The notes under the pieces were generated by a model. It saw only the letters and a list, made by a program, of their open reading frames with translations. It was not told the DNA's origin and searched no databases. Shown here piece after piece: positions 1 through 47,475 of a stretch of 47,475 bases of DNA. The stretch comes from Nitrososphaerales archaeon (lineage in GTDB: Archaea > Thermoproteota > Nitrososphaeria > Nitrososphaerales > Gagatemarchaeaceae). The stretch is taken from the NCBI GenBank assembly GCA_032906765.1, contig JAJTZB010000009.1, positions 1 through 47,475 of the forward strand. Direction: 5' to 3'. The first letter of the stretch is position 1. Every line of letters begins with the position of its first letter. A program made the translations under genes and the position numbers.

Positions 1-31
1 CATTCGCAATCGCTAATGACCTCTGTGAGTA

Positions 32-556
32 TTAAGCTCTTCTTGACCCCCAGACTCTCTCCAGATGGGACGTTCCGACCGACAGGGCCAGGGCCTGACA
101 AATCGCCCTCACCGCCTCTGCCGACTTTGCCGTCTCGTTGTTGACCTCGATCCAGCGGATTCCCGCCTTGTTATAGAAATCCACCTTCGGCCGGTCGTGG
201 ATGGAGCTCTTCTTCCCAGAGATTTCTACTACAATCCTCCTCTTGCGGCTCAGGACCAGGTCCGGTAGGAATGCCCTCGGAACCGCATCTTCGCCGCATT
301 CATGGCACTTGGTAGTTGGTAGCGGGTCGTGAGGACCTATGATTGTGGCTTCTCCGCCTTCAACCGCGAACTCGGCCTTGCAATGCGTGCATCTTACAGA
401 TGACCAATCGACGATCTTGCAGTCGCGCTCCGCAGCTATGCCGTACCAGTTGAGGGAGGCGAGGAAGGACGATTCAGCCTCGGTCTGACTAACCCTGAAC
501 TCGGAGTAGTTGCGGCTAAACCTGTTGGGGTTCGCCGGGACTGTCGGCGTCTGCAT
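32..556 (-). CDS. Zinc-ribbon PD-(D/E)XK / Vsr-like nuclease domain protein
   Basis: A 174-residue protein. A four-cysteine zinc ribbon (Cys56, Cys59, Cys84, Cys87) precedes a segment that reads like the core of the Vsr/DUF559 branch of the restriction-endonuclease fold: LPDLVL with Asp99, then VVEISGKKS with Glu111 and Lys115, then a helix and the strand GIRWIEV. Asp99 and Glu111 would be the metal ligands. Family knowledge suggests a DNA endonuclease, but the target is unknown. Its start overlaps the end of the small upstream gene on the same strand by about 40 bases, so the two are probably co-transcribed. The fold assignment is by eye from motif spacing. Confidence 0.6.
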   Translation of the reverse strand: MQTPTVPANPNRFSRNYSEFRVSQTEAESSFLASLNWYGIAAERDCKIVDWSSVRCTHCKAEFAVEGGEATIIGPHDPLPTTKCHECGEDAVPRAFLPDLVLSRKRRIVVEISGKKSSIHDRPKVDFYNKAGIRWIEVNNETAKSAEAVRAICQALALSVGTSHLERVWGSRRA

Positions 557-734
557 CTCCTCCCTTTTCTACTACATCCGAACCCTCGGGAACCTTCATG
601 ATGCCGATGTACTTCGAAACGACCCTTCCTCGCTCCCTGTTCACTTCGTTAGCGTAGGCGAAGGAGCTGGTCCTGGTGGCCTTGGGGTAGAGCTTGCCCT
701 TCATCAGTTTCGTGTAGTAGACGGTGGCGCACAA
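516..734 (-). CDS. Small conserved-looking hypothetical protein upstream of the nuclease
   Basis: A 72-residue ORF starting with TTG; an internal ATG at 704 is an alternative start. The N-terminal half is basic and protein-like (VYYTKLMKGKLYPKAT, then RGRVVSKYIG), and the C-terminus is acidic and low-complexity. It overlaps the 5' end of the nuclease gene by 41 bases in another frame, which suggests translational coupling. No family is recognised. The reading of the C-terminal third is the least certain part, because it lies over the nuclease start. Confidence 0.4.
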   Translation of the reverse strand: MCATVYYTKLMKGKLYPKATRTSSFAYANEVNRERGRVVSKYIGIMKVPEGSDVVEKGGDADADSPGEPQQV

Positions 735-795
735 GTCTCCCTTTCATCTACGCTTCGCAGATAACCGCCCCTCTTTTTGTAGAAACCGCCGCTGG

Positions 796-1620
796 ATGGA
801 TACTCTTTTTCAACGCGGTCTCAGCGTAGGTCGCAGGATGACAGGGGCAGAGCAGCGGTTGGTGGGCTACGCCCTCGAGCTTGCCGGAGCCAGGTCCGGG
901 AATGCGATGCTTGTGATACTGGACGGCAGCACGGCCGAAGGAAGCGACCACAAACACAGCGACTACAACGTAGTCGTCAGGAGGGGCCTGTCGAAACCAC
1001 CCGGCTCGGTCACAGACCTCTTCGGGGTGTTTGAAGGGAGAATCGTCAGTGGGTGGCTTGTTGATGAAGAGTCGTTCAAGCATCGCTACGTTGGAGACGA
1101 CGACCAAGAGTTCCTGTGGCGGACGAGGCAACTCCGCAAGGCCAGGCTCCTCTACGGCGACAGGGAGGAGTTCAGCAAGACAATCCGGAAGGCGCTCGCG
1201 CGACGGTGGAACAAGAAGCGCCAGATGGCAATCATCCGCGATTCATATGTGACGATGGCGGAATACATGGGAAAGATGCTGGACAAGGCGCCTTCGGAGA
1301 GGGGGCCCGAATTCTTCCAGGACGGCTACATCGTCGGCAAGAACGCAGCCTTGCTGGTAGCCGCACTGAACACGATTGACATGGACTCCGACAAGAGCAT
1401 GTACCGGCAGATAGTTGGCCAAGCGAAGGTCAGACCTCCCGATTTCGAGCGCGATTTCGAGTTGGCGTCGGGGCTCGCCGGCGCTCCAAGGAACAACGAG
1501 GATGTCATTCTGGCCTCAAAGAGGCTCCTTCGATGGGCCCGAGAAGAGATAATCAAATCGTTCGGCCCAGGCGATGCCGACCCGTGTTTCTGGCGTGTGG
1601 TGCGGGATTTGAGATTCTGA
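796..1620 (+). CDS. Nucleotidyltransferase-like protein (Pol-beta fold, altered active site)
   Basis: Start chosen at the ATG at 796 (838 is possible; an upstream ATG at 724 would overlap the divergent gene). The 274-residue product has a nucleotidyltransferase signature near residues 40-61: a strand ending LDGSTAEGSD followed by HSDYNVVV. In active Pol-beta-type enzymes the pattern is G-S-x(n)-D-x-D; here the second carboxylate is Asn58. The remainder is helical and basic (residues 120-190), without a recognised domain. It may be a degenerate or specialised member. It is divergently transcribed from the nuclease pair; a functional link to them is only inference. Confidence 0.5.
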   Translation: MDTLFQRGLSVGRRMTGAEQRLVGYALELAGARSGNAMLVILDGSTAEGSDHKHSDYNVVVRRGLSKPPGSVTDLFGVFEGRIVSGWLVDEESFKHRYVGDDDQEFLWRTRQLRKARLLYGDREEFSKTIRKALARRWNKKRQMAIIRDSYVTMAEYMGKMLDKAPSERGPEFFQDGYIVGKNAALLVAALNTIDMDSDKSMYRQIVGQAKVRPPDFERDFELASGLAGAPRNNEDVILASKRLLRWAREEIIKSFGPGDADPCFWRVVRDLRF

Positions 1621-1682
1621 CTATCGGTATGTTGTAAAATCGTGGAAAGGGCGCAGCGGTCAGTCCGCCGCGCCGTCCCGCG

Positions 1683-1946
1683 CTACCTCTTCGGCTGGAG
1701 CTCGCCCATCTTCGTCTCAAGAATTGCCAGTCGCTGGGCCATGTCGAGCCTCTTGTCAAGGTCGTCGATCTTCGCGCTAAGCTTCTCGTCCAAGGCGTCG
1801 ATCTTGGCGCTTAGCTTTGCATCGACGGCATCGATCTTATTGTCGAGCCCGTCGATTCTGGCATGGATTGCCTTTATCTCACCTGATATCTCGCTCAGCC
1901 TTGGGAGAAGGACCCTCTCGAGCCACCCTGGGATTTTTTCCGTCAT
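1683..1946 (-). CDS. Short coiled-coil protein
   Basis: An 87-residue protein, start ATG at 1946, preceded by a strong Shine-Dalgarno-like GGAGGTGG. A much longer open frame continues upstream, but it runs through the oppositely oriented pilin-like gene and is not protein-like. From about residue 20 to 80 the sequence is a continuous heptad-patterned coiled coil with an internal near-repeat (AKIDALDEKL, then AKIDDLDKRL). There is no membrane segment. Such proteins are common in archaea and usually oligomerise; no specific role can be given. Confidence 0.65.
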   Translation of the reverse strand: MTEKIPGWLERVLLPRLSEISGEIKAIHARIDGLDNKIDAVDAKLSAKIDALDEKLSAKIDDLDKRLDMAQRLAILETKMGELQPKR

Positions 1947-2105
1947 CCACCACCTCCAAGGCAATAGCTTCCCAATTAACTTAACCCCCACTGTGTTGTA
2001 GAAATCGCCGCGGGGCTTCGGATTTGAAGTTGCCCGGCGATGGAGAAATCGTTCTGAAGGGATAATAGGAGGATTGGCACTTCGCCTTTCCCTGGGTGCT
2101 GAAGC

Positions 2106-2678
2106 ATGCAAAGAACGGGGTTCGTCGCATTCTCCGCGATCATAGTAATTGTGATGGCGGGGGTCGTGGCGGCGACCTTCACTGTCGGAGCACGCAACGA
2201 AGTCTCTGGGGCCACGACAAACCCGGGGATAGCAGCCGAGACGGTGACGATGACGAGAACGCTCCCGAACGGCAGCGTGGTGACCAGCACATCCACCACA
2301 GTGCTGACTGCAGAGAGCTGCGAGGCGCCCTGCACGCAAGGCGCACCCTTGGAAGGCATGCCCGGTGTTGCTCTGGAAGGAATAGCAATAACGCAGGCGT
2401 ACGCCAACGCCACCACGAGACTTGTCGTCTTCGAGGTGAAGAATGTGGGCGCTGTCAACGTGACGCTCGCCAATGCGAATGTGACTGGAGATTCGAGCAA
2501 CGTCGGGTTCAAAGGTTCCGTGTTTGTGAATCTGCAAGGCATTCGTTTGGGACGTGAAGGTGAGACCAATCTTACAACTTCTGTGATACAGGATCTCGTA
2601 GCTGGTGATAGGGTCAGCATCATTGTCAGAACCACCGTTGGTACCTTTGCCACCAACACCGTCACGGCTGGCTTGTGA
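2106..2678 (+). CDS. Type IV pilin / archaellin-like secreted protein
   Basis: A 190-residue protein. The N-terminus MQRTG followed by a hydrophobic helix (residues 5-27) fits a class III (prepilin) signal peptide cut after the glycine. The remainder is a Ser/Thr-rich beta-type domain with several N-x-T/S sites, and the C-terminus (DRVSIIVRTTVGTF) resembles archaellin-like proteins. Two cysteines (CEAPC) may form a disulfide. It probably acts outside the cell as a pilin-like subunit or membrane-anchored surface protein. No pilus assembly ATPase or prepilin peptidase lies in the window, so the role is inferred from topology. Confidence 0.55.
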   Translation: MQRTGFVAFSAIIVIVMAGVVAATFTVGARNEVSGATTNPGIAAETVTMTRTLPNGSVVTSTSTTVLTAESCEAPCTQGAPLEGMPGVALEGIAITQAYANATTRLVVFEVKNVGAVNVTLANANVTGDSSNVGFKGSVFVNLQGIRLGREGETNLTTSVIQDLVAGDRVSIIVRTTVGTFATNTVTAGL

Positions 2679-2769
2679 AGCAACTCCGACCGTCGCCTCA
2701 GCGGGAGTTATATGTCGAAGTCGAACGAATCGATACGGCAAGGGGGAGGAAAAGACGAACGAACAAGGA

Positions 2770-2977
2770 ATGAGGGTCAAAGTCGACGGTGAAGAATCAC
2801 TCCTACACATCACCGACCAGTCCGTCATGTTCGAGAAGCGGCAGGGTCAGCGGGTTCGAGAGGAGCACAATCAGGATGGTAAAGCCTGATGGCGACGCTA
2901 TGATCATAGCCTACTCTGCTGGAAGCGAAGTGAGGTCGGTCAGGTTCTCCCTAAGAGGCCAGAAGTCGTACTCTTGA
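2770..2977 (+). pseudogene. Frameshifted small protein gene
   Basis: An ATG at 2770 (after AAGGA) opens a frame reading MRVKVDGEESLLHITDQSVM up to about base 2835. The protein-like continuation (GRVSGFERSTIRMVKPDGDA, then IIAYSAGSEVRSVR) lies in the +1 frame and ends with a TGA at 2975-2977. Removing one base near 2832-2836, for example one A of GAGAAGC, joins the halves into one continuous polypeptide of about 68 residues. This looks like a single-base insertion or a sequencing error. No family is recognised with certainty; the composition suggests a small beta-rich cytosolic protein. Confidence 0.5.
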
Positions 2978-3240
2978 GAGCCTCTGAGGTCGTCTTGAAT
3001 TTCGGCATATCCTACTCCAGCTTTCGTGGTTCCCATTCGTGAAGCGGTTATGAAGGTTTCCATTTTCGGATGTGTCACGTAGTCCATTTTGGCCCACATC
3101 CTATGGCCTTGGTCAGGCTCAGCTTTTCCCCAGCGCCATTTTGGGATGAACTTCCAGCCGGCAGTATCCGTTTCTTGATTTCCGAGTTGCTCTTGTTCCA
3201 AGTCATGTTGTTGGTGTGAAAAATCCAGGGCGAAGACCAT
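2911..3240 (-). CDS. Hypothetical protein, doubtful
   Basis: An open frame downstream of the membrane protein at 3203-3763. Possible starts are ATG at 3240, 3099 or 3087. The composition is mixed but contains a reasonable stretch (MDYVTHPKMETFITASRMG, then YAEIQDDLRG). Its last 67 bases are antisense to the frameshifted gene above, which argues against the extreme C-terminus being coding. No family is recognised. It is kept as low confidence because it is open for about 120 codons next to a same-strand gene. Confidence 0.3.
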   Translation of the reverse strand: MVFALDFSHQQHDLEQEQLGNQETDTAGWKFIPKWRWGKAEPDQGHRMWAKMDYVTHPKMETFITASRMGTTKAGVGYAEIQDDLRGSQEYDFWPLRENLTDLTSLPAE

Positions 3241-3763
3241 ACAAGACCATGGTCCCGCCCGTGGCGGCGAGGACCGCCCCAAGCAACGCGACGGTAAGAT
3301 TGAACCCCTCGCTAATCATGGAAAGAAAGAAGAGGGCGTGCAGTACGAATACAACCGCACCAAGACCAACGAAACCAATCCTCATCACACGGGATTTCCT
3401 GATGATTTCGGGTGCGAGTAGCCCAACGCAAGCGACTGTGATAGGAAAGGCGACCAAGAGCAGAACCCCGAAAGATGTGAGGCCGCTGGTGCCAGGGTAG
3501 GAGAAGTATCCCTCTGGAAGAAAGGCATAGCCCAGGAGCTGCGAGTCTCCTGCTTCCCCAAATGAATAAGCCCCGCCCCAGTGGAAGAGGGCGTATCCTA
3601 ACGATTTCAGTCCTGATGGGTTAGTCAGGCACACGAAACTACTTTCGGCGCATTGAAACATCGTCGCATCATAGACAAGCGGAACAAAGAAGACAAACAA
3701 GAATCCGAGCAGGATCAGTGCTATCCCAATTCTGAGGCGCTTGAGTCTCACACAGAGAATCAA
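3203..3763 (-). CDS. Four-helix integral membrane protein
   Basis: A 186-residue protein with clear hydrophobic segments at about residues 9-30, 95-116, 126-148 and 155-178. Between helices 1 and 2 is a loop of about 60 residues, probably extracellular, with two cysteines (FQCAESSFVC) that could form a disulfide. No family is recognised. It sits beside a membrane-tethered winged-helix protein and two secreted proteins (3946-5897), suggesting a cell-surface locus. The start ATG at 3763 follows basic codons, consistent with an inside-positive N-terminus. Confidence 0.6.
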   Translation of the reverse strand: MILCVRLKRLRIGIALILLGFLFVFFVPLVYDATMFQCAESSFVCLTNPSGLKSLGYALFHWGGAYSFGEAGDSQLLGYAFLPEGYFSYPGTSGLTSFGVLLLVAFPITVACVGLLAPEIIRKSRVMRIGFVGLGAVVFVLHALFFLSMISEGFNLTVALLGAVLAATGGTMVLYGLRPGFFTPTT

Positions 3764-3945
3764 GTGTCGATGGGGATTTACGGATTTCCTCCGTACATGC
3801 CGTGTAATCGAGTCGTGCTTATTCGTTCTGGCGTGGGCTCGGGCTTGTAGACGGAATCGACGTCCCTGCGTGTACCTCTTCGAATGTGTATCCTTCTGCC
3901 GACCTTGGATCTGTACACGCGATCGAAGCTGCCGACCTTATTCGC

Positions 3946-4485
3946 TCAGCCTTGCTGTTGTGGTTCTTCACTCAGTTCTTTTATGAGTTTGAGCATCGTC
4001 TTGCCATTCTCAGATAGCGAGTAAATCTTCACTTTGCCGTAGGCCTGCTGCTCCCTGATTAGGCCGTACTTGCACAAGATTTCGGTCTGTCTATCAATTG
4101 CCTTCCAGTCCAGTCCCAGCTTGTTTGCAAGCTGAAGCCTGTCCATCGGTGTGTCCAGTGCTTCCAGCAATTTCAACCGAGTGGCAGCCCCTCTCATTTG
4201 CGTCATAAGCCTGAATACGTCACGATCATAGCCTAGTTGTTTCCACCTGGATTTTGTATACCCCCGCCATATCCAAAGAGAGATGAGCCCGGCCCAACCC
4301 ACTGGGGCAGTGAAGACAGAACCACTGCTGATTGAGAGTAACAGTTGTTCCTGAAACGAGGGCGGGGTAGCTCCGGGTGAAGGGAGCTGGAATATGGGGA
4401 CTCGGGAAATCTGCACGAAGGCAAGTACTGTATTAATCGCGCTAAAGACAAGCAGGGCAGTGAACAGAAGCCCAAACCACCGCAA
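3946..4485 (-). CDS. Membrane-anchored winged-helix (ArsR-like) transcription regulator
   Basis: Two N-terminal membrane helices (GLLFTALLVF region and a second around APVGWAGLISLWIW) are followed by a cytosolic winged-helix domain: MRGAATRLKLLEALDTPMDR, recognition region LANKLGLDWKAIDRQTEIL, then the wing YGKVKIYSLSENG. Start TTG at 4485 was chosen because a TATA-like TAATATAC at 4514-4521 lies about 30 bases upstream; the frame is open back to a TTG at 4563. It is probably a membrane-tethered regulator of nearby genes, a type frequent in archaea. It is divergent from the secreted-protein pair at 4591-5897, the natural candidate target. Confidence 0.6.
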   Translation of the reverse strand: MRWFGLLFTALLVFSAINTVLAFVQISRVPIFQLPSPGATPPSFQEQLLLSISSGSVFTAPVGWAGLISLWIWRGYTKSRWKQLGYDRDVFRLMTQMRGAATRLKLLEALDTPMDRLQLANKLGLDWKAIDRQTEILCKYGLIREQQAYGKVKIYSLSENGKTMLKLIKELSEEPQQQG

Positions 4486-4590
4486 GCGCCGACTCTTTTT
4501 GGCGCATTTCGTGTAATATACTTTTGCCCGAATTCTCGGAAGGAAACTCGTTACACGAATCAAAGCAGGGATTGTCCGAAGAGGCGCAGA

Positions 4591-5286
4591 GTGGTGAGGT
4601 CCGTCGGAGTTGCTGAGGTCGCCGCCATTATCGTTGTGGCCTTGTTGTCACCCGCCGTGATTCCATCTGCGTCCGCGGCTGCTGATCCTTACTACGCGGG
4701 TTACTTCTTTTGCTCCCCACCTGATACCGCATGCAGCAATACCCTCGTGGGCATTCGTGGAAGCATATACACCATAAACCCCTACGTGCCTTACTTTGAC
4801 GACTTGGCTCAGTGGGTGACCGTTGTATTCTCTTATTCGACATCTCAGTGGGTCCAAGTTGGATACGTCAAATGCGGCGGCCTGAATGTCAAATGCGCAG
4901 CTTACACTTCGGACACTTACTACTGTGAGTACTACAACGGTCAAGAAAACGTTCGGTATTTCGGCAACCCCAGCCCAGGAAGCACCTACTCCTATAACGT
5001 TCTGTATCAGAACAACTATGACTGGTCTTGTACACCCGATAGTGCCACTGGTACAACCTGGTCAACGGCCTTCAGCGAAGCCGTAGATTTACAGGCCTTC
5101 TCAGAAACCACCAATACTTGCATAGTCATTGCGAATACGCACTTCTCCGGTCTACAGTTGCAAACAATCTACCTGCCTGGCAGTTGGCTCTATTGGACTC
5201 AGCATGCGGCTCATGCAGATAGTCCTTACACAATTAACCAAATTAGTGATACAGAATTCACAGCTGCGGGAGGTACGGGATGTTGA
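4591..5286 (+). CDS. Secreted cysteine- and tyrosine-rich protein
   Basis: A 231-residue protein from a GTG start with GAGG seven bases upstream. Residues 5-30 form a Sec-type signal peptide ending ASA. The mature part has eight cysteines, suggesting up to four disulfides, and is rich in Tyr, Ser and Thr with almost no Lys, typical of an exported beta-sandwich protein. No family is recognised; a lectin-like or protease-inhibitor-like fold is possible but unsupported. The stop codon overlaps the next ATG (ATGTTGA), so the two secreted proteins form an operon. Confidence 0.6.
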   Translation: MVRSVGVAEVAAIIVVALLSPAVIPSASAAADPYYAGYFFCSPPDTACSNTLVGIRGSIYTINPYVPYFDDLAQWVTVVFSYSTSQWVQVGYVKCGGLNVKCAAYTSDTYYCEYYNGQENVRYFGNPSPGSTYSYNVLYQNNYDWSCTPDSATGTTWSTAFSEAVDLQAFSETTNTCIVIANTHFSGLQLQTIYLPGSWLYWTQHAAHADSPYTINQISDTEFTAAGGTGC

Positions 5287-5897
5287 AGAGAAGTGCCTTC
5301 CTTGCCACGACCTTGGTTCTCGCGGTCGCACTCTCTGCCGTGGCATTCTCTTCTCCCGCGAGGCAAAGTAACCAACCGATTTTTGGAATTCCATACCCGC
5401 CGTGGCTTACTAGTTCCAGCAGCGAAATTTCAGTTTCGCAACTTTCAGCTGCCTATTCTGCTCACAACCTAACGCTGAGACTCCCGAGCCAGCTTCCAAA
5501 TGGTTTCAGTCTGACCTCTGTTCATGTGCCCGATGTCAACTCCCTCTATGGCTATGCGATGGTTACATACAGCAGTACTGGAATCAAAGATTTCAGATAC
5601 GCGGAGATTGTGTTCGAAATAAGACCTGGAGCACAGCCTTCGCCAAATGACCTGAGTACCATAATTAACAATACGCGGGGGAGCTTCCAATTGCTAACTA
5701 TAAACAGAATCCCCGTTCTCCTGAATCCACAGCAAGGCATGGGCGATCCAGCCCTGCAGGAGCAATTCGGTAGCTCACTCTACGCACAGTTCTGGGACGG
5801 TGGAATATGGTATCAGGTACGCGCTTATCACCCACTTACTGCTGACGACATATTGAGATTGATTTCAAGTTTGCAGCCAGTCGGGAATCCGACATGA
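5280..5897 (+). CDS. Secreted or lipid-proximal protein with DUF4367-like domain
   Basis: A 205-residue protein whose first 28 residues are a signal peptide or membrane anchor. The mature part follows the general pattern of DUF4367-type domains: LPNGFSLTSVHV, a strand pair YAMVTYSS and YAEIVFEI, the segment RIPVLLNPQQGMG, then FWDGGIWYQVRAYHPLTADD, ILRLISSL near the C-terminus. Such domains are extracytoplasmic and usually accompany surface proteins or anti-sigma-like proteins in bacteria. It is translationally coupled to the cysteine-rich secreted protein, so the two probably act together outside the cell. Confidence 0.55.
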   Translation: MLKRSAFLATTLVLAVALSAVAFSSPARQSNQPIFGIPYPPWLTSSSSEISVSQLSAAYSAHNLTLRLPSQLPNGFSLTSVHVPDVNSLYGYAMVTYSSTGIKDFRYAEIVFEIRPGAQPSPNDLSTIINNTRGSFQLLTINRIPVLLNPQQGMGDPALQEQFGSSLYAQFWDGGIWYQVRAYHPLTADDILRLISSLQPVGNPT

Positions 5898-6385
5898 GAA
5901 GGCCAAGCTCGTTTCTTCTAACCGACCCCACCCTGAATAGTAGCTAAATCGACCGCGGCAACGTTCTGTTTTCTTGGTTCTCGACAGTCTCTGACAACCC
6001 TGCAACTCCTCGTTAAATCCCGCAGGGTCGATATCCGACGTAATCAGAATCCTCTGGTTCAAAGAAGCAAGCCGCTGGGCCAGGAGGGGCATACCGCTGA
6101 GGGTGGTCTGGGTCAGCCCGAGGCAGCTTGCGATCCTCCTCTCTTCCTTCCTGGTCTGGCTGGTGCTCTCCCCGCCTCTCCAGACACCGACGTTGAAGCT
6201 TGTTCCCATCGGTGCTTTTCTGCTGGGCGGGTTGATAGTTGCGTTCTGGAGGATTAAGATGCTTATGCCCGTCAAAACGCTGGCAGAGATGAAACGACTC
6301 TTGCGCGCTCTCCCGAAAGACGCTGAAAAAGGGCTTGAGAACGGCTGCTATACACCCCTATTAGGGACGCCGAAACGGGGGGGAG
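5898..6385. other. 488-base stretch without a convincing gene
   Basis: Two competing open frames cover this stretch. On the + strand, 6103-6486 encodes two hydrophobic stretches and then a tail that overlaps the zinc-ribbon mini-gene in another frame. On the - strand, 5865-6275 has one helix-turn-helix-like patch (ERRIASCLGLTQTTLSG) but overlaps the DUF4367-like gene. Neither has a good start context. The stretch may be a gene remnant. No RNA gene or repeat was seen. Confidence 0.3.
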
Positions 6386-6526
6386 GTGAGTCAGACCCAG
6401 CCAGAGCTCTGTGTGACGCACAGGATCAGGCTTCAGCAGGAAGGAAAGGGGACGCGCCTCTATTGCCCGGTGTGCGCGCAGATTGACAACCAAGAGTCGC
6501 TCAGGCGCAGGTCAAGAAGGAGATAG
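6386..6526 (+). CDS. 46-residue zinc-ribbon mini-protein (first of a tandem pair)
   Basis: A GTG start with an in-frame stop just upstream (6362) fixes the N-terminus. The product has Cys9-x2-His12, 14 residues, then Cys27-x2-Cys30, a CxxH/CxxC zinc ribbon, followed by a very basic tail (RRRSRRR). It ends four bases before the next mini-gene, which has the same 14-residue spacing between its metal-binding pairs. A nucleic-acid-binding or adaptor role is plausible from the basic tail, but no family name can be given. Confidence 0.5.
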   Translation: MSQTQPELCVTHRIRLQQEGKGTRLYCPVCAQIDNQESLRRRSRRR

Positions 6527-6530
6527 GTCA

Positions 6531-6674
6531 ATGGCCACTAGTGTCCAAGAATCGAAGTTCCGCAACTACTGTCCGAGCTGCGGCGCTCTGGAGCGCCTCT
6601 ACCGAACGCCCAGAGGGTTGAAATGCGCGAAGTGCATTAAGAGGATGGACTCTGCAGGCCTCGGCTTCGTATAG
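6531..6674 (+). CDS. 47-residue CxxC zinc-ribbon mini-protein (second of a tandem pair)
   Basis: ATG at 6531 is preceded by AAGGAGAT, a good Shine-Dalgarno sequence that overlaps the stop of the previous mini-gene. The protein has Cys14-x2-Cys17, 14 residues, then Cys32-x2-Cys35, a classic zinc ribbon, with basic residues between the knuckles. Length and architecture match small archaeal zinc-ribbon proteins that bind nucleic acid or a partner enzyme. It is co-transcribed with the upstream CxxH/CxxC mini-protein. Confidence 0.6.
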   Translation: MATSVQESKFRNYCPSCGALERLYRTPRGLKCAKCIKRMDSAGLGFV

Positions 6675-6823
6675 AACGCCAACCAGTAAAGCGGTAGCTC
6701 TCAACACGCATTGACCTGAAGCTAGGTGCAGACGAGCGGCATCTGATTATTTCCCCGGGTGTGCATTTCTCATTTTCGAGAAAGAGGTGCTCGCTTATAT
6801 CGGTCGAACCGAAGAGGAAAAAC

Positions 6824-7384
6824 GTGGCCTACTGCGCGAAGTGCGGCAAAGAGCTTCCGGAGGGCTCGGCTTTCTGTCCCAGCTGCGGCGCGCCTGCGGC
6901 GCAGGCTGGCGCGGCGCCCCAGGCACCAGTTAGCGGATTCGACACGCTTGTCAAGGAGAGTCGGGCTCAGGGGCACTGGTTCAGGAGGCTTGTGGCGTTC
7001 GTGATAGACGCGATAATAGTGAACATCGCGGTGGGAATCGTTGCGTTCCTCTTGGCCATCCCTTTCCTCCTCATCGGAGGAATAGCCATGGTTGGGTCGC
7101 TCTTCGCCGGGGTTTTCTCAGTCGTCTCCGGGATTGCCCTCGTCCTCTACTTCGCCATCGCGGAGGTTGCGACGGGAGCTTCCATCGGGAAGCACATCAT
7201 GGGTCTGAGGGTCAGGACCACGTCCGGGGGAGCGCCTAACTTCGCAGAGACATTGGTGAGGAACATAAGCAAGGTCTATTGGGTCCTGCTCCTGCTCGAC
7301 GTAGTGGTCGGGCTTGCGACCTCGAAGGGTTTCACCCAGAAGTTCAGCGACAAGTTCATCGGCACCGACGTCGTCTCCGTTTAG
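6824..7384 (+). CDS. Zinc-ribbon plus RDD-family membrane protein
   Basis: Start GTG at 6824 was chosen because the zinc ribbon begins directly after it and a TATA-like GCTTATAT lies about 28 bases upstream. The 186-residue protein has a zinc-ribbon head (Cys4, Cys7, Cys18, Cys21), an Ala/Pro linker, and an RDD domain: Arg in FRRLVAFVIDAIIV with the membrane Asp, two further hydrophobic segments, and the conserved SIGKHIMGLRV. RDD proteins are inner-membrane proteins of unclear transport function. The zinc-ribbon/RDD combination is common in archaea and bacteria. Confidence 0.75.
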   Translation: MAYCAKCGKELPEGSAFCPSCGAPAAQAGAAPQAPVSGFDTLVKESRAQGHWFRRLVAFVIDAIIVNIAVGIVAFLLAIPFLLIGGIAMVGSLFAGVFSVVSGIALVLYFAIAEVATGASIGKHIMGLRVRTTSGGAPNFAETLVRNISKVYWVLLLLDVVVGLATSKGFTQKFSDKFIGTDVVSV

Positions 7385-7478
7385 ACGTCAGGTAGTAGGC
7401 CGCCGGTTCACGCCAAGCATCACGTAAGGCCTTCATCTGCCGCGCCTGCACATGGACTTCGGCGATGCAGACAGTGAG

Positions 7479-7679
7479 TTACCTCATCTCTCGCTTCGCG
7501 AGGAAGATGGGGCCGTAGCGCTCGGCAAGGATATTCATCAATTCGCCAGGATGGCTCTCCAGCACGTGCACCAGGAATGCACTGGAGACTTCTTGCAGCT
7601 TGTCTGGTGTGGACTCGAAGGCTCTGTCAGCAATGTCAGCGCACGTATGGCACTTTACAATCGGAACTTCTTCGCTCAA
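7479..7679 (-). CDS. Small hypothetical protein with CHTC motif
   Basis: A 66-residue protein from a TTG at 7679; the frame is open back to an ATG at 7811, but that extension is Arg-rich and not convincing. A TTTAAGAC element about 40 bases upstream of 7679 could be a promoter. The product has VKCHTCADIADRAFESTPDK followed by amphipathic helices ending YGPIFLAKREMR. No family is recognised. The CHTC pair could bind metal or be redox-active. An overlapping + strand frame is less protein-like. Confidence 0.4.
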   Translation of the reverse strand: MSEEVPIVKCHTCADIADRAFESTPDKLQEVSSAFLVHVLESHPGELMNILAERYGPIFLAKREMR

Positions 7680-7980
7680 GATTATCGCTGACGCTTCGGA
7701 CGCTATGCGACGGGGGTTTAAGACCCTTCGCTTAGAGAACTTTGCTGCATCCGCGCGTCTGGAAACGCCGTTCATCCGGGCGCCATCTCGTCCGAGACCT
7801 GCGAAGTTCAAGAGTTGCCTCTGACAATCACTTGATGACGAAGCGGCACAAGCTATGTTGCGAAGTCAACCGCGCCAACGACAGGTAGTACGCAGCAATG
7901 GGGAAAACCGCCATCTAGGAAATCACACGAGGCACAAGCTGCGCAGGCTTATTACGGGTCCAGGGAAAAGCGCGAATGCG

Positions 7981-8394
7981 ATGAAGGTCTCGATACTCAT
8001 CTTTCCGGGAGTCGAGGAGCTAGACTTCGTCGGTTTCCTCGAAGTGCTCGCCGTTGCCAACCGGACGGTCGGCCGTAGGCACTTCGATACGGAGCTGGGG
8101 GGGACAGAGAAGGGTCCCTTCAAGTGCAGCGGGGGGCTCAAGGTTGTTCCCGACAGGACGCTTGCAGACTACATCGCCGAGAACACCAAGCTGAAAGTCG
8201 AACACGACGGCAACGAGACAGTAACGATACACTTGGAACAGAAGAACGATGCGATGATTGCACTAGGCGCGATCGCGGAATCAGGGATTCACTGGGACAC
8301 CCTCTCCACTAGGAGGGACAGCCTGGAGGACATATTCGTGAGGATGGTGGGCGAGGATATCAACGAGCAGGGAGAGCTCGTTAGGCCGAAGTGA
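7981..8394 (+). CDS. Chimeric ORF: DJ-1/PfpI N-terminus joined to ABC-ATPase C-terminal tail
   Basis: ATG at 7981 lies about 30 bases after a TATA-like GCTTATTA. Residues 1 to about 63 match the start of GATase1-like DJ-1/PfpI proteins: MKVSILIFPGVEELDFVGFL, then FKCSGGLKVVPDRTL. The nucleophile cysteine region that should follow is absent. From about residue 64 the sequence is the tail of a DrrA-type ABC ATPase: LADYIAENTKLKVEHDGN, then STRRDSLEDIFVRMVGED. The entire nucleotide-binding domain (Walker A, signature, Walker B) is missing. The ORF overlaps the GTG start of the ABC-2 permease, as a normal ATPase gene would. An in-frame deletion or an assembly join at about 8165-8175 is likely. 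Neither half should be active. Confidence 0.65.
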   Translation: MKVSILIFPGVEELDFVGFLEVLAVANRTVGRRHFDTELGGTEKGPFKCSGGLKVVPDRTLADYIAENTKLKVEHDGNETVTIHLEQKNDAMIALGAIAESGIHWDTLSTRRDSLEDIFVRMVGEDINEQGELVRPK

Positions 8395-9515
8395 AGGACA
8401 TGGTGAGCGCGCGAAGGACACTCGCTGACCTGAGCGTTTTCGGCAAGGGCTACATCAGGAGCAGAATCGGCGCCTTCTTCTCGCTCATTTTTCCGGTCAT
8501 ATTGATACTGCTCTTCGGCGCGATATTCTCTGGCGGCAGCTCAGGACCAACCACAGTCTACGTCCAGAATCAGGATGGAGGTGCAGTCAGCACCCAGCTG
8601 GTTTCAGCTTTGAACGGATCCGTAGTCGCACACAACAGCACTTGGCCGATCAAGCTGATCAGCGTGCCGCCAGGCCAGAACTTCACGAGCTTCCTTCTGG
8701 CGCATTCTGCCTCAGACGGCATAGTGATACCCGCCGGATTCACAGGTTCGGTGCTCTCAGGGAAACATTCGAACCTAACCCTATACGGGAACCCGGCCTC
8801 AACGACGAGCGCGATTGTATCGGGCGTCGTGAACGGCGTTGCCAACGCATTCAACCTGCAGGCTGTGCACGGGGTCCCGATCCTCGGAGTACACACTCTT
8901 ACCGCCGCTTCTCAGTCCTACAAGTACATCGACTTCCTCATCCCCGGACTCATCGGATTCTCCGTGCTTACCAGCCCGATGTTCGCACTTGTCAATATCA
9001 GCTCCGAATACAAGCGCGACAAGGTCTTCAAGCTCCTTTCGCTCACGCCGTTGACCAAGACCGAATGGCTCCTTTCGAAGATCGTATGGTACATTCTCCT
9101 GACGGTGATCTCCTTCGTGCTGATGTCGGTTACTGGAATTTTCCTATTCGGGGCACACATTAGCTTCACATGGGGCATAATCCCGTTTCTGTTGCTGGGC
9201 CCTTTCCTCTTCGTCTCACTCGGGATGCTGGTCGGTACCGTCTCCAACAGCCCCGAATCAGCCGCGGTTGTTGGCAATCTCATCACCTTCCCGATGATGT
9301 TCCTTTCGGGGACTTTCTTCCCTGTCTCCATGATGCCCGCGTACCTCCAGAGCGTGGCACACATCCTGCCGCTCTTCTATCTCATCGACGGATTGAACGA
9401 CGTGATGACCTATGGGAACTACCCGCCCGCCTACGTGGACATGGGAATACTCATCGTCCTTTCGCTGGTCATCTTCGGCTTGGCTGTCAGGTTCTTCAAG
9501 TGGCGCGAAGACTAG
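8391..9515 (+). CDS. ABC-2 type transporter permease
   Basis: A 374-residue protein, GTG start overlapping the stop of the previous ORF. The topology is typical of the ABC2_membrane family: membrane helix 1 near residues 22-44, an extracytoplasmic domain of about 130 residues, then five membrane helices from residue 180, with the cytoplasmic motif SSEYKRDKVFKLLSLTPLTK and a PMMFLSGTFFPVSMMPAYLQ segment. It exports small molecules or lipids using a partner ATPase. The partner directly upstream has lost its nucleotide-binding domain, so this permease is orphaned here or uses an ATPase elsewhere. Confidence 0.8.
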   Translation: MKDMVSARRTLADLSVFGKGYIRSRIGAFFSLIFPVILILLFGAIFSGGSSGPTTVYVQNQDGGAVSTQLVSALNGSVVAHNSTWPIKLISVPPGQNFTSFLLAHSASDGIVIPAGFTGSVLSGKHSNLTLYGNPASTTSAIVSGVVNGVANAFNLQAVHGVPILGVHTLTAASQSYKYIDFLIPGLIGFSVLTSPMFALVNISSEYKRDKVFKLLSLTPLTKTEWLLSKIVWYILLTVISFVLMSVTGIFLFGAHISFTWGIIPFLLLGPFLFVSLGMLVGTVSNSPESAAVVGNLITFPMMFLSGTFFPVSMMPAYLQSVAHILPLFYLIDGLNDVMTYGNYPPAYVDMGILIVLSLVIFGLAVRFFKWRED

Positions 9516-9647
9516 ACTCTACGCTACGCTGGATGACTACCTGCTCTGGCAGGTCCACCCCTTTCCATGCCAGCATCGCGTAATCAATGAGGTCAAGGGC
9601 TCCTTCTTTGCTCTCACCGCGGGCCCAAGAGAACCCGAGGCAAACAA

Positions 9648-9656
9648 CTTTATCAT
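9648..9656 (+). promoter_or_regulatory. TATA-like box of the HxlR gene
   Basis: CTTTATCAT, centred about 32 bases upstream of the ATG at 9684, fits archaeal TATA spacing for a transcript with a very short leader. Confidence 0.4.
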
Positions 9657-9683
9657 CGAGTCAGAATACGCGACTAACTACGC

Positions 9684-10067
9684 ATGTCTAACCTGAGCAA
9701 GTCAGAGCAGCTTGACCGGGAGATTCTGGACTCCTGCAAGGTCGTCCACGCTGCATGGAACGAGCTAACGAGGACATGGACCCTACCCACAATTCACGCG
9801 CTTGGGCTCAAGGAACCAGCCAGGTTCAACGAGCTGAAGCGGAGGATTGAGGGAATTAGCGCGACGTCCTTGGCCGAGAGGCTCACGCAGATGGAGAAGA
9901 TTGGTGTGGTCCAGAGGAAGATCTACCCAGACAAACCCCCTCGAGTGGAGTACTCCCTGACTGTAAAGGGGCACGAGCTCCACAAGATACTCGGAGGCCT
10001 CGCCGACTGGTCCAAGCGTTGGGCCGGAAAGGAACCCAACAGCAGGGAGTTCCTGGTCTCGAAGTAG
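9684..10067 (+). CDS. HxlR-family winged-helix regulator
   Basis: A 127-residue protein. The family pattern is complete: Cys18 in the N-terminal helix, WTLPTIHAL, then PARFNELKRRIEGISATSLA as the DNA-recognition region, LTQMEKIGVVQRKIYPDKPP and the wing RVEYSLTVKG. HxlR proteins bind DNA as dimers and often sense thiol-reactive compounds through the N-terminal Cys. It follows the ABC permease gene by about 170 bases with its own promoter, so it may control that transporter, but the sequence does not prove this. Confidence 0.85.
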   Translation: MSNLSKSEQLDREILDSCKVVHAAWNELTRTWTLPTIHALGLKEPARFNELKRRIEGISATSLAERLTQMEKIGVVQRKIYPDKPPRVEYSLTVKGHELHKILGGLADWSKRWAGKEPNSREFLVSK

Positions 10068-10071
10068 TTCG

Positions 10072-10689
10072 CTAGGCGCCTGCCAGAACGAGGGCCCCGA
10101 GCGCGAGCAGGACCAACGCGAGGATGTAGTCCACCTGCCTTTCGCGACCTGGAGCGCGGAGGAACCTCCCCATCCCTTTCACACCCGCAATCGTGACGAG
10201 TACCATCGACAACACAGTCCCGAGTGCGAAGGCAGAAACCGAGATTGTCACTCCCACCAAGCCGTACACGTTTGCTGCAAGGTAGATTGGGAAAATGGTA
10301 AGCTCCGGGGAAGAGGCACCGGCGAACACCAGCCACTTCGTTCCCTTCACGACATCAACGCGGTCCTCTTCAACATCTGGCGCCTTCATTCCAGCAACCA
10401 ACATGTAGAGGCCCACCACTACGAAAGAGGCGCCTACCATGGTGTTTGTCAGAGCCGAGAAAGAAGCTGCCACTGCGAACCCTATCACCACGGCCGCCAC
10501 CATTACCACCAGGGAGCCGGCCACGTGGGCGAACCCTCCCAGCGCGGCTATGATGGCTACCTTCTTGGACGAGAACCCCTTCTTGTGGCTGTAGACGGTG
10601 AGGGGAACCCAATGGTCTGGCGCGACCATGTGGAGAGCCCCGACTCCGAGCGCTACCGCCGCCAGCCACGTCACCGCGAAGTTGAACAA
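10072..10689 (-). CDS. NicO/UreH-type nickel-cobalt transporter-like membrane protein
   Basis: Start TTG at 10689 (205 residues) was chosen because a TATA-like ATTAATTA lies about 26 bases upstream; the open frame extends further, but over the divergent SET gene. The signature is HMVAPDHWVPL at residues 20-30, the His-x(4)-Asp-His-Trp pattern of divalent-metal exporters or importers of the NicO/LysE superfamily, followed by a cytosolic SHKKGFSSKK loop. Six membrane segments are visible. The metal is presumed to be Ni or Co from family knowledge; no metalloenzyme gene lies adjacent to confirm it. Confidence 0.7.
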   Translation of the reverse strand: MFNFAVTWLAAVALGVGALHMVAPDHWVPLTVYSHKKGFSSKKVAIIAALGGFAHVAGSLVVMVAAVVIGFAVAASFSALTNTMVGASFVVVGLYMLVAGMKAPDVEEDRVDVVKGTKWLVFAGASSPELTIFPIYLAANVYGLVGVTISVSAFALGTVLSMVLVTIAGVKGMGRFLRAPGRERQVDYILALVLLALGALVLAGA

Positions 10690-10711
10690 CGCAGACCCCG
10701 CTGTGAACGAA

Positions 10712-10721
10712 GTAATTAATC
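10712..10721. promoter_or_regulatory. Shared TATA-like element between the NicO-like and SET genes
   Basis: GTAATTAATC contains the near-palindrome TAATTAAT. Read leftward it sits about 26 bases before the TTG at 10689. Read rightward it sits about 40 bases before the ATG at 10759. It is the only A/T-rich element between the two divergent genes. Confidence 0.4.
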
Positions 10722-10758
10722 TCTGACTCGCTGAGCGCTGGATGCTGGGACCGACTCG

Positions 10759-11250
10759 ATGACGAGGGGTATGGCGCCACTGGTTGTGAGGAAGGTCGGA
10801 GAGAGGGGACTGGGAGTTGTTGCACAGGCTGAAATCGGCGCTGGGGAGGCCGTAGTCAGGTACGGAGGGAAGCCGAGGTGGATATGGGAGATTCCAAAGT
10901 GGTGCTGGGCGCACAGCTTTCAGGTCGACTACGACAGGTACGTCGTGCCTAGGGTCGGCTCCGCTGGATGGTGCATTAACCACTCCTGCGACCCCAACTG
11001 CTCAGTCAGTGGGGAGAGGGAAATCGTGGCCATCAGAGGCATCAGCAAAGGCGAGGAGCTGACGTTCGACTACTCCACCAACGTCGGCTGGGATGGGTTC
11101 GCGATGGAGTGCAGATGTGGCGAGAAGAACTGCAGGAAGATGATCAGGAGCTACGCAAGCCTCGCACCCGACCTGAAGAGGAAGTACCGGGGTCACGTTT
11201 CGCCCTTCCTCCTCAGGCAGCCGAAGAGGCAGAGGCCAACCCTCTTCTAG
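10759..11250 (+). CDS. SET-domain protein lysine methyltransferase
   Basis: A 163-residue protein that is essentially one SET domain. Motifs in order: ERGLGVVAQAEIGAGEAV (SAM-binding start), GWCINHSCDPNC with NHSCDPN at 74-80 (cofactor pocket and pseudoknot), GEELTFDYS at 98-106 with the catalytic Tyr105, and a post-SET zinc site Cys118-x-Cys120-x4-Cys125 that pairs with Cys77. It transfers methyl groups from SAM to lysine side chains. In archaea the substrates are chromatin or other abundant DNA-binding proteins in the few known cases; none is encoded nearby. The NUDIX gene follows within about 25 bases. Confidence 0.85.
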   Translation: MTRGMAPLVVRKVGERGLGVVAQAEIGAGEAVVRYGGKPRWIWEIPKWCWAHSFQVDYDRYVVPRVGSAGWCINHSCDPNCSVSGEREIVAIRGISKGEELTFDYSTNVGWDGFAMECRCGEKNCRKMIRSYASLAPDLKRKYRGHVSPFLLRQPKRQRPTLF

Positions 11251-11273
11251 CTGCCGATTGGGTTCTGAGACGC

Positions 11274-11699
11274 TTGCCACACAGGGGAAAGAGGTACCCG
11301 GAGCCAACTGTGGGCGCACTGATACTCAACAAGAAAGGGGAGATGCTGCTGGTGAAGTCTCACAAGTGGGGCGACAGGCACACAATCGCAGGCGGGCACG
11401 TGGAGGTGGGCGAAACGCTGGCGGAAGCGCTCAAGCGTGAGATCAAGGAGGAGGTGGGCTTGGACGTCTCCAAGGTGAGGTTCCTCATGGTCCAAGAGGC
11501 AATCTTCAGCAAGGAATTCTGGAAGAAGAGGCACTTCATCTTCTTCGACTTCGTCTGCACGTGCAGGGAGGACAGGGTGGAGGTGGACGGCGATGAGATT
11601 CAGGACTTCACGTGGGTGAAACCGGGGAAGGCCCTGAGGCTCCGACTCGACACGTTCACGAGGCGGATGGTAAGGCGCTATCTCGCAGACCAGCGCTAG
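11274..11699 (+). CDS. NUDIX hydrolase
   Basis: The open frame extends upstream over the SET gene, but the NUDIX fold begins after the TTG at 11274, giving 141 residues. The full NUDIX box is present: GGHVEVGETLAEALKREIKE followed by EVG, matching G-x5-E-x7-REUxEExGU with all catalytic glutamates. The N-terminal strand is PTVGALILNKKGEMLLVKSH. It hydrolyses a nucleoside diphosphate linked to another group; the substrate cannot be told. It is probably co-transcribed with the SET gene; the start codon is uncertain. Confidence 0.8.
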   Translation: MPHRGKRYPEPTVGALILNKKGEMLLVKSHKWGDRHTIAGGHVEVGETLAEALKREIKEEVGLDVSKVRFLMVQEAIFSKEFWKKRHFIFFDFVCTCREDRVEVDGDEIQDFTWVKPGKALRLRLDTFTRRMVRRYLADQR

Positions 11700-12004
11700 A
11701 GGATGAAGGCGAGTAGGAGGAGGACTATGATGAAGGAGAAGCCAGCGACCATGGGGGCAGGGCCGAACCTGTTGTCCCTCTTGAGAGCCCTGTAGACGTA
11801 CGATACCATGGCGAAAGACACGAGGTTAACCGCCAAGTAGAGAGCGAACGCGGGCTCCGCGTTTGCACCCACTGGGTTGAGCGTCCAGAGGGAGTAGACG
11901 GAGAGGGCAGCGAGCAATAGGAGGACGGTCACAACCTGGATCGCGAGTCTTTCAAACGTCGCGCGCACATCCTCGTTCGCCGCGCCGCCGCTCAACCGGC
12001 CCAC
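11696..12004 (-). CDS. Small three-helix membrane protein of the cytochrome b operon
   Basis: A 102-residue protein with three hydrophobic segments (about residues 20-40, 50-72 and 82-102). The ATG at 12004 overlaps the end of the cytochrome b gene by 13 bases. No heme-ligand pattern or quinone motif is visible. It may be an accessory subunit of the Rieske/cytochrome b complex; that is inference from operon position. The last codons overlap the NUDIX stop on the other strand by four bases. Confidence 0.65.
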   Translation of the reverse strand: MGRLSGGAANEDVRATFERLAIQVVTVLLLLAALSVYSLWTLNPVGANAEPAFALYLAVNLVSFAMVSYVYRALKRDNRFGPAPMVAGFSFIIVLLLLAFIL

Positions 12005-13554
12005 CCCACCTCGAACGCCCTGACCCTCCTCCTGATTCTCCCGTTGGGGAGGTCCAGCCTGTAGAGCAGGTAGGCCGAGCCTACTGCGGAAGCGCAGATT
12101 CCGGAGAGCGCCACAGCGAGCGTGGAGAGGCCCGACGGCAGCGGGCCGGCGACCACAAGCCCAGCCAGGGCGTTGAACGCTGCGCCCATGCTGAAGGTAC
12201 CGACTGCCAGAAGCGCGACGAAGACACCCGCGGTCCAGATTGAGGCCGACCTGATGGATACCCGCGGGGAAGACGCTTGGGTGGCGGGTCCGCCCGGCGT
12301 GAAAGGCAGCGAGGCCCCCTGCCTATTCAGAGGTCTGAAGAGAATCCTGTAGGTGACGGCCGACCCGAGGGTGACAAGCAGGGCTGTGCCGCCCAGGATG
12401 ACCAGTGCCTGCTCGTCTGGAATCACCTTCCCTGGTGTGACGAAGCCCCAGATTGCGAGCACGGCCACCTCGGCGACGAAGATCGCGCCGAGCGTCACGT
12501 ACTTCGTCCTCCCCGCGATTGCCCTTGTCTTCCCCCTGTCGATGAATGGGAGCAAGAGGAGGACGATGAAAATGAGCGTAATGACAGAGAGCGCCACAGG
12601 AAGCCCCGCCTCCTCGAAGGCGGAGATCTTGAGAATCTGGTAGACCCAGAGGAAGTACCAGTCAGGCTGAGCGGTGTACTGCCCGGCCAGCGCGGCCGAG
12701 TACTCGGGCTGCAGAGTGAGCGGGAAGGCCACCGAGATTAGCAGCATTGCGGCACCGAAGAGAGCGGCAAGTTCGAACAAGTAGAAGGAGACGTCAGGGA
12801 AGATGGGTATCGGCCCCAACTTTGCGGGTGGGATCCTGCCCGGAGTCCCTGTCGCCGGCTCCGCGACGCCGTGCGTCTCCAGCATGTACATCTTCGCGCC
12901 CAGGAGGAGCAGGAGCGCTGCGGGGAGGACAACGACGTGCAGGTCGTAGAAGCGGAGCAGCTCTGCCGCGTCTCCGCCCACCCCGACGATCAGGAAGGTG
13001 AGGAATGAAGAGACGGGCGGGGGCAACGCCTGCACCATACCCAACCCCACGTCTGTGGCCGACTTCGAGACGATCGTCCATGGGAGGAGGTATCCAGTGA
13101 ATCCGAACCCGAGCGTGATGAACCCCATCAGCATCCCGACCACCCACATCGCCTCCCTCGGCTTCTTGTGGACTGAGACGAAGTAACCTCGCATGAGGTG
13201 CATGAAAGCCAGCATTATCATCGCATACGCGGTGTAGAGGTGGACGGTCTGGAGGAACGTCCCGTAGCTGACCTTCTGGAAGATGTAGAGGGTGCTCGGA
13301 TATGCCAGCGACGGACTGGGGACGTAGTACAGCATCATCATGATTCCGGTCACACCCTGGATGACGAAGGCGACCACAGCGAGGGCGCCAAGCCAGTAGA
13401 ACGGGTTTATCGAGTACTGCGGTGCTGGCCGGAACAGCTCGTACGAGAGCCCGAGTCTGGTGTCGAACCAGCGCGCGAGCCTCTCGAGCTTGCCCGGCTT
13501 TGGCTCCTCGTTCCCTTCCGCGAGAGAGGCTGATTCCTGTGACTCGCCCGCCAT
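11992..13554 (-). CDS. Cytochrome b (Rieske/cytochrome b complex)
   Basis: A 520-residue integral membrane protein of a bc/b6f-type quinol oxidase complex. Helix B carries His105 and His119 (13 residues between). Helix D carries His206, but the residue 15 positions later, where b6-type proteins have the fourth heme ligand, is Lys221. The Qo-site motif is PDWY at 297-300 (PEWY in most). GFTGYLLPW lies at 151-159. The C-terminal part adds at least four membrane helices beyond the b6 plus subunit-IV core. It lies four bases downstream of the Rieske gene, and both oxidise quinol together. About 40 N-terminal residues are soluble and Glu-rich. Confidence 0.9.
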   Translation of the reverse strand: MAGESQESASLAEGNEEPKPGKLERLARWFDTRLGLSYELFRPAPQYSINPFYWLGALAVVAFVIQGVTGIMMMLYYVPSPSLAYPSTLYIFQKVSYGTFLQTVHLYTAYAMIMLAFMHLMRGYFVSVHKKPREAMWVVGMLMGFITLGFGFTGYLLPWTIVSKSATDVGLGMVQALPPPVSSFLTFLIVGVGGDAAELLRFYDLHVVVLPAALLLLLGAKMYMLETHGVAEPATGTPGRIPPAKLGPIPIFPDVSFYLFELAALFGAAMLLISVAFPLTLQPEYSAALAGQYTAQPDWYFLWVYQILKISAFEEAGLPVALSVITLIFIVLLLLPFIDRGKTRAIAGRTKYVTLGAIFVAEVAVLAIWGFVTPGKVIPDEQALVILGGTALLVTLGSAVTYRILFRPLNRQGASLPFTPGGPATQASSPRVSIRSASIWTAGVFVALLAVGTFSMGAAFNALAGLVVAGPLPSGLSTLAVALSGICASAVGSAYLLYRLDLPNGRIRRRVRAFEVGWAG

Positions 13555-13558
13555 CTGG

Positions 13559-14275
13559 CTAGCTCACCAGCGTCCCGCCCTGGAGGTCGTAGAGCACGTC
13601 ATCGCTCCCAGTGTTGTGGCCGAAGATGGTCGGCGGCAGCATGCCGACTGCGTAGATGTTGCCACTTGACTCGTCGTATTCGAGCATCACCTGGGGGACT
13701 GGCCTCGGCGCTGGACCGGCGACCACATTCGCTCCGTTGACGAGGTCGAAGACGCTGCCGTGACAGCAACAGTAGCCCACGGGGCCAGACGCCTGGTAGG
13801 TCTGGTCGCATGAGGGAGATCTGCCCGCGGGCACGAACCCGTAGATGCAACCGAGATGCTGGCAGACCTGGCTGAATGCGACGATGTCGCCGTCGGGTCC
13901 CACGCCTCCCTTGGCCTTCTTGCCGAGCTTCGCCAGAAGGTTCGGAGTCTCCTGGAGCGGATAGTTGAAGCTGACTGTCTTGCCCCCGGCCAAGTCGCCG
14001 ACGTTCGCGGCCTTGACCCTCGGAAATGGCGAGGACGACACCGTGCCCGTCTGGCTTCCTGTGGAAGTGATGGTAGTCGGCTGTGGGGGCGGAGCCGCAG
14101 GGCTTAGCAGGGATCGCGTGATGGAGGCAATCCCGGCAGCTAACAAGACAACGCCGAATGCGAGCGCGACTCTGACGAAGTCCCTCCTGGAGGTTTTCTG
14201 CCTCAGGACCTCTTCGTCCATCGGGCGTCGGGCGTCTGGCTGTCCGCTTTCCTTCCCGTCCTCAGCAGGCGGCAT
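13559..14275 (-). CDS. Rieske iron-sulfur protein with Tat-type signal anchor
   Basis: A 238-residue protein. Residues 27-57 form a twin-arginine motif (SRRDFVRVAL) and membrane anchor, then a Pro/Thr/Ser linker. The Rieske [2Fe-2S] motifs are CQHLGC (138-143) and CCHGS (170-174), the latter preceded by another Cys169, so the usual Pro of CPCHGS is a cysteine. The cluster is bound by Cys138, His140, Cys169 and His172, with Cys143 and Cys171 as the usual disulfide pair. A long insertion (SPSCDQTYQASG) separates the motifs. It passes electrons from quinol at cytochrome b, encoded directly downstream. Confidence 0.9.
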   Translation of the reverse strand: MPPAEDGKESGQPDARRPMDEEVLRQKTSRRDFVRVALAFGVVLLAAGIASITRSLLSPAAPPPQPTTITSTGSQTGTVSSSPFPRVKAANVGDLAGGKTVSFNYPLQETPNLLAKLGKKAKGGVGPDGDIVAFSQVCQHLGCIYGFVPAGRSPSCDQTYQASGPVGYCCCHGSVFDLVNGANVVAGPAPRPVPQVMLEYDESSGNIYAVGMLPPTIFGHNTGSDDVLYDLQGGTLVS

Positions 14276-14547
14276 CAGTGTCGCAGCTCCACGGCATTCG
14301 CACCTCTTAACTGTCTTGGCAGTCGGCTTCTATGACCCTTACCGGACAAGGCCCGTCCTCGTGCGCTCAAAGGCACTTCACAAGTATGACTCCGGGCGCG
14401 TCACGCATGACCCTATTTCGTTAGGATTTGCGGATATAACATTCCCTGTCGATTCTCGGCTTTGAGAATAAGCGCATTGGTCCCCTGAGCTGACAACTTC
14501 TGCGGTCCACTCTTGCTGAACACGAAGTGAGGATTGGGACGATCGAA

Positions 14548-14982
14548 TTAGTCCCCAGAAGCTGAGGCCTTGTGCAACGCGAGCCCCAGTAGCAGTGCAA
14601 CGGCGATTGGGACGAGCAGAATCAAGGACTGAGCGGGCTGGCTCAGCATGGTGTCGAGCCTCGAGGGAGGCTGGTGCTCGGCGCCGACAGCGGAGGAGAG
14701 CGAGGAGAGTGCACCCATCGCGTACGCGGACGAGTTGGCTGTCGTCGTGGCGACCTCGGTCGACGTCGCGTTCGAGGCCGTTCTGAGCGAGACTACAGGG
14801 GGTGTCGGCACCGAGGCAGAGGAGACAGAGGAGAAGCCTGTGGTCGTCGATTCCGTCACCGCGGTCCCGTAGACAGCGGCGTTCGACCCTATGCTGGGCG
14901 TGGCTATGCTGGACGCGAGGATAATAGAGGCGGCAAGGAACACCCCAGCCAAGACCCCGACTACGAACATTCCGGACCGCAT
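14548..14982 (-). CDS. Ser/Thr-rich surface protein with two membrane segments
   Basis: A 144-residue protein: an N-terminal signal or anchor helix (residues 5-27), a Ser/Thr/Ala-rich exported middle of about 85 residues with N-x-S/T sites, and a C-terminal membrane helix (about 120-137) with a short basic tail. This is the layout of archaeal glycosylated surface proteins. No domain is recognised. It lies between the membrane-bound winged-helix gene and the Rieske operon, all on the same strand. Confidence 0.5.
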   Translation of the reverse strand: MRSGMFVVGVLAGVFLAASIILASSIATPSIGSNAAVYGTAVTESTTTGFSSVSSASVPTPPVVSLRTASNATSTEVATTTANSSAYAMGALSSLSSAVGAEHQPPSRLDTMLSQPAQSLILLVPIAVALLLGLALHKASASGD

Positions 14983-15023
14983 GTCGATTCATCATTCCCC
15001 CAAGGTATAGTTAGTTCTAACCT

Positions 15024-15461
15024 TCAGAACGGCTTCCTTCTCCACACACGCCACGCCTCGTACCAGAAGACCGCGGCACCGCCGACCGTGCCGATTAGAG
15101 CATAGAGGTCCAGGACCCCGGCATCGGCTAGGAGGTAGGCGACCGCTATCGTGCTGAAGAAGGCAGCGTAGAACCCGAGCCTCGGAAGCGTGAGCCTTCC
15201 CACGTTCACGAAGGCAGAGAGGATGCCCGTGTCGACCTTCTTGGCTATGACGTATCGCTCATACTGGTCCCTCTCGACTATGCCGAGGTTGATGAGCTTG
15301 TCGAGATGATGGAAGGCGACGCTCGGGCTCGAGAAGCCCAGCTCCTTCTGGACCTCCCTGACACCCGCGGCCGACCCCGCGCGGAGCAGGTAGAGGTATA
15401 CCTGTAGCGTCTTGCCCCTGAGCTCGTATTCGATTTTTTCCTTCTGCTTCTCCTCGGACAA
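15024..15461 (-). CDS. Winged-helix regulator with C-terminal membrane helices
   Basis: A 145-residue protein, TTG start. Residues 10-75 form a winged helix: LQVYLYLLRAGSAAGVREVQ, recognition helix FSSPSVAFHHLDKLI, wing VERDQYERYVIAKK. Two membrane helices follow (about 92-110 and 115-133), with a basic end. It is the mirror arrangement of the protein at 3946-4485, where the membrane helices come first. It is divergent from the DUF4349/PKD surface protein and upstream of a Ser/Thr-rich surface protein, so control of surface genes is a reasonable inference. Confidence 0.7.
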   Translation of the reverse strand: MSEEKQKEKIEYELRGKTLQVYLYLLRAGSAAGVREVQKELGFSSPSVAFHHLDKLINLGIVERDQYERYVIAKKVDTGILSAFVNVGRLTLPRLGFYAAFFSTIAVAYLLADAGVLDLYALIGTVGGAAVFWYEAWRVWRRKPF

Positions 15462-15566
15462 TCTGTGGGGCTGCGTTCTCCATGCGAGATAAGGGCTTCG
15501 TTCTGCTTGCGAGAACGCACCGTTCGTTTCGCTGGGACTAAACGTCGGCCATTCCTAGGGGTACTA

Positions 15567-16832
15567 ATGAGCAGGTTCGGCGGAGTCTCTTTGAAGGCTG
15601 TGGCAGCGGGGCTCCTCGCATTCATAGTGATCGGCGGCTTCGCGCTGGCTCTGCTGGGTGTGAACGGAGGCGGCGTCTATTCGAACGGGGCCGCAGCGCC
15701 AGGTCTCTACACAGGCAGCGTGTACAACAAGGAGTTCTCATCTGTCCAAGGCGCACTCAACGGCGTGTTCAGCTTCGGCCCCCTGAGTGGACTCTCCACT
15801 TCTGTTTCGACAGCGACTATGACTGCGACCACGGAAGCGATTCCGCAGCCTCCCACCGTAGTTCTGGGAGGACAGCGTTCGACTGGGTCCACGGGGCCAC
15901 AAAGTCAGGCCGGAGGCCCATCGGGCAACGGCAGTCGCCTCGTCGAGTTCTTCAGCAACGTCACGATGGAATCGCCCAACCCGTCGTCGCTTGCCTCGAG
16001 GGTAATCGGACTGGCATACTCCGTCGGAGGTTACGTCGCATACCAGTCCACGTACAGCGGCTCATCGTATGTAATCATCAGGGTCCCAGCCTCGACATAC
16101 GAGCAGGTGCTGAGCCAGGTGCAGACCATGGGGAACGTCACAAGCCTGACATCGACCTCGAACGATGTGACGGTGCAGTACACCAATCTCAACGCGACGC
16201 TCGTGTCGCTGGAAGCAGAGCAGCAGGCGCTGCTCCGCCTGATCAATGTGTCGACCACGGTTAACGACACTCTGGCAATAGAGGCCCGTCTGCAGTCGGT
16301 CGACGCGCAGATCAACTTCGTCCAGAGCGAGATACTCCAGACGCAGAGGCTCGTCACCTACTCTACAATCGCCGTCTCGATCTCGAAGTCGGTCCAGCCC
16401 AAACCGCTCTCGATGACGCTCAGCGCGACGCCGAAGAGCGGCGTCAGCCCCCTCGGCGTGACGTTCAACGCAGTCGTGAACGGAGGAAGTCAGCCGTATC
16501 TCGTCAACTACAACTTCGGCGACGGAACCTCGCAGCAGGGGCAGATAGTAATCCACCAATTCTACGGAGCGGGGGACTACAACGTGACGGTCTCCGCCAC
16601 CGACTCGACCGGCAACGTGATGATGGCCTCGGCAATGGTCCATGTCTCAGCCGCGCCCACATCAGTCGGGTTCGGCGATTTCCCCACTACACTGGCCAAC
16701 CTACTTGTTCGCGTCGTAGAGGGAATCGCTGAGGTCGCTGTCATCGTACTGCCCGCTGCCGGCGTCCTCGCGCTCGTGATCCTTCCGTTCAGAAGGCGGA
16801 GCAGGGCTCGCAACGAAGTCAAGCAGGGCTAG
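15567..16832 (+). CDS. DUF4349 and PKD domain surface protein
   Basis: ATG at 15567 was chosen because it opens on a membrane helix (residues 9-30); the frame is open upstream to 15465. The 421-residue protein has an exported Ser/Thr-rich linker, then a DUF4349 domain (about 124-305) with its central coiled coil (LEAEQQALLRLINVSTTVND), then a PKD domain (about 312-375) with NFGDGTSQQG and GDYNVTVSATD, and a C-terminal membrane helix (387-408) with an Arg-rich tail inside the cell. Both ends are membrane-anchored, and the domains face outside. DUF4349 function is unknown; PKD domains mediate protein or carbohydrate contacts. Confidence 0.8.
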   Translation: MSRFGGVSLKAVAAGLLAFIVIGGFALALLGVNGGGVYSNGAAAPGLYTGSVYNKEFSSVQGALNGVFSFGPLSGLSTSVSTATMTATTEAIPQPPTVVLGGQRSTGSTGPQSQAGGPSGNGSRLVEFFSNVTMESPNPSSLASRVIGLAYSVGGYVAYQSTYSGSSYVIIRVPASTYEQVLSQVQTMGNVTSLTSTSNDVTVQYTNLNATLVSLEAEQQALLRLINVSTTVNDTLAIEARLQSVDAQINFVQSEILQTQRLVTYSTIAVSISKSVQPKPLSMTLSATPKSGVSPLGVTFNAVVNGGSQPYLVNYNFGDGTSQQGQIVIHQFYGAGDYNVTVSATDSTGNVMMASAMVHVSAAPTSVGFGDFPTTLANLLVRVVEGIAEVAVIVLPAAGVLALVILPFRRRSRARNEVKQG

Positions 16833-17007
16833 CCTGCTGAGCCGCGTTCTCCTTCTTGTTCTTCTTGTAGTAGATGTAGACGATGATTGGACCCGATATG
16901 AGCAGTACGGCGACTATGGCGAGCATCGACCAAGAGAGGACGTTGGCGATGCTTGGGGGCACATTCGTCAAGAAAGAGGAGAAGAGCATGTCCGATTCCG
17001 CTGCCAC
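16819..17007 (-). CDS. Small single-helix membrane protein
   Basis: A 62-residue protein from a GTG start. One membrane helix (about residues 24-47, VLSWSMLAIVAVLLISGPII) is followed by a Lys/Asn/Gln-rich cytosolic tail. It overlaps the end of the DUF4349/PKD gene tail-to-tail by 14 bases. A TATA-like CTATAAACC lies just upstream in the region shared with the phosphorylase gene. No family is recognised. Confidence 0.5.
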   Translation of the reverse strand: MAAESDMLFSSFLTNVPPSIANVLSWSMLAIVAVLLISGPIIVYIYYKKNKKENAAQQASPA

Positions 17008-17064
17008 TCACCCGCTCCGTGGAGGTTTATAGAAGTATTACGCAGCGAGACAGCGAACGTCGGT

Positions 17065-17859
17065 TTGGCGCGCGCCCATAAGGTGACATTCCCGAAGGCG
17101 GGGGAGAAGCAGAGGTTCGAGTCTGTAATCCGGGCTGAACGGTTCATCCTCGACCTGTACAAGGGACACGTCCCGAAGGTTCCGAAGAGGATTGTCATCA
17201 TCTTCGACCACGTCTTCGAGAAGGAGTTGGCTCACAGGCTCGGCCTCAAAGCCGCGGACGGGTTGTATCCCTACGCGCATGGTGGCTGGATTGCTCGGAA
17301 CCGCAGTTTTGCTCTCTTGAGGATAGGGATAGGCGCACCCTTGGCATCGGTGGCCGTCGAGGAGTTGATCGCAATGGGGGCGAGGAGCTTCCTCATATTG
17401 GGGACGGCCGGCGGACTCGAGAAACCGGAGGCTGGCAGGCTTGTCTTGTGCACGAAGGCGTTGAGGGACGAGGGCACGTCACACCACTACCTCCCGAACT
17501 CGATGTACGTGGAACCAGACAAAGTGCTCACTGGTAGACTGGTGTCGGCCTTAAGGAAGGAAAGAATCGAATTCATCAAGGGGCCAACATGGACGATAGA
17601 TGCCCCGTACATGGAGAGCAAAGAGGAGCTGGATATCTACGCCAGCAAGGGGATCCTGACTGTCGAGATGGAGGCGGCGGCCGTCTTTGCAGTGGCGAAG
17701 GTCAGGAAGGCGAAGGCTGCAGCCGCGTTCGTAGTCTCAGACGTCCTGACGAAGAAGGGATGGTCGGGCTTCGTCGCGGGCAGAAGGAAGACTGACTTCG
17801 AGAACCTCGCGGCTGTTGCCAGGCTCTTTGCGAGGGTCGGCCTGGGCAAGAATTATTAG
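17065..17859 (+). CDS. Nucleoside phosphorylase (PNP/UDP family, uridine-phosphorylase-like)
   Basis: A 264-residue protein from a TTG start, the usual length of the family. Motifs: LLRIGIGAPLASVAVEELIA, GTAGGLEKPEAGRLV (phosphate and ribose region), and TVEMEAAAVFAVAKV with the conserved Met-Glu that binds ribose. It cleaves a nucleoside with phosphate to base and ribose-1-phosphate. The specificity (uridine, purine or methylthioadenosine) cannot be settled from motifs alone; the N-terminal half resembles uridine phosphorylases more. GTTTATAG about 35 bases upstream is a promoter candidate. The stop codon merges into a hairpin before the next gene. Confidence 0.8.
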   Translation: MARAHKVTFPKAGEKQRFESVIRAERFILDLYKGHVPKVPKRIVIIFDHVFEKELAHRLGLKAADGLYPYAHGGWIARNRSFALLRIGIGAPLASVAVEELIAMGARSFLILGTAGGLEKPEAGRLVLCTKALRDEGTSHHYLPNSMYVEPDKVLTGRLVSALRKERIEFIKGPTWTIDAPYMESKEELDIYASKGILTVEMEAAAVFAVAKVRKAKAAAAFVVSDVLTKKGWSGFVAGRRKTDFENLAAVARLFARVGLGKNY

Positions 17860-17878
17860 CGCCCGAGATGTCGGGCGC
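17859..17878 (+). terminator. Perfect 8-bp stem-loop between the phosphorylase and CoA-binding genes
   Basis: The arms GCGCCCGA and TCGGGCGC are exact reverse complements with a four-base loop (GATG). The hairpin begins on the last base of the phosphorylase stop codon and ends six bases before the TTG of the next gene. There is no T tract, so it may act on mRNA processing or on access to the TTG rather than as a classical terminator. Confidence 0.4.
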
Positions 17879-17883
17879 CTCAG

Positions 17884-18318
17884 TTGGCAAGCTCGACTGT
17901 ATCCCCCGAGGACGTAATCAGGAAGTACAGGGTCGTGGCCGTGGTCGGCGCTTCGAAGAACCCGGAGAAGGAGGCGTTCACCGTCCCTGCGTACCTGAAA
18001 GAACACGGCTTCACAATCATACCGATCAACCCCACGACAGACAACGTGAACGGAGCAAAGGCGTATCCGTCGCTGGCCGACTTGCCAGCAGACATCGCGA
18101 AGAGAGTCGATGTTGTCGAGGTCTTCAGGCCGTCGGAGGAGCTCCCCCAGGTGGCGCAGCAGGTTGTCGATATGAAGAACAGGACGGAAAGGCCGTTCGT
18201 CTTTTGGGCGCAGACAGGGCTGGAGAACGAGGAGGCGAAGGGAATCCTCGGGAAGGGAAAGGTCGACTACGTCATGGACGCGTGCATGAGGGTCGTCCAC
18301 CAACTCTACGGCAACTAG
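17884..18318 (+). CDS. CoA-binding domain protein (CoA_binding_2 / YccU-like)
   Basis: A 144-residue Rossmann-fold protein from a TTG start. The family pattern is visible: YRVVAVVGASKNPEKEAFTV, then GFTIIPINPTTDNVNGAKAY, a VDVVEVFRPSEELP strand, and the C-terminal VDYVMDACMRVVHQ with the conserved Cys. These proteins bind CoA or acyl-CoA; the biological role is not settled. It is separated from the phosphorylase gene only by the hairpin, so the two may share a transcript. Confidence 0.8.
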   Translation: MASSTVSPEDVIRKYRVVAVVGASKNPEKEAFTVPAYLKEHGFTIIPINPTTDNVNGAKAYPSLADLPADIAKRVDVVEVFRPSEELPQVAQQVVDMKNRTERPFVFWAQTGLENEEAKGILGKGKVDYVMDACMRVVHQLYGN

Positions 18319-18357
18319 GAGCTGCCTGCTGTGAGGCGCGGGGACGGAAGGATTAGA

Positions 18358-18531
18358 ATGAACACGGCTTGGCACAAGACGAACAAGATGCCGAAGAGGG
18401 CCACGATGGAGCAGAGATTGGAGTGGCACGTCGAACACGCAGACGCGTGCGGATGCAGGCAGATGCCAGCGAGAGTGCGGGCGGAGCTGAAGAGACGGAG
18501 GGTGTCCCATCCCGTCCACCCAACTAATTAG
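18358..18531 (+). CDS. Small conserved protein with CGCR motif
   Basis: A 57-residue protein from the ATG at 18358 (the frame is open to a GTG at 18331). It begins MNTAWHKTNKMPKRATMEQR, then LEWHVEHADACGCRQMP. I recognise this pattern as a small conserved hypothetical protein seen in archaea and bacteria, with an invariant His/Cys cluster that could bind metal. Function unknown. It lies between the CoA-binding and EamA genes on the same strand. Confidence 0.65.
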   Translation: MNTAWHKTNKMPKRATMEQRLEWHVEHADACGCRQMPARVRAELKRRRVSHPVHPTN

Positions 18532-18557
18532 CCCCTTCTGCGGGCCTGGCGCCGAGG

Positions 18558-19397
18558 TTGCTCAACCCCGTCTACGGACTTGTCCCGTCATTCATCTGGG
18601 CGTTCAGTCCGATATACTACCGCGTCTTCATGAAGAGGTTCGACTCCCTCACCCTCAATCTGATTAGGACTTCGACAGCTTCGCTCGTCCTCCTCCTGCC
18701 GGCGCTCTACTTCGGCTTCGGCCATGGGTTCTACTACGCACTCGCCAGCGGGGCAGTCACCCTCGCCGTGGGGGACACGCTATTCCTGCGGTCTATTCGC
18801 GAGATGGGCGCCTCGGTCGCCGCGCCAGTCGTATACACATACGTACTCTTCGTACAGCTTGCAGCCCCGGCAGTCGGAGAGGTCGTCCCGCTGACCAACT
18901 TCTTGGCGGCCGCCATGGTCATCGCGGGTGTCTACATTCTCTCAAGGGACAAGGGGGGCAAGCCTAGGGCCAAGGGCATAGCGTTCGGTATCGGCGCTGG
19001 CCTCGTCTGGACTGTTGGCCAGGAGCTGATCAAGGTGGCGACCAACACGGGAGGGAGCGTGGTGACAATCACGTTCGGGAGGAACGCGGCAGCCGCTGTA
19101 GGGATCGGGCTTGCCGTGCTCGCATCTGGGAGGCTGAAGAGGTGGCCAGAGGGCGTGACAGCCAAGGAGCTCGCCTTCGTCGCCTTCATCGCCGCAACTG
19201 ACCTAGTGGTGGGCTCGCTCTTCTTCGTGTACTCCATCTCTCTCGTCGGTCTCGCACTGACAGTGATTCTGACCAGTCTCTCGCCGCTGCTCACCCAGGC
19301 CTTCTCCAAGGCGCTCGGAAAGGAGAGCCCTTCGAGGATGGAGTTCCTGGGCGGAGTCATAATAGTGGCCGCCCTAGTCCTGGCAGTGGCCCTCTAA
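18558..19397 (+). CDS. EamA-family (drug/metabolite superfamily) transporter
   Basis: A 279-residue protein from a TTG start with ten predicted membrane helices in two repeated halves of about 135 residues, the EamA layout. Conserved features: PSFIWAFSPIYYRVFMKR at helix 1, LRSIREMGASVAAPVVYTYV at helices 3-4, and a second-half equivalent near VYSISLVGLALTVILTSLSP. It exports or imports small metabolites across the cytoplasmic membrane; the substrate cannot be predicted. Confidence 0.8.
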   Translation: MLNPVYGLVPSFIWAFSPIYYRVFMKRFDSLTLNLIRTSTASLVLLLPALYFGFGHGFYYALASGAVTLAVGDTLFLRSIREMGASVAAPVVYTYVLFVQLAAPAVGEVVPLTNFLAAAMVIAGVYILSRDKGGKPRAKGIAFGIGAGLVWTVGQELIKVATNTGGSVVTITFGRNAAAAVGIGLAVLASGRLKRWPEGVTAKELAFVAFIAATDLVVGSLFFVYSISLVGLALTVILTSLSPLLTQAFSKALGKESPSRMEFLGGVIIVAALVLAVAL

Positions 19398-19449
19398 CGC
19401 TGGAAAGTCTTATCCGCGGCCCCACTGGGCGGGCGGTTCGAATAGTCAG

Positions 19450-20889
19450 TTGCAGTACAAGTATGTAGTCCTGACCAACACGACGATAGGCGCGTTCATG
19501 GCGATCCTCGACGCCAACGTCGTGCTGATTGCCCTCCCTACGATCATAGCGAGGCTGCCAGGGACCAGCACCTTTGACGGGGTTTGGATAATCATGGGAT
19601 ACATGCTGATCACTGCGACGCTGCTCCTGACTTTCGGCAGGCTATCCGACGTGTTCGGCAGGGTTAGGTTATACACACTCGGCTTCGCGGTCTTCACGGT
19701 CGGCTCTGCATTGTGCAGCCTCTCTCCCAACGGCACCGCGCTAGTTGCGTTCCGGCTGGTCCAGGGGACCGGGGGCGCTCTGATCTTCTCCAACAGCACT
19801 GCAATCCTGACAGATGTCTTCCCCCCGCAGGAGAGGGGCAAGGCGCTCGGAATCAATCAAGTGGCGGGCACCGTGGGGTCGGTCGGGGGCCTTGTCGTCG
19901 GGGGGATTCTGACTGGTTCCCTCGGTTGGCAGTCTATCTTCTGGATCAACATCCCGGTCGGAGCTTTCGCAACAGTTTGGGCCTACACGAGGTTGAGGGA
20001 GACTTCCTCGCCGAGCAGAGGGGAGAGGTTGGACCCAATCGGCAACGCGCTATTCGCTGTCGGGCTCTCGGCATTCCTCCTGGGCCTGACACTCGGCGCC
20101 ATATCGGGTTGGAGCGTGGCGCTAGTGGGGACTACCCTCGTGGGGCTTGCGATGCTCGGCGCTTTCGTCTTCGTCGAATCCAAGGTCAAGTTCCCCATGA
20201 TGGACCTGTCGCTGTTTAGGAACAGGGCGTTTTCCGCTGGCATACTCAGCAACCTTCTCAGCTTCGTGGCGAGGGGGGCCCTCTCGCTCATGCTCGTCTT
20301 CTACTTCCAGGGCGCGCTGGGACTCAACGCCCTGTCGGCCGGCCTGATGCTTGTGCCCTTCTCGCTCGCGTTCGTGAGCTTCGGGCCCCTCAGCGGCTAC
20401 CTGTCGGACAGGTTCGGCTCGAGATGGTTCGCTACAGCAGGAGTCCTCATTAGCGCCGGAGCGATCTTTTGGTTCTCAGTATTCCCCTTCGGCGCGCCAT
20501 ACGGCGAGCTTGTGATACCTATGGTCATGGCTGGGATAGGAGGAGGGATGTTCATCGCGCCAAACATAGCGTCAATCATGAACGCTACACCGCCTGCAAG
20601 GAGGGGCGTCGCATCCGGGATGTCTTCGACGTTGGTCAACACCGGCTTCCTTTTGAGCTTGGGCTTCGCGTTCGCAATCATGGCTGTGAGCGTGCCAATC
20701 TCCACTCTGCAGGCTATCTTCGCAGGACAGGCTGTGACGATCGACCCACTGGGTATCCAGCTGTTCATCGGTTCTATGCGCAAGGTCTTCATGGTGATGG
20801 CTGCTGTGAGCCTCATCGCAGCAATCCCCGCCTCCATGACGGGCCCTCGGGTCAGCCAAAAGGTCTATACGGGCGAGCAGGTCGAGTAG
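19450..20889 (+). CDS. MFS transporter, DHA2-type (14 helices)
   Basis: A 479-residue protein from a TTG start. Motifs: LDANVVLIALPTI (motif D1 at helix 1), GRLSDVFGRVRLY (motif A between helices 2 and 3), FRLVQGTGGALIFSNSTAIL (motif B), and a conserved PPQERGKALGINQ loop. The length and 14 hydrophobic stretches fit the DHA2 drug:proton antiporter family. It is followed after two bases by the YHS mini-gene, which suggests a shared transcript. The physiological substrate is unknown. Confidence 0.85.
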   Translation: MQYKYVVLTNTTIGAFMAILDANVVLIALPTIIARLPGTSTFDGVWIIMGYMLITATLLLTFGRLSDVFGRVRLYTLGFAVFTVGSALCSLSPNGTALVAFRLVQGTGGALIFSNSTAILTDVFPPQERGKALGINQVAGTVGSVGGLVVGGILTGSLGWQSIFWINIPVGAFATVWAYTRLRETSSPSRGERLDPIGNALFAVGLSAFLLGLTLGAISGWSVALVGTTLVGLAMLGAFVFVESKVKFPMMDLSLFRNRAFSAGILSNLLSFVARGALSLMLVFYFQGALGLNALSAGLMLVPFSLAFVSFGPLSGYLSDRFGSRWFATAGVLISAGAIFWFSVFPFGAPYGELVIPMVMAGIGGGMFIAPNIASIMNATPPARRGVASGMSSTLVNTGFLLSLGFAFAIMAVSVPISTLQAIFAGQAVTIDPLGIQLFIGSMRKVFMVMAAVSLIAAIPASMTGPRVSQKVYTGEQVE

Positions 20890-20891
20890 GT

Positions 20892-21038
20892 TTGTTGGCA
20901 ACGGACCCGGTCTGCAAGATGAGGGTGGACGAGAAGTCGGCCAGGTTCAAGTCTGACCACAAGGGAACGACCTACTACTTCTGCTCCGCAGGGTGCATGT
21001 AGGCCTTTGACGCAGACCAGGCGAAGTTCGCAAAGTAG
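20892..21038 (+). pseudogene. YHS-domain mini-gene interrupted by an in-frame TAG
   Basis: From TTG at 20892 (or 20895) the frame reads TDPVCKMRVDEKSARF, then GTTYYFCSAGCM, then TAG at 21000-21002, and continues AFDADQAKFAK to a TAG at 21036. This is a textbook YHS (metal-binding) domain in which the codon between the last Cys/Met and AFD, normally Lys, Glu or Arg, is a stop. All metal-binding cysteines precede the stop. A nonsense mutation, a base error or stop-codon readthrough could explain it. It follows the MFS gene by two bases and faces the end of HerA. Confidence 0.7.
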
Positions 21039-21043
21039 TGCGC

Positions 21044-24000
21044 TCACTTCAGGCTGTCAACGACGTAGGACTCGTTGTTCTCTGTCTTCAGGAAGACCGG
21101 GACGTTCCTCTGCTTCGAAGCCTTGAATGAAACGAAGAGCCATTCGCCAGTCCCCAGGTCGGCCGAGCGCTCCAAGACCTCGTACGGGAGGGCGAAGGCG
21201 TCGGCTATCACCATTCTGTCGTACATCCTTGGGAGCGTGCTGACGAAGTAGCTGTGGAGCTGCTGGAGAGCGTTGACGTTCAGCCTCGCCACCCTCTGGG
21301 TGGCCATCCAGCAGTGGACCCTGTACTTCCTCCCCTGACGGAGCAGCTGCTCCACAGCGCGGTTCGACTGGGTTGTGAACTCCCTCTCCGTGTGCTCGTC
21401 AGGGATGTACTCCTGCGCCTCGTCGAGCACTACTAGGACACGCTGCTTGTTCCCGTGCTTCTTCTTCAAGAAGAGCAGGCGGCGGATGAGCCTCTCAGTG
21501 GCCTGCCTCGCCATCATCGGCTCCGGCAGGTAGAGAATATTCAGCTTGGCTCCAGCCCCCTTCGCCAGCCGCTCTGCCAGCCTCTCGGGGTTGAGCCTCG
21601 AGCTCGCCTGATCGCCTGAGGCCCCGGATTCGAGCATCTCTATTATGAGGTCGAGGTCTCCCTTCAACCCGGACATCTGGTGGACCTTCCCGCGCACGTC
21701 CGTCAGTTGCAATGCCAGCGCCTTCCTCGCCTCGTCGTCGAGGTCTGTGAGCTTCGCGCTCGGACGTAGGCTCCGCGTCTCGTAGAGCTCCAATGTGAAT
21801 GACGACAGCCCTATCTTCGCAGCCGTCCCTCCCGCCTTTCCGCTCTCCGCCGCGTTCTCGAGCAGCGTCTGTATCCAACCGAGGTCAATCCCACCTTCCT
21901 GACGGAGCGAGAGCCTCTCGACGCCACCCTTGTAGACCGCTGCGAGCGCGTCTTCTATCGCCTTCCTCCCGACAGAGTCCTCAAGGCTCTCCGGGATTGT
22001 CTGGGAGCTGACGAACTCCTCGGCTGAGTCGAAGATCTCAGTGCTGAGGACCTTGGCGTCCTTTCCGAGGAGGTCCAGAAGGTTGACGGTGTACTCGCCG
22101 GCGATGTCCAGAATCACTACGGTCAGGCTTGGGTCCCTGCTGAGCGCCCGCCGTATCAGCGAGCTCGAGAGGTTGCTCTTGCCTGAACCGGTGTTGTGGC
22201 AGAACACTCCGCCGAAACCTGCGAGAAAGCTCTCGTCCCCCGGCACGGACACGTCGTAGACGAATGGGGAGGTCGGAGCGACCTCCTCAATCGCTTCGAT
22301 TTCGTAGAACGTAAGTTCAGAGTCAACGAGGCGTCTGACGTATTCGAACTCGTGGTCAGCTTCCAGGAGAAGCTGCGTGACGGCAACTGCGTTTCCATTC
22401 TTCGTGAGGTACCTCTCAAAGCCTCTCCTGTAGACGCCGTCGTGTCTGGCTTCGTCTGCAGACTTGGGCAGGCCTTGATAGGATTCCAACCTCTCAATCC
22501 TGCCACCGACCTCTTCCAGCAATCTTCTCCCCACACGCAGTCCAGAACGTGCAACGTGGGATGGGTGTTGGAGCATCGAGTGTAATGACTTCGGGAGCTG
22601 AGTCGCAGGGAAGCTCGGCTCCGCCCTCCCTCTCCTGGGTCGCACTCTGTCGACCTGGAGTTCCCTGGCTCGCGGGAACCGAAGCTGGAATCGCGGGCGT
22701 GCATTGACTGGCCTCCCTTCGATGACCGTGCGCGTGTTGGGTAGCCATCTGCTGACCGTGGCTACAGTGCCTTCGAGCGAGAGCATGTACATCACGTCGT
22801 TCATCAGCGCTTGAGAAACGGTGACCCCGTAGTCCCCTAATGCCCACGCTTGTAGGAATGCCCTCCTGACCTCGACAGGCGAGTTCAGGACCACGAGCGG
22901 CACCCTCTTGTTAGCTGCGCCGTGACCGACAAGGCTCGAGAAGAGCCGAGCGAGAATCCTGTGGTTGAACGAGATGCGGATGGCGTTCTTCCCGTGCTTC
23001 GACGTTCTCGGCGCTATCCCGAACTTGTTGCTTAGGATGCGTCTGAGGTCCCTGACTATTTGCAGGTCAGTCCTGCTCAGGGTGAACTCGACCTTGTACG
23101 AGCATCGCGCTCTGATGCTGACATGTCCCTCGGCTGCGAAATAGCCTAGCAACTTCGCCAGGTCGGAATCGACCACGAGCCTTGTTGGCGTCGGCTGCCG
23201 GCATCCCTTGTAGCTAAGTCGCCCATTCTTTCGAGATTCCTCGCCCAACCTCTCCCAGTAGGTGAGCGGAAGCGCTCTGGAATGCCTCCATCGCGACCGC
23301 TTCCAACTCGGAATCCTCGAATCCAGGGCGCTGAACGCTTCCGGCTGGACACCGACCACTGAAATCCCCTCCCCATCCCCCTTGCAAATCTCCGCCAAGT
23401 CGCAAGTGATTGGTTGTGACTGCTCGGAGAGCAACGTCCTGCTCCCGACCAGCGAGTCGCCCACGCGAAGCTCATCGGACGGCAGGCATTGGATTCTCCC
23501 GTCTCTTAGCACGAAGAGCGAATGCCCTGGCGTTACGGTCACAGCTCTTCCAGTCCTGGCGCGAAACCTAAGCAGCTTGCCCTCGTAGCGATGCCTGAAG
23601 ACGTACTGGACAGGAGACCACTTGACGTCCATCGATTCTCGGTCGAAACTGAGGACCTCTACGGACGCTGTGTAGGCCCGGCCTTCCTTTGAGTCGACGA
23701 AGTGTCGGTCGACCAAGTCTCCGATTGGCTCAATGATCAGTTGACCGTCCTTTCTGTAGACGATCGGCTCGTAGTGGTCGAGGCTGAAGCCGAAGAAACC
23801 GCAGTGGTAACGAATCAGGTTGTCCATGCTGGCTGTGTAAGGGAGGTCGAACCCAGACATCCTTCCGATCTCCTCGCCCTGCTCCTCGCAGAGGAACTTC
23901 TCCACTGCTGACTTGGAGAGCAGAAACGCCCTTGCCCCGGGCAGTGGCACGTGAGGGGCCCTGGAAAACTCCAGGTCCTGACCAGACACCCTTGCCACGT

Positions 24001-24385
24001 AGAAGGTCGGAATGGCTGCGAGGTCGATCCACGTTTCCTGGGACTTGCCCCAGCTCTCCTTGATCGTGTCCAGGTACTCCTTCCTGAGGAGTGTGGGCAT
24101 CGAGGAGTCCACCCCTGAGAGCTGGTAGTGGGTTGGTGTTACCCCGACGACCTCGTAAATGACGTATCGCGTCTCACCGTCGACGTTCCTTTCTATTGCA
24201 GCGAAGCTCGGCGAGTAAAGCCTGTCGAGGACCTTGTAGCTGAAGCGAGCTTCAAGGATTGCCAGCGGGTTGGAGACTGTAAGCTCCCTGCCCTCGCTCT
24301 TGGATGTCCTGGTCGCGATTGTGGTGCGCTTGAGCCTCGCGTCGAACTCCCCGTCCATGTCGTCGAATGCACTGGACTGTGTCAA
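21044..24385 (-). CDS. herA: HerA-type DNA translocase ATPase, interrupted by an intein
   Basis: A 1113-residue precursor; start TTG whose last bases overlap the NurA stop (TTGA). Removing the 531-residue intein leaves 582 residues. The N-extein (1-200) is the beta-barrel region ending HCGFFGF; the C-extein begins TGSGKSN, so splicing rebuilds the Walker A loop GFTGSGKSN. Walker B is VLVVLDEAQEY near precursor residue 985. HerA forms a hexamer that translocates on DNA and feeds ends to the NurA nuclease encoded directly upstream, for end resection in recombination repair. Without splicing the ATPase could not bind ATP. Confidence 0.9.
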   Translation of the reverse strand: MTQSSAFDDMDGEFDARLKRTTIATRTSKSEGRELTVSNPLAILEARFSYKVLDRLYSPSFAAIERNVDGETRYVIYEVVGVTPTHYQLSGVDSSMPTLLRKEYLDTIKESWGKSQETWIDLAAIPTFYVARVSGQDLEFSRAPHVPLPGARAFLLSKSAVEKFLCEEQGEEIGRMSGFDLPYTASMDNLIRYHCGFFGFSLDHYEPIVYRKDGQLIIEPIGDLVDRHFVDSKEGRAYTASVEVLSFDRESMDVKWSPVQYVFRHRYEGKLLRFRARTGRAVTVTPGHSLFVLRDGRIQCLPSDELRVGDSLVGSRTLLSEQSQPITCDLAEICKGDGEGISVVGVQPEAFSALDSRIPSWKRSRWRHSRALPLTYWERLGEESRKNGRLSYKGCRQPTPTRLVVDSDLAKLLGYFAAEGHVSIRARCSYKVEFTLSRTDLQIVRDLRRILSNKFGIAPRTSKHGKNAIRISFNHRILARLFSSLVGHGAANKRVPLVVLNSPVEVRRAFLQAWALGDYGVTVSQALMNDVMYMLSLEGTVATVSRWLPNTRTVIEGRPVNARPRFQLRFPRARELQVDRVRPRRGRAEPSFPATQLPKSLHSMLQHPSHVARSGLRVGRRLLEEVGGRIERLESYQGLPKSADEARHDGVYRRGFERYLTKNGNAVAVTQLLLEADHEFEYVRRLVDSELTFYEIEAIEEVAPTSPFVYDVSVPGDESFLAGFGGVFCHNTGSGKSNLSSSLIRRALSRDPSLTVVILDIAGEYTVNLLDLLGKDAKVLSTEIFDSAEEFVSSQTIPESLEDSVGRKAIEDALAAVYKGGVERLSLRQEGGIDLGWIQTLLENAAESGKAGGTAAKIGLSSFTLELYETRSLRPSAKLTDLDDEARKALALQLTDVRGKVHQMSGLKGDLDLIIEMLESGASGDQASSRLNPERLAERLAKGAGAKLNILYLPEPMMARQATERLIRRLLFLKKKHGNKQRVLVVLDEAQEYIPDEHTEREFTTQSNRAVEQLLRQGRKYRVHCWMATQRVARLNVNALQQLHSYFVSTLPRMYDRMVIADAFALPYEVLERSADLGTGEWLFVSFKASKQRNVPVFLKTENNESYVVDSLK
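22193..23785 (-). mobile_element. Intein in HerA (LAGLIDADG type, Ser1/Thr+1)
   Basis: 531 residues, precursor 201-731. It starts SLDHYEPIVYRKDG (Ser1 nucleophile) and contains block B VTVTPGHSLFVL. The LAGLIDADG helices are KLLGYFAAEG (411-420) and FLQAWALGDYG (510-520), the second being diverged. It ends FVYDVSVPGDESFLAGFGG, then VFCHN, followed by Thr+1. The C-terminal His-Asn and the Thr+1 nucleophile are intact, so splicing is expected. Family resemblance is to archaeal DNA-polymerase-type inteins. The insertion site is inside the P-loop of HerA. Confidence 0.9.
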
Positions 24386-26133
24386 CTGGAACGCATCCTC
24401 GCGTGCTCCGCTTCAGCCCTCTGCTGCCTATAAGGTGTGACGAGCCCGAATATCTTCCTCCTGCTTGATACGCCGCCCACCCTGAGGTCGGCGACGCCGT
24501 GAAGGGAGCTCCTTAACATCCTCACCTCGGCCTTAACCGCCTTGTCAGCGAGGTAGAGGAGCTGGTTGTGCCCGAAGGCCTCGAAGACCTCCGGGTTGTC
24601 GTTCAGGGAAAGAATGTGGAGGATGAGGTTGGAGAGTTGGCTCTGGACGTCCCCTTCGAAGTAAGGGTTCAAGTGCGCAGTGCCTGCCCTCTCCTTCACC
24701 GAGAAGTCCCTCGTGGCATCTGCGTCGAATCGGGCGTCGTAGACTCTGTCGAAGAGGAAGACCTGTGAGCGGACACTGGGGTCGGTCTTCAGGCTCCTCA
24801 GCTGGAAGAAGGACCGCACGAAGAGCTTCTCGCGCGAGACGACCTTCCTCGCGCTTACGAAGTTGCCGTCGATGTCTATCACTGTCGAGAAGGCAGAGTC
24901 GTAGCTCATGGTCCGCCAGGGCGTCTTGATGGACGGATTCTCCGAACTCAGTATCGCCAGGAACGCTCTGTCGTTCTTGAGGCGCGGAGGCGCAGACGAG
25001 AGACGAAGGAAGCCCCGTGAAGCGGCGAATGGGAGGACTGCCCTCGCTATGTCCGTGGCTGTGGTGTCCTTCGCGATTCCAATCAGCAGGACTCCTTTTT
25101 CCTTGGCCCTCTGGCAGAGGAGGTCGAGGAGGAAGAGGGACATCGCGTTGACGTCCAGAATCGTGATGTACTCGTCGCCTCCCAGCGCGAGGGGGTGCCG
25201 CCTTCGCTCGAAGACGTCCCTCGCATATGTCATTGAAAGGGCGGAAACGCGCTCCCAGTAGCCGGTCACCCGTTCGGCTAGGACGATGCTCTTGTCCGTC
25301 GAGTCGGCGAGAAGCTTGTTGCCGTACATCTTGTCGAGCTTCTCAAGCCTGCTCTTCGCCCGCGTCACCTCCCCTTCTCCAACCTTCAGCGTGGTTGCGA
25401 GTTGGCTCACTGTCTTGGGACCGTCCATCAGCTCTTGGATGATGGCGAGCGGAAGGTAGCGGCTCCTAGTCGGGACAACCATTGCGGGCGAGCCGAGTTT
25501 GATCGCGAGGTGAAGGTCGAGGAGCGTGACACCATTTTCCCCGGGCCACTTTGTGAGATTGCTCTCCTTCCGCTTGAGGAGGTTCCTCGCGTCGCGCGAC
25601 AGCGTTGAGTAGGTACCGGACATTGGCCTGTCGAGGAAAACTATGCTAGCCTTCTCGCATGCGAGGTTGGCGAGGAAAAGCTCTCCGAGCGTCATGAAGG
25701 AGTTTGGTATCCTTTCCATCGAGTGCTCTAGTTCGATGTCGATCTCTGGTTCCGCGCTGGAGACGTTCGCGAGGTCCTCGGACCAGAGGGGAACGGCGGC
25801 CGAGGCCGCGAGCTTCGAATCCCTGTACGCCGAGTCGAGGTCGAAGTGTATCTGGTCGTTGACAGTGAATGTGCAGTTGTAGGCGGTGGCGTTTGAGTAG
25901 AAGAGGATCATCTGGAGCCTTTCGTCGAAGTCCATCGAACCGTCTATCCCGGTTGCGATGTGCTCCCCCCTTCCGAAGAGCTTGACTGCGAACTCCTCGG
26001 CTCGGCGCGCGTCCGCGGGCAGCGTGAGACCCGTGAGGTCGCGCCTTTGCGAGAAGGAAGCGGCCCTGCTCTCGAACTTCGAGACCAGCTCCTGCGTCTG
26101 TTTTGAGAGCTCCTCCGCTATTTCGCTGGACAA
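24382..26133 (-). CDS. nurA: NurA 5'-3' nuclease, long form with helix-turn-helix insertion
   Basis: A 583-residue protein. NurA motifs: GIDGS at 62-66 (catalytic Asp64), SIVFLDRPMSG with Asp168, and LLIGIAKDTTATD with Lys355. The C-terminal region ends the RNase-H-like fold. Between the second and third motifs (about 226-268) is a winged-helix-like stretch (LPLAIIQELMDGPKTVSQLA). Family members are commonly 300-450 residues, so this is long. It digests DNA ends together with HerA; the genes overlap by four bases. Mre11 and Rad50 are not in the window. Confidence 0.8.
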   Translation of the reverse strand: MSSEIAEELSKQTQELVSKFESRAASFSQRRDLTGLTLPADARRAEEFAVKLFGRGEHIATGIDGSMDFDERLQMILFYSNATAYNCTFTVNDQIHFDLDSAYRDSKLAASAAVPLWSEDLANVSSAEPEIDIELEHSMERIPNSFMTLGELFLANLACEKASIVFLDRPMSGTYSTLSRDARNLLKRKESNLTKWPGENGVTLLDLHLAIKLGSPAMVVPTRSRYLPLAIIQELMDGPKTVSQLATTLKVGEGEVTRAKSRLEKLDKMYGNKLLADSTDKSIVLAERVTGYWERVSALSMTYARDVFERRRHPLALGGDEYITILDVNAMSLFLLDLLCQRAKEKGVLLIGIAKDTTATDIARAVLPFAASRGFLRLSSAPPRLKNDRAFLAILSSENPSIKTPWRTMSYDSAFSTVIDIDGNFVSARKVVSREKLFVRSFFQLRSLKTDPSVRSQVFLFDRVYDARFDADATRDFSVKERAGTAHLNPYFEGDVQSQLSNLILHILSLNDNPEVFEAFGHNQLLYLADKAVKAEVRMLRSSLHGVADLRVGGVSSRRKIFGLVTPYRQQRAEAEHARMRSS

Positions 26134-26241
26134 GACTGACTCACTTTCACCGAAGTCTGGCGAGAAGCAACCATGTGGTGAAGGTCACAGCAGATGCGCC
26201 AGTAATAAGTTAATAAGCGAAACGCGCCTCTCGATGTCCGG

Positions 26242-26565
26242 ATGAAGTTCTTTCTCGAACACATGCTCCCGAGGAAGCTCAGGTACGCGAGGGTCTACCT
26301 CGAAGCTGGTGGCGCGTCCGTCTTCTTCTCGCTTAACGGCGCGAACGCAGACTGGCACGCGAGCATCGGAAGCTCCCGTGAGGTCGAGATGTCTGACTTG
26401 GAGTATACTCGGCGCAGGGCCAACCTTCCCGCAGTGGAAAAAGTTGACGACGACGGCAGGACTGTCATCGTCAGGAACGCCCAAGGCTACGAGGAGCAGT
26501 GGAAGAAGCCTCAGTGGGTCCTCATGAACCTGCGCAAGACCAGAGGCAGCGGGCAGGACCGGTAG
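26242..26565 (+). CDS. Hypothetical protein divergent from NurA
   Basis: A 107-residue soluble protein from an ATG at 26242, about 26 bases downstream of a GTTAATAAG element. It starts MKFFLEHMLPRKLRYARVYL and has mixed alpha/beta composition with a basic C-terminus (WVLMNLRKTRGSG). No domain is recognised. It shares the 108-base upstream region with nurA; a role in the same process is possible but unproven. Confidence 0.5.
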   Translation: MKFFLEHMLPRKLRYARVYLEAGGASVFFSLNGANADWHASIGSSREVEMSDLEYTRRRANLPAVEKVDDDGRTVIVRNAQGYEEQWKKPQWVLMNLRKTRGSGQDR

Positions 26566-26584
26566 GGCGCAGCCTGCAGGCCGA

Positions 26585-26604
26585 ATTAGCAAAGGAGTGC
26601 TAAT
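26585..26604. promoter_or_regulatory. Perfect inverted repeat upstream of the nucleotidyltransferase promoter
   Basis: ATTAGCA and TGCTAAT, exact reverse complements, are separated by six bases. A third half-site, GCTAATGC, lies at 26611-26618. The TATA-like CTTTAAATC begins at 26626. This arrangement fits an operator for a dimeric DNA-binding protein acting on the gene at 26660. Confidence 0.45.
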
Positions 26605-26625
26605 CGACACGCTAATGCAAACAGC

Positions 26626-26634
26626 CTTTAAATC
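26626..26634 (+). promoter_or_regulatory. TATA-like box of the nucleotidyltransferase gene
   Basis: CTTTAAATC centred about 30 bases before the ATG at 26660, fitting a leaderless or nearly leaderless archaeal transcript. Confidence 0.45.
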
Positions 26635-26659
26635 CGAATGAAGGGCATTTTTCTCACAG

Positions 26660-27424
26660 ATGGAAAGCGTCATCATGCTTCCGGCCAACGGGCTGGAGGC
26701 AGCTCAGCAAGTGATTGACTTCGGCGAGACGCGAGGGGTGAGGTTGAGGCTCCTCGGCGGGCTGGCGTTCAAGCTGCTCTGCCCCAGCTCACGCGAGGCG
26801 CGCTACTACAGGGAGAACAAGGACATCGACCTGATGGGGAGACGTGAAGACTGCAGGGAGGTCATGAAAATCATGGAAACGCTCGGTTACAAGTCCCGCG
26901 AGGTCTTCAACAAGCTGAGTATGGGGAGGCGTTTGATCTACTACGACATGGTCAACAGGCGGAGGGTGGACATCTTCCTTGACGAGTTCGAGATGTGCCA
27001 CAAGTTCAACTTCAAGGACAGCTTGGCCCCCGATTCGTACACCCTGCCGCTCACTGAGCTTATGATGACCAAGCTGCAGGTCGTAGAGAAGACGGAGAAG
27101 GAGTACCTCGACCTTGTAGCAGCCTTCCACGACTATGACGTCACGAACGGCAGCGGGGAGATTGAAGGAAACAAGATTGCCGAGGCATGCTCGAAGGACT
27201 GGGGAGTCTACGCGACGTTCACCAAGAGCCTCGCCGCCCTCCTGGGATGGGCCCAGACACTGGGAAGCGACGACAGAAGCGTGGTCGTCCCAAGAATAGA
27301 GAGGTTGACAGGCATGATCGAGTCGAAGCCGAAGGGACTCTCCTGGAAGATGAGGGCGAGAATCGGAGAGAAGGCGAGGTGGTATGAGATACCCGATTCT
27401 GACGGCGACACGATGCTCGACTAG
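26660..27424 (+). CDS. Nucleotidyltransferase (Pol-beta fold, AbiEii/MNT-like)
   Basis: A 254-residue protein. The active-site pattern is complete: LLGGLAFKLL (GG at 33-34), NKDIDLMG with Asp55 and Asp57, and VDIFLDEF with Asp104 as third carboxylate. The C-terminal half is helical. Such proteins transfer nucleotides to protein or RNA; several relatives are toxin halves of toxin-antitoxin or abortive-infection systems. No obvious antitoxin gene is adjacent, but a palindromic operator-like element lies in front of the gene. The catalytic residues contrast with the degenerate one at 796-1620. Confidence 0.7.
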   Translation: MESVIMLPANGLEAAQQVIDFGETRGVRLRLLGGLAFKLLCPSSREARYYRENKDIDLMGRREDCREVMKIMETLGYKSREVFNKLSMGRRLIYYDMVNRRRVDIFLDEFEMCHKFNFKDSLAPDSYTLPLTELMMTKLQVVEKTEKEYLDLVAAFHDYDVTNGSGEIEGNKIAEACSKDWGVYATFTKSLAALLGWAQTLGSDDRSVVVPRIERLTGMIESKPKGLSWKMRARIGEKARWYEIPDSDGDTMLD

Positions 27425-27756
27425 CGCTTCCTTATGCGCACTACGGCCCCGCCGCTCCTCCCGACCTCGTAGTACACCTTCGCGTTCGAGACCCGAGGCG
27501 CCTTCACGACCCCGGCCAAGACGCTCTCCGCAACCTGCGGGCGGTCGTCGGCTTCGACAATCACGTCCACTTTCGAGTTCTTCCTGACGCCTATCTTCTC
27601 GCACATCTCGGCTGAGAGGAAGATGCCCTCGTCACCGTCGTCGAACTCTACCTCAACTGGCTTGCCGCCGAAGCTGGTTGTGCCGATGAATCCGTTCTTG
27701 GTGAATGACGACACGTCCACGGCGAAGACGAGTTCCTGGATATCTTGTGCGCCCAA
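27421..27756 (-). CDS. Small beta-rich conserved-looking protein
   Basis: A 111-residue protein from TTG at 27756. It is composed of alternating short strands: FAVDVSSFTKNGFIGTTSFG, VEVEFDDGDEGIFLSAEMC, SKVDVIVEADD. The C-terminus is basic (GGAVVRIRKR). It lies 14 bases downstream of the gene at 27771-28067, so the pair is an operon. No family is recognised; a small beta-barrel is plausible. It overlaps the nucleotidyltransferase stop by four bases tail-to-tail. Confidence 0.6.
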   Translation of the reverse strand: MGAQDIQELVFAVDVSSFTKNGFIGTTSFGGKPVEVEFDDGDEGIFLSAEMCEKIGVRKNSKVDVIVEADDRPQVAESVLAGVVKAPRVSNAKVYYEVGRSGGAVVRIRKR

Positions 27757-27770
27757 AGGGGCATCAACCC

Positions 27771-28067
27771 CTATTCCTCGGAGTCGTCTTCGTCCCCTTC
27801 GCCGTCTTCAATGACTAACACCTCCTCGACTACCTTCTCCCCCTTCTCTCCGAGCAGCTCGTCGATGGGGTACCAATGCCTTTGGCCGTCGAGACCCGGC
27901 ATCTCGACCTCGCAGTATCCTGCGAGCGTGACCCCAGTCATGATCCCGCTCATTCCCTTGCCGTCTGGCAGAGCTACTTTCTTTACCGCCACAGACTCTT
28001 CGCCGAAGACGGCTTCGCGCCGGGCGTTGACCTTGACCTTAAGACCCTTGGTCGGCTTGAGCTCCAT
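27771..28067 (-). CDS. Small protein with acidic tail
   Basis: A 98-residue protein. The N-terminus MELKPTKGLKVKVNARREAV is basic and beta-like, followed by VALPDGKGMSGIMTGVTLAG and a WYPIDELL motif; the last 15 residues are almost all Glu and Asp. A TATA-like element (CTTAAATATCC on this strand, 28094-28101) sits about 30 bases before the ATG. No family is assigned. It is first gene of a two-gene operon with 27421-27756. Confidence 0.6.
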   Translation of the reverse strand: MELKPTKGLKVKVNARREAVFGEESVAVKKVALPDGKGMSGIMTGVTLAGYCEVEMPGLDGQRHWYPIDELLGEKGEKVVEEVLVIEDGEGDEDDSEE

Positions 28068-28203
28068 TTTCTTTCGCGCGTGAGTGCTTGGGGATATTTA
28101 AGACTCGATGTGTGCGCGTCGCAGATTCAGACGACTTGACGTTTTTGTGTTTTTCCGGCCTGCAGTTGCTAAGTTAATTAGGAGCGTCAGGTCGCACGCC
28201 TCG

Positions 28204-28500
28204 TTGCCTCGACTTCTCACATCGAGAGAGATCAGGGCGAAGCTGAAGGGCCTGAGTGGCTGGAGACATCGGGGAAAGTTCATCGTCAAGACGTTCGAGT
28301 TCGACAAGTTCATGGACGGAATCGCGTTCCTGAATCTGGTCGCGAGGGTTGCCGAACAGCAGGAGCATCACCCCGACATCAACGTCAGGTACACGACTGT
28401 CAGACTGTCGATACAGACACATTCGGAGGGGGGCGTCACGAGCTGGGACATAGGCCTCGCCAAGGCAATCGAGAAGCTACACCCAAAGACCCACAAGTAG
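28204..28500 (+). CDS. Pterin-4a-carbinolamine dehydratase (PCD/DCoH)
   Basis: Start TTG at 28204 gives 98 residues, the family length; the frame is open upstream. The signature is EHHPDINVRYTTVRLSIQTH, followed by EGGVTSWDIGLAKAIEKL, matching the (E)HHP(D/E)-x-x-x-x-Y-x-x-V-x(7)-TH-x3-G-(L/V)-T-x-x-D pattern with both catalytic His and the Asp. It dehydrates 4a-hydroxytetrahydropterin; in archaea the physiological pterin is uncertain and it may act in molybdopterin or other pterin metabolism. AAGTTAATTAGG about 30 bases upstream is the promoter candidate. Confidence 0.85.
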   Translation: MPRLLTSREIRAKLKGLSGWRHRGKFIVKTFEFDKFMDGIAFLNLVARVAEQQEHHPDINVRYTTVRLSIQTHSEGGVTSWDIGLAKAIEKLHPKTHK

Positions 28501-28696
28501 GAGCCTTGGGATTCCGACCTTCAGCGCCGCCGATGAGTATCGGGCAGATGTCAAGGGAGAAGCGACCTACATTCCGCAAGCTGATTCTTCAATGGGTGAC
28601 TGCGAAGATGAGCCTGCCCAGCACCTCGTGAGAGGAACCTGGCATTGAGGTTTGGACTCGCCTCGACAGAGCCAAGTAATTACTCTGGGCGCCGCA

Positions 28697-28722
28697 ATAC
28701 TTATCTACAACGCGAAGTTGTA
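28697..28722 (+). promoter_or_regulatory. Thermosome promoter with inverted-repeat operator
   Basis: An A/T-rich ATACTTATC (28697-28705) serves as TATA box about 40 bases before the ATG. Directly after it is TACAAC (28706-28711), five bases, then GTTGTA (28717-28722), a perfect six-base inverted repeat that would cover the transcription start region. This suggests repressor binding, as in heat-shock control. Confidence 0.45.
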
Positions 28723-28742
28723 TACCTAACAGCGAATCATCT

Positions 28743-30413
28743 ATGTCAACCCAAGCTATTCCAGCCATGACATCGTCGGGGCAGCCCGTCCTCATCTTGA
28801 GGGAGGGGGCGAGCCAGAATAGGGGCAAAGAGGCCCAGAAGAACAATATCGCTGCTGCGAAGCTGATCGCAGAGATAGTCAGGTCGTCGGTCGGCCCAAG
28901 GGGGATGGACAAGATGCTCGTCGACTCACTCGGCGACGTAACGATAACAAACGACGGGGCGACGATGCTCAAAGAGATAGACGTGCAGCACCCAGCAGCG
29001 AAGATGCTCGTCGAAGTCGCCAAGACGACCGACAACGAGGTGGGGGACGGAACGACCTCCGCCGTCGTCCTCGCGGGTGCGTTGCTCGAGAGGGCAGAGG
29101 AGCTTCTGGACAAGGACGTCCACCCGACAGTGATAGTTGAAGGCTACATGAAGGCGTCAAGGAAGGCGGTGGAGGCGCTCGACGCCATGGCAGAGAAGAT
29201 CGACCCGCAGGATAGAACCTGGCTCGTCAAGGTGGCCCGGACGAGCATGCAGACAAAGCTCATCTCGAAGGAGGCGGAGCAGCTCGCAGGCATGGTCGTA
29301 GACGCCACGATGGCTGTTGCCGAGAAGACGCAGAAGGGGTACAAGGTGGACATCGACAACGTCAAGGTGGAGAAGAAGCCCGGTGGCTCGCTGGGCGACA
29401 CGAAGCTAATCCAAGGCATAGTGCTCGACAAGGAAGTCGTCCACTCAGGCATGCCGAAGAGGGTGGAGAAGGCCAAGATAGCCTTAGTCAGCGCCCCGTT
29501 CGAGATTGAGAAGACTGAGTTCGACGCGAAGCTGAACATCAACGACCCGTCCATGATGAAGAAGTTCCTGGACGAGGAGACGAAGATGCTGAAGGGCATG
29601 GTCGACAAGGTCGCTGGCGTCGGTGTCACCGTGGTCGTCTGCCAGAAGGGAATCGACGACATCGCGCAGCACTACCTCGCAAAGGCGGGGATTCTGACCG
29701 TCAGGAGGGCCAAGGAGAGCGACATGACCAAGCTCGCTAGGGCCGCGGGTGCGAGGGTCGTCAACAACTTCGAGGACCTCACTGCTGCGGACCTAGGCTA
29801 TGCGGCTCTCGTAGAGGAGAGGAAGATCGAGGAGGACAGGTGGGTCTTCATCGAAGGATGCAAGAATCCAAAGGCCGTGACCTTGCTGATCAGGGGAGGG
29901 ACGCAGCGCATAGTCGACGAGGGAGAGCGCTCGGTTCACGATGCGCTCATGGTCACGAAGGACGTCATGGAGAAGCCTGCGATCGTTGCGGGCGGGGGCG
30001 CACCCGAAGCGGAGGCGGCTTACCAGGTGATGAAGTGGTCAGAGAAGCTCACCGGAAGGGAGCAGCTCGCGGCCCAGAAGTTCGCAGAGGCGCTCGAGTC
30101 GATACCCATAGCCCTCGCCGAGAACGCCGGGATGGACCCAATCGACGCCCAGGTAGAGTTCAGGGCGAAGCACGCAGAGGGCGGCAAGTGGTTCGGCGTC
30201 GAGGCGACCGACGGCAAGGTGAAGGACATGTACCAAAGGCAGGTCTTCGAGCCCCTCTTAGTGAAGGAGCAGGTGATAAGGTCCGCCACGGAGGCGGCGT
30301 CCATGATACTCCGAATCGACGACGTGATCGCAGCGGGCAAGTCGAAGGCCCCGCCCGGCCCGCCTGGAGGCGGAGGAGGAATGGGCGGTGAAGGCGGCGG
30401 CGACTTCGACTAG
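28743..30413 (+). CDS. ths: Thermosome subunit (group II chaperonin)
   Basis: A 556-residue protein of normal length. ATPase motifs: [10 protein letters not shown] (51-60), [10 protein letters not shown] (67-76), and [20 protein letters not shown] starting near residue 98. The C-terminus is the flexible Gly/Met-rich tail ending GGGDFD that lines the chamber. It forms the double-ring folding machine of archaea, with built-in lid, in the cytosol. It stands alone with its own promoter and an operator-like palindrome; a TetR gene follows 55 bases downstream with a separate promoter. Only one subunit gene is in the window. Confidence 0.97.
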
Positions 30414-30435
30414 AGACCCCGTACGAGCATACAAG

Positions 30436-30445
30436 AATTAAATAC
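30436..30445 (+). promoter_or_regulatory. TATA-like box of the TetR gene
   Basis: AATTAAATAC, centred about 28 bases before the ATG at 30469, with typical archaeal spacing. Confidence 0.45.
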
Positions 30446-30468
30446 GCGCGGCGCCAATTTCAACCGAA

Positions 30469-31053
30469 ATGCAGGCGAGCGACCAGCGAGTCACCGCGGG
30501 CAAGATTCTGCAGGCCGCCTCCAAGCTCTTCGCGGAAAAAGGATTCGCCAACGTATCGATTAGGGACGTATGCAAGGAGGCGGGCACGACAGCCCCTGTC
30601 ATCTACTACTACTTCCGGAGCAAGAGGGGGCTCTTCGAGGCTGTGACGAGGAGCAAGGTCTCGATGGCAGACCTGATCGGCAAGCTCTCGAGGATTGTGG
30701 CCGAGAGGGACGCGTCGAAGGCCCTGTCGGCGTTCATCAAGACGTACCTCTCCTCATTTCCTGAGCACGCCTTCGACGCCGGACTCTACATGAGGGATTC
30801 CGCGACGCTCGACAGGGAGAGCGCGAGGATGATCAGCGTCGACCTAGACAAGGTGCGTTCGCTGGCCTCGGACCTGATCTGGAGGTGCATGCAGGAGGGC
30901 GTCTTCAGGAGGACTGACAAAGGGCTGGCCGCAGATTGCCTCCTCGGCATGCTCAACAGGGTCATCTTCCAGCACCTGCACTTCTCAAAGGCGTCTGACA
31001 GGGAGGCCTACGGCAGGTTCGTGACTGACTTCTTCTTCAGGGCGATGAAGTAG
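30469..31053 (+). CDS. TetR-family transcription regulator
   Basis: A 194-residue protein. The N-terminal helix-turn-helix is complete: ILQAASKLFAEKGFANVSIR, DVCKEAGTTAPVIYYYFRSK, GLFEAV. The C-terminal ligand-binding part is helical (residues 60-194). TetR proteins are dimeric repressors released by small ligands. Its target is not obvious; the PPOX gene downstream is convergent, and the thermosome gene upstream has an operator-like palindrome in front, but neither link is shown. Confidence 0.9.
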   Translation: MQASDQRVTAGKILQAASKLFAEKGFANVSIRDVCKEAGTTAPVIYYYFRSKRGLFEAVTRSKVSMADLIGKLSRIVAERDASKALSAFIKTYLSSFPEHAFDAGLYMRDSATLDRESARMISVDLDKVRSLASDLIWRCMQEGVFRRTDKGLAADCLLGMLNRVIFQHLHFSKASDREAYGRFVTDFFFRAMK

Positions 31054-31060
31054 CGACAGG

Positions 31061-31456
31061 CTAGAGGCCGCTAAAAACTCGCAGCGGGGCTATCTCAAAG
31101 GAGACCCTCTGCTGTTTCCAGTACACATCTCTCGCTGACTCCCTTCCCTTCTCCTCCCCCGTGTAGGCGACTGCGAGTGCCTCGATGTCCTCGTTCGGGT
31201 CCCTCTCCTTGGCCTCTCTGGCCCTGCCCCTAGTCGCGACGTACCTGTACCCCTCGTCGATGAAGAAGGCGACCCTGTCGTCCCTCTTCATGTTGAGGAA
31301 CTTCTGTCTGTCCCTCGTCGTGTTGATGATCAACTTGCCGTTGTCGTACTTGTACCTGACAGGAGTCAGCTGAGGAGAGCCGTTCTTGTTCGGTGTTGCC
31401 AGCTTCGCAAAGTGAGTGCCCTTCAGGAAGTCCCCTGCCTTCTTGTCGAACTTCAT
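31061..31456 (-). CDS. PPOX-class flavin/F420-binding protein
   Basis: A 131-residue split-barrel protein. Pattern: FLKGTHFAKLATPNKNGSPQ, LTPVRYKYDNGKLIINTTRD, RQKFLNMKRDDRVAFFIDEG, and YVATRGRAR. This is the pyridoxamine-phosphate-oxidase-like fold of F420- or FMN-dependent reductases. The missing extra C-terminal part of true PNP oxidases argues against a role in vitamin B6 synthesis. It ends eight bases from the TetR stop on the opposite strand. Confidence 0.8.
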   Translation of the reverse strand: MKFDKKAGDFLKGTHFAKLATPNKNGSPQLTPVRYKYDNGKLIINTTRDRQKFLNMKRDDRVAFFIDEGYRYVATRGRAREAKERDPNEDIEALAVAYTGEEKGRESARDVYWKQQRVSFEIAPLRVFSGL

Positions 31457-31479
31457 GGGTTCGCCGGGGTTGGTTGGGG

Positions 31480-33138
31480 CTATTTCAGTTTCTTGACGTA
31501 GTCTTTGAGCATCCTCACGTAGATGCTCCTGGGAGGGAAGCCGACGCTGCAGAGGTATGTCGAGAACTTGACTCTCTTCCTGTCGTCCTTGATTCGCCGC
31601 TCGAGCGCCCTTATCTCCTGGCCGACCACCGCGTAGCTTGTAGCGTACCCAGGGAACATGCCCTCGTGCGCAGGGAAGAGTTGGAAGTAGACGCTGCTAC
31701 GCGGCACTCCGGTGCGCTCGTTGGCCCAGTCGACGAATTCAAGAAGCCCCTGCTTGCCAGTGTTGATGCGGACGTCGCCAATGACCCTGAGGAACCTGAC
31801 GATGCGCCAGCGCCTTGTCCAGAACTCGAGCTCGAGGTTGATTAGCTTCAATCCTCCGAACTTCGCCATCGACTTCACGTAGTCTCTCTCCGCCTTCGTC
31901 AGCTTCTTCTTCGTCTCGAGCTTCTTCGACGCCTCGAGGAACTCCAGCTCTCTGTTGAATGATAGGCCCTCTGTGATCGGACCTCCGGTGGGAAGCGCTG
32001 GCAGAAGCTGGAGTGCTGAAATCTTGCCGACGAAACCCATCACGCTGTTCGAATGGTGGACGCAGTGGCCGTACTCCTCGTGCACGAGTAGGTTCATCAG
32101 GCCAGTCACCGACTTGTCTGGATCTCTCTTGGGGTCAGTCGTCTGGAAGAACACCTGGAAAGGTTTCTTGGTGTAGGTGTTGAAGAACTGCGCAGCGCCT
32201 GTGGGTATGGTCCCTGTCAGGTAGGGAGGAGTCTCGATGACCTTCGTCCTGTACTTGGGGTTGATACCGTGTACGTCTTGGTTTACGAGCGGCTGGATGA
32301 CCTTCCTGATCTGCTGAGTGGTCCGGAGGAGCTTCTTCGGGTCGAGTTTCATCCTCGAGTTGATTGCAGTTTCGACTGCCTCGGGGACTGTCTTGCACCC
32401 GAGTTTCTTGGCCAACGCCTCTGTGGCCTTCCTGAACTTGGGGAGCTCCTCGTCAATCCATGCCATGGCATTCTTCTCGAGCTCCTCGGGAGATTCGCCG
32501 TAGTCCAGCGCCTTCGAGAGAGCGTCCGGGTAGAAGCTCTGCCTGCCGAGGTCGAAACCGTCCCTCTTGAAGACCTTCTCCACGTTTTGGAACTCGCCAT
32601 GACCGAAGCCTTCCAGCTGGAACAAGCCGACATACTCGGAGGCCTTGGTCTTCAGTGCGTCGCAAGCAGCCTTCACCTCGGCGCTCTTGGTCTGCCCGTT
32701 CACCGTATCGAGTATCTCGACGACGCTGCCGAGCCTGTAGAGGACGAGTGCTTTCACGCCCACGGGGATGTTCTTCCCAGAGTATCTCTTGGTCGAGGCG
32801 TCGAGTGCGTCCGCAGCGTTCTTGAGAAACAGGAGCATGTGTTCGTCTTTGATACCCTCCTTCACAAGCAACGCGAAGATAGACCCCACGATGTCGTCGA
32901 GCACCGGCTGGGGCTCGTCGAAGCGGAGGGCAGTCTCCATCGAGTCGAGCGACTTCCGCTGGAGCTCGGTCTCAGCCCTCCCCTTCAGCTCGCGGACCTT
33001 CCTCAGGGCTGCGTCGACGTTCTCCTGCGACGGAATGAAGAGCTTCCCGGCGTAGTCGTCGAAGCCCATCAGGTACGCGGAGGAGGGCGCGAATTCCTTG
33101 AACGAGTCAAGAATCTCGTCATCGAGGTGGGAGGCCAT
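31480..33138 (-). CDS. DUF885-like metallopeptidase
   Basis: Start placed at the ATG at 33138 (an ATG at 33144 also exists), because a TAAAATATCC element lies about 25 bases upstream. The 552-residue protein resembles DUF885 peptidases: LMNLLVHEEYGHCVHHSNS supplies the metal site, and TEGLSFNREL about 32 residues later supplies the third ligand Glu. The usual motif is HExxPGHxxQ; here it is HEEYGH, one residue shorter, and the Gln position is His. No signal peptide, so it acts in the cytosol, probably on small peptides. It is codirectional with the geranylgeranyl reductase gene but has its own promoter. Confidence 0.65.
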   Translation of the reverse strand: MASHLDDEILDSFKEFAPSSAYLMGFDDYAGKLFIPSQENVDAALRKVRELKGRAETELQRKSLDSMETALRFDEPQPVLDDIVGSIFALLVKEGIKDEHMLLFLKNAADALDASTKRYSGKNIPVGVKALVLYRLGSVVEILDTVNGQTKSAEVKAACDALKTKASEYVGLFQLEGFGHGEFQNVEKVFKRDGFDLGRQSFYPDALSKALDYGESPEELEKNAMAWIDEELPKFRKATEALAKKLGCKTVPEAVETAINSRMKLDPKKLLRTTQQIRKVIQPLVNQDVHGINPKYRTKVIETPPYLTGTIPTGAAQFFNTYTKKPFQVFFQTTDPKRDPDKSVTGLMNLLVHEEYGHCVHHSNSVMGFVGKISALQLLPALPTGGPITEGLSFNRELEFLEASKKLETKKKLTKAERDYVKSMAKFGGLKLINLELEFWTRRWRIVRFLRVIGDVRINTGKQGLLEFVDWANERTGVPRSSVYFQLFPAHEGMFPGYATSYAVVGQEIRALERRIKDDRKRVKFSTYLCSVGFPPRSIYVRMLKDYVKKLK

Positions 33139-33166
33139 GACCATGGGGGGCGAGGCGTGGGATATT

Positions 33167-35818
33167 TTAGTTAGCCACGTCGAGAGGTTTGAACTTCTCC
33201 ACTGTCTCTAGGAGCTCGCGCGCCAGCCGCCCCTTCCATTCCTCGAACCCCTTGGGGGATTCCGGGTAGCGTAGGTTCACGCCCACCAACGCGGCGCTCT
33301 TCTCCACTGTGTACCTGAGGCCCCTCGCGAGGGAGAACTGGGCTAGGACCCTGAACCACATCGCGGGGCTCATCAGCCGGGCCCTGTTGAACTCAGGATG
33401 CTTCCTTTCTGTGATTGCAGCTACGTCATCCTCGGAGAGGAAGTGCTTCATTCCGTAGTTGATCTCCTCGTTAGTGACGGTCTGCAGGTACCTCCTGAGG
33501 ACCTCGAAGCTCGCCATCGGGTACCCGTGCGTGTTCATGTACTCGACGTTGTACTTCCAGAGCGAGCCCTCGCTCGTGTCACCCGATTCCACGGCCTCGG
33601 CCACGACCTTGCCCAGGATCGTCCCCCCGTAAATCGAGGGGCTGATGCCGCCAGCGTCTATTGGGCGCGGCATCCACGCAGCGTCGCCAACGATCGCGAA
33701 GCCGTTCGCGACCATGCAATCGTTGTGCCTGCGGACCGGAACCTGCCAGTTCCCCTTCGTGTTGCCAGAGTCTGCTTCGCTCGTCGGCTGTCTCGGCTTC
33801 TTGACGACTGGGTTGTCAGCGACGTACTTGTCGATGAGGGTCTGCAGGTTGTCGTTAAGCCCAAACCTCCTGTTCCGTCTGTCGAGCCCAGACTTTGAGA
33901 CGCCGAGTCCGATGTTCACCTTCGTCCTGCCCTTCGGGAAGACCCAACAGTTGTGGACGTTGAACAGGGGAGTGAAGTCTCCGCCCGTATTCAAGTCAAA
34001 GACTGGACCGCTGTACTCGCTCCTCTCCAGCTTGCTGATTCCTAGATAGACCCTTCCATCACCCAGCACGAAACCCCTGTTTTGCTTTCTCCTACTTCGC
34101 AGGAGTTCCTCACCGAGGAAGCCTGCTTGATGACCAAAGACAGTGACCGCCCATGCGTTCTTCACCTTGTTCCTCTTGATCGAGGCGATGACCTCCAATC
34201 CAGCAAGAAGAAGCCAGAGATCGATAGAAAGCACCCTGGAAGCTGTCGAGTAGGAACGCGCGTCTGACCTGCCGCCCCTCTGGTGTTCGATGCTGCCGTC
34301 TCCGAAGTAGAGACCTTTCAGGAAGGCCAGTTTGCTTGTCTTCGAAATCTCGTGTATCCATGAGGGGAGCTTCTTGTTCCTGGCTCCCCTGCCGAAATTT
34401 TGTTCCATGACCTTCGCTAGGAGAGAGTTAGTGATGTCAATGTTGTAGCAAGGCAGGCTCCGTTCCTTCCTGAGATTCTTCCAGACCGAGGTGTTGAAAC
34501 CGAGCGCCTTCGTAAGGTTGAGAATGCGTTCGATGTAATTCCTGTTGGTGTTCGAGATTGTAACGTGGTTCTTCCTGATCGAGCCTTCGGAGACGTACCA
34601 GCCGCAGAGCTCCATGAAGTTCTCGTCTAGCTTGACCTTGGTGGGCATACGGGTCCGCTTGGGGTGTTTCGCCAGGGTAATCTGCCTGAGATAGGTCCCG
34701 TCAGGTCCGCGGCCGTTGAAGAACGAGCGTCTGATTGTCACGTAAACGAAGCCGTCCTCGACCAGTCCACTGACGTACTGCAAAACGTCGAGCTCCAGCA
34801 GTGGGCTCTTCGCGGCGGTGGGCAGGGGAACGACCAGGTAATCCCCACCTCTATGACTCCCACTGACACTCCTGATTAGCTCGTCGGCGCGCTTCCATAT
34901 TTCTCCAGTTCTGGGGTTCCACACTCGCACCAAGTGCTCAGGAGTCAGCCTGATCTCCTGGTTCAGCATGTAAGGCGTTACGGCGACGAGAAGTCCTGAA
35001 TAGTTCCGCCTGCTAGTGGCAGAGACTGGCATCCAACCCTCAGAAGTAAGTACCTCGTCTCCCATCTTAACGTCCACTATGGCCTTCAAACTGTTCTTGC
35101 AGACTATCGGCGTGTCGGGGGCGACGCAATAGCCAGCCGGTGCCCTGAACTGGTCTAGGTGTATGATGCAGTAGTCGGGCGAGAAGTATGACGGCTCGTC
35201 CGCGGCCGGGTCGAAGTCGAGTATGTACCTCCCTGTCCCGACAACGTCGTCCCCGTCAATCTCCTTCTCAATCATGGAGGGGATTGGGAGAAAGCGTCTC
35301 AGCACGGACGAAGAACCTGTTGCGTCGATGACAACCTTTGCGGTGACGCTGAATGTCGACCCGTCAGCCTTCCTTCCCGAGACGCCGATGATGTAACCGT
35401 TCTCCGAGAGGAGCCTCTCTGCTGTCGCTCCGAACATGAACTCTGTGCCGAACTTCTTCGCGTCGTTGACCTGACGCCTCGGGGCGAGCTTCCTGTTGAA
35501 GAGGTACCCTTCGCCCTCGAAGAGGACCTTCGTCTTCCTGTCGGGCGAGTAGACGTAGACTCCCTTGACTGGGTGCTCGAGCTCTGGGGACCCGTACCTG
35601 ATGCCGATGTGGTCCGCCAGGTAGTCGAGGCTCCTCTTGCTCGTGGCGTCGCCGCACGTCCAGCCGTTGTGAGTCTTCTTGCCCGGCTCGGTCTCCGGGT
35701 TCCTGTCGATCACCAGCACGCGTGCTTTGCCCTTGGAGTGGTAGCCGATGGACGCGGCTGTGATGAGGCCTGCCATCCCACCGCCAGCGATGACCACGTC
35801 GTAATCCCTGGGAGACAT
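33167..35818 (-). CDS. Geranylgeranyl reductase family flavoprotein, interrupted by an intein
   Basis: Start ATG at 35818 was chosen for its spacing to a TATA box at 35843-35849. The 883-residue precursor minus a 393-residue intein gives 490 residues. The FAD motif is DVVIAGGGMAGLITAASIGY; the extein junction restores PAGYCWVFPKG, the family's conserved GYxWxFPK motif. A later GFAIVGDAAWMPRPIDAGG supplies the second FAD motif. The enzyme reduces isoprenoid double bonds of archaeal lipids or related compounds at the membrane. A second, shorter relative lies at 46363-47385. Confidence 0.9.
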   Translation of the reverse strand: MSPRDYDVVIAGGGMAGLITAASIGYHSKGKARVLVIDRNPETEPGKKTHNGWTCGDATSKRSLDYLADHIGIRYGSPELEHPVKGVYVYSPDRKTKVLFEGEGYLFNRKLAPRRQVNDAKKFGTEFMFGATAERLLSENGYIIGVSGRKADGSTFSVTAKVVIDATGSSSVLRRFLPIPSMIEKEIDGDDVVGTGRYILDFDPAADEPSYFSPDYCIIHLDQFRAPAGYCVAPDTPIVCKNSLKAIVDVKMGDEVLTSEGWMPVSATSRRNYSGLLVAVTPYMLNQEIRLTPEHLVRVWNPRTGEIWKRADELIRSVSGSHRGGDYLVVPLPTAAKSPLLELDVLQYVSGLVEDGFVYVTIRRSFFNGRGPDGTYLRQITLAKHPKRTRMPTKVKLDENFMELCGWYVSEGSIRKNHVTISNTNRNYIERILNLTKALGFNTSVWKNLRKERSLPCYNIDITNSLLAKVMEQNFGRGARNKKLPSWIHEISKTSKLAFLKGLYFGDGSIEHQRGGRSDARSYSTASRVLSIDLWLLLAGLEVIASIKRNKVKNAWAVTVFGHQAGFLGEELLRSRRKQNRGFVLGDGRVYLGISKLERSEYSGPVFDLNTGGDFTPLFNVHNCWVFPKGRTKVNIGLGVSKSGLDRRNRRFGLNDNLQTLIDKYVADNPVVKKPRQPTSEADSGNTKGNWQVPVRRHNDCMVANGFAIVGDAAWMPRPIDAGGISPSIYGGTILGKVVAEAVESGDTSEGSLWKYNVEYMNTHGYPMASFEVLRRYLQTVTNEEINYGMKHFLSEDDVAAITERKHPEFNRARLMSPAMWFRVLAQFSLARGLRYTVEKSAALVGVNLRYPESPKGFEEWKGRLARELLETVEKFKPLDVAN
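33950..35128 (-). mobile_element. Intein in the geranylgeranyl reductase (LAGLIDADG type, Cys1/Cys+1)
   Basis: 393 residues (231-623 of the precursor from 35818). It begins CVAPDTPIVCKNSL, with block B EIRLTPEHLVRV. LAGLIDADG helices are ELCGWYVSEGS (about 405-413) and FLKGLYFGDGS (about 499-509), with acidic residues intact. It ends EYSGPVFDLNTGGDF, then NVHN, followed by Cys+1. All splicing residues are present. Sequence blocks resemble those of the NuoB intein (both CV-x-PDT starts and EYSG-x-V ends), more than the HerA intein. Confidence 0.9.
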
Positions 35819-35842
35819 TAGTTGCCAATGCAACTAAAATCC

Positions 35843-35849
35843 TATATAA
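35843..35849. promoter_or_regulatory. Symmetric TATA box shared by two divergent genes
   Basis: TATATAA (in CCTATATAAG) is nearly palindromic. Its centre lies about 27 bases from the TTG at 35873 on the + strand and about 28 bases from the ATG at 35818 on the - strand. Both distances fit leaderless initiation, so one TBP site could serve both directions. Confidence 0.5.
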
Positions 35850-35872
35850 GAGCTTCGCCGTCCTCAACCTGC

Positions 35873-36571
35873 TTGGAACCGCACGCAGTTGTTGAGGAGC
35901 TGAAGAGCGTAGGCCTCACGGGTTACGAGGCCAAATGCTACGCGTCGCTCGTCAAGCTCGGTCCCTCCGACCCGAGGAGGGTCGCCGAGGATGCCAGCCT
36001 TCCGCACCCGAATGCCTACGAGGCGCTCAAGAGGCTCGAGGCGAAGGGGTGGGTCGAGCTTGTGAGGAGGAGGCCGGCGACGTACCGTGCTAGGAAACCA
36101 GGGAGCGTGAAGTCGATGGTGGCCTCCAAGATGGATGAGGCCTTCGATGCCCTAGATAGGGTCTACAGGTCGGAACCCGCCGAGGAGGCAGAGCTGGTCT
36201 ATACGCTGAGGGGAAGAGACAGGGTCCTGTCCAAGATCTACGAGTTGGTTGCAGGAGCGAGGGAGAGTGTAGTGTTGGTCACTCCCACATTGGGGTTGAA
36301 CGACGAAAGACTGCTGAACCTACTGGGTCTAGCGGTAAAGAGGAGGCTGAAGGTCAGGTGCATTGGAGACGGAGGGGCATCAGGCATTCTACCGCCTGGC
36401 GTCAAGTTAAGGAAGGGCAACCTGGTGGCTGTTGACCTCCTTGTCGACGACAAGATGGCTCTAATCTCCCTGCCCGACTACTCGGCGTGCGGCTGGATAG
36501 ACAGCCCGCAGGTAGCGAGCCACTTCAAGCAGTTCCTCGAGCTGCTCTGGAACAGTTCATCGCCGGCATGA
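35873..36571 (+). CDS. TrmB-like transcription regulator
   Basis: Start TTG at 35873 from promoter spacing gives 232 residues. The N-terminal winged helix is typical TrmB: LKSVGLTGYEAKCYASLVKL, VAEDASLPHPNAYEALKRLE, KGWVELVRRRPATYRARKP. The C-terminal part (about 105-225) is an effector domain of the TrmB/PLD-like type (ESVVLVTPTLGLNDERLL), shorter than sugar-binding TrmBL proteins. It is divergent from the geranylgeranyl reductase gene from a shared TATA box, making that gene and itself likely targets. Confidence 0.8.
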   Translation: MEPHAVVEELKSVGLTGYEAKCYASLVKLGPSDPRRVAEDASLPHPNAYEALKRLEAKGWVELVRRRPATYRARKPGSVKSMVASKMDEAFDALDRVYRSEPAEEAELVYTLRGRDRVLSKIYELVAGARESVVLVTPTLGLNDERLLNLLGLAVKRRLKVRCIGDGGASGILPPGVKLRKGNLVAVDLLVDDKMALISLPDYSACGWIDSPQVASHFKQFLELLWNSSSPA

Positions 36572-36619
36572 AGTGAGGAAGGAGACCGCCCTGCTTGCAC
36601 CGAACGGCCTCTAGCTTCC

Positions 36620-37300
36620 TTAACCGCTTGAGAATATCGACTCGCTTGAAGACGGCACTTCGGGAAGAGACTCGCTCATCCTCTTCTCAGCTATAGCAGC
36701 CGCCTCTGCGAGTATCTTGTTCGCCTCTTCGCTCGACTCTGCTGTGTAGAAGTTCATCCCCGTAATCTGGCCGACGTCGGCCATGATTGAGTTGAGCTGG
36801 GAGCCGATCTCACCGAGTGCGCCCTGAGCGTCGGGCATCGCCTCTCCGAGGGTCGCCCTGACGTTCCTGACGACCCCTATCGCGGGCGCTAGCGTGAGTG
36901 CGAAGTCGCCCATGTCCGTGACGGTCTGCAGCCTAGTCGTAATCTGCTCGAGCGCCAGCTTGGACTGCGTGACAATCTTAGTCATCTTGCGGACCTCCGC
37001 CAGCTCGCTCGAATATGCCTTGCTCGACTCTTGGTCGTGTGCCTGTACCGCTGCGACTGTCTTCTTGAAGATTGAGTTCTCCCTCTGCTTCAGCCTGTTC
37101 ATGGATGCGTCCAGCCTGTTGACCTCGCCCGTCAGCTGCTGCGTCGCCCTCAGTATCTGAGGACGGATGGGCTTGGGGCCCTTGACCGCTTCTCTCGTCC
37201 TCTTGCCGAAGCCGTCCTTCTCCTCGGCCTTCCACTCCTTGGTGAACTTGCTCAACGCTTTCTCTGCGTCAGATGGCTGCGTAATGCTGGCATAGCCCAA
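36620..37300 (-). CDS. cdvB: ESCRT-III-like cell division protein, CdvB family (short paralog)
   Basis: A 226-residue protein from TTG at 37300, about 30 bases downstream of AGTTAACC. The Snf7/CdvB core is clear: basic N-terminus (KGPKPIRPQILRATQQL), long helices (GEVNRLDASMNRLKQRENSI, SKAYSSELAEVRKMTKIVTQ), then the QTVTDMGDFALTL segment. The C-terminus lacks the winged-helix domain of full CdvB, so it is a CdvB1/B2-type paralog. It polymerises at the membrane during division. CdvA and CdvC are not in the window. Confidence 0.85.
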   Translation of the reverse strand: MGYASITQPSDAEKALSKFTKEWKAEEKDGFGKRTREAVKGPKPIRPQILRATQQLTGEVNRLDASMNRLKQRENSIFKKTVAAVQAHDQESSKAYSSELAEVRKMTKIVTQSKLALEQITTRLQTVTDMGDFALTLAPAIGVVRNVRATLGEAMPDAQGALGEIGSQLNSIMADVGQITGMNFYTAESSEEANKILAEAAAIAEKRMSESLPEVPSSSESIFSSG

Positions 37301-37355
37301 GCTGACAATATCTCTTGACAGTGAGGTTAACTTTCGATTGTCGCTTTGCGGGTCA

Positions 37356-37757
37356 TCAGAGGTTGATCTGGTGCGGGAGGGCGGCCGGGAAGGAGACGCC
37401 GAACAGGGCTCCGACTATCAGGTTGACTACAAGGGCCACCACGACCGATACCACGGCGATGGCGAACGCCCCCAGCCAGCCTGTGTGGAAGGATGACTTG
37501 TAGACGCCCAAGAACGCGAGGAACCCGAGGATTCCACCCCATACTATCGCAGTCGGCCCTATCACGGCACCGAGGAAGAAGGCGACTGCCACCACAGTCA
37601 GCCCGTAGACTATGACCCCGCCAAGGGTGGCGACCATAGCCTCGCCGAGGGTAGCCCTTCCGCCAGTGACAATCTTCCCTGCCACGTATGCGGGCAGAGA
37701 AGCGATGACCCAGATTACGAGAAGGGCGCCCAGTAGGACGACCAAGTCGGTCAGCAT
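37356..37757 (-). CDS. Four-helix membrane protein upstream of cdvB
   Basis: A 133-residue protein with four hydrophobic segments (about 5-24, 42-62, 66-85 and 96-118) and almost no charged loops. The sequence between helix 1 and 2 (GKIVTGGRATLGEAMVATLG) is Gly-rich. A TATA-like GGTTATTAG is about 33 bases upstream. No family is recognised. It is codirectional with cdvB, 55 bases away, but cdvB has its own promoter. Confidence 0.6.
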   Translation of the reverse strand: MLTDLVVLLGALLVIWVIASLPAYVAGKIVTGGRATLGEAMVATLGGVIVYGLTVVAVAFFLGAVIGPTAIVWGGILGFLAFLGVYKSSFHTGWLGAFAIAVVSVVVALVVNLIVGALFGVSFPAALPHQINL

Positions 37758-37904
37758 CGACTATCTGTGTGCCAGCGGGACAGCCCGCTAATAACCTTGG
37801 ATGCAGGACTTCCAAGCCGCCGCTAGGGGGCGGCATAAGATTTCTGCGGACTGCGACAACACTTCTCCAAGGCGCTTAAGAGCACAAGTGAACTCTCATG
37901 TAGA

Positions 37905-39029
37905 TTGTCCGGAGGGCTCGCCTGGCCGCCGAAGAAGGAAGACCTTGAGCAGTTGTATGTTGGGAGGAAGCTCTCGGCGGCGAAAATCGCCTATGCATAC
38001 GGTCTGAAGGGCACGAACCCAAAGTCTGATGAGACGCTTGTGCTGTATTACCTGCGGAAGTACCGAATCCAGAGGAGGGACAGGGCGAAGCACATCAGGA
38101 AGGTGACTGAGGAGATGGTGGAGGACTGGATTAGAAGGTACAATGGCGGAGAGTCGCTCAGGCAGATTGCCGGAAGCAGGCTTGACCCCGTGACAGTCTT
38201 CTACCACCTGAAGCGGAGAGGGGTGCAGCTCCGCGACAAGGTTGAAGCGCAAATCAAGGCGGTGACCAAGCATGAGAAACATCGCTTTGACGGCACCACC
38301 CTCGACCAAGCATACCTGCTTGGACTTGCCAAAGGAGACTTCTACGTCACTACGCATGGTCGGTCGATTCGCGTCAAGACGGGAACAACTCATCCCGCAA
38401 TGACACGTCTCTTCCGAGATGTCTTCTCCAGATACGGACCGGTGTACGAGTACCCAAGGCCCAGTCGGCTCACCCCTTACGAATGGAGCCTTGATTGCGA
38501 CCTGGATGCCAGTTTTCGATTCTTGCTCGAGTTTGATGAACGTATCGCGAAGTTGATTAAAGATAGGAAGAGATTCTTTGCCTTCTTGGCGGGGCTCTTC
38601 GATGCTGAAGGAAGTGTCTATTTGCACAAGAAGAAGCGATGGGGAGCCTTCGAGTTTAGTCTCGCCAACACGAATAGAGGATTGCTGCGCAGTATCTCTG
38701 CGCGCCTGTCGGAGGAAGGATACTCTCCAACGTTGAGACGCAATCGGCAGAGCCCGAGGAGAGGAGTGAAGAATGGTAGTGGCTTCATCTGGAGATTGAC
38801 TTTGTGGCGTTATGGAGACGTCTCAAAGCTTCTCAAGGCGCTCCCCTTGAGGCATCCTGAGAAGGCCGCCAAGGTCGAGATAGCACTTCGTCTAGGATAT
38901 CGACCCACAGACCTTGAACGGGAACAAGTGATAGGTGATTGGGAAGTACTGAAGAAGCAGATCAGGAGGGACAGAGATGATTACGTCGAGATGGCCAGAA
39001 AATCGCTTAATATCTCCAGAGAAGGCTGA
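37905..39029 (+). CDS. Free-standing LAGLIDADG protein with N-terminal helix-turn-helix domains
   Basis: A 374-residue protein from TTG at 37905; CGCTTAAGAG about 30 bases upstream is the TATA candidate. Two helix-turn-helix-like units (about 10-57 and 72-115) precede a two-motif LAGLIDADG domain: YLLGLAKGDFY (137-147) and FLAGLFDAEGS (227-237), each with its acidic residue. No intein splicing blocks are present, so it is not an intein. It is a homing endonuclease or a related DNA-binding protein. It ends 37 bases from the nuoD stop on the opposite strand, close to the NuoB intein. Confidence 0.8.
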   Translation: MSGGLAWPPKKEDLEQLYVGRKLSAAKIAYAYGLKGTNPKSDETLVLYYLRKYRIQRRDRAKHIRKVTEEMVEDWIRRYNGGESLRQIAGSRLDPVTVFYHLKRRGVQLRDKVEAQIKAVTKHEKHRFDGTTLDQAYLLGLAKGDFYVTTHGRSIRVKTGTTHPAMTRLFRDVFSRYGPVYEYPRPSRLTPYEWSLDCDLDASFRFLLEFDERIAKLIKDRKRFFAFLAGLFDAEGSVYLHKKKRWGAFEFSLANTNRGLLRSISARLSEEGYSPTLRRNRQSPRRGVKNGSGFIWRLTLWRYGDVSKLLKALPLRHPEKAAKVEIALRLGYRPTDLEREQVIGDWEVLKKQIRRDRDDYVEMARKSLNISREG

Positions 39030-39066
39030 AAATGCCTAATCACAGTGAATATAACCTAGAACAGGC

Positions 39067-40185
39067 TCAGCGGTCCGCTTCGACCGGCCAATAATTTAGC
39101 GACCAGAATATGACAGGTATGTCGGCCACGTGCACGTTCCTCAGGAGGTGCGGGAGGGCCGCGAGGTTCTTGAAGCTCGGCGTCCCTATTTTGAGCCTGT
39201 ATGGCCTGGGTGAGCCATCGCTGATTATGTGGTAGCTCATCTCGCCCCTCGCGGCCTCTGTGCGCGAGTATACCTCCCCCGCGGGGACCCTCGGCTGCGG
39301 CCCGATCTTTACCCTGACGGGGCCAGGCGGGATCGACCTGAAGGCCTGGCGGATTATCTTGACAGACTCCCTCATCTCAAGGAGGGCCACCTGACAGCGT
39401 GCCCACGAGTCGCCTGACTCGAGGACTGAGACCTTGAAGTCGAAGTCGTCGTAGGCGCTGTACGGCTCGTCCTTCCTCAGGTCGTGCCTGACGCCGGAGG
39501 CCCTCAGCACTGTGCCGGTCGCGCCGAGCCTGATCGCGTCCTCCGTCGAGAGCACGCCCACACCCTCCGACCTTTCGAGGAAGATCGGGTTCTTCAGGAA
39601 TATCTTCTCGTATTCGTCCATCCGCTTCTCGAACCAGTCGCACGTCTTCAGCCCCCTCTCGGTGAGCCCTGTGGGCATGTCGTTCCTGACTCCCCCGGGG
39701 ATGATGTAGGCGAACGTGACCCTCGCGCCGCCTATTCTCTCAGCCACGTCGATCCAAAAGTCCCTGTCCCCCATACACCAAGTCGTCATCGTCGAGTGGC
39801 CGGTGAAGATGCCCATTATCCCGAGAAAGTACATGTGGGAGATGATCCTGTTGCACTCGGACATAATCACCCTGAGGTACTCTCCCCTCACGGGCACGGT
39901 CGTGTTCATCAGCTGGTCGACGCCGAGAGAGTACGCGAACAGGATGTTCGAGCTGTCAAGTATGACTGGCCTCTCGAGGTGCGGGACGTTCTGGATGTAG
40001 TTTCGGTACTCGCCCATCTTCTCCTCGCCCCTGTGGACGTAGCCCGGGTCGGGCTCTGCCCTGACTAGGTAGTCGCCGTCCAGCCAGAGCTTGATTCTGA
40101 AGTGGCCCGCGCCCGGGTGCTGGGGACCGAGCGAGACGGACATTATCCTGTCCGCGTCGGGCGAATACTCTGACTGGATTGTCAA
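39067..40185 (-). CDS. nuoD: NADH-quinone oxidoreductase subunit D (complex I 49-kDa type)
   Basis: A 372-residue protein. Conserved features: SLGPQHPGAGHFRIKLWLDG (quinone-site loop), YVHRGEEKMGEYRNYIQNVP, VPVRGEYLRVIMSECNRIIS, and C-terminal DIPVIFWSLNYWPVEADR. The quinone loop has a GAGH arrangement instead of the bacterial STHG. It forms the quinone-reducing site with NuoB in the peripheral arm at the membrane. nuoD is the last nuo gene here: the expected nuoH and following genes are absent, and a LAGLIDADG gene faces it. Confidence 0.9.
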   Translation of the reverse strand: MTIQSEYSPDADRIMSVSLGPQHPGAGHFRIKLWLDGDYLVRAEPDPGYVHRGEEKMGEYRNYIQNVPHLERPVILDSSNILFAYSLGVDQLMNTTVPVRGEYLRVIMSECNRIISHMYFLGIMGIFTGHSTMTTWCMGDRDFWIDVAERIGGARVTFAYIIPGGVRNDMPTGLTERGLKTCDWFEKRMDEYEKIFLKNPIFLERSEGVGVLSTEDAIRLGATGTVLRASGVRHDLRKDEPYSAYDDFDFKVSVLESGDSWARCQVALLEMRESVKIIRQAFRSIPPGPVRVKIGPQPRVPAGEVYSRTEAARGEMSYHIISDGSPRPYRLKIGTPSFKNLAALPHLLRNVHVADIPVIFWSLNYWPVEADR

Positions 40186-40189
40186 CGCT

Positions 40190-40708
40190 TCATCTCCCAG
40201 GCGAGACGTAGTCCTTCCTTAGCGGCGGCAGGTCGTTCCAGTCCTCGGGAAGGAGCAGGTGCCCCTGGTTCGGATGGCCCTGGAAGTTGATACCGAACAT
40301 CTCGTGCGTCTCCCTCTCGTGATACTCCGCGCCGGCCCACACCCCGATCAGGGTCTGGACAACGGGATTGCCGCGCGGGACTCGCTCTGCGAGGCAGACG
40401 ACGAAATCCTCGAAGCCAGGCCTGAAAGACCCGACGAAGTAGATTATCTCGAACTCATCCTTCGCTATCCAGTCGACGCCGCTCACAGTGCTGATGTGGT
40501 CGAACCCGAGTTCGTCCCGGACGAAGGTTGCGACGTCGCTGGCTTTCGGCGCTGGAGCTGTCATCTTGAGCCTTCTCTCCCTCGTGTAGTCGACCTTCAC
40601 GTCAGGAAACTTAGCCGTCGTCCTGGAGGCGAGCTCCTTCGCCCTGATAGGCTCTGGCTTCGGCTGCGCTGGGGGAGCTTGGGGACTCGGAGACGGTGGC
40701 TGGCTCAT
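40190..40708 (-). CDS. nuoC: NADH-quinone oxidoreductase subunit C
   Basis: Start ATG at 40708 gives 172 residues; upstream codons of the open frame lie over nuoB. The N-terminal 30 residues are Pro/Gln-rich. The NuoC signature is VWAGAEYHERETHEMFGINF followed by HLLLPEDWNDLPPLRKDY. It is separate from NuoD, unlike the fused NuoCD of enterobacteria. It is a peripheral-arm subunit with no cofactor. nuoB ends nine bases upstream and nuoD starts four bases downstream. Confidence 0.9.
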   Translation of the reverse strand: MSQPPSPSPQAPPAQPKPEPIRAKELASRTTAKFPDVKVDYTRERRLKMTAPAPKASDVATFVRDELGFDHISTVSGVDWIAKDEFEIIYFVGSFRPGFEDFVVCLAERVPRGNPVVQTLIGVWAGAEYHERETHEMFGINFQGHPNQGHLLLPEDWNDLPPLRKDYVSPGR

Positions 40709-40716
40709 CGGGGAGG

Positions 40717-42372
40717 TCACGCCCCGCTGAGGCTGGGAGCTCTCCTGATCTTCTCCTGCAGGAGCACCAGGCCTTGGATGAGGGCCTCGGCCCTCGGAGG
40801 GCAGCCTGGGACGTAGACGTCCACAGGGATGATGTCGTCTATGCCCCTGAGGACGTTGTAGGAGTCGAAGTAGAGCCCGCCCGTGATGCTGCAGGCGCCC
40901 ATGGCGATAACCCACTTAGGGTCGGCCATCTGGTCGTAGATCAGCTTCAGCCTGGGTGCGAGCTTCCTGGTTACAGTGCCCATAACTATGATCAGGTCGC
41001 ATGCCCGGAGTGAGCCGAACGCTTCCAAGGCACCGAACCTCTCGAAGTCGAACCTCGAGCCTGCGGCCGCCCCCACCTCTACCGAGCAGTTATGAACAAC
41101 TGCGTTCGAAACCAGATAGGTATTATCGGTGGTCTCGAGATTGCTTACGTGCCCCGAGTACTCTATCTGAGATATTCTCCTTATCGGGACCGCGACGAAG
41201 TCAGCGGAGATTTTGAAATCTGCTTGTCTTCTCTTCGAAGTCAGCATCGAGATGGTATAGACATCGTTCGTCTTCACAGTTCTGCCCAAGATTTTTGAGG
41301 AGCCCCTCCGGCGCCCTAAGGAGATTCGAGCGAATTGGCCAAGCCTCGCGCACGCCAGCTGAACCTGCAAAGCAAGGACTCTTGAAGTGGTGTCCGCACG
41401 GACGTATACGGGCCCTCTTTTGTCTCGTATTTCGCCGCCATCACCATCAAGGTAGCCCCGCACAAACGCTCTGAGCAAATCAAGATTCTTGTGATATAGT
41501 ATGAAGTCTGGAATCTTCTTGTTCTCTGCCAGATGGCCACACCATTCACGGAAGGCACGCGCAAGTACGCTTGACGAGAATCTAACCGTGGTGGTTGTTT
41601 CTCTTACTTTGGTCGATGGCGTGTAACCTAGCGATTCCACCAACCTTGAGACTCGCCGAATCACGGAGTGTTCTTCATGACCGAATGCGAAAAATACGTC
41701 ATGGCCCTTTGTAGACCAGCCCTCAGCGGTGTACATCCCAAGCAGCCAGGCAGTATCGATAGAAACTGGGAACTCCAGAGGCGGGTTCCAGCCGCGGCCC
41801 CTCACGATCGCGAGTCCGCGGGGTGTTGCATATCTATCCAGTGCAATGCTGGTGATGTCAGTGAATCCGTTGACACGTGGTATCAATACGCAATCATGGG
41901 ACTTCGTCGGATACACGTGGCGCCCATTCATCTTGAGAGCGGGCGAGCTGGTTAACTCTCCGGCGCTCTTCCACGCCTTGCTCTCGTGGTAAGTTCCCTT
42001 ACCATGACGCACCTCTCTCTCGATTGTCAAGACCGGATGTTCGGGAGTCAGCAGGAGCGGGAGCATACCCCGTCCGGTAACTTCAATGAGGTTTCCATGG
42101 TACTCTCGATCGAAGGTCTGCATAACGCCTACATGCCCACTGACGCCGGTTACTTCATCTCCCGGCCGGTACTCTGAAATGGGCTTGTTGTCGCCGAGTA
42201 TGACAGTATCAGGGGTTACGCAGCAGGCTGTCTCAAGATGGACCGGCCAGAGGGAATAGAGCCTTCCCCAGTTGGCGAGGTACCGCATCGGGTCGCCGAC
42301 CGCGTACTGGACGACGTCGTTCAGCTTGCCAACGAGGACTTGGAATGCCCCCGACTTTTGCACTTCTACCAA
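40717..42372 (-). CDS. nuoB: NADH-quinone oxidoreductase subunit B, interrupted by an intein
   Basis: Start TTG at 42372, overlapping the nuoA stop (a GTG at 42363 is the alternative). The 551-residue precursor contains a 378-residue intein; splicing gives 173 residues, the normal NuoB size. Mature cluster-N2 ligands are Cys50 and Cys51 (HLETAC joined to CSVEVG), Cys116 (MGACSITGG) and Cys146 ([11 protein letters not shown]). The intein sits exactly between Cys50 and Cys51. NuoB carries the last Fe-S cluster, which reduces quinone next to NuoD. Gene order nuoA-B-C-D with overlaps shows an operon. Confidence 0.92.
41089..42222 (-). mobile_element. Intein in NuoB (LAGLIDADG type, Cys1/Cys+1)
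   Basis: 378 residues (51-428 of the precursor). It begins [16 protein letters not shown], with block [22 protein letters not shown] helices are [12 protein letters not shown] (about 210-219) and [11 protein letters not shown] (about 303-313). It ends [20 protein letters not shown], then NAVVHN, followed by Cys+1. All splicing residues are in place. The Cys+1 nucleophile is itself the second cysteine of the CC motif that binds cluster N2, so splicing is needed to build the cluster site. Confidence 0.92.
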
Positions 42373-42740
42373 AGCTCTCTCTTGCCTGCGAGGTTGAGCG
42401 CGAAGCCCATGGGGATGAAGAGCATCCCCATGAAGAGGGTCAGAGTCCAGTCGGAGGCGACGCCCAGAGCCAGGGGCTGGTACGAGGCGGCCCAGGCGTA
42501 CAGGAACATCGCCATCACGTCGAAGACTATGAACATCAGGAGATAGGCGTAGTACTGCATCATGAAGTGCATCTTGCCAGCGCCGACGGGAACCTGGCCG
42601 CACTCGAACGGCGCGTTCTTGATTGGGTTCGGCCTCCTAGGAGCGAGTAGCTTCGGGACAATAACGACGACCATAGTGAAGAGGACGCCGACCACACCCA
42701 TCATGAAGACGGAGCCGATGTCGCCGAAGAGCAAGTGCAA
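42366..42740 (-). CDS. nuoA: NADH-quinone oxidoreductase subunit A
   Basis: A 124-residue protein with three membrane helices (about 8-30, 60-80 and 93-115). The NuoA signature is [20 protein letters not shown] followed by [14 protein letters not shown], with the conserved Glu46-Cys47 loop and membrane Asp. It is a membrane-arm subunit next to the quinone site. TATA box CCCTAAATAG lies about 25 bases before the ATG. First gene of nuoABCD. Confidence 0.9.
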
Positions 42741-42760
42741 AATTCGCAGACCGGTTCACG

Positions 42761-42770
42761 CTATTTAGGG
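42761..42770 (-). promoter_or_regulatory. TATA-like box of the nuo operon
   Basis: CCCTAAATAG on the - strand, centred about 26 bases upstream of the nuoA ATG at 42740; fits a leaderless nuoABCD transcript. Confidence 0.5.
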
Positions 42771-42780
42771 TTTACGGGGG

Positions 42781-43206
42781 TCAATCGACGCCGTGGACGT
42801 CTTCGACTTCGTCCTTCAGCAGGCCCTGCAGTAGTCTCTGCTCCCTGAAGAAGTCGCGTATGGAGATGACCCCGAAGAGGGTGCCGTCGTCGTTCTCGAC
42901 TATCAGGTGGCGTATTCCATTCTCCATCATCAGCTTGATTGCCTTGGAGGGCCTGTCTCCCCTCTTTACGCTCACCAGCTTCGCCGTCGCGATTGACTGG
43001 AGCGGGTTTCCGAGCGGCGTCCCGGCGGCCACCGCCCGGACGACGTCTCTCTCGGAGACGACAGCCAAGGCCTTCACGGGGCTTATCGAGGAGGCGACGA
43101 CGAGGAGGCCAATCTTCTCTCTCGTGAAGACCTCCGCCGCCTGCTTGATCGTCGCGTTGTTGCTTATCGTGACCGGCTTCCTCTTGATGAGCGCCTCGAC
43201 CCTCAT
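42781..43206 (-). CDS. CBS-pair domain protein
   Basis: A 141-residue protein consisting of two CBS motifs: VTISNNATIKQAAEVFTREK, IGLLVVASS, VVSERDVVRAVAAG; and VSVKRGDRPSKAIKLMMENG, IRHLIVENDD, GVISIRDFFRE. CBS pairs bind adenine nucleotides and act as energy sensors. Its ATG overlaps the stop of the citrate synthase gene (ATGA), so the two are translationally coupled. A regulatory role for the citrate synthase is inferred from this. Confidence 0.85.
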   Translation of the reverse strand: MRVEALIKRKPVTISNNATIKQAAEVFTREKIGLLVVASSISPVKALAVVSERDVVRAVAAGTPLGNPLQSIATAKLVSVKRGDRPSKAIKLMMENGIRHLIVENDDGTLFGVISIRDFFREQRLLQGLLKDEVEDVHGVD

Positions 43207-44453
43207 CTCTTTGTCGACCCCACGAGCGGCCGTCTGTCGATGGGCACGTACTCCGTCTTGTTCGGTCCGACATATTCCGCCCTCGGCCTTATGATGCGGT
43301 TGTCCGAGTACTGCTCAAGGACGTGCGCAAGCCAGCCCGGCGCCCTTCCAACGGCGAAGACTGGGGTGAAGAGGTAGCTCGGGATGCCGATGTGGTTCAG
43401 CGCCAGGCCCGAGTAAAGGTCGACGTTGGGGTAGAGCGACTTCTCCTTCCGCATCATCTCCTCGACCTTCTCCAGAATCTTGAGGGCCTGCTTCTCCTTG
43501 TCTGTCTGGACGAACCTGTGCGCCATGTCCTTGAGGATCCTGGCCCTGGGGTCCATCGTCTTGTAGACCCTGTGCCCGAAACCCGTGATTTTCTGCTTGT
43601 GCGCGAACTTCTCCGAAATGTAAGCCTCGGCCTTGTCTGCAGTGCCTATCTCCTCGGTCATCTCGACGACCTTCTCGTTCGCCCCGCCGTGGAGCGGCCC
43701 TTTCAGTGCGCCGACGGCACCTGTTACCGCTGAATAGACGTCCGAGAGGGTCGACGCTATCACCCTGGCAGTGAACGTCGAGGCGTTCAGCTCGTGGTCG
43801 GCGTGGAGTATGAGCAGGACGTCCATCAGCCTGGCATCCTCCTCATGAGGCTCCCTGCCCGTGACCATGTAGAGGAAGTTGGAGGCGTAGCCCAGGCCGG
43901 GCTTCGGCGCGACGATGGGCTGGTCGTGCTTGTGCCTGTGGATTGCAGCGACCATGGTGCCAATCTTGGACGCAATCGAAGCCGCCTTCTCCTGCTGCTG
44001 GTACATTGGGTCGTCGAAGATTCCCAGGGCCGCGACGCCCACGCGGAGGGCGTCCATCGCGTCGCAGTTACTCGGCAACGTCGTCAGGATCGAGACGAGC
44101 TCTTTCGGAATCGACCTCTTGGACGAGAGGTCAGCGGAGAACGAGCGCAGTTCGCTTGCGGTCGGGAGGTGACCATTCCAGAGCAGGTACGCTGCCTCCT
44201 CGTATGTCGACTTTGATGCAAGGTCCACGATGTCGTACCCGCGGTAGAGCAGTCTTCCTTCATGGCCGTCGATGAAGCAGATAGAGCTCTGGCCAGCGAT
44301 GACGTCCTCGAGGCCCTTCGCCTGTGTGGTTAGTCTCCCAATCACCTCGTCCATCGATTCGCCCCACTTCGCCATTCCCGCGAGCTTGGAGTGGGTCTCG
44401 TCGGAGACCTTCACCACTTTTGACGTCCGCGACTTGGGCGACGACTTGGCCAA
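43203..44453 (-). CDS. Citrate synthase (first of two, archaeal/two-domain type)
   Basis: A 416-residue protein from TTG at 44453. Catalytic motifs: GPLHGGANEKVV (His), KITGFGHRVYKTMDPRARIL (His) and YPNVDLYSGLALNHIG (Asp). The N-terminal region begins with a 30-residue Ser/Lys-rich extension, then GLEDVIAGQSSICFIDGHEG. It condenses acetyl-CoA and oxaloacetate to citrate (a related methylcitrate activity cannot be excluded). It is coupled to a CBS-domain gene. A TATA-like CAAATATCC is about 33 bases upstream. Divergent from a second citrate synthase. Confidence 0.93.
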   Translation of the reverse strand: MAKSSPKSRTSKVVKVSDETHSKLAGMAKWGESMDEVIGRLTTQAKGLEDVIAGQSSICFIDGHEGRLLYRGYDIVDLASKSTYEEAAYLLWNGHLPTASELRSFSADLSSKRSIPKELVSILTTLPSNCDAMDALRVGVAALGIFDDPMYQQQEKAASIASKIGTMVAAIHRHKHDQPIVAPKPGLGYASNFLYMVTGREPHEEDARLMDVLLILHADHELNASTFTARVIASTLSDVYSAVTGAVGALKGPLHGGANEKVVEMTEEIGTADKAEAYISEKFAHKQKITGFGHRVYKTMDPRARILKDMAHRFVQTDKEKQALKILEKVEEMMRKEKSLYPNVDLYSGLALNHIGIPSYLFTPVFAVGRAPGWLAHVLEQYSDNRIIRPRAEYVGPNKTEYVPIDRRPLVGSTKR

Positions 44454-44790
44454 CTGCAGTTACTTCGGTTACTTGGGTTCTTAGGATATTTGAAGGTTCA
44501 GCGTACAACCTATCCTAGTTGGATTGCGGCCCAACAACATGGAGAGTCTAGCGGGTGGATATTGAACGGTTCCTAACGCATGGAAGTATCCCCCCGCCTG
44601 TGGACAAGTTCGCATCATGGTTGCGCATGAACCTGATTTCCCCTCGGTGGGTGGAGGGATTTGCCAGTCGTTACCTCGGAACCTGCTCCCTTTGGCTACG
44701 CCCTCGGCAGCGGCGTTGCTCCCCTGATTGCGGCAAGATGGTGAAGGGGATCTCTGGTTTTCAGCAGTGAGAATCGCGTGGGGTGCTTAA
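44454..44790. other. 337-base intergenic region between two divergent citrate synthases
   Basis: It contains the promoter of the leftward citrate synthase near 44482-44491. A 71-codon + frame from a GTG at 44555 to 44770 contains two Cys-rich turns but is not convincing as a protein. No tRNA cloverleaf or repeat was seen. A structured leader or small RNA for the rightward gene is possible; the sequence offers no clear fold to name. Confidence 0.3.
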
Positions 44791-46122
44791 GTGCACCCTC
44801 TCACCGCGGAACAAAATGGTGCAAAGTCAACCTTGTCGGCCAAGGCTGATACGCTGACGATCAGGGACAATCGCACTGGCAAAGAGTACAACGTGCAGAT
44901 TCAGAGCGGGGCGATTAATGCTCTCGACTTGCGCCAGATCAAGGCATCTGAGCGCGATTTCGGACTTTTGTCGTACGACCCCTCCTTCCAGAACACCGCT
45001 TCCTGCAAGAGTAAGATAACCTACATTGATGGCGAAGCCGGAATACTGCGATACAGGGGCTATCCAATCGAGGAACTCGCCGAGAAGCGAAGCTACCTGG
45101 AGGTTGCGTACTTGGTGCTTCACGGCGAACTCCCGACAAAGAACCAACTAGAGAACTGGGTTCACAACATCACATACCACACAATGGTCCACGAGAACAC
45201 AAAGAAATTCATGGATGGCTTCCACTACGACGCACACCCGATGGGGATGCTTGTCGGGACTCTGGGTGCCCTTTCCACCTTCTACCCTGACGCAAAGATG
45301 ATTTTCGATGAGCCGTCCAGACAACTTCAAATCTACAGATTGATAGCCAAGATTCCAACGCTCGCGGCCTTCGCGTACAGGCTCTCTAGGGGGATGTCTT
45401 ACATCTACCCCAGCAACGATTTGGCCTACGCGGCCAACTTCCTTTCAATGATGTACACTCCTTCCCCGACAACTAGGTACGAGCCCGACGAGACTCTGGC
45501 GAAGGCGCTCGACATTCTCTTTACGCTTCACGCCGATCATGAGCAGAACTGCAGCGCGAACGCGATGAGGAACGTAGGAAGCTCCCACGCCGACCCATAC
45601 TCAGCCTCTGCGGCAGCAGCCGCCGCCCTATACGGCCCGCTGCACGGTGGTGCCAACGAGGAAGTCATCAGGATGCTCCGGGAGATAGGGTCGAAGGAGA
45701 AGGTGCCGGGGGTAATTGCCCAAGCGAAAGAAGGAAAGAGGTTGTTGATGGGATTTGGCCACCGCGTCTACAAGAACTACGACCCGCGGGCTCGCATCAT
45801 AAAGAAGGTTGCCGAGCAGGTCTTCTCTGTGACTGGGCGTAATCCTCTCCTTGACATCGCCTTGGAGTTGGAGAAGGTCGCCCTCTCTGACGATTATTTC
45901 ATCAAGAGAAAGCTCTACCCGAACGTGGACTTTTACTCTGGAATCATCTACCAGGCCATGGGCTTCCCAGTTGACATGTTCCCGGTTCTCTTCGCCATAC
46001 CCAGGATGTCTGGTTGGTTGGCCCAGTGGCAGGAAGGCCTCCTCGATCCTGAGCAAAAGATTGCACGCCCTCGCCAGCTTTACCTGGGCTACCCAGAACG
46101 CCATGTCCCAGAAGTGGGTTAG
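44791..46122 (+). CDS. gltA: Citrate synthase (second, longer bacterial-type)
   Basis: A 443-residue protein from GTG at 44791. The N-terminal domain (TIRDNRTGKEYNVQIQSGAI, then SCKSKITYIDGEAGILRYRG) is typical of the longer GltA-type enzymes of bacteria and absent in the shorter archaeal type. Catalytic motifs: GPLHGGANEEV, MGFGHRVYKNYDPRARI and YPNVDFYSGIIYQAMG. It duplicates the reaction of the divergent gene at 43203-44453; the low similarity in the N-terminal region suggests separate origins, perhaps lateral transfer. One may serve in a methylcitrate or anabolic role. Confidence 0.93.
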   Translation: MHPLTAEQNGAKSTLSAKADTLTIRDNRTGKEYNVQIQSGAINALDLRQIKASERDFGLLSYDPSFQNTASCKSKITYIDGEAGILRYRGYPIEELAEKRSYLEVAYLVLHGELPTKNQLENWVHNITYHTMVHENTKKFMDGFHYDAHPMGMLVGTLGALSTFYPDAKMIFDEPSRQLQIYRLIAKIPTLAAFAYRLSRGMSYIYPSNDLAYAANFLSMMYTPSPTTRYEPDETLAKALDILFTLHADHEQNCSANAMRNVGSSHADPYSASAAAAAALYGPLHGGANEEVIRMLREIGSKEKVPGVIAQAKEGKRLLMGFGHRVYKNYDPRARIIKKVAEQVFSVTGRNPLLDIALELEKVALSDDYFIKRKLYPNVDFYSGIIYQAMGFPVDMFPVLFAIPRMSGWLAQWQEGLLDPEQKIARPRQLYLGYPERHVPEVG

Positions 46123-46362
46123 GCGCCGTGGTGTTACCTAATCAGATGTGCATCTTATCCATACCTTAGACAAAACGCGCGCTTTGGTGTGTGAAGAGTT
46201 GGGCTGCAAAGTGCGTAAGACGGCTCGAGCTAGCCGTGCCAGATTTCGACAAATCTCACCAAGTCTCCGGTCCTGAGGGAGCATGACTGGCCTTCTGAAG
46301 TTAGGCCAAACGGCGATTACAGAGAGCCCTAATCGACAAGTAAAAAAGCGAGAGAGGCATGC

Positions 46363-47385
46363 TTGGCCCCAAGCTTGAAGATAGCAGTTGTGGGCACGGG
46401 CGTCGCCGGCGCGTACCTGTTGAACCGCATCCCACCGGAGCACAAAGTGGAGGCCTTCGAGATGAGGTCTCAGCAGAACTGGTACACAGTCTGCGCGTGG
46501 GGGACGAGCGAACCCTTCATCAGGGATTTGGTCAGGAAGGCCGGGTTCAACTTCGACGACTACGTGCTGCACAGGGGGAAGAAGATGATTGTCGACCTCG
46601 GAGACGAGCAGCTGGAGATTAAACTCAAGGGACTCGTGACATACGACAAGCACAAGCTGACCCACGACATGATCGAGGGGAAGAACATCCACTGGGAAGA
46701 ACACATCACGGAGCAGGACGGCCACTTCGATGGCTTCGACATGGTCGTGGACGCGACTGGGCTCCACAGGTCGCTGCTGCCGAAACTGAAGGAGGACATT
46801 TTGATCCCGTCGCTCGAGTACCAGGTGAAGTCCAAGGAGCTCCCGTATGACGATTTCGTGATAAGGCCGTACCCGGGGATTACTGGCTACTGGTGGTACT
46901 TTCCCCTCGGGGATGGAACTGCTCACGTTGGGGCCGGGGACCTTAGAGGCAGGTACAGGGGAGAGCTGGACGAGTTCGTGAGGAAGTACAAGTGCGAGGT
47001 CGTGAGGAGGATTGGGCGGCCGGTGAGGGTCACGCCCCCGAAGCTCTGTGAGCCGTTCTTCGACGGCAAGGTCGTGGGCGTTGGCGAGTCCATCGGTACA
47101 GTGTACCCGATGCTCGGAGAAGGAATCATACCGTCGATGCAGTGCGCAAACATCTTCGTTGAGCACCTTGGAGACAGGGAAGAGTACAGGAGGGTGGTCC
47201 TGGACCACTTCGCGATGTACGCCAAGGTTTACGAGTTCATCAAGGCCAAGATAGATGGCAGGTTCAGCATGGTGAAGATGTGGCCCACACTACTGTCGAT
47301 CTTCTGGTACATGCGGAGCAACGAGACGAGGTACGGGCTGGAGACAAAGCTCACTGACTTCTACAAGATAGCGACGAGGCTCTAG
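46363..47385 (+). CDS. FAD-dependent geranylgeranyl-reductase-like flavoprotein
   Basis: A 340-residue protein from TTG at 46363. FAD motif: IAVVGTGVAGAYLLNRIPP; the conserved middle segment is GITGYWWYFPLGDGTAHVGA, with the family's GYxWxFP pattern; the second FAD motif is KVVGVGESIGTVYPMLGEGI. It is shorter than the reductase at 33167-35818 and has no intein. It probably reduces an isoprenoid or related hydrophobic substrate. It is separated from citrate synthase by about 240 bases and followed immediately by the AlaX-like gene. Confidence 0.8.
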   Translation: MAPSLKIAVVGTGVAGAYLLNRIPPEHKVEAFEMRSQQNWYTVCAWGTSEPFIRDLVRKAGFNFDDYVLHRGKKMIVDLGDEQLEIKLKGLVTYDKHKLTHDMIEGKNIHWEEHITEQDGHFDGFDMVVDATGLHRSLLPKLKEDILIPSLEYQVKSKELPYDDFVIRPYPGITGYWWYFPLGDGTAHVGAGDLRGRYRGELDEFVRKYKCEVVRRIGRPVRVTPPKLCEPFFDGKVVGVGESIGTVYPMLGEGIIPSMQCANIFVEHLGDREEYRRVVLDHFAMYAKVYEFIKAKIDGRFSMVKMWPTLLSIFWYMRSNETRYGLETKLTDFYKIATRL

Positions 47386-47475
47386 TTGAGCGAAGAGGTG
47401 CGGACGCACACAGCGGTGCACGTCCTCAAGGGCGCGGTCCAGAAGGTGCTGGGGGCCAAGTTGACCACTTCGGTC
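47386..47475 (+). CDS. AlaX-like alanyl-tRNA editing protein (5' part only, cut by window end)
   Basis: TTG at 47386 follows the flavoprotein stop directly. The 30 visible residues are SEEVRTHTAVHVLKGAVQKV and onward, containing the HxxxH motif (His8, His12) that begins the zinc site of AlaX and of AlaRS editing domains. It hydrolyses mischarged Ser- or Gly-tRNA(Ala) in trans. Length and remaining motifs lie outside the window, so the family branch is not fixed. Confidence 0.6.
   Translation, partial: MSEEVRTHTAVHVLKGAVQKVLGAKLTTSV

Follow-up and report, generated by a model that had tools for sequence, protein, structure and literature searches.

The cytochrome b gene and its neighbours

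The window, by which we mean the whole 47,475-nucleotide stretch of DNA analysed here, carries a cytochrome b gene whose open reading frame (ORF; 13554..11992, minus strand) translates without interruption into a protein of 520 amino acids. The genes of this cluster, and the residues of the cytochrome b at the heme ligand positions, are as follows. "Lys-type" and "His-type" denote cytochromes b with lysine or histidine, respectively, at the position of residue 221.

13559..14275, minus strand: Rieske iron-sulfur subunit (238 aa), whose gene immediately precedes that of the cytochrome b and runs in the same direction; Pfam Rieske 4.5e-06
11992..13554, minus strand: Lys-type cytochrome b (520 aa), with a fused b6 plus subunit IV-like architecture (PF00033, PF00032)
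13240..13242, minus strand: His105, helix B ligand of heme bL; invariant
13198..13200, minus strand: His119, helix B ligand of heme bH; invariant in all Lys-types; the proposed partner of Lys221
12937..12939, minus strand: His206, helix D ligand of heme bL; unchanged across both Lys-type and His-type sequences
12892..12894, minus strand: codon AAG, Lys221, at the helix D ligand position of heme bH
11696..12004, minus strand: ORF for a small membrane protein (102 aa), which overlaps the cytochrome b gene at the latter's 3′ end; no Pfam match

The cytochrome b passes the Pfam cut-offs for Cytochrome_B (PF00033, 1.1e-30), PF13631 (2.6e-30) and Cytochrom_B_C (PF00032, 3.1e-10). Residues 19-410 were modelled with AlphaFold2 from 119 sequences and without heme; the model has a pLDDT of 95.9 and a pTM of 0.92, and its Foldseek matches are bc1 cytochromes b in the Protein Data Bank, including that of Rhodobacter capsulatus (1zrt). 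The four heme-packing glycines (G56, G70, G140 and G154) are present, as are a Qo motif of the PEWY/PDWY kind (QPDWY, residues 296-300) and a linked Rieske 2Fe-2S protein (ORF 13559-14275). In place of the four ligand histidines, the protein has three histidines and a lysine. It is a variant of the Rieske/cytochrome b family and not a canonical bis-His member, while its other tested features are those of the family.

In the alignment with solved cytochrome b6 chains, which covers residues 25-233, helix D is free of gaps, and Lys221 falls on the heme bH-ligand histidine of cytochrome b6. Codon 221 sits within LLLLLGAKMYML, and the spacing from His206 to Lys221 is 15 residues, which is b6-like. 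An earlier note on this DNA had read the AAG at 12892-12894 as Lys221, had assigned H105, H119 and H206 as the remaining ligands with the lysine 15 residues past H206, and had concluded that the fourth heme-ligand histidine is missing. Translation and the alignment to the b6 chains agree with it on each count, and the b6 histidine column is occupied by lysine. The same note allowed that a better alignment might place a histidine at the ligand site; we checked and found none, as the lysine stays on the b6 histidine, and no other histidine was found between H206 and H228 of the window protein. Given the ORF and codon check, the b6 alignment, the Pfam matches and a confident model that matches known structures, the observation of Lys221 is correct. 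It is neither an error nor a one-off.

The Rieske subunit also matches TIGR02694 (1.2e-25) and soxL2 (5.4e-20), both below cut-off, and its translation carries the motif CxHLGC ... CCCHG, while the 102-residue ORF is a possible small subunit. The pairing with a Rieske gene is usual, with such a gene immediately upstream in 54 of the 62 Lys-type loci that have enough flanking sequence. In a Marsarchaeota record, the gene order is a fused COX1-COX3, a small ORF, a cupredoxin, a further ORF, COX2, Rieske and the Lys-type cytochrome b; this oxidase-operon order suggests that the Lys-type protein there plausibly serves aerobic respiration. In an apparently complete genome (G557, L185:2926-4293), the Lys-type cytochrome b lies beside EB_dh (CbsA-like) and Rieske genes. 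The window genome has a COX1 gene elsewhere, consistent with the aerobic respiration reported in Gagatemarchaeaceae (PMC10640624).

Other genes of the window were also annotated. A HerA-like helicase ORF (21044-24385, minus strand, 1113 aa) is split by an intein that carries a LAGLIDADG endonuclease domain. A geranylgeranyl reductase-like FAD protein (33167-35833, minus strand, 888 aa) also matches LAGLIDADG and homing endonuclease domains, and therefore probably holds a second intein. At 10759-11250 (plus strand) lies a small archaeal SET-domain protein of 163 aa (PF00856, 1e-12).

Conservation of the lysine and of the heme pocket

Relatives of the cytochrome b were searched for in 61 relatives, in 300 genomes of the class and 398 of the phylum, in 243 genomes from the phylum of a Thermoplasmata genome and in 229 genomes of another class, together with a named scan of GTDB genomes. 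A large sample of the cytochromes b gathered in this way was retrieved and read at the ligand column, which holds only lysine or histidine: with duplicates removed, 66 distinct sequences have lysine and 113 have histidine. All 66 Lys-types have the 15-residue helix D spacing, and the lysine is encoded by AAG in 53 and by AAA in 14 of 67 distinct ORFs. Between H206 and K221, this lysine is the only charged residue in helix D of the Lys-types. Its presence in all 66 sequences, its two codons and its standing as the sole charged residue in that stretch of helix rule out chance.

We also looked for other candidate ligands. No other conserved ligand-capable residue occurs at positions +8 to +15 of helix D in the 66 Lys-types. 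A histidine one register off, at the +14 position of bc1-type spacing, was rejected because +14 is L, V, G, A or I in Lys-types and never histidine. H228 was likewise rejected as a substitute; at +22 it is too far along the helix, and it occurs in His-types too. Reading the sequence for a covalently bound heme of the ci type, we saw no cysteine where helix A would need one. Among the His-types, the helix D ligand spacing is 14 (bc1-like) in 47 of 113 and 15 (b6-like) in the others, and the examples read with 14-residue spacing, from Sulfolobales and other loci (for instance L146, L147 and L173), do not have Leu-Pro after the first ligand.

The Lys-types fall into about ten family-level groups of Thermoproteota, four of them within the class (f1, f9, f20 and f22) and six elsewhere in the phylum (f25, f32, f33, f35, f68 and f88). 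Records that carry the names Ca. Marsarchaeota G1 and Ca. Geocrenenecus dongiae contain them as well, and the window's own Lys-type family includes Ca. Gagatemarchaeum stordalenia, judging by the near-matching coordinates of G013 and G655. The window genome encodes four cytochromes b, namely the window copy, a second Lys-type that is 47% identical to it and has its own Rieske gene, and two His-types, one of which is of the type found in ammonia-oxidizing archaea (AOA-type). The earlier note had asked whether the lysine is shared in the clade. Across a broad archaeal clade it is the norm. The case is the stronger for this, since the lysine is then not peculiar to the window gene; a search of the literature for a statement that lysine is standard in this clade found none. 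The lysine is not general to archaeal cytochromes b, because AOA-type, SoxC-type and Thermoplasmatota proteins, in all those read except one (L079), keep the histidine. The bacterial cytochromes b read, sampled only through 24 bacterial loci of the GTDB scan, all have histidine.

Two Lys-type records stand apart. The exception just mentioned (L079, JAJYKG010000082.1) is a short, low-coverage contig labelled Thermoplasmata with a Gagatemarchaeaceae-like Lys-type cytochrome b, and it is probably mis-binned. At L100:6039-7498 (JASHNZ010000105.1; G654:C65:11015-12211), a second Lys-type copy is broken by several stops and lies ~10 kb from an intact Lys-type cytochrome b.

Across 65 Lys-types, H105, H119 and H206 are invariant, as are G56, G70 and G154. 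Four further positions of the heme pocket bear on the state of heme bH:

13189..13191, minus strand: Arg122 (H119+3), in 63/65 Lys-types; we take it to be the equivalent of the bH-propionate arginine, bovine R100
13147..13149, minus strand: Met136, on the same face of the helix, one turn ahead of Gly140; in 97% of 65 Lys-types and ~11% of His-types
13135..13137, minus strand: Gly140, helix C, packing on heme bH; in 64/65 Lys-types and 113/113 His-types
13123..13125, minus strand: Gly144, also on helix C, a turn away from Gly140 and on the side of heme bH; in 65/65 Lys-types and 17/113 His-types

The heme pocket of the Lys-types is intact. As the three histidines, the packing glycines and R122 are kept, two hemes are probably still packed in these proteins. 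The difference at Gly144 and Met136 hints at an adapted helix C pocket, which is only suggestive because shared ancestry explains most of the covariation. In a separate lineage represented by L180 and L188, Gly144 is present and Met136 is replaced by leucine.

Coordination of heme bH and origin of the lysine

A direct precedent for the substitution comes from an engineered protein. In the bc1 complex of R. capsulatus, H212K is the same change of histidine to lysine; the heme is low-spin (gz 3.22/3.15), and the midpoint potential of bH rises from 80 to 130 mV, an increase of 50 mV (Pintscher et al., 2016; PMC4807273). Turnover was 121 per second compared to 149, and the strain grew photosynthetically (PMC4807273). 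We hold, with good confidence, that the window encodes part of an archaeal Rieske/cytochrome b complex in which heme bH would be held by His119 and Lys221. The strict conservation of the lysine, the retention of H119 and the packing residues, and the H212K precedent make ligation by Lys221 well supported by comparison. To this extent the suggestion of the earlier note, that the lysine may ligate the heme and shift its potential, has gained ground.

The cytochrome b would then be part of a complex III-like, quinol-oxidising complex. Quinol is predicted to be oxidised at the Qo site formed around QPDWY, with one electron passing to the Rieske protein. The other electron would cross the membrane from heme bL (His105/His206) to heme bH (His119/Lys221) and on to the Qi site. 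Heme bH, on the quinone-reduction side, would thus have one ligand from helix B, His119, and one from helix D, Lys221, in place of two histidines. We infer a bond between the lysine Nζ and the heme iron, and, by analogy with H212K, a bH that would stay low-spin and functional at a raised midpoint potential.

Against this assignment, a buried lysine could be protonated and non-ligating, and the covariation of Gly144 and Met136 is largely shared ancestry. Heme bH might instead be five-coordinate, bound by His119 only, with the charged Lys221 on the distal side, where it would stabilise a quinone intermediate, a hydroxide or a heme propionate; such a heme would be high-spin and accessible to substrate, somewhat like heme ci of b6f. 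The strict conservation of the lysine speaks for this arrangement, Gly144 opens space on the bH side, and the conserved Glu226 (+20) and His228 (+22) could make a polar network on the Qi side. However, Thermoplasmatota and some Sulfolobales have an E-x-H-G helix end together with a normal histidine, and an uncoordinated lysine buried in a hydrophobic helix would be costly. The engineered change of histidine to lysine at this position, with no other change, moreover gave a six-coordinate low-spin heme (PMC4807273), and we regard a five-coordinate bH as unlikely.

The absence of the canonical ligand might also mean that heme bH has been lost and that Lys221 fills the empty pocket of a one-heme protein, as the earlier note had offered as its second branch. 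This is disfavoured and, in our judgement, highly improbable: H119, G56, G140 and R122 would otherwise be free to drift, but they are kept in essentially all 65 Lys-types across family-level divergence, and residue 221 is never other than lysine or histidine. A sixth ligand could come from elsewhere, such as Met136 of helix C or a residue of the Rieske anchor or the small subunit, with Lys221 structural. While Met136 is near-invariant in Lys-types and rare in His-types, it is leucine in the separate L180/L188 lineage. In known cytochromes b, helix C runs along the edge of the heme and does not supply axial residues. We regard a different sixth ligand as very unlikely. The chance that a sequencing error, a misalignment or a pseudogene lies behind Lys221 is practically nil, being refuted by the lysine in 66 distinct sequences from many independent assemblies.

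The maximum-likelihood trees need two changes between lysine and histidine, and lysine may have been the ancestral state, with some archaeal lineages reverting later. Holding together all Lys-types except L180/L188 is not rejected (p-AU 0.427), and one origin plus the L180/L188 lineage is therefore acceptable. L180:173-1393 (G409) and L188:683-1963 (G577) form a very divergent second Lys-type lineage of ~400 aa, which is Thermoproteus-like, and in G409 a Rieske gene lies upstream of the Lys-type cytochrome b. In this lineage the lysine ligand may have arisen independently. Overall, we lean towards a natural, ancient and widespread His-Lys transmembrane heme bH that was probably acquired more than once (separately in L180/L188), with a raised bH potential and a helix C pocket adapted through Gly144.

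Relation to known cytochromes b

Two histidine ligands on each of the b hemes count as a defining trait of cytochrome b. A natural Met or Lys heme ligand in an integral membrane protein was unreported as of Pintscher et al. (2016), who expected natural cases (PMC4807273). In the open-access literature we found no report of natural lysine ligation, only the engineered mutant, although a mention in a subscription journal is possible. The Lys-type family is a concrete candidate for the predicted natural case, with many sequences and at least one apparently from the complete genome of a cultured organism. If the assignment is true, the Q cycle can run in the long term with non-bis-His ligation, and the Lys-types make the degree of bH potential tuning directly testable, as a natural experiment on Q-cycle energetics.

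The closest comparison within the same genome is the AOA-type (Nitrososphaerales) cytochrome b (L004), which belongs to the same fold family and has its own Rieske ORF beside it, but has four histidines and is ~31% identical to the window protein. Among NCBIfam models, the window protein matches SoxC (NF041076) best (1.7e-53), at 182.3 bits against a curated equivalog cut-off of 740. In the Sulfolobales systems of the SoxC/SoxN/SoxG type, archaeal Rieske and cytochrome b genes likewise lie close to genes for an oxidase or an EB_dh (CbsA-like) protein. True SoxC proteins (L146 and L170, above the cut-off), unlike the window protein, have four histidines and 14-residue spacing.

With the cytochromes b6 and b of the b6f and bc1 complexes (PF00033, PF00032), the window protein shares the fold, the ligand positions on helices B and D, the four heme glycines, the PDWY/PEWY Qo motif and the Rieske partner, and its 15-residue helix D spacing is b6-like. 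It differs from them in having lysine for the helix D bH-ligand histidine, and no gene for cytochrome c1 or f was seen beside the window gene. The engineered H212K protein (PMC4807273) has the same ligand position, the same substitution and the same helix B histidine. The window protein, with lysine at the helix D bH position and the helix B histidine kept, carries the sequence signature of such a case and probably contains a natural His-Lys transmembrane heme b. Whereas H212K is a product of the laboratory, where it first turned up as a revertant of H212N, the lysine of the window protein is natural, conserved and widespread.
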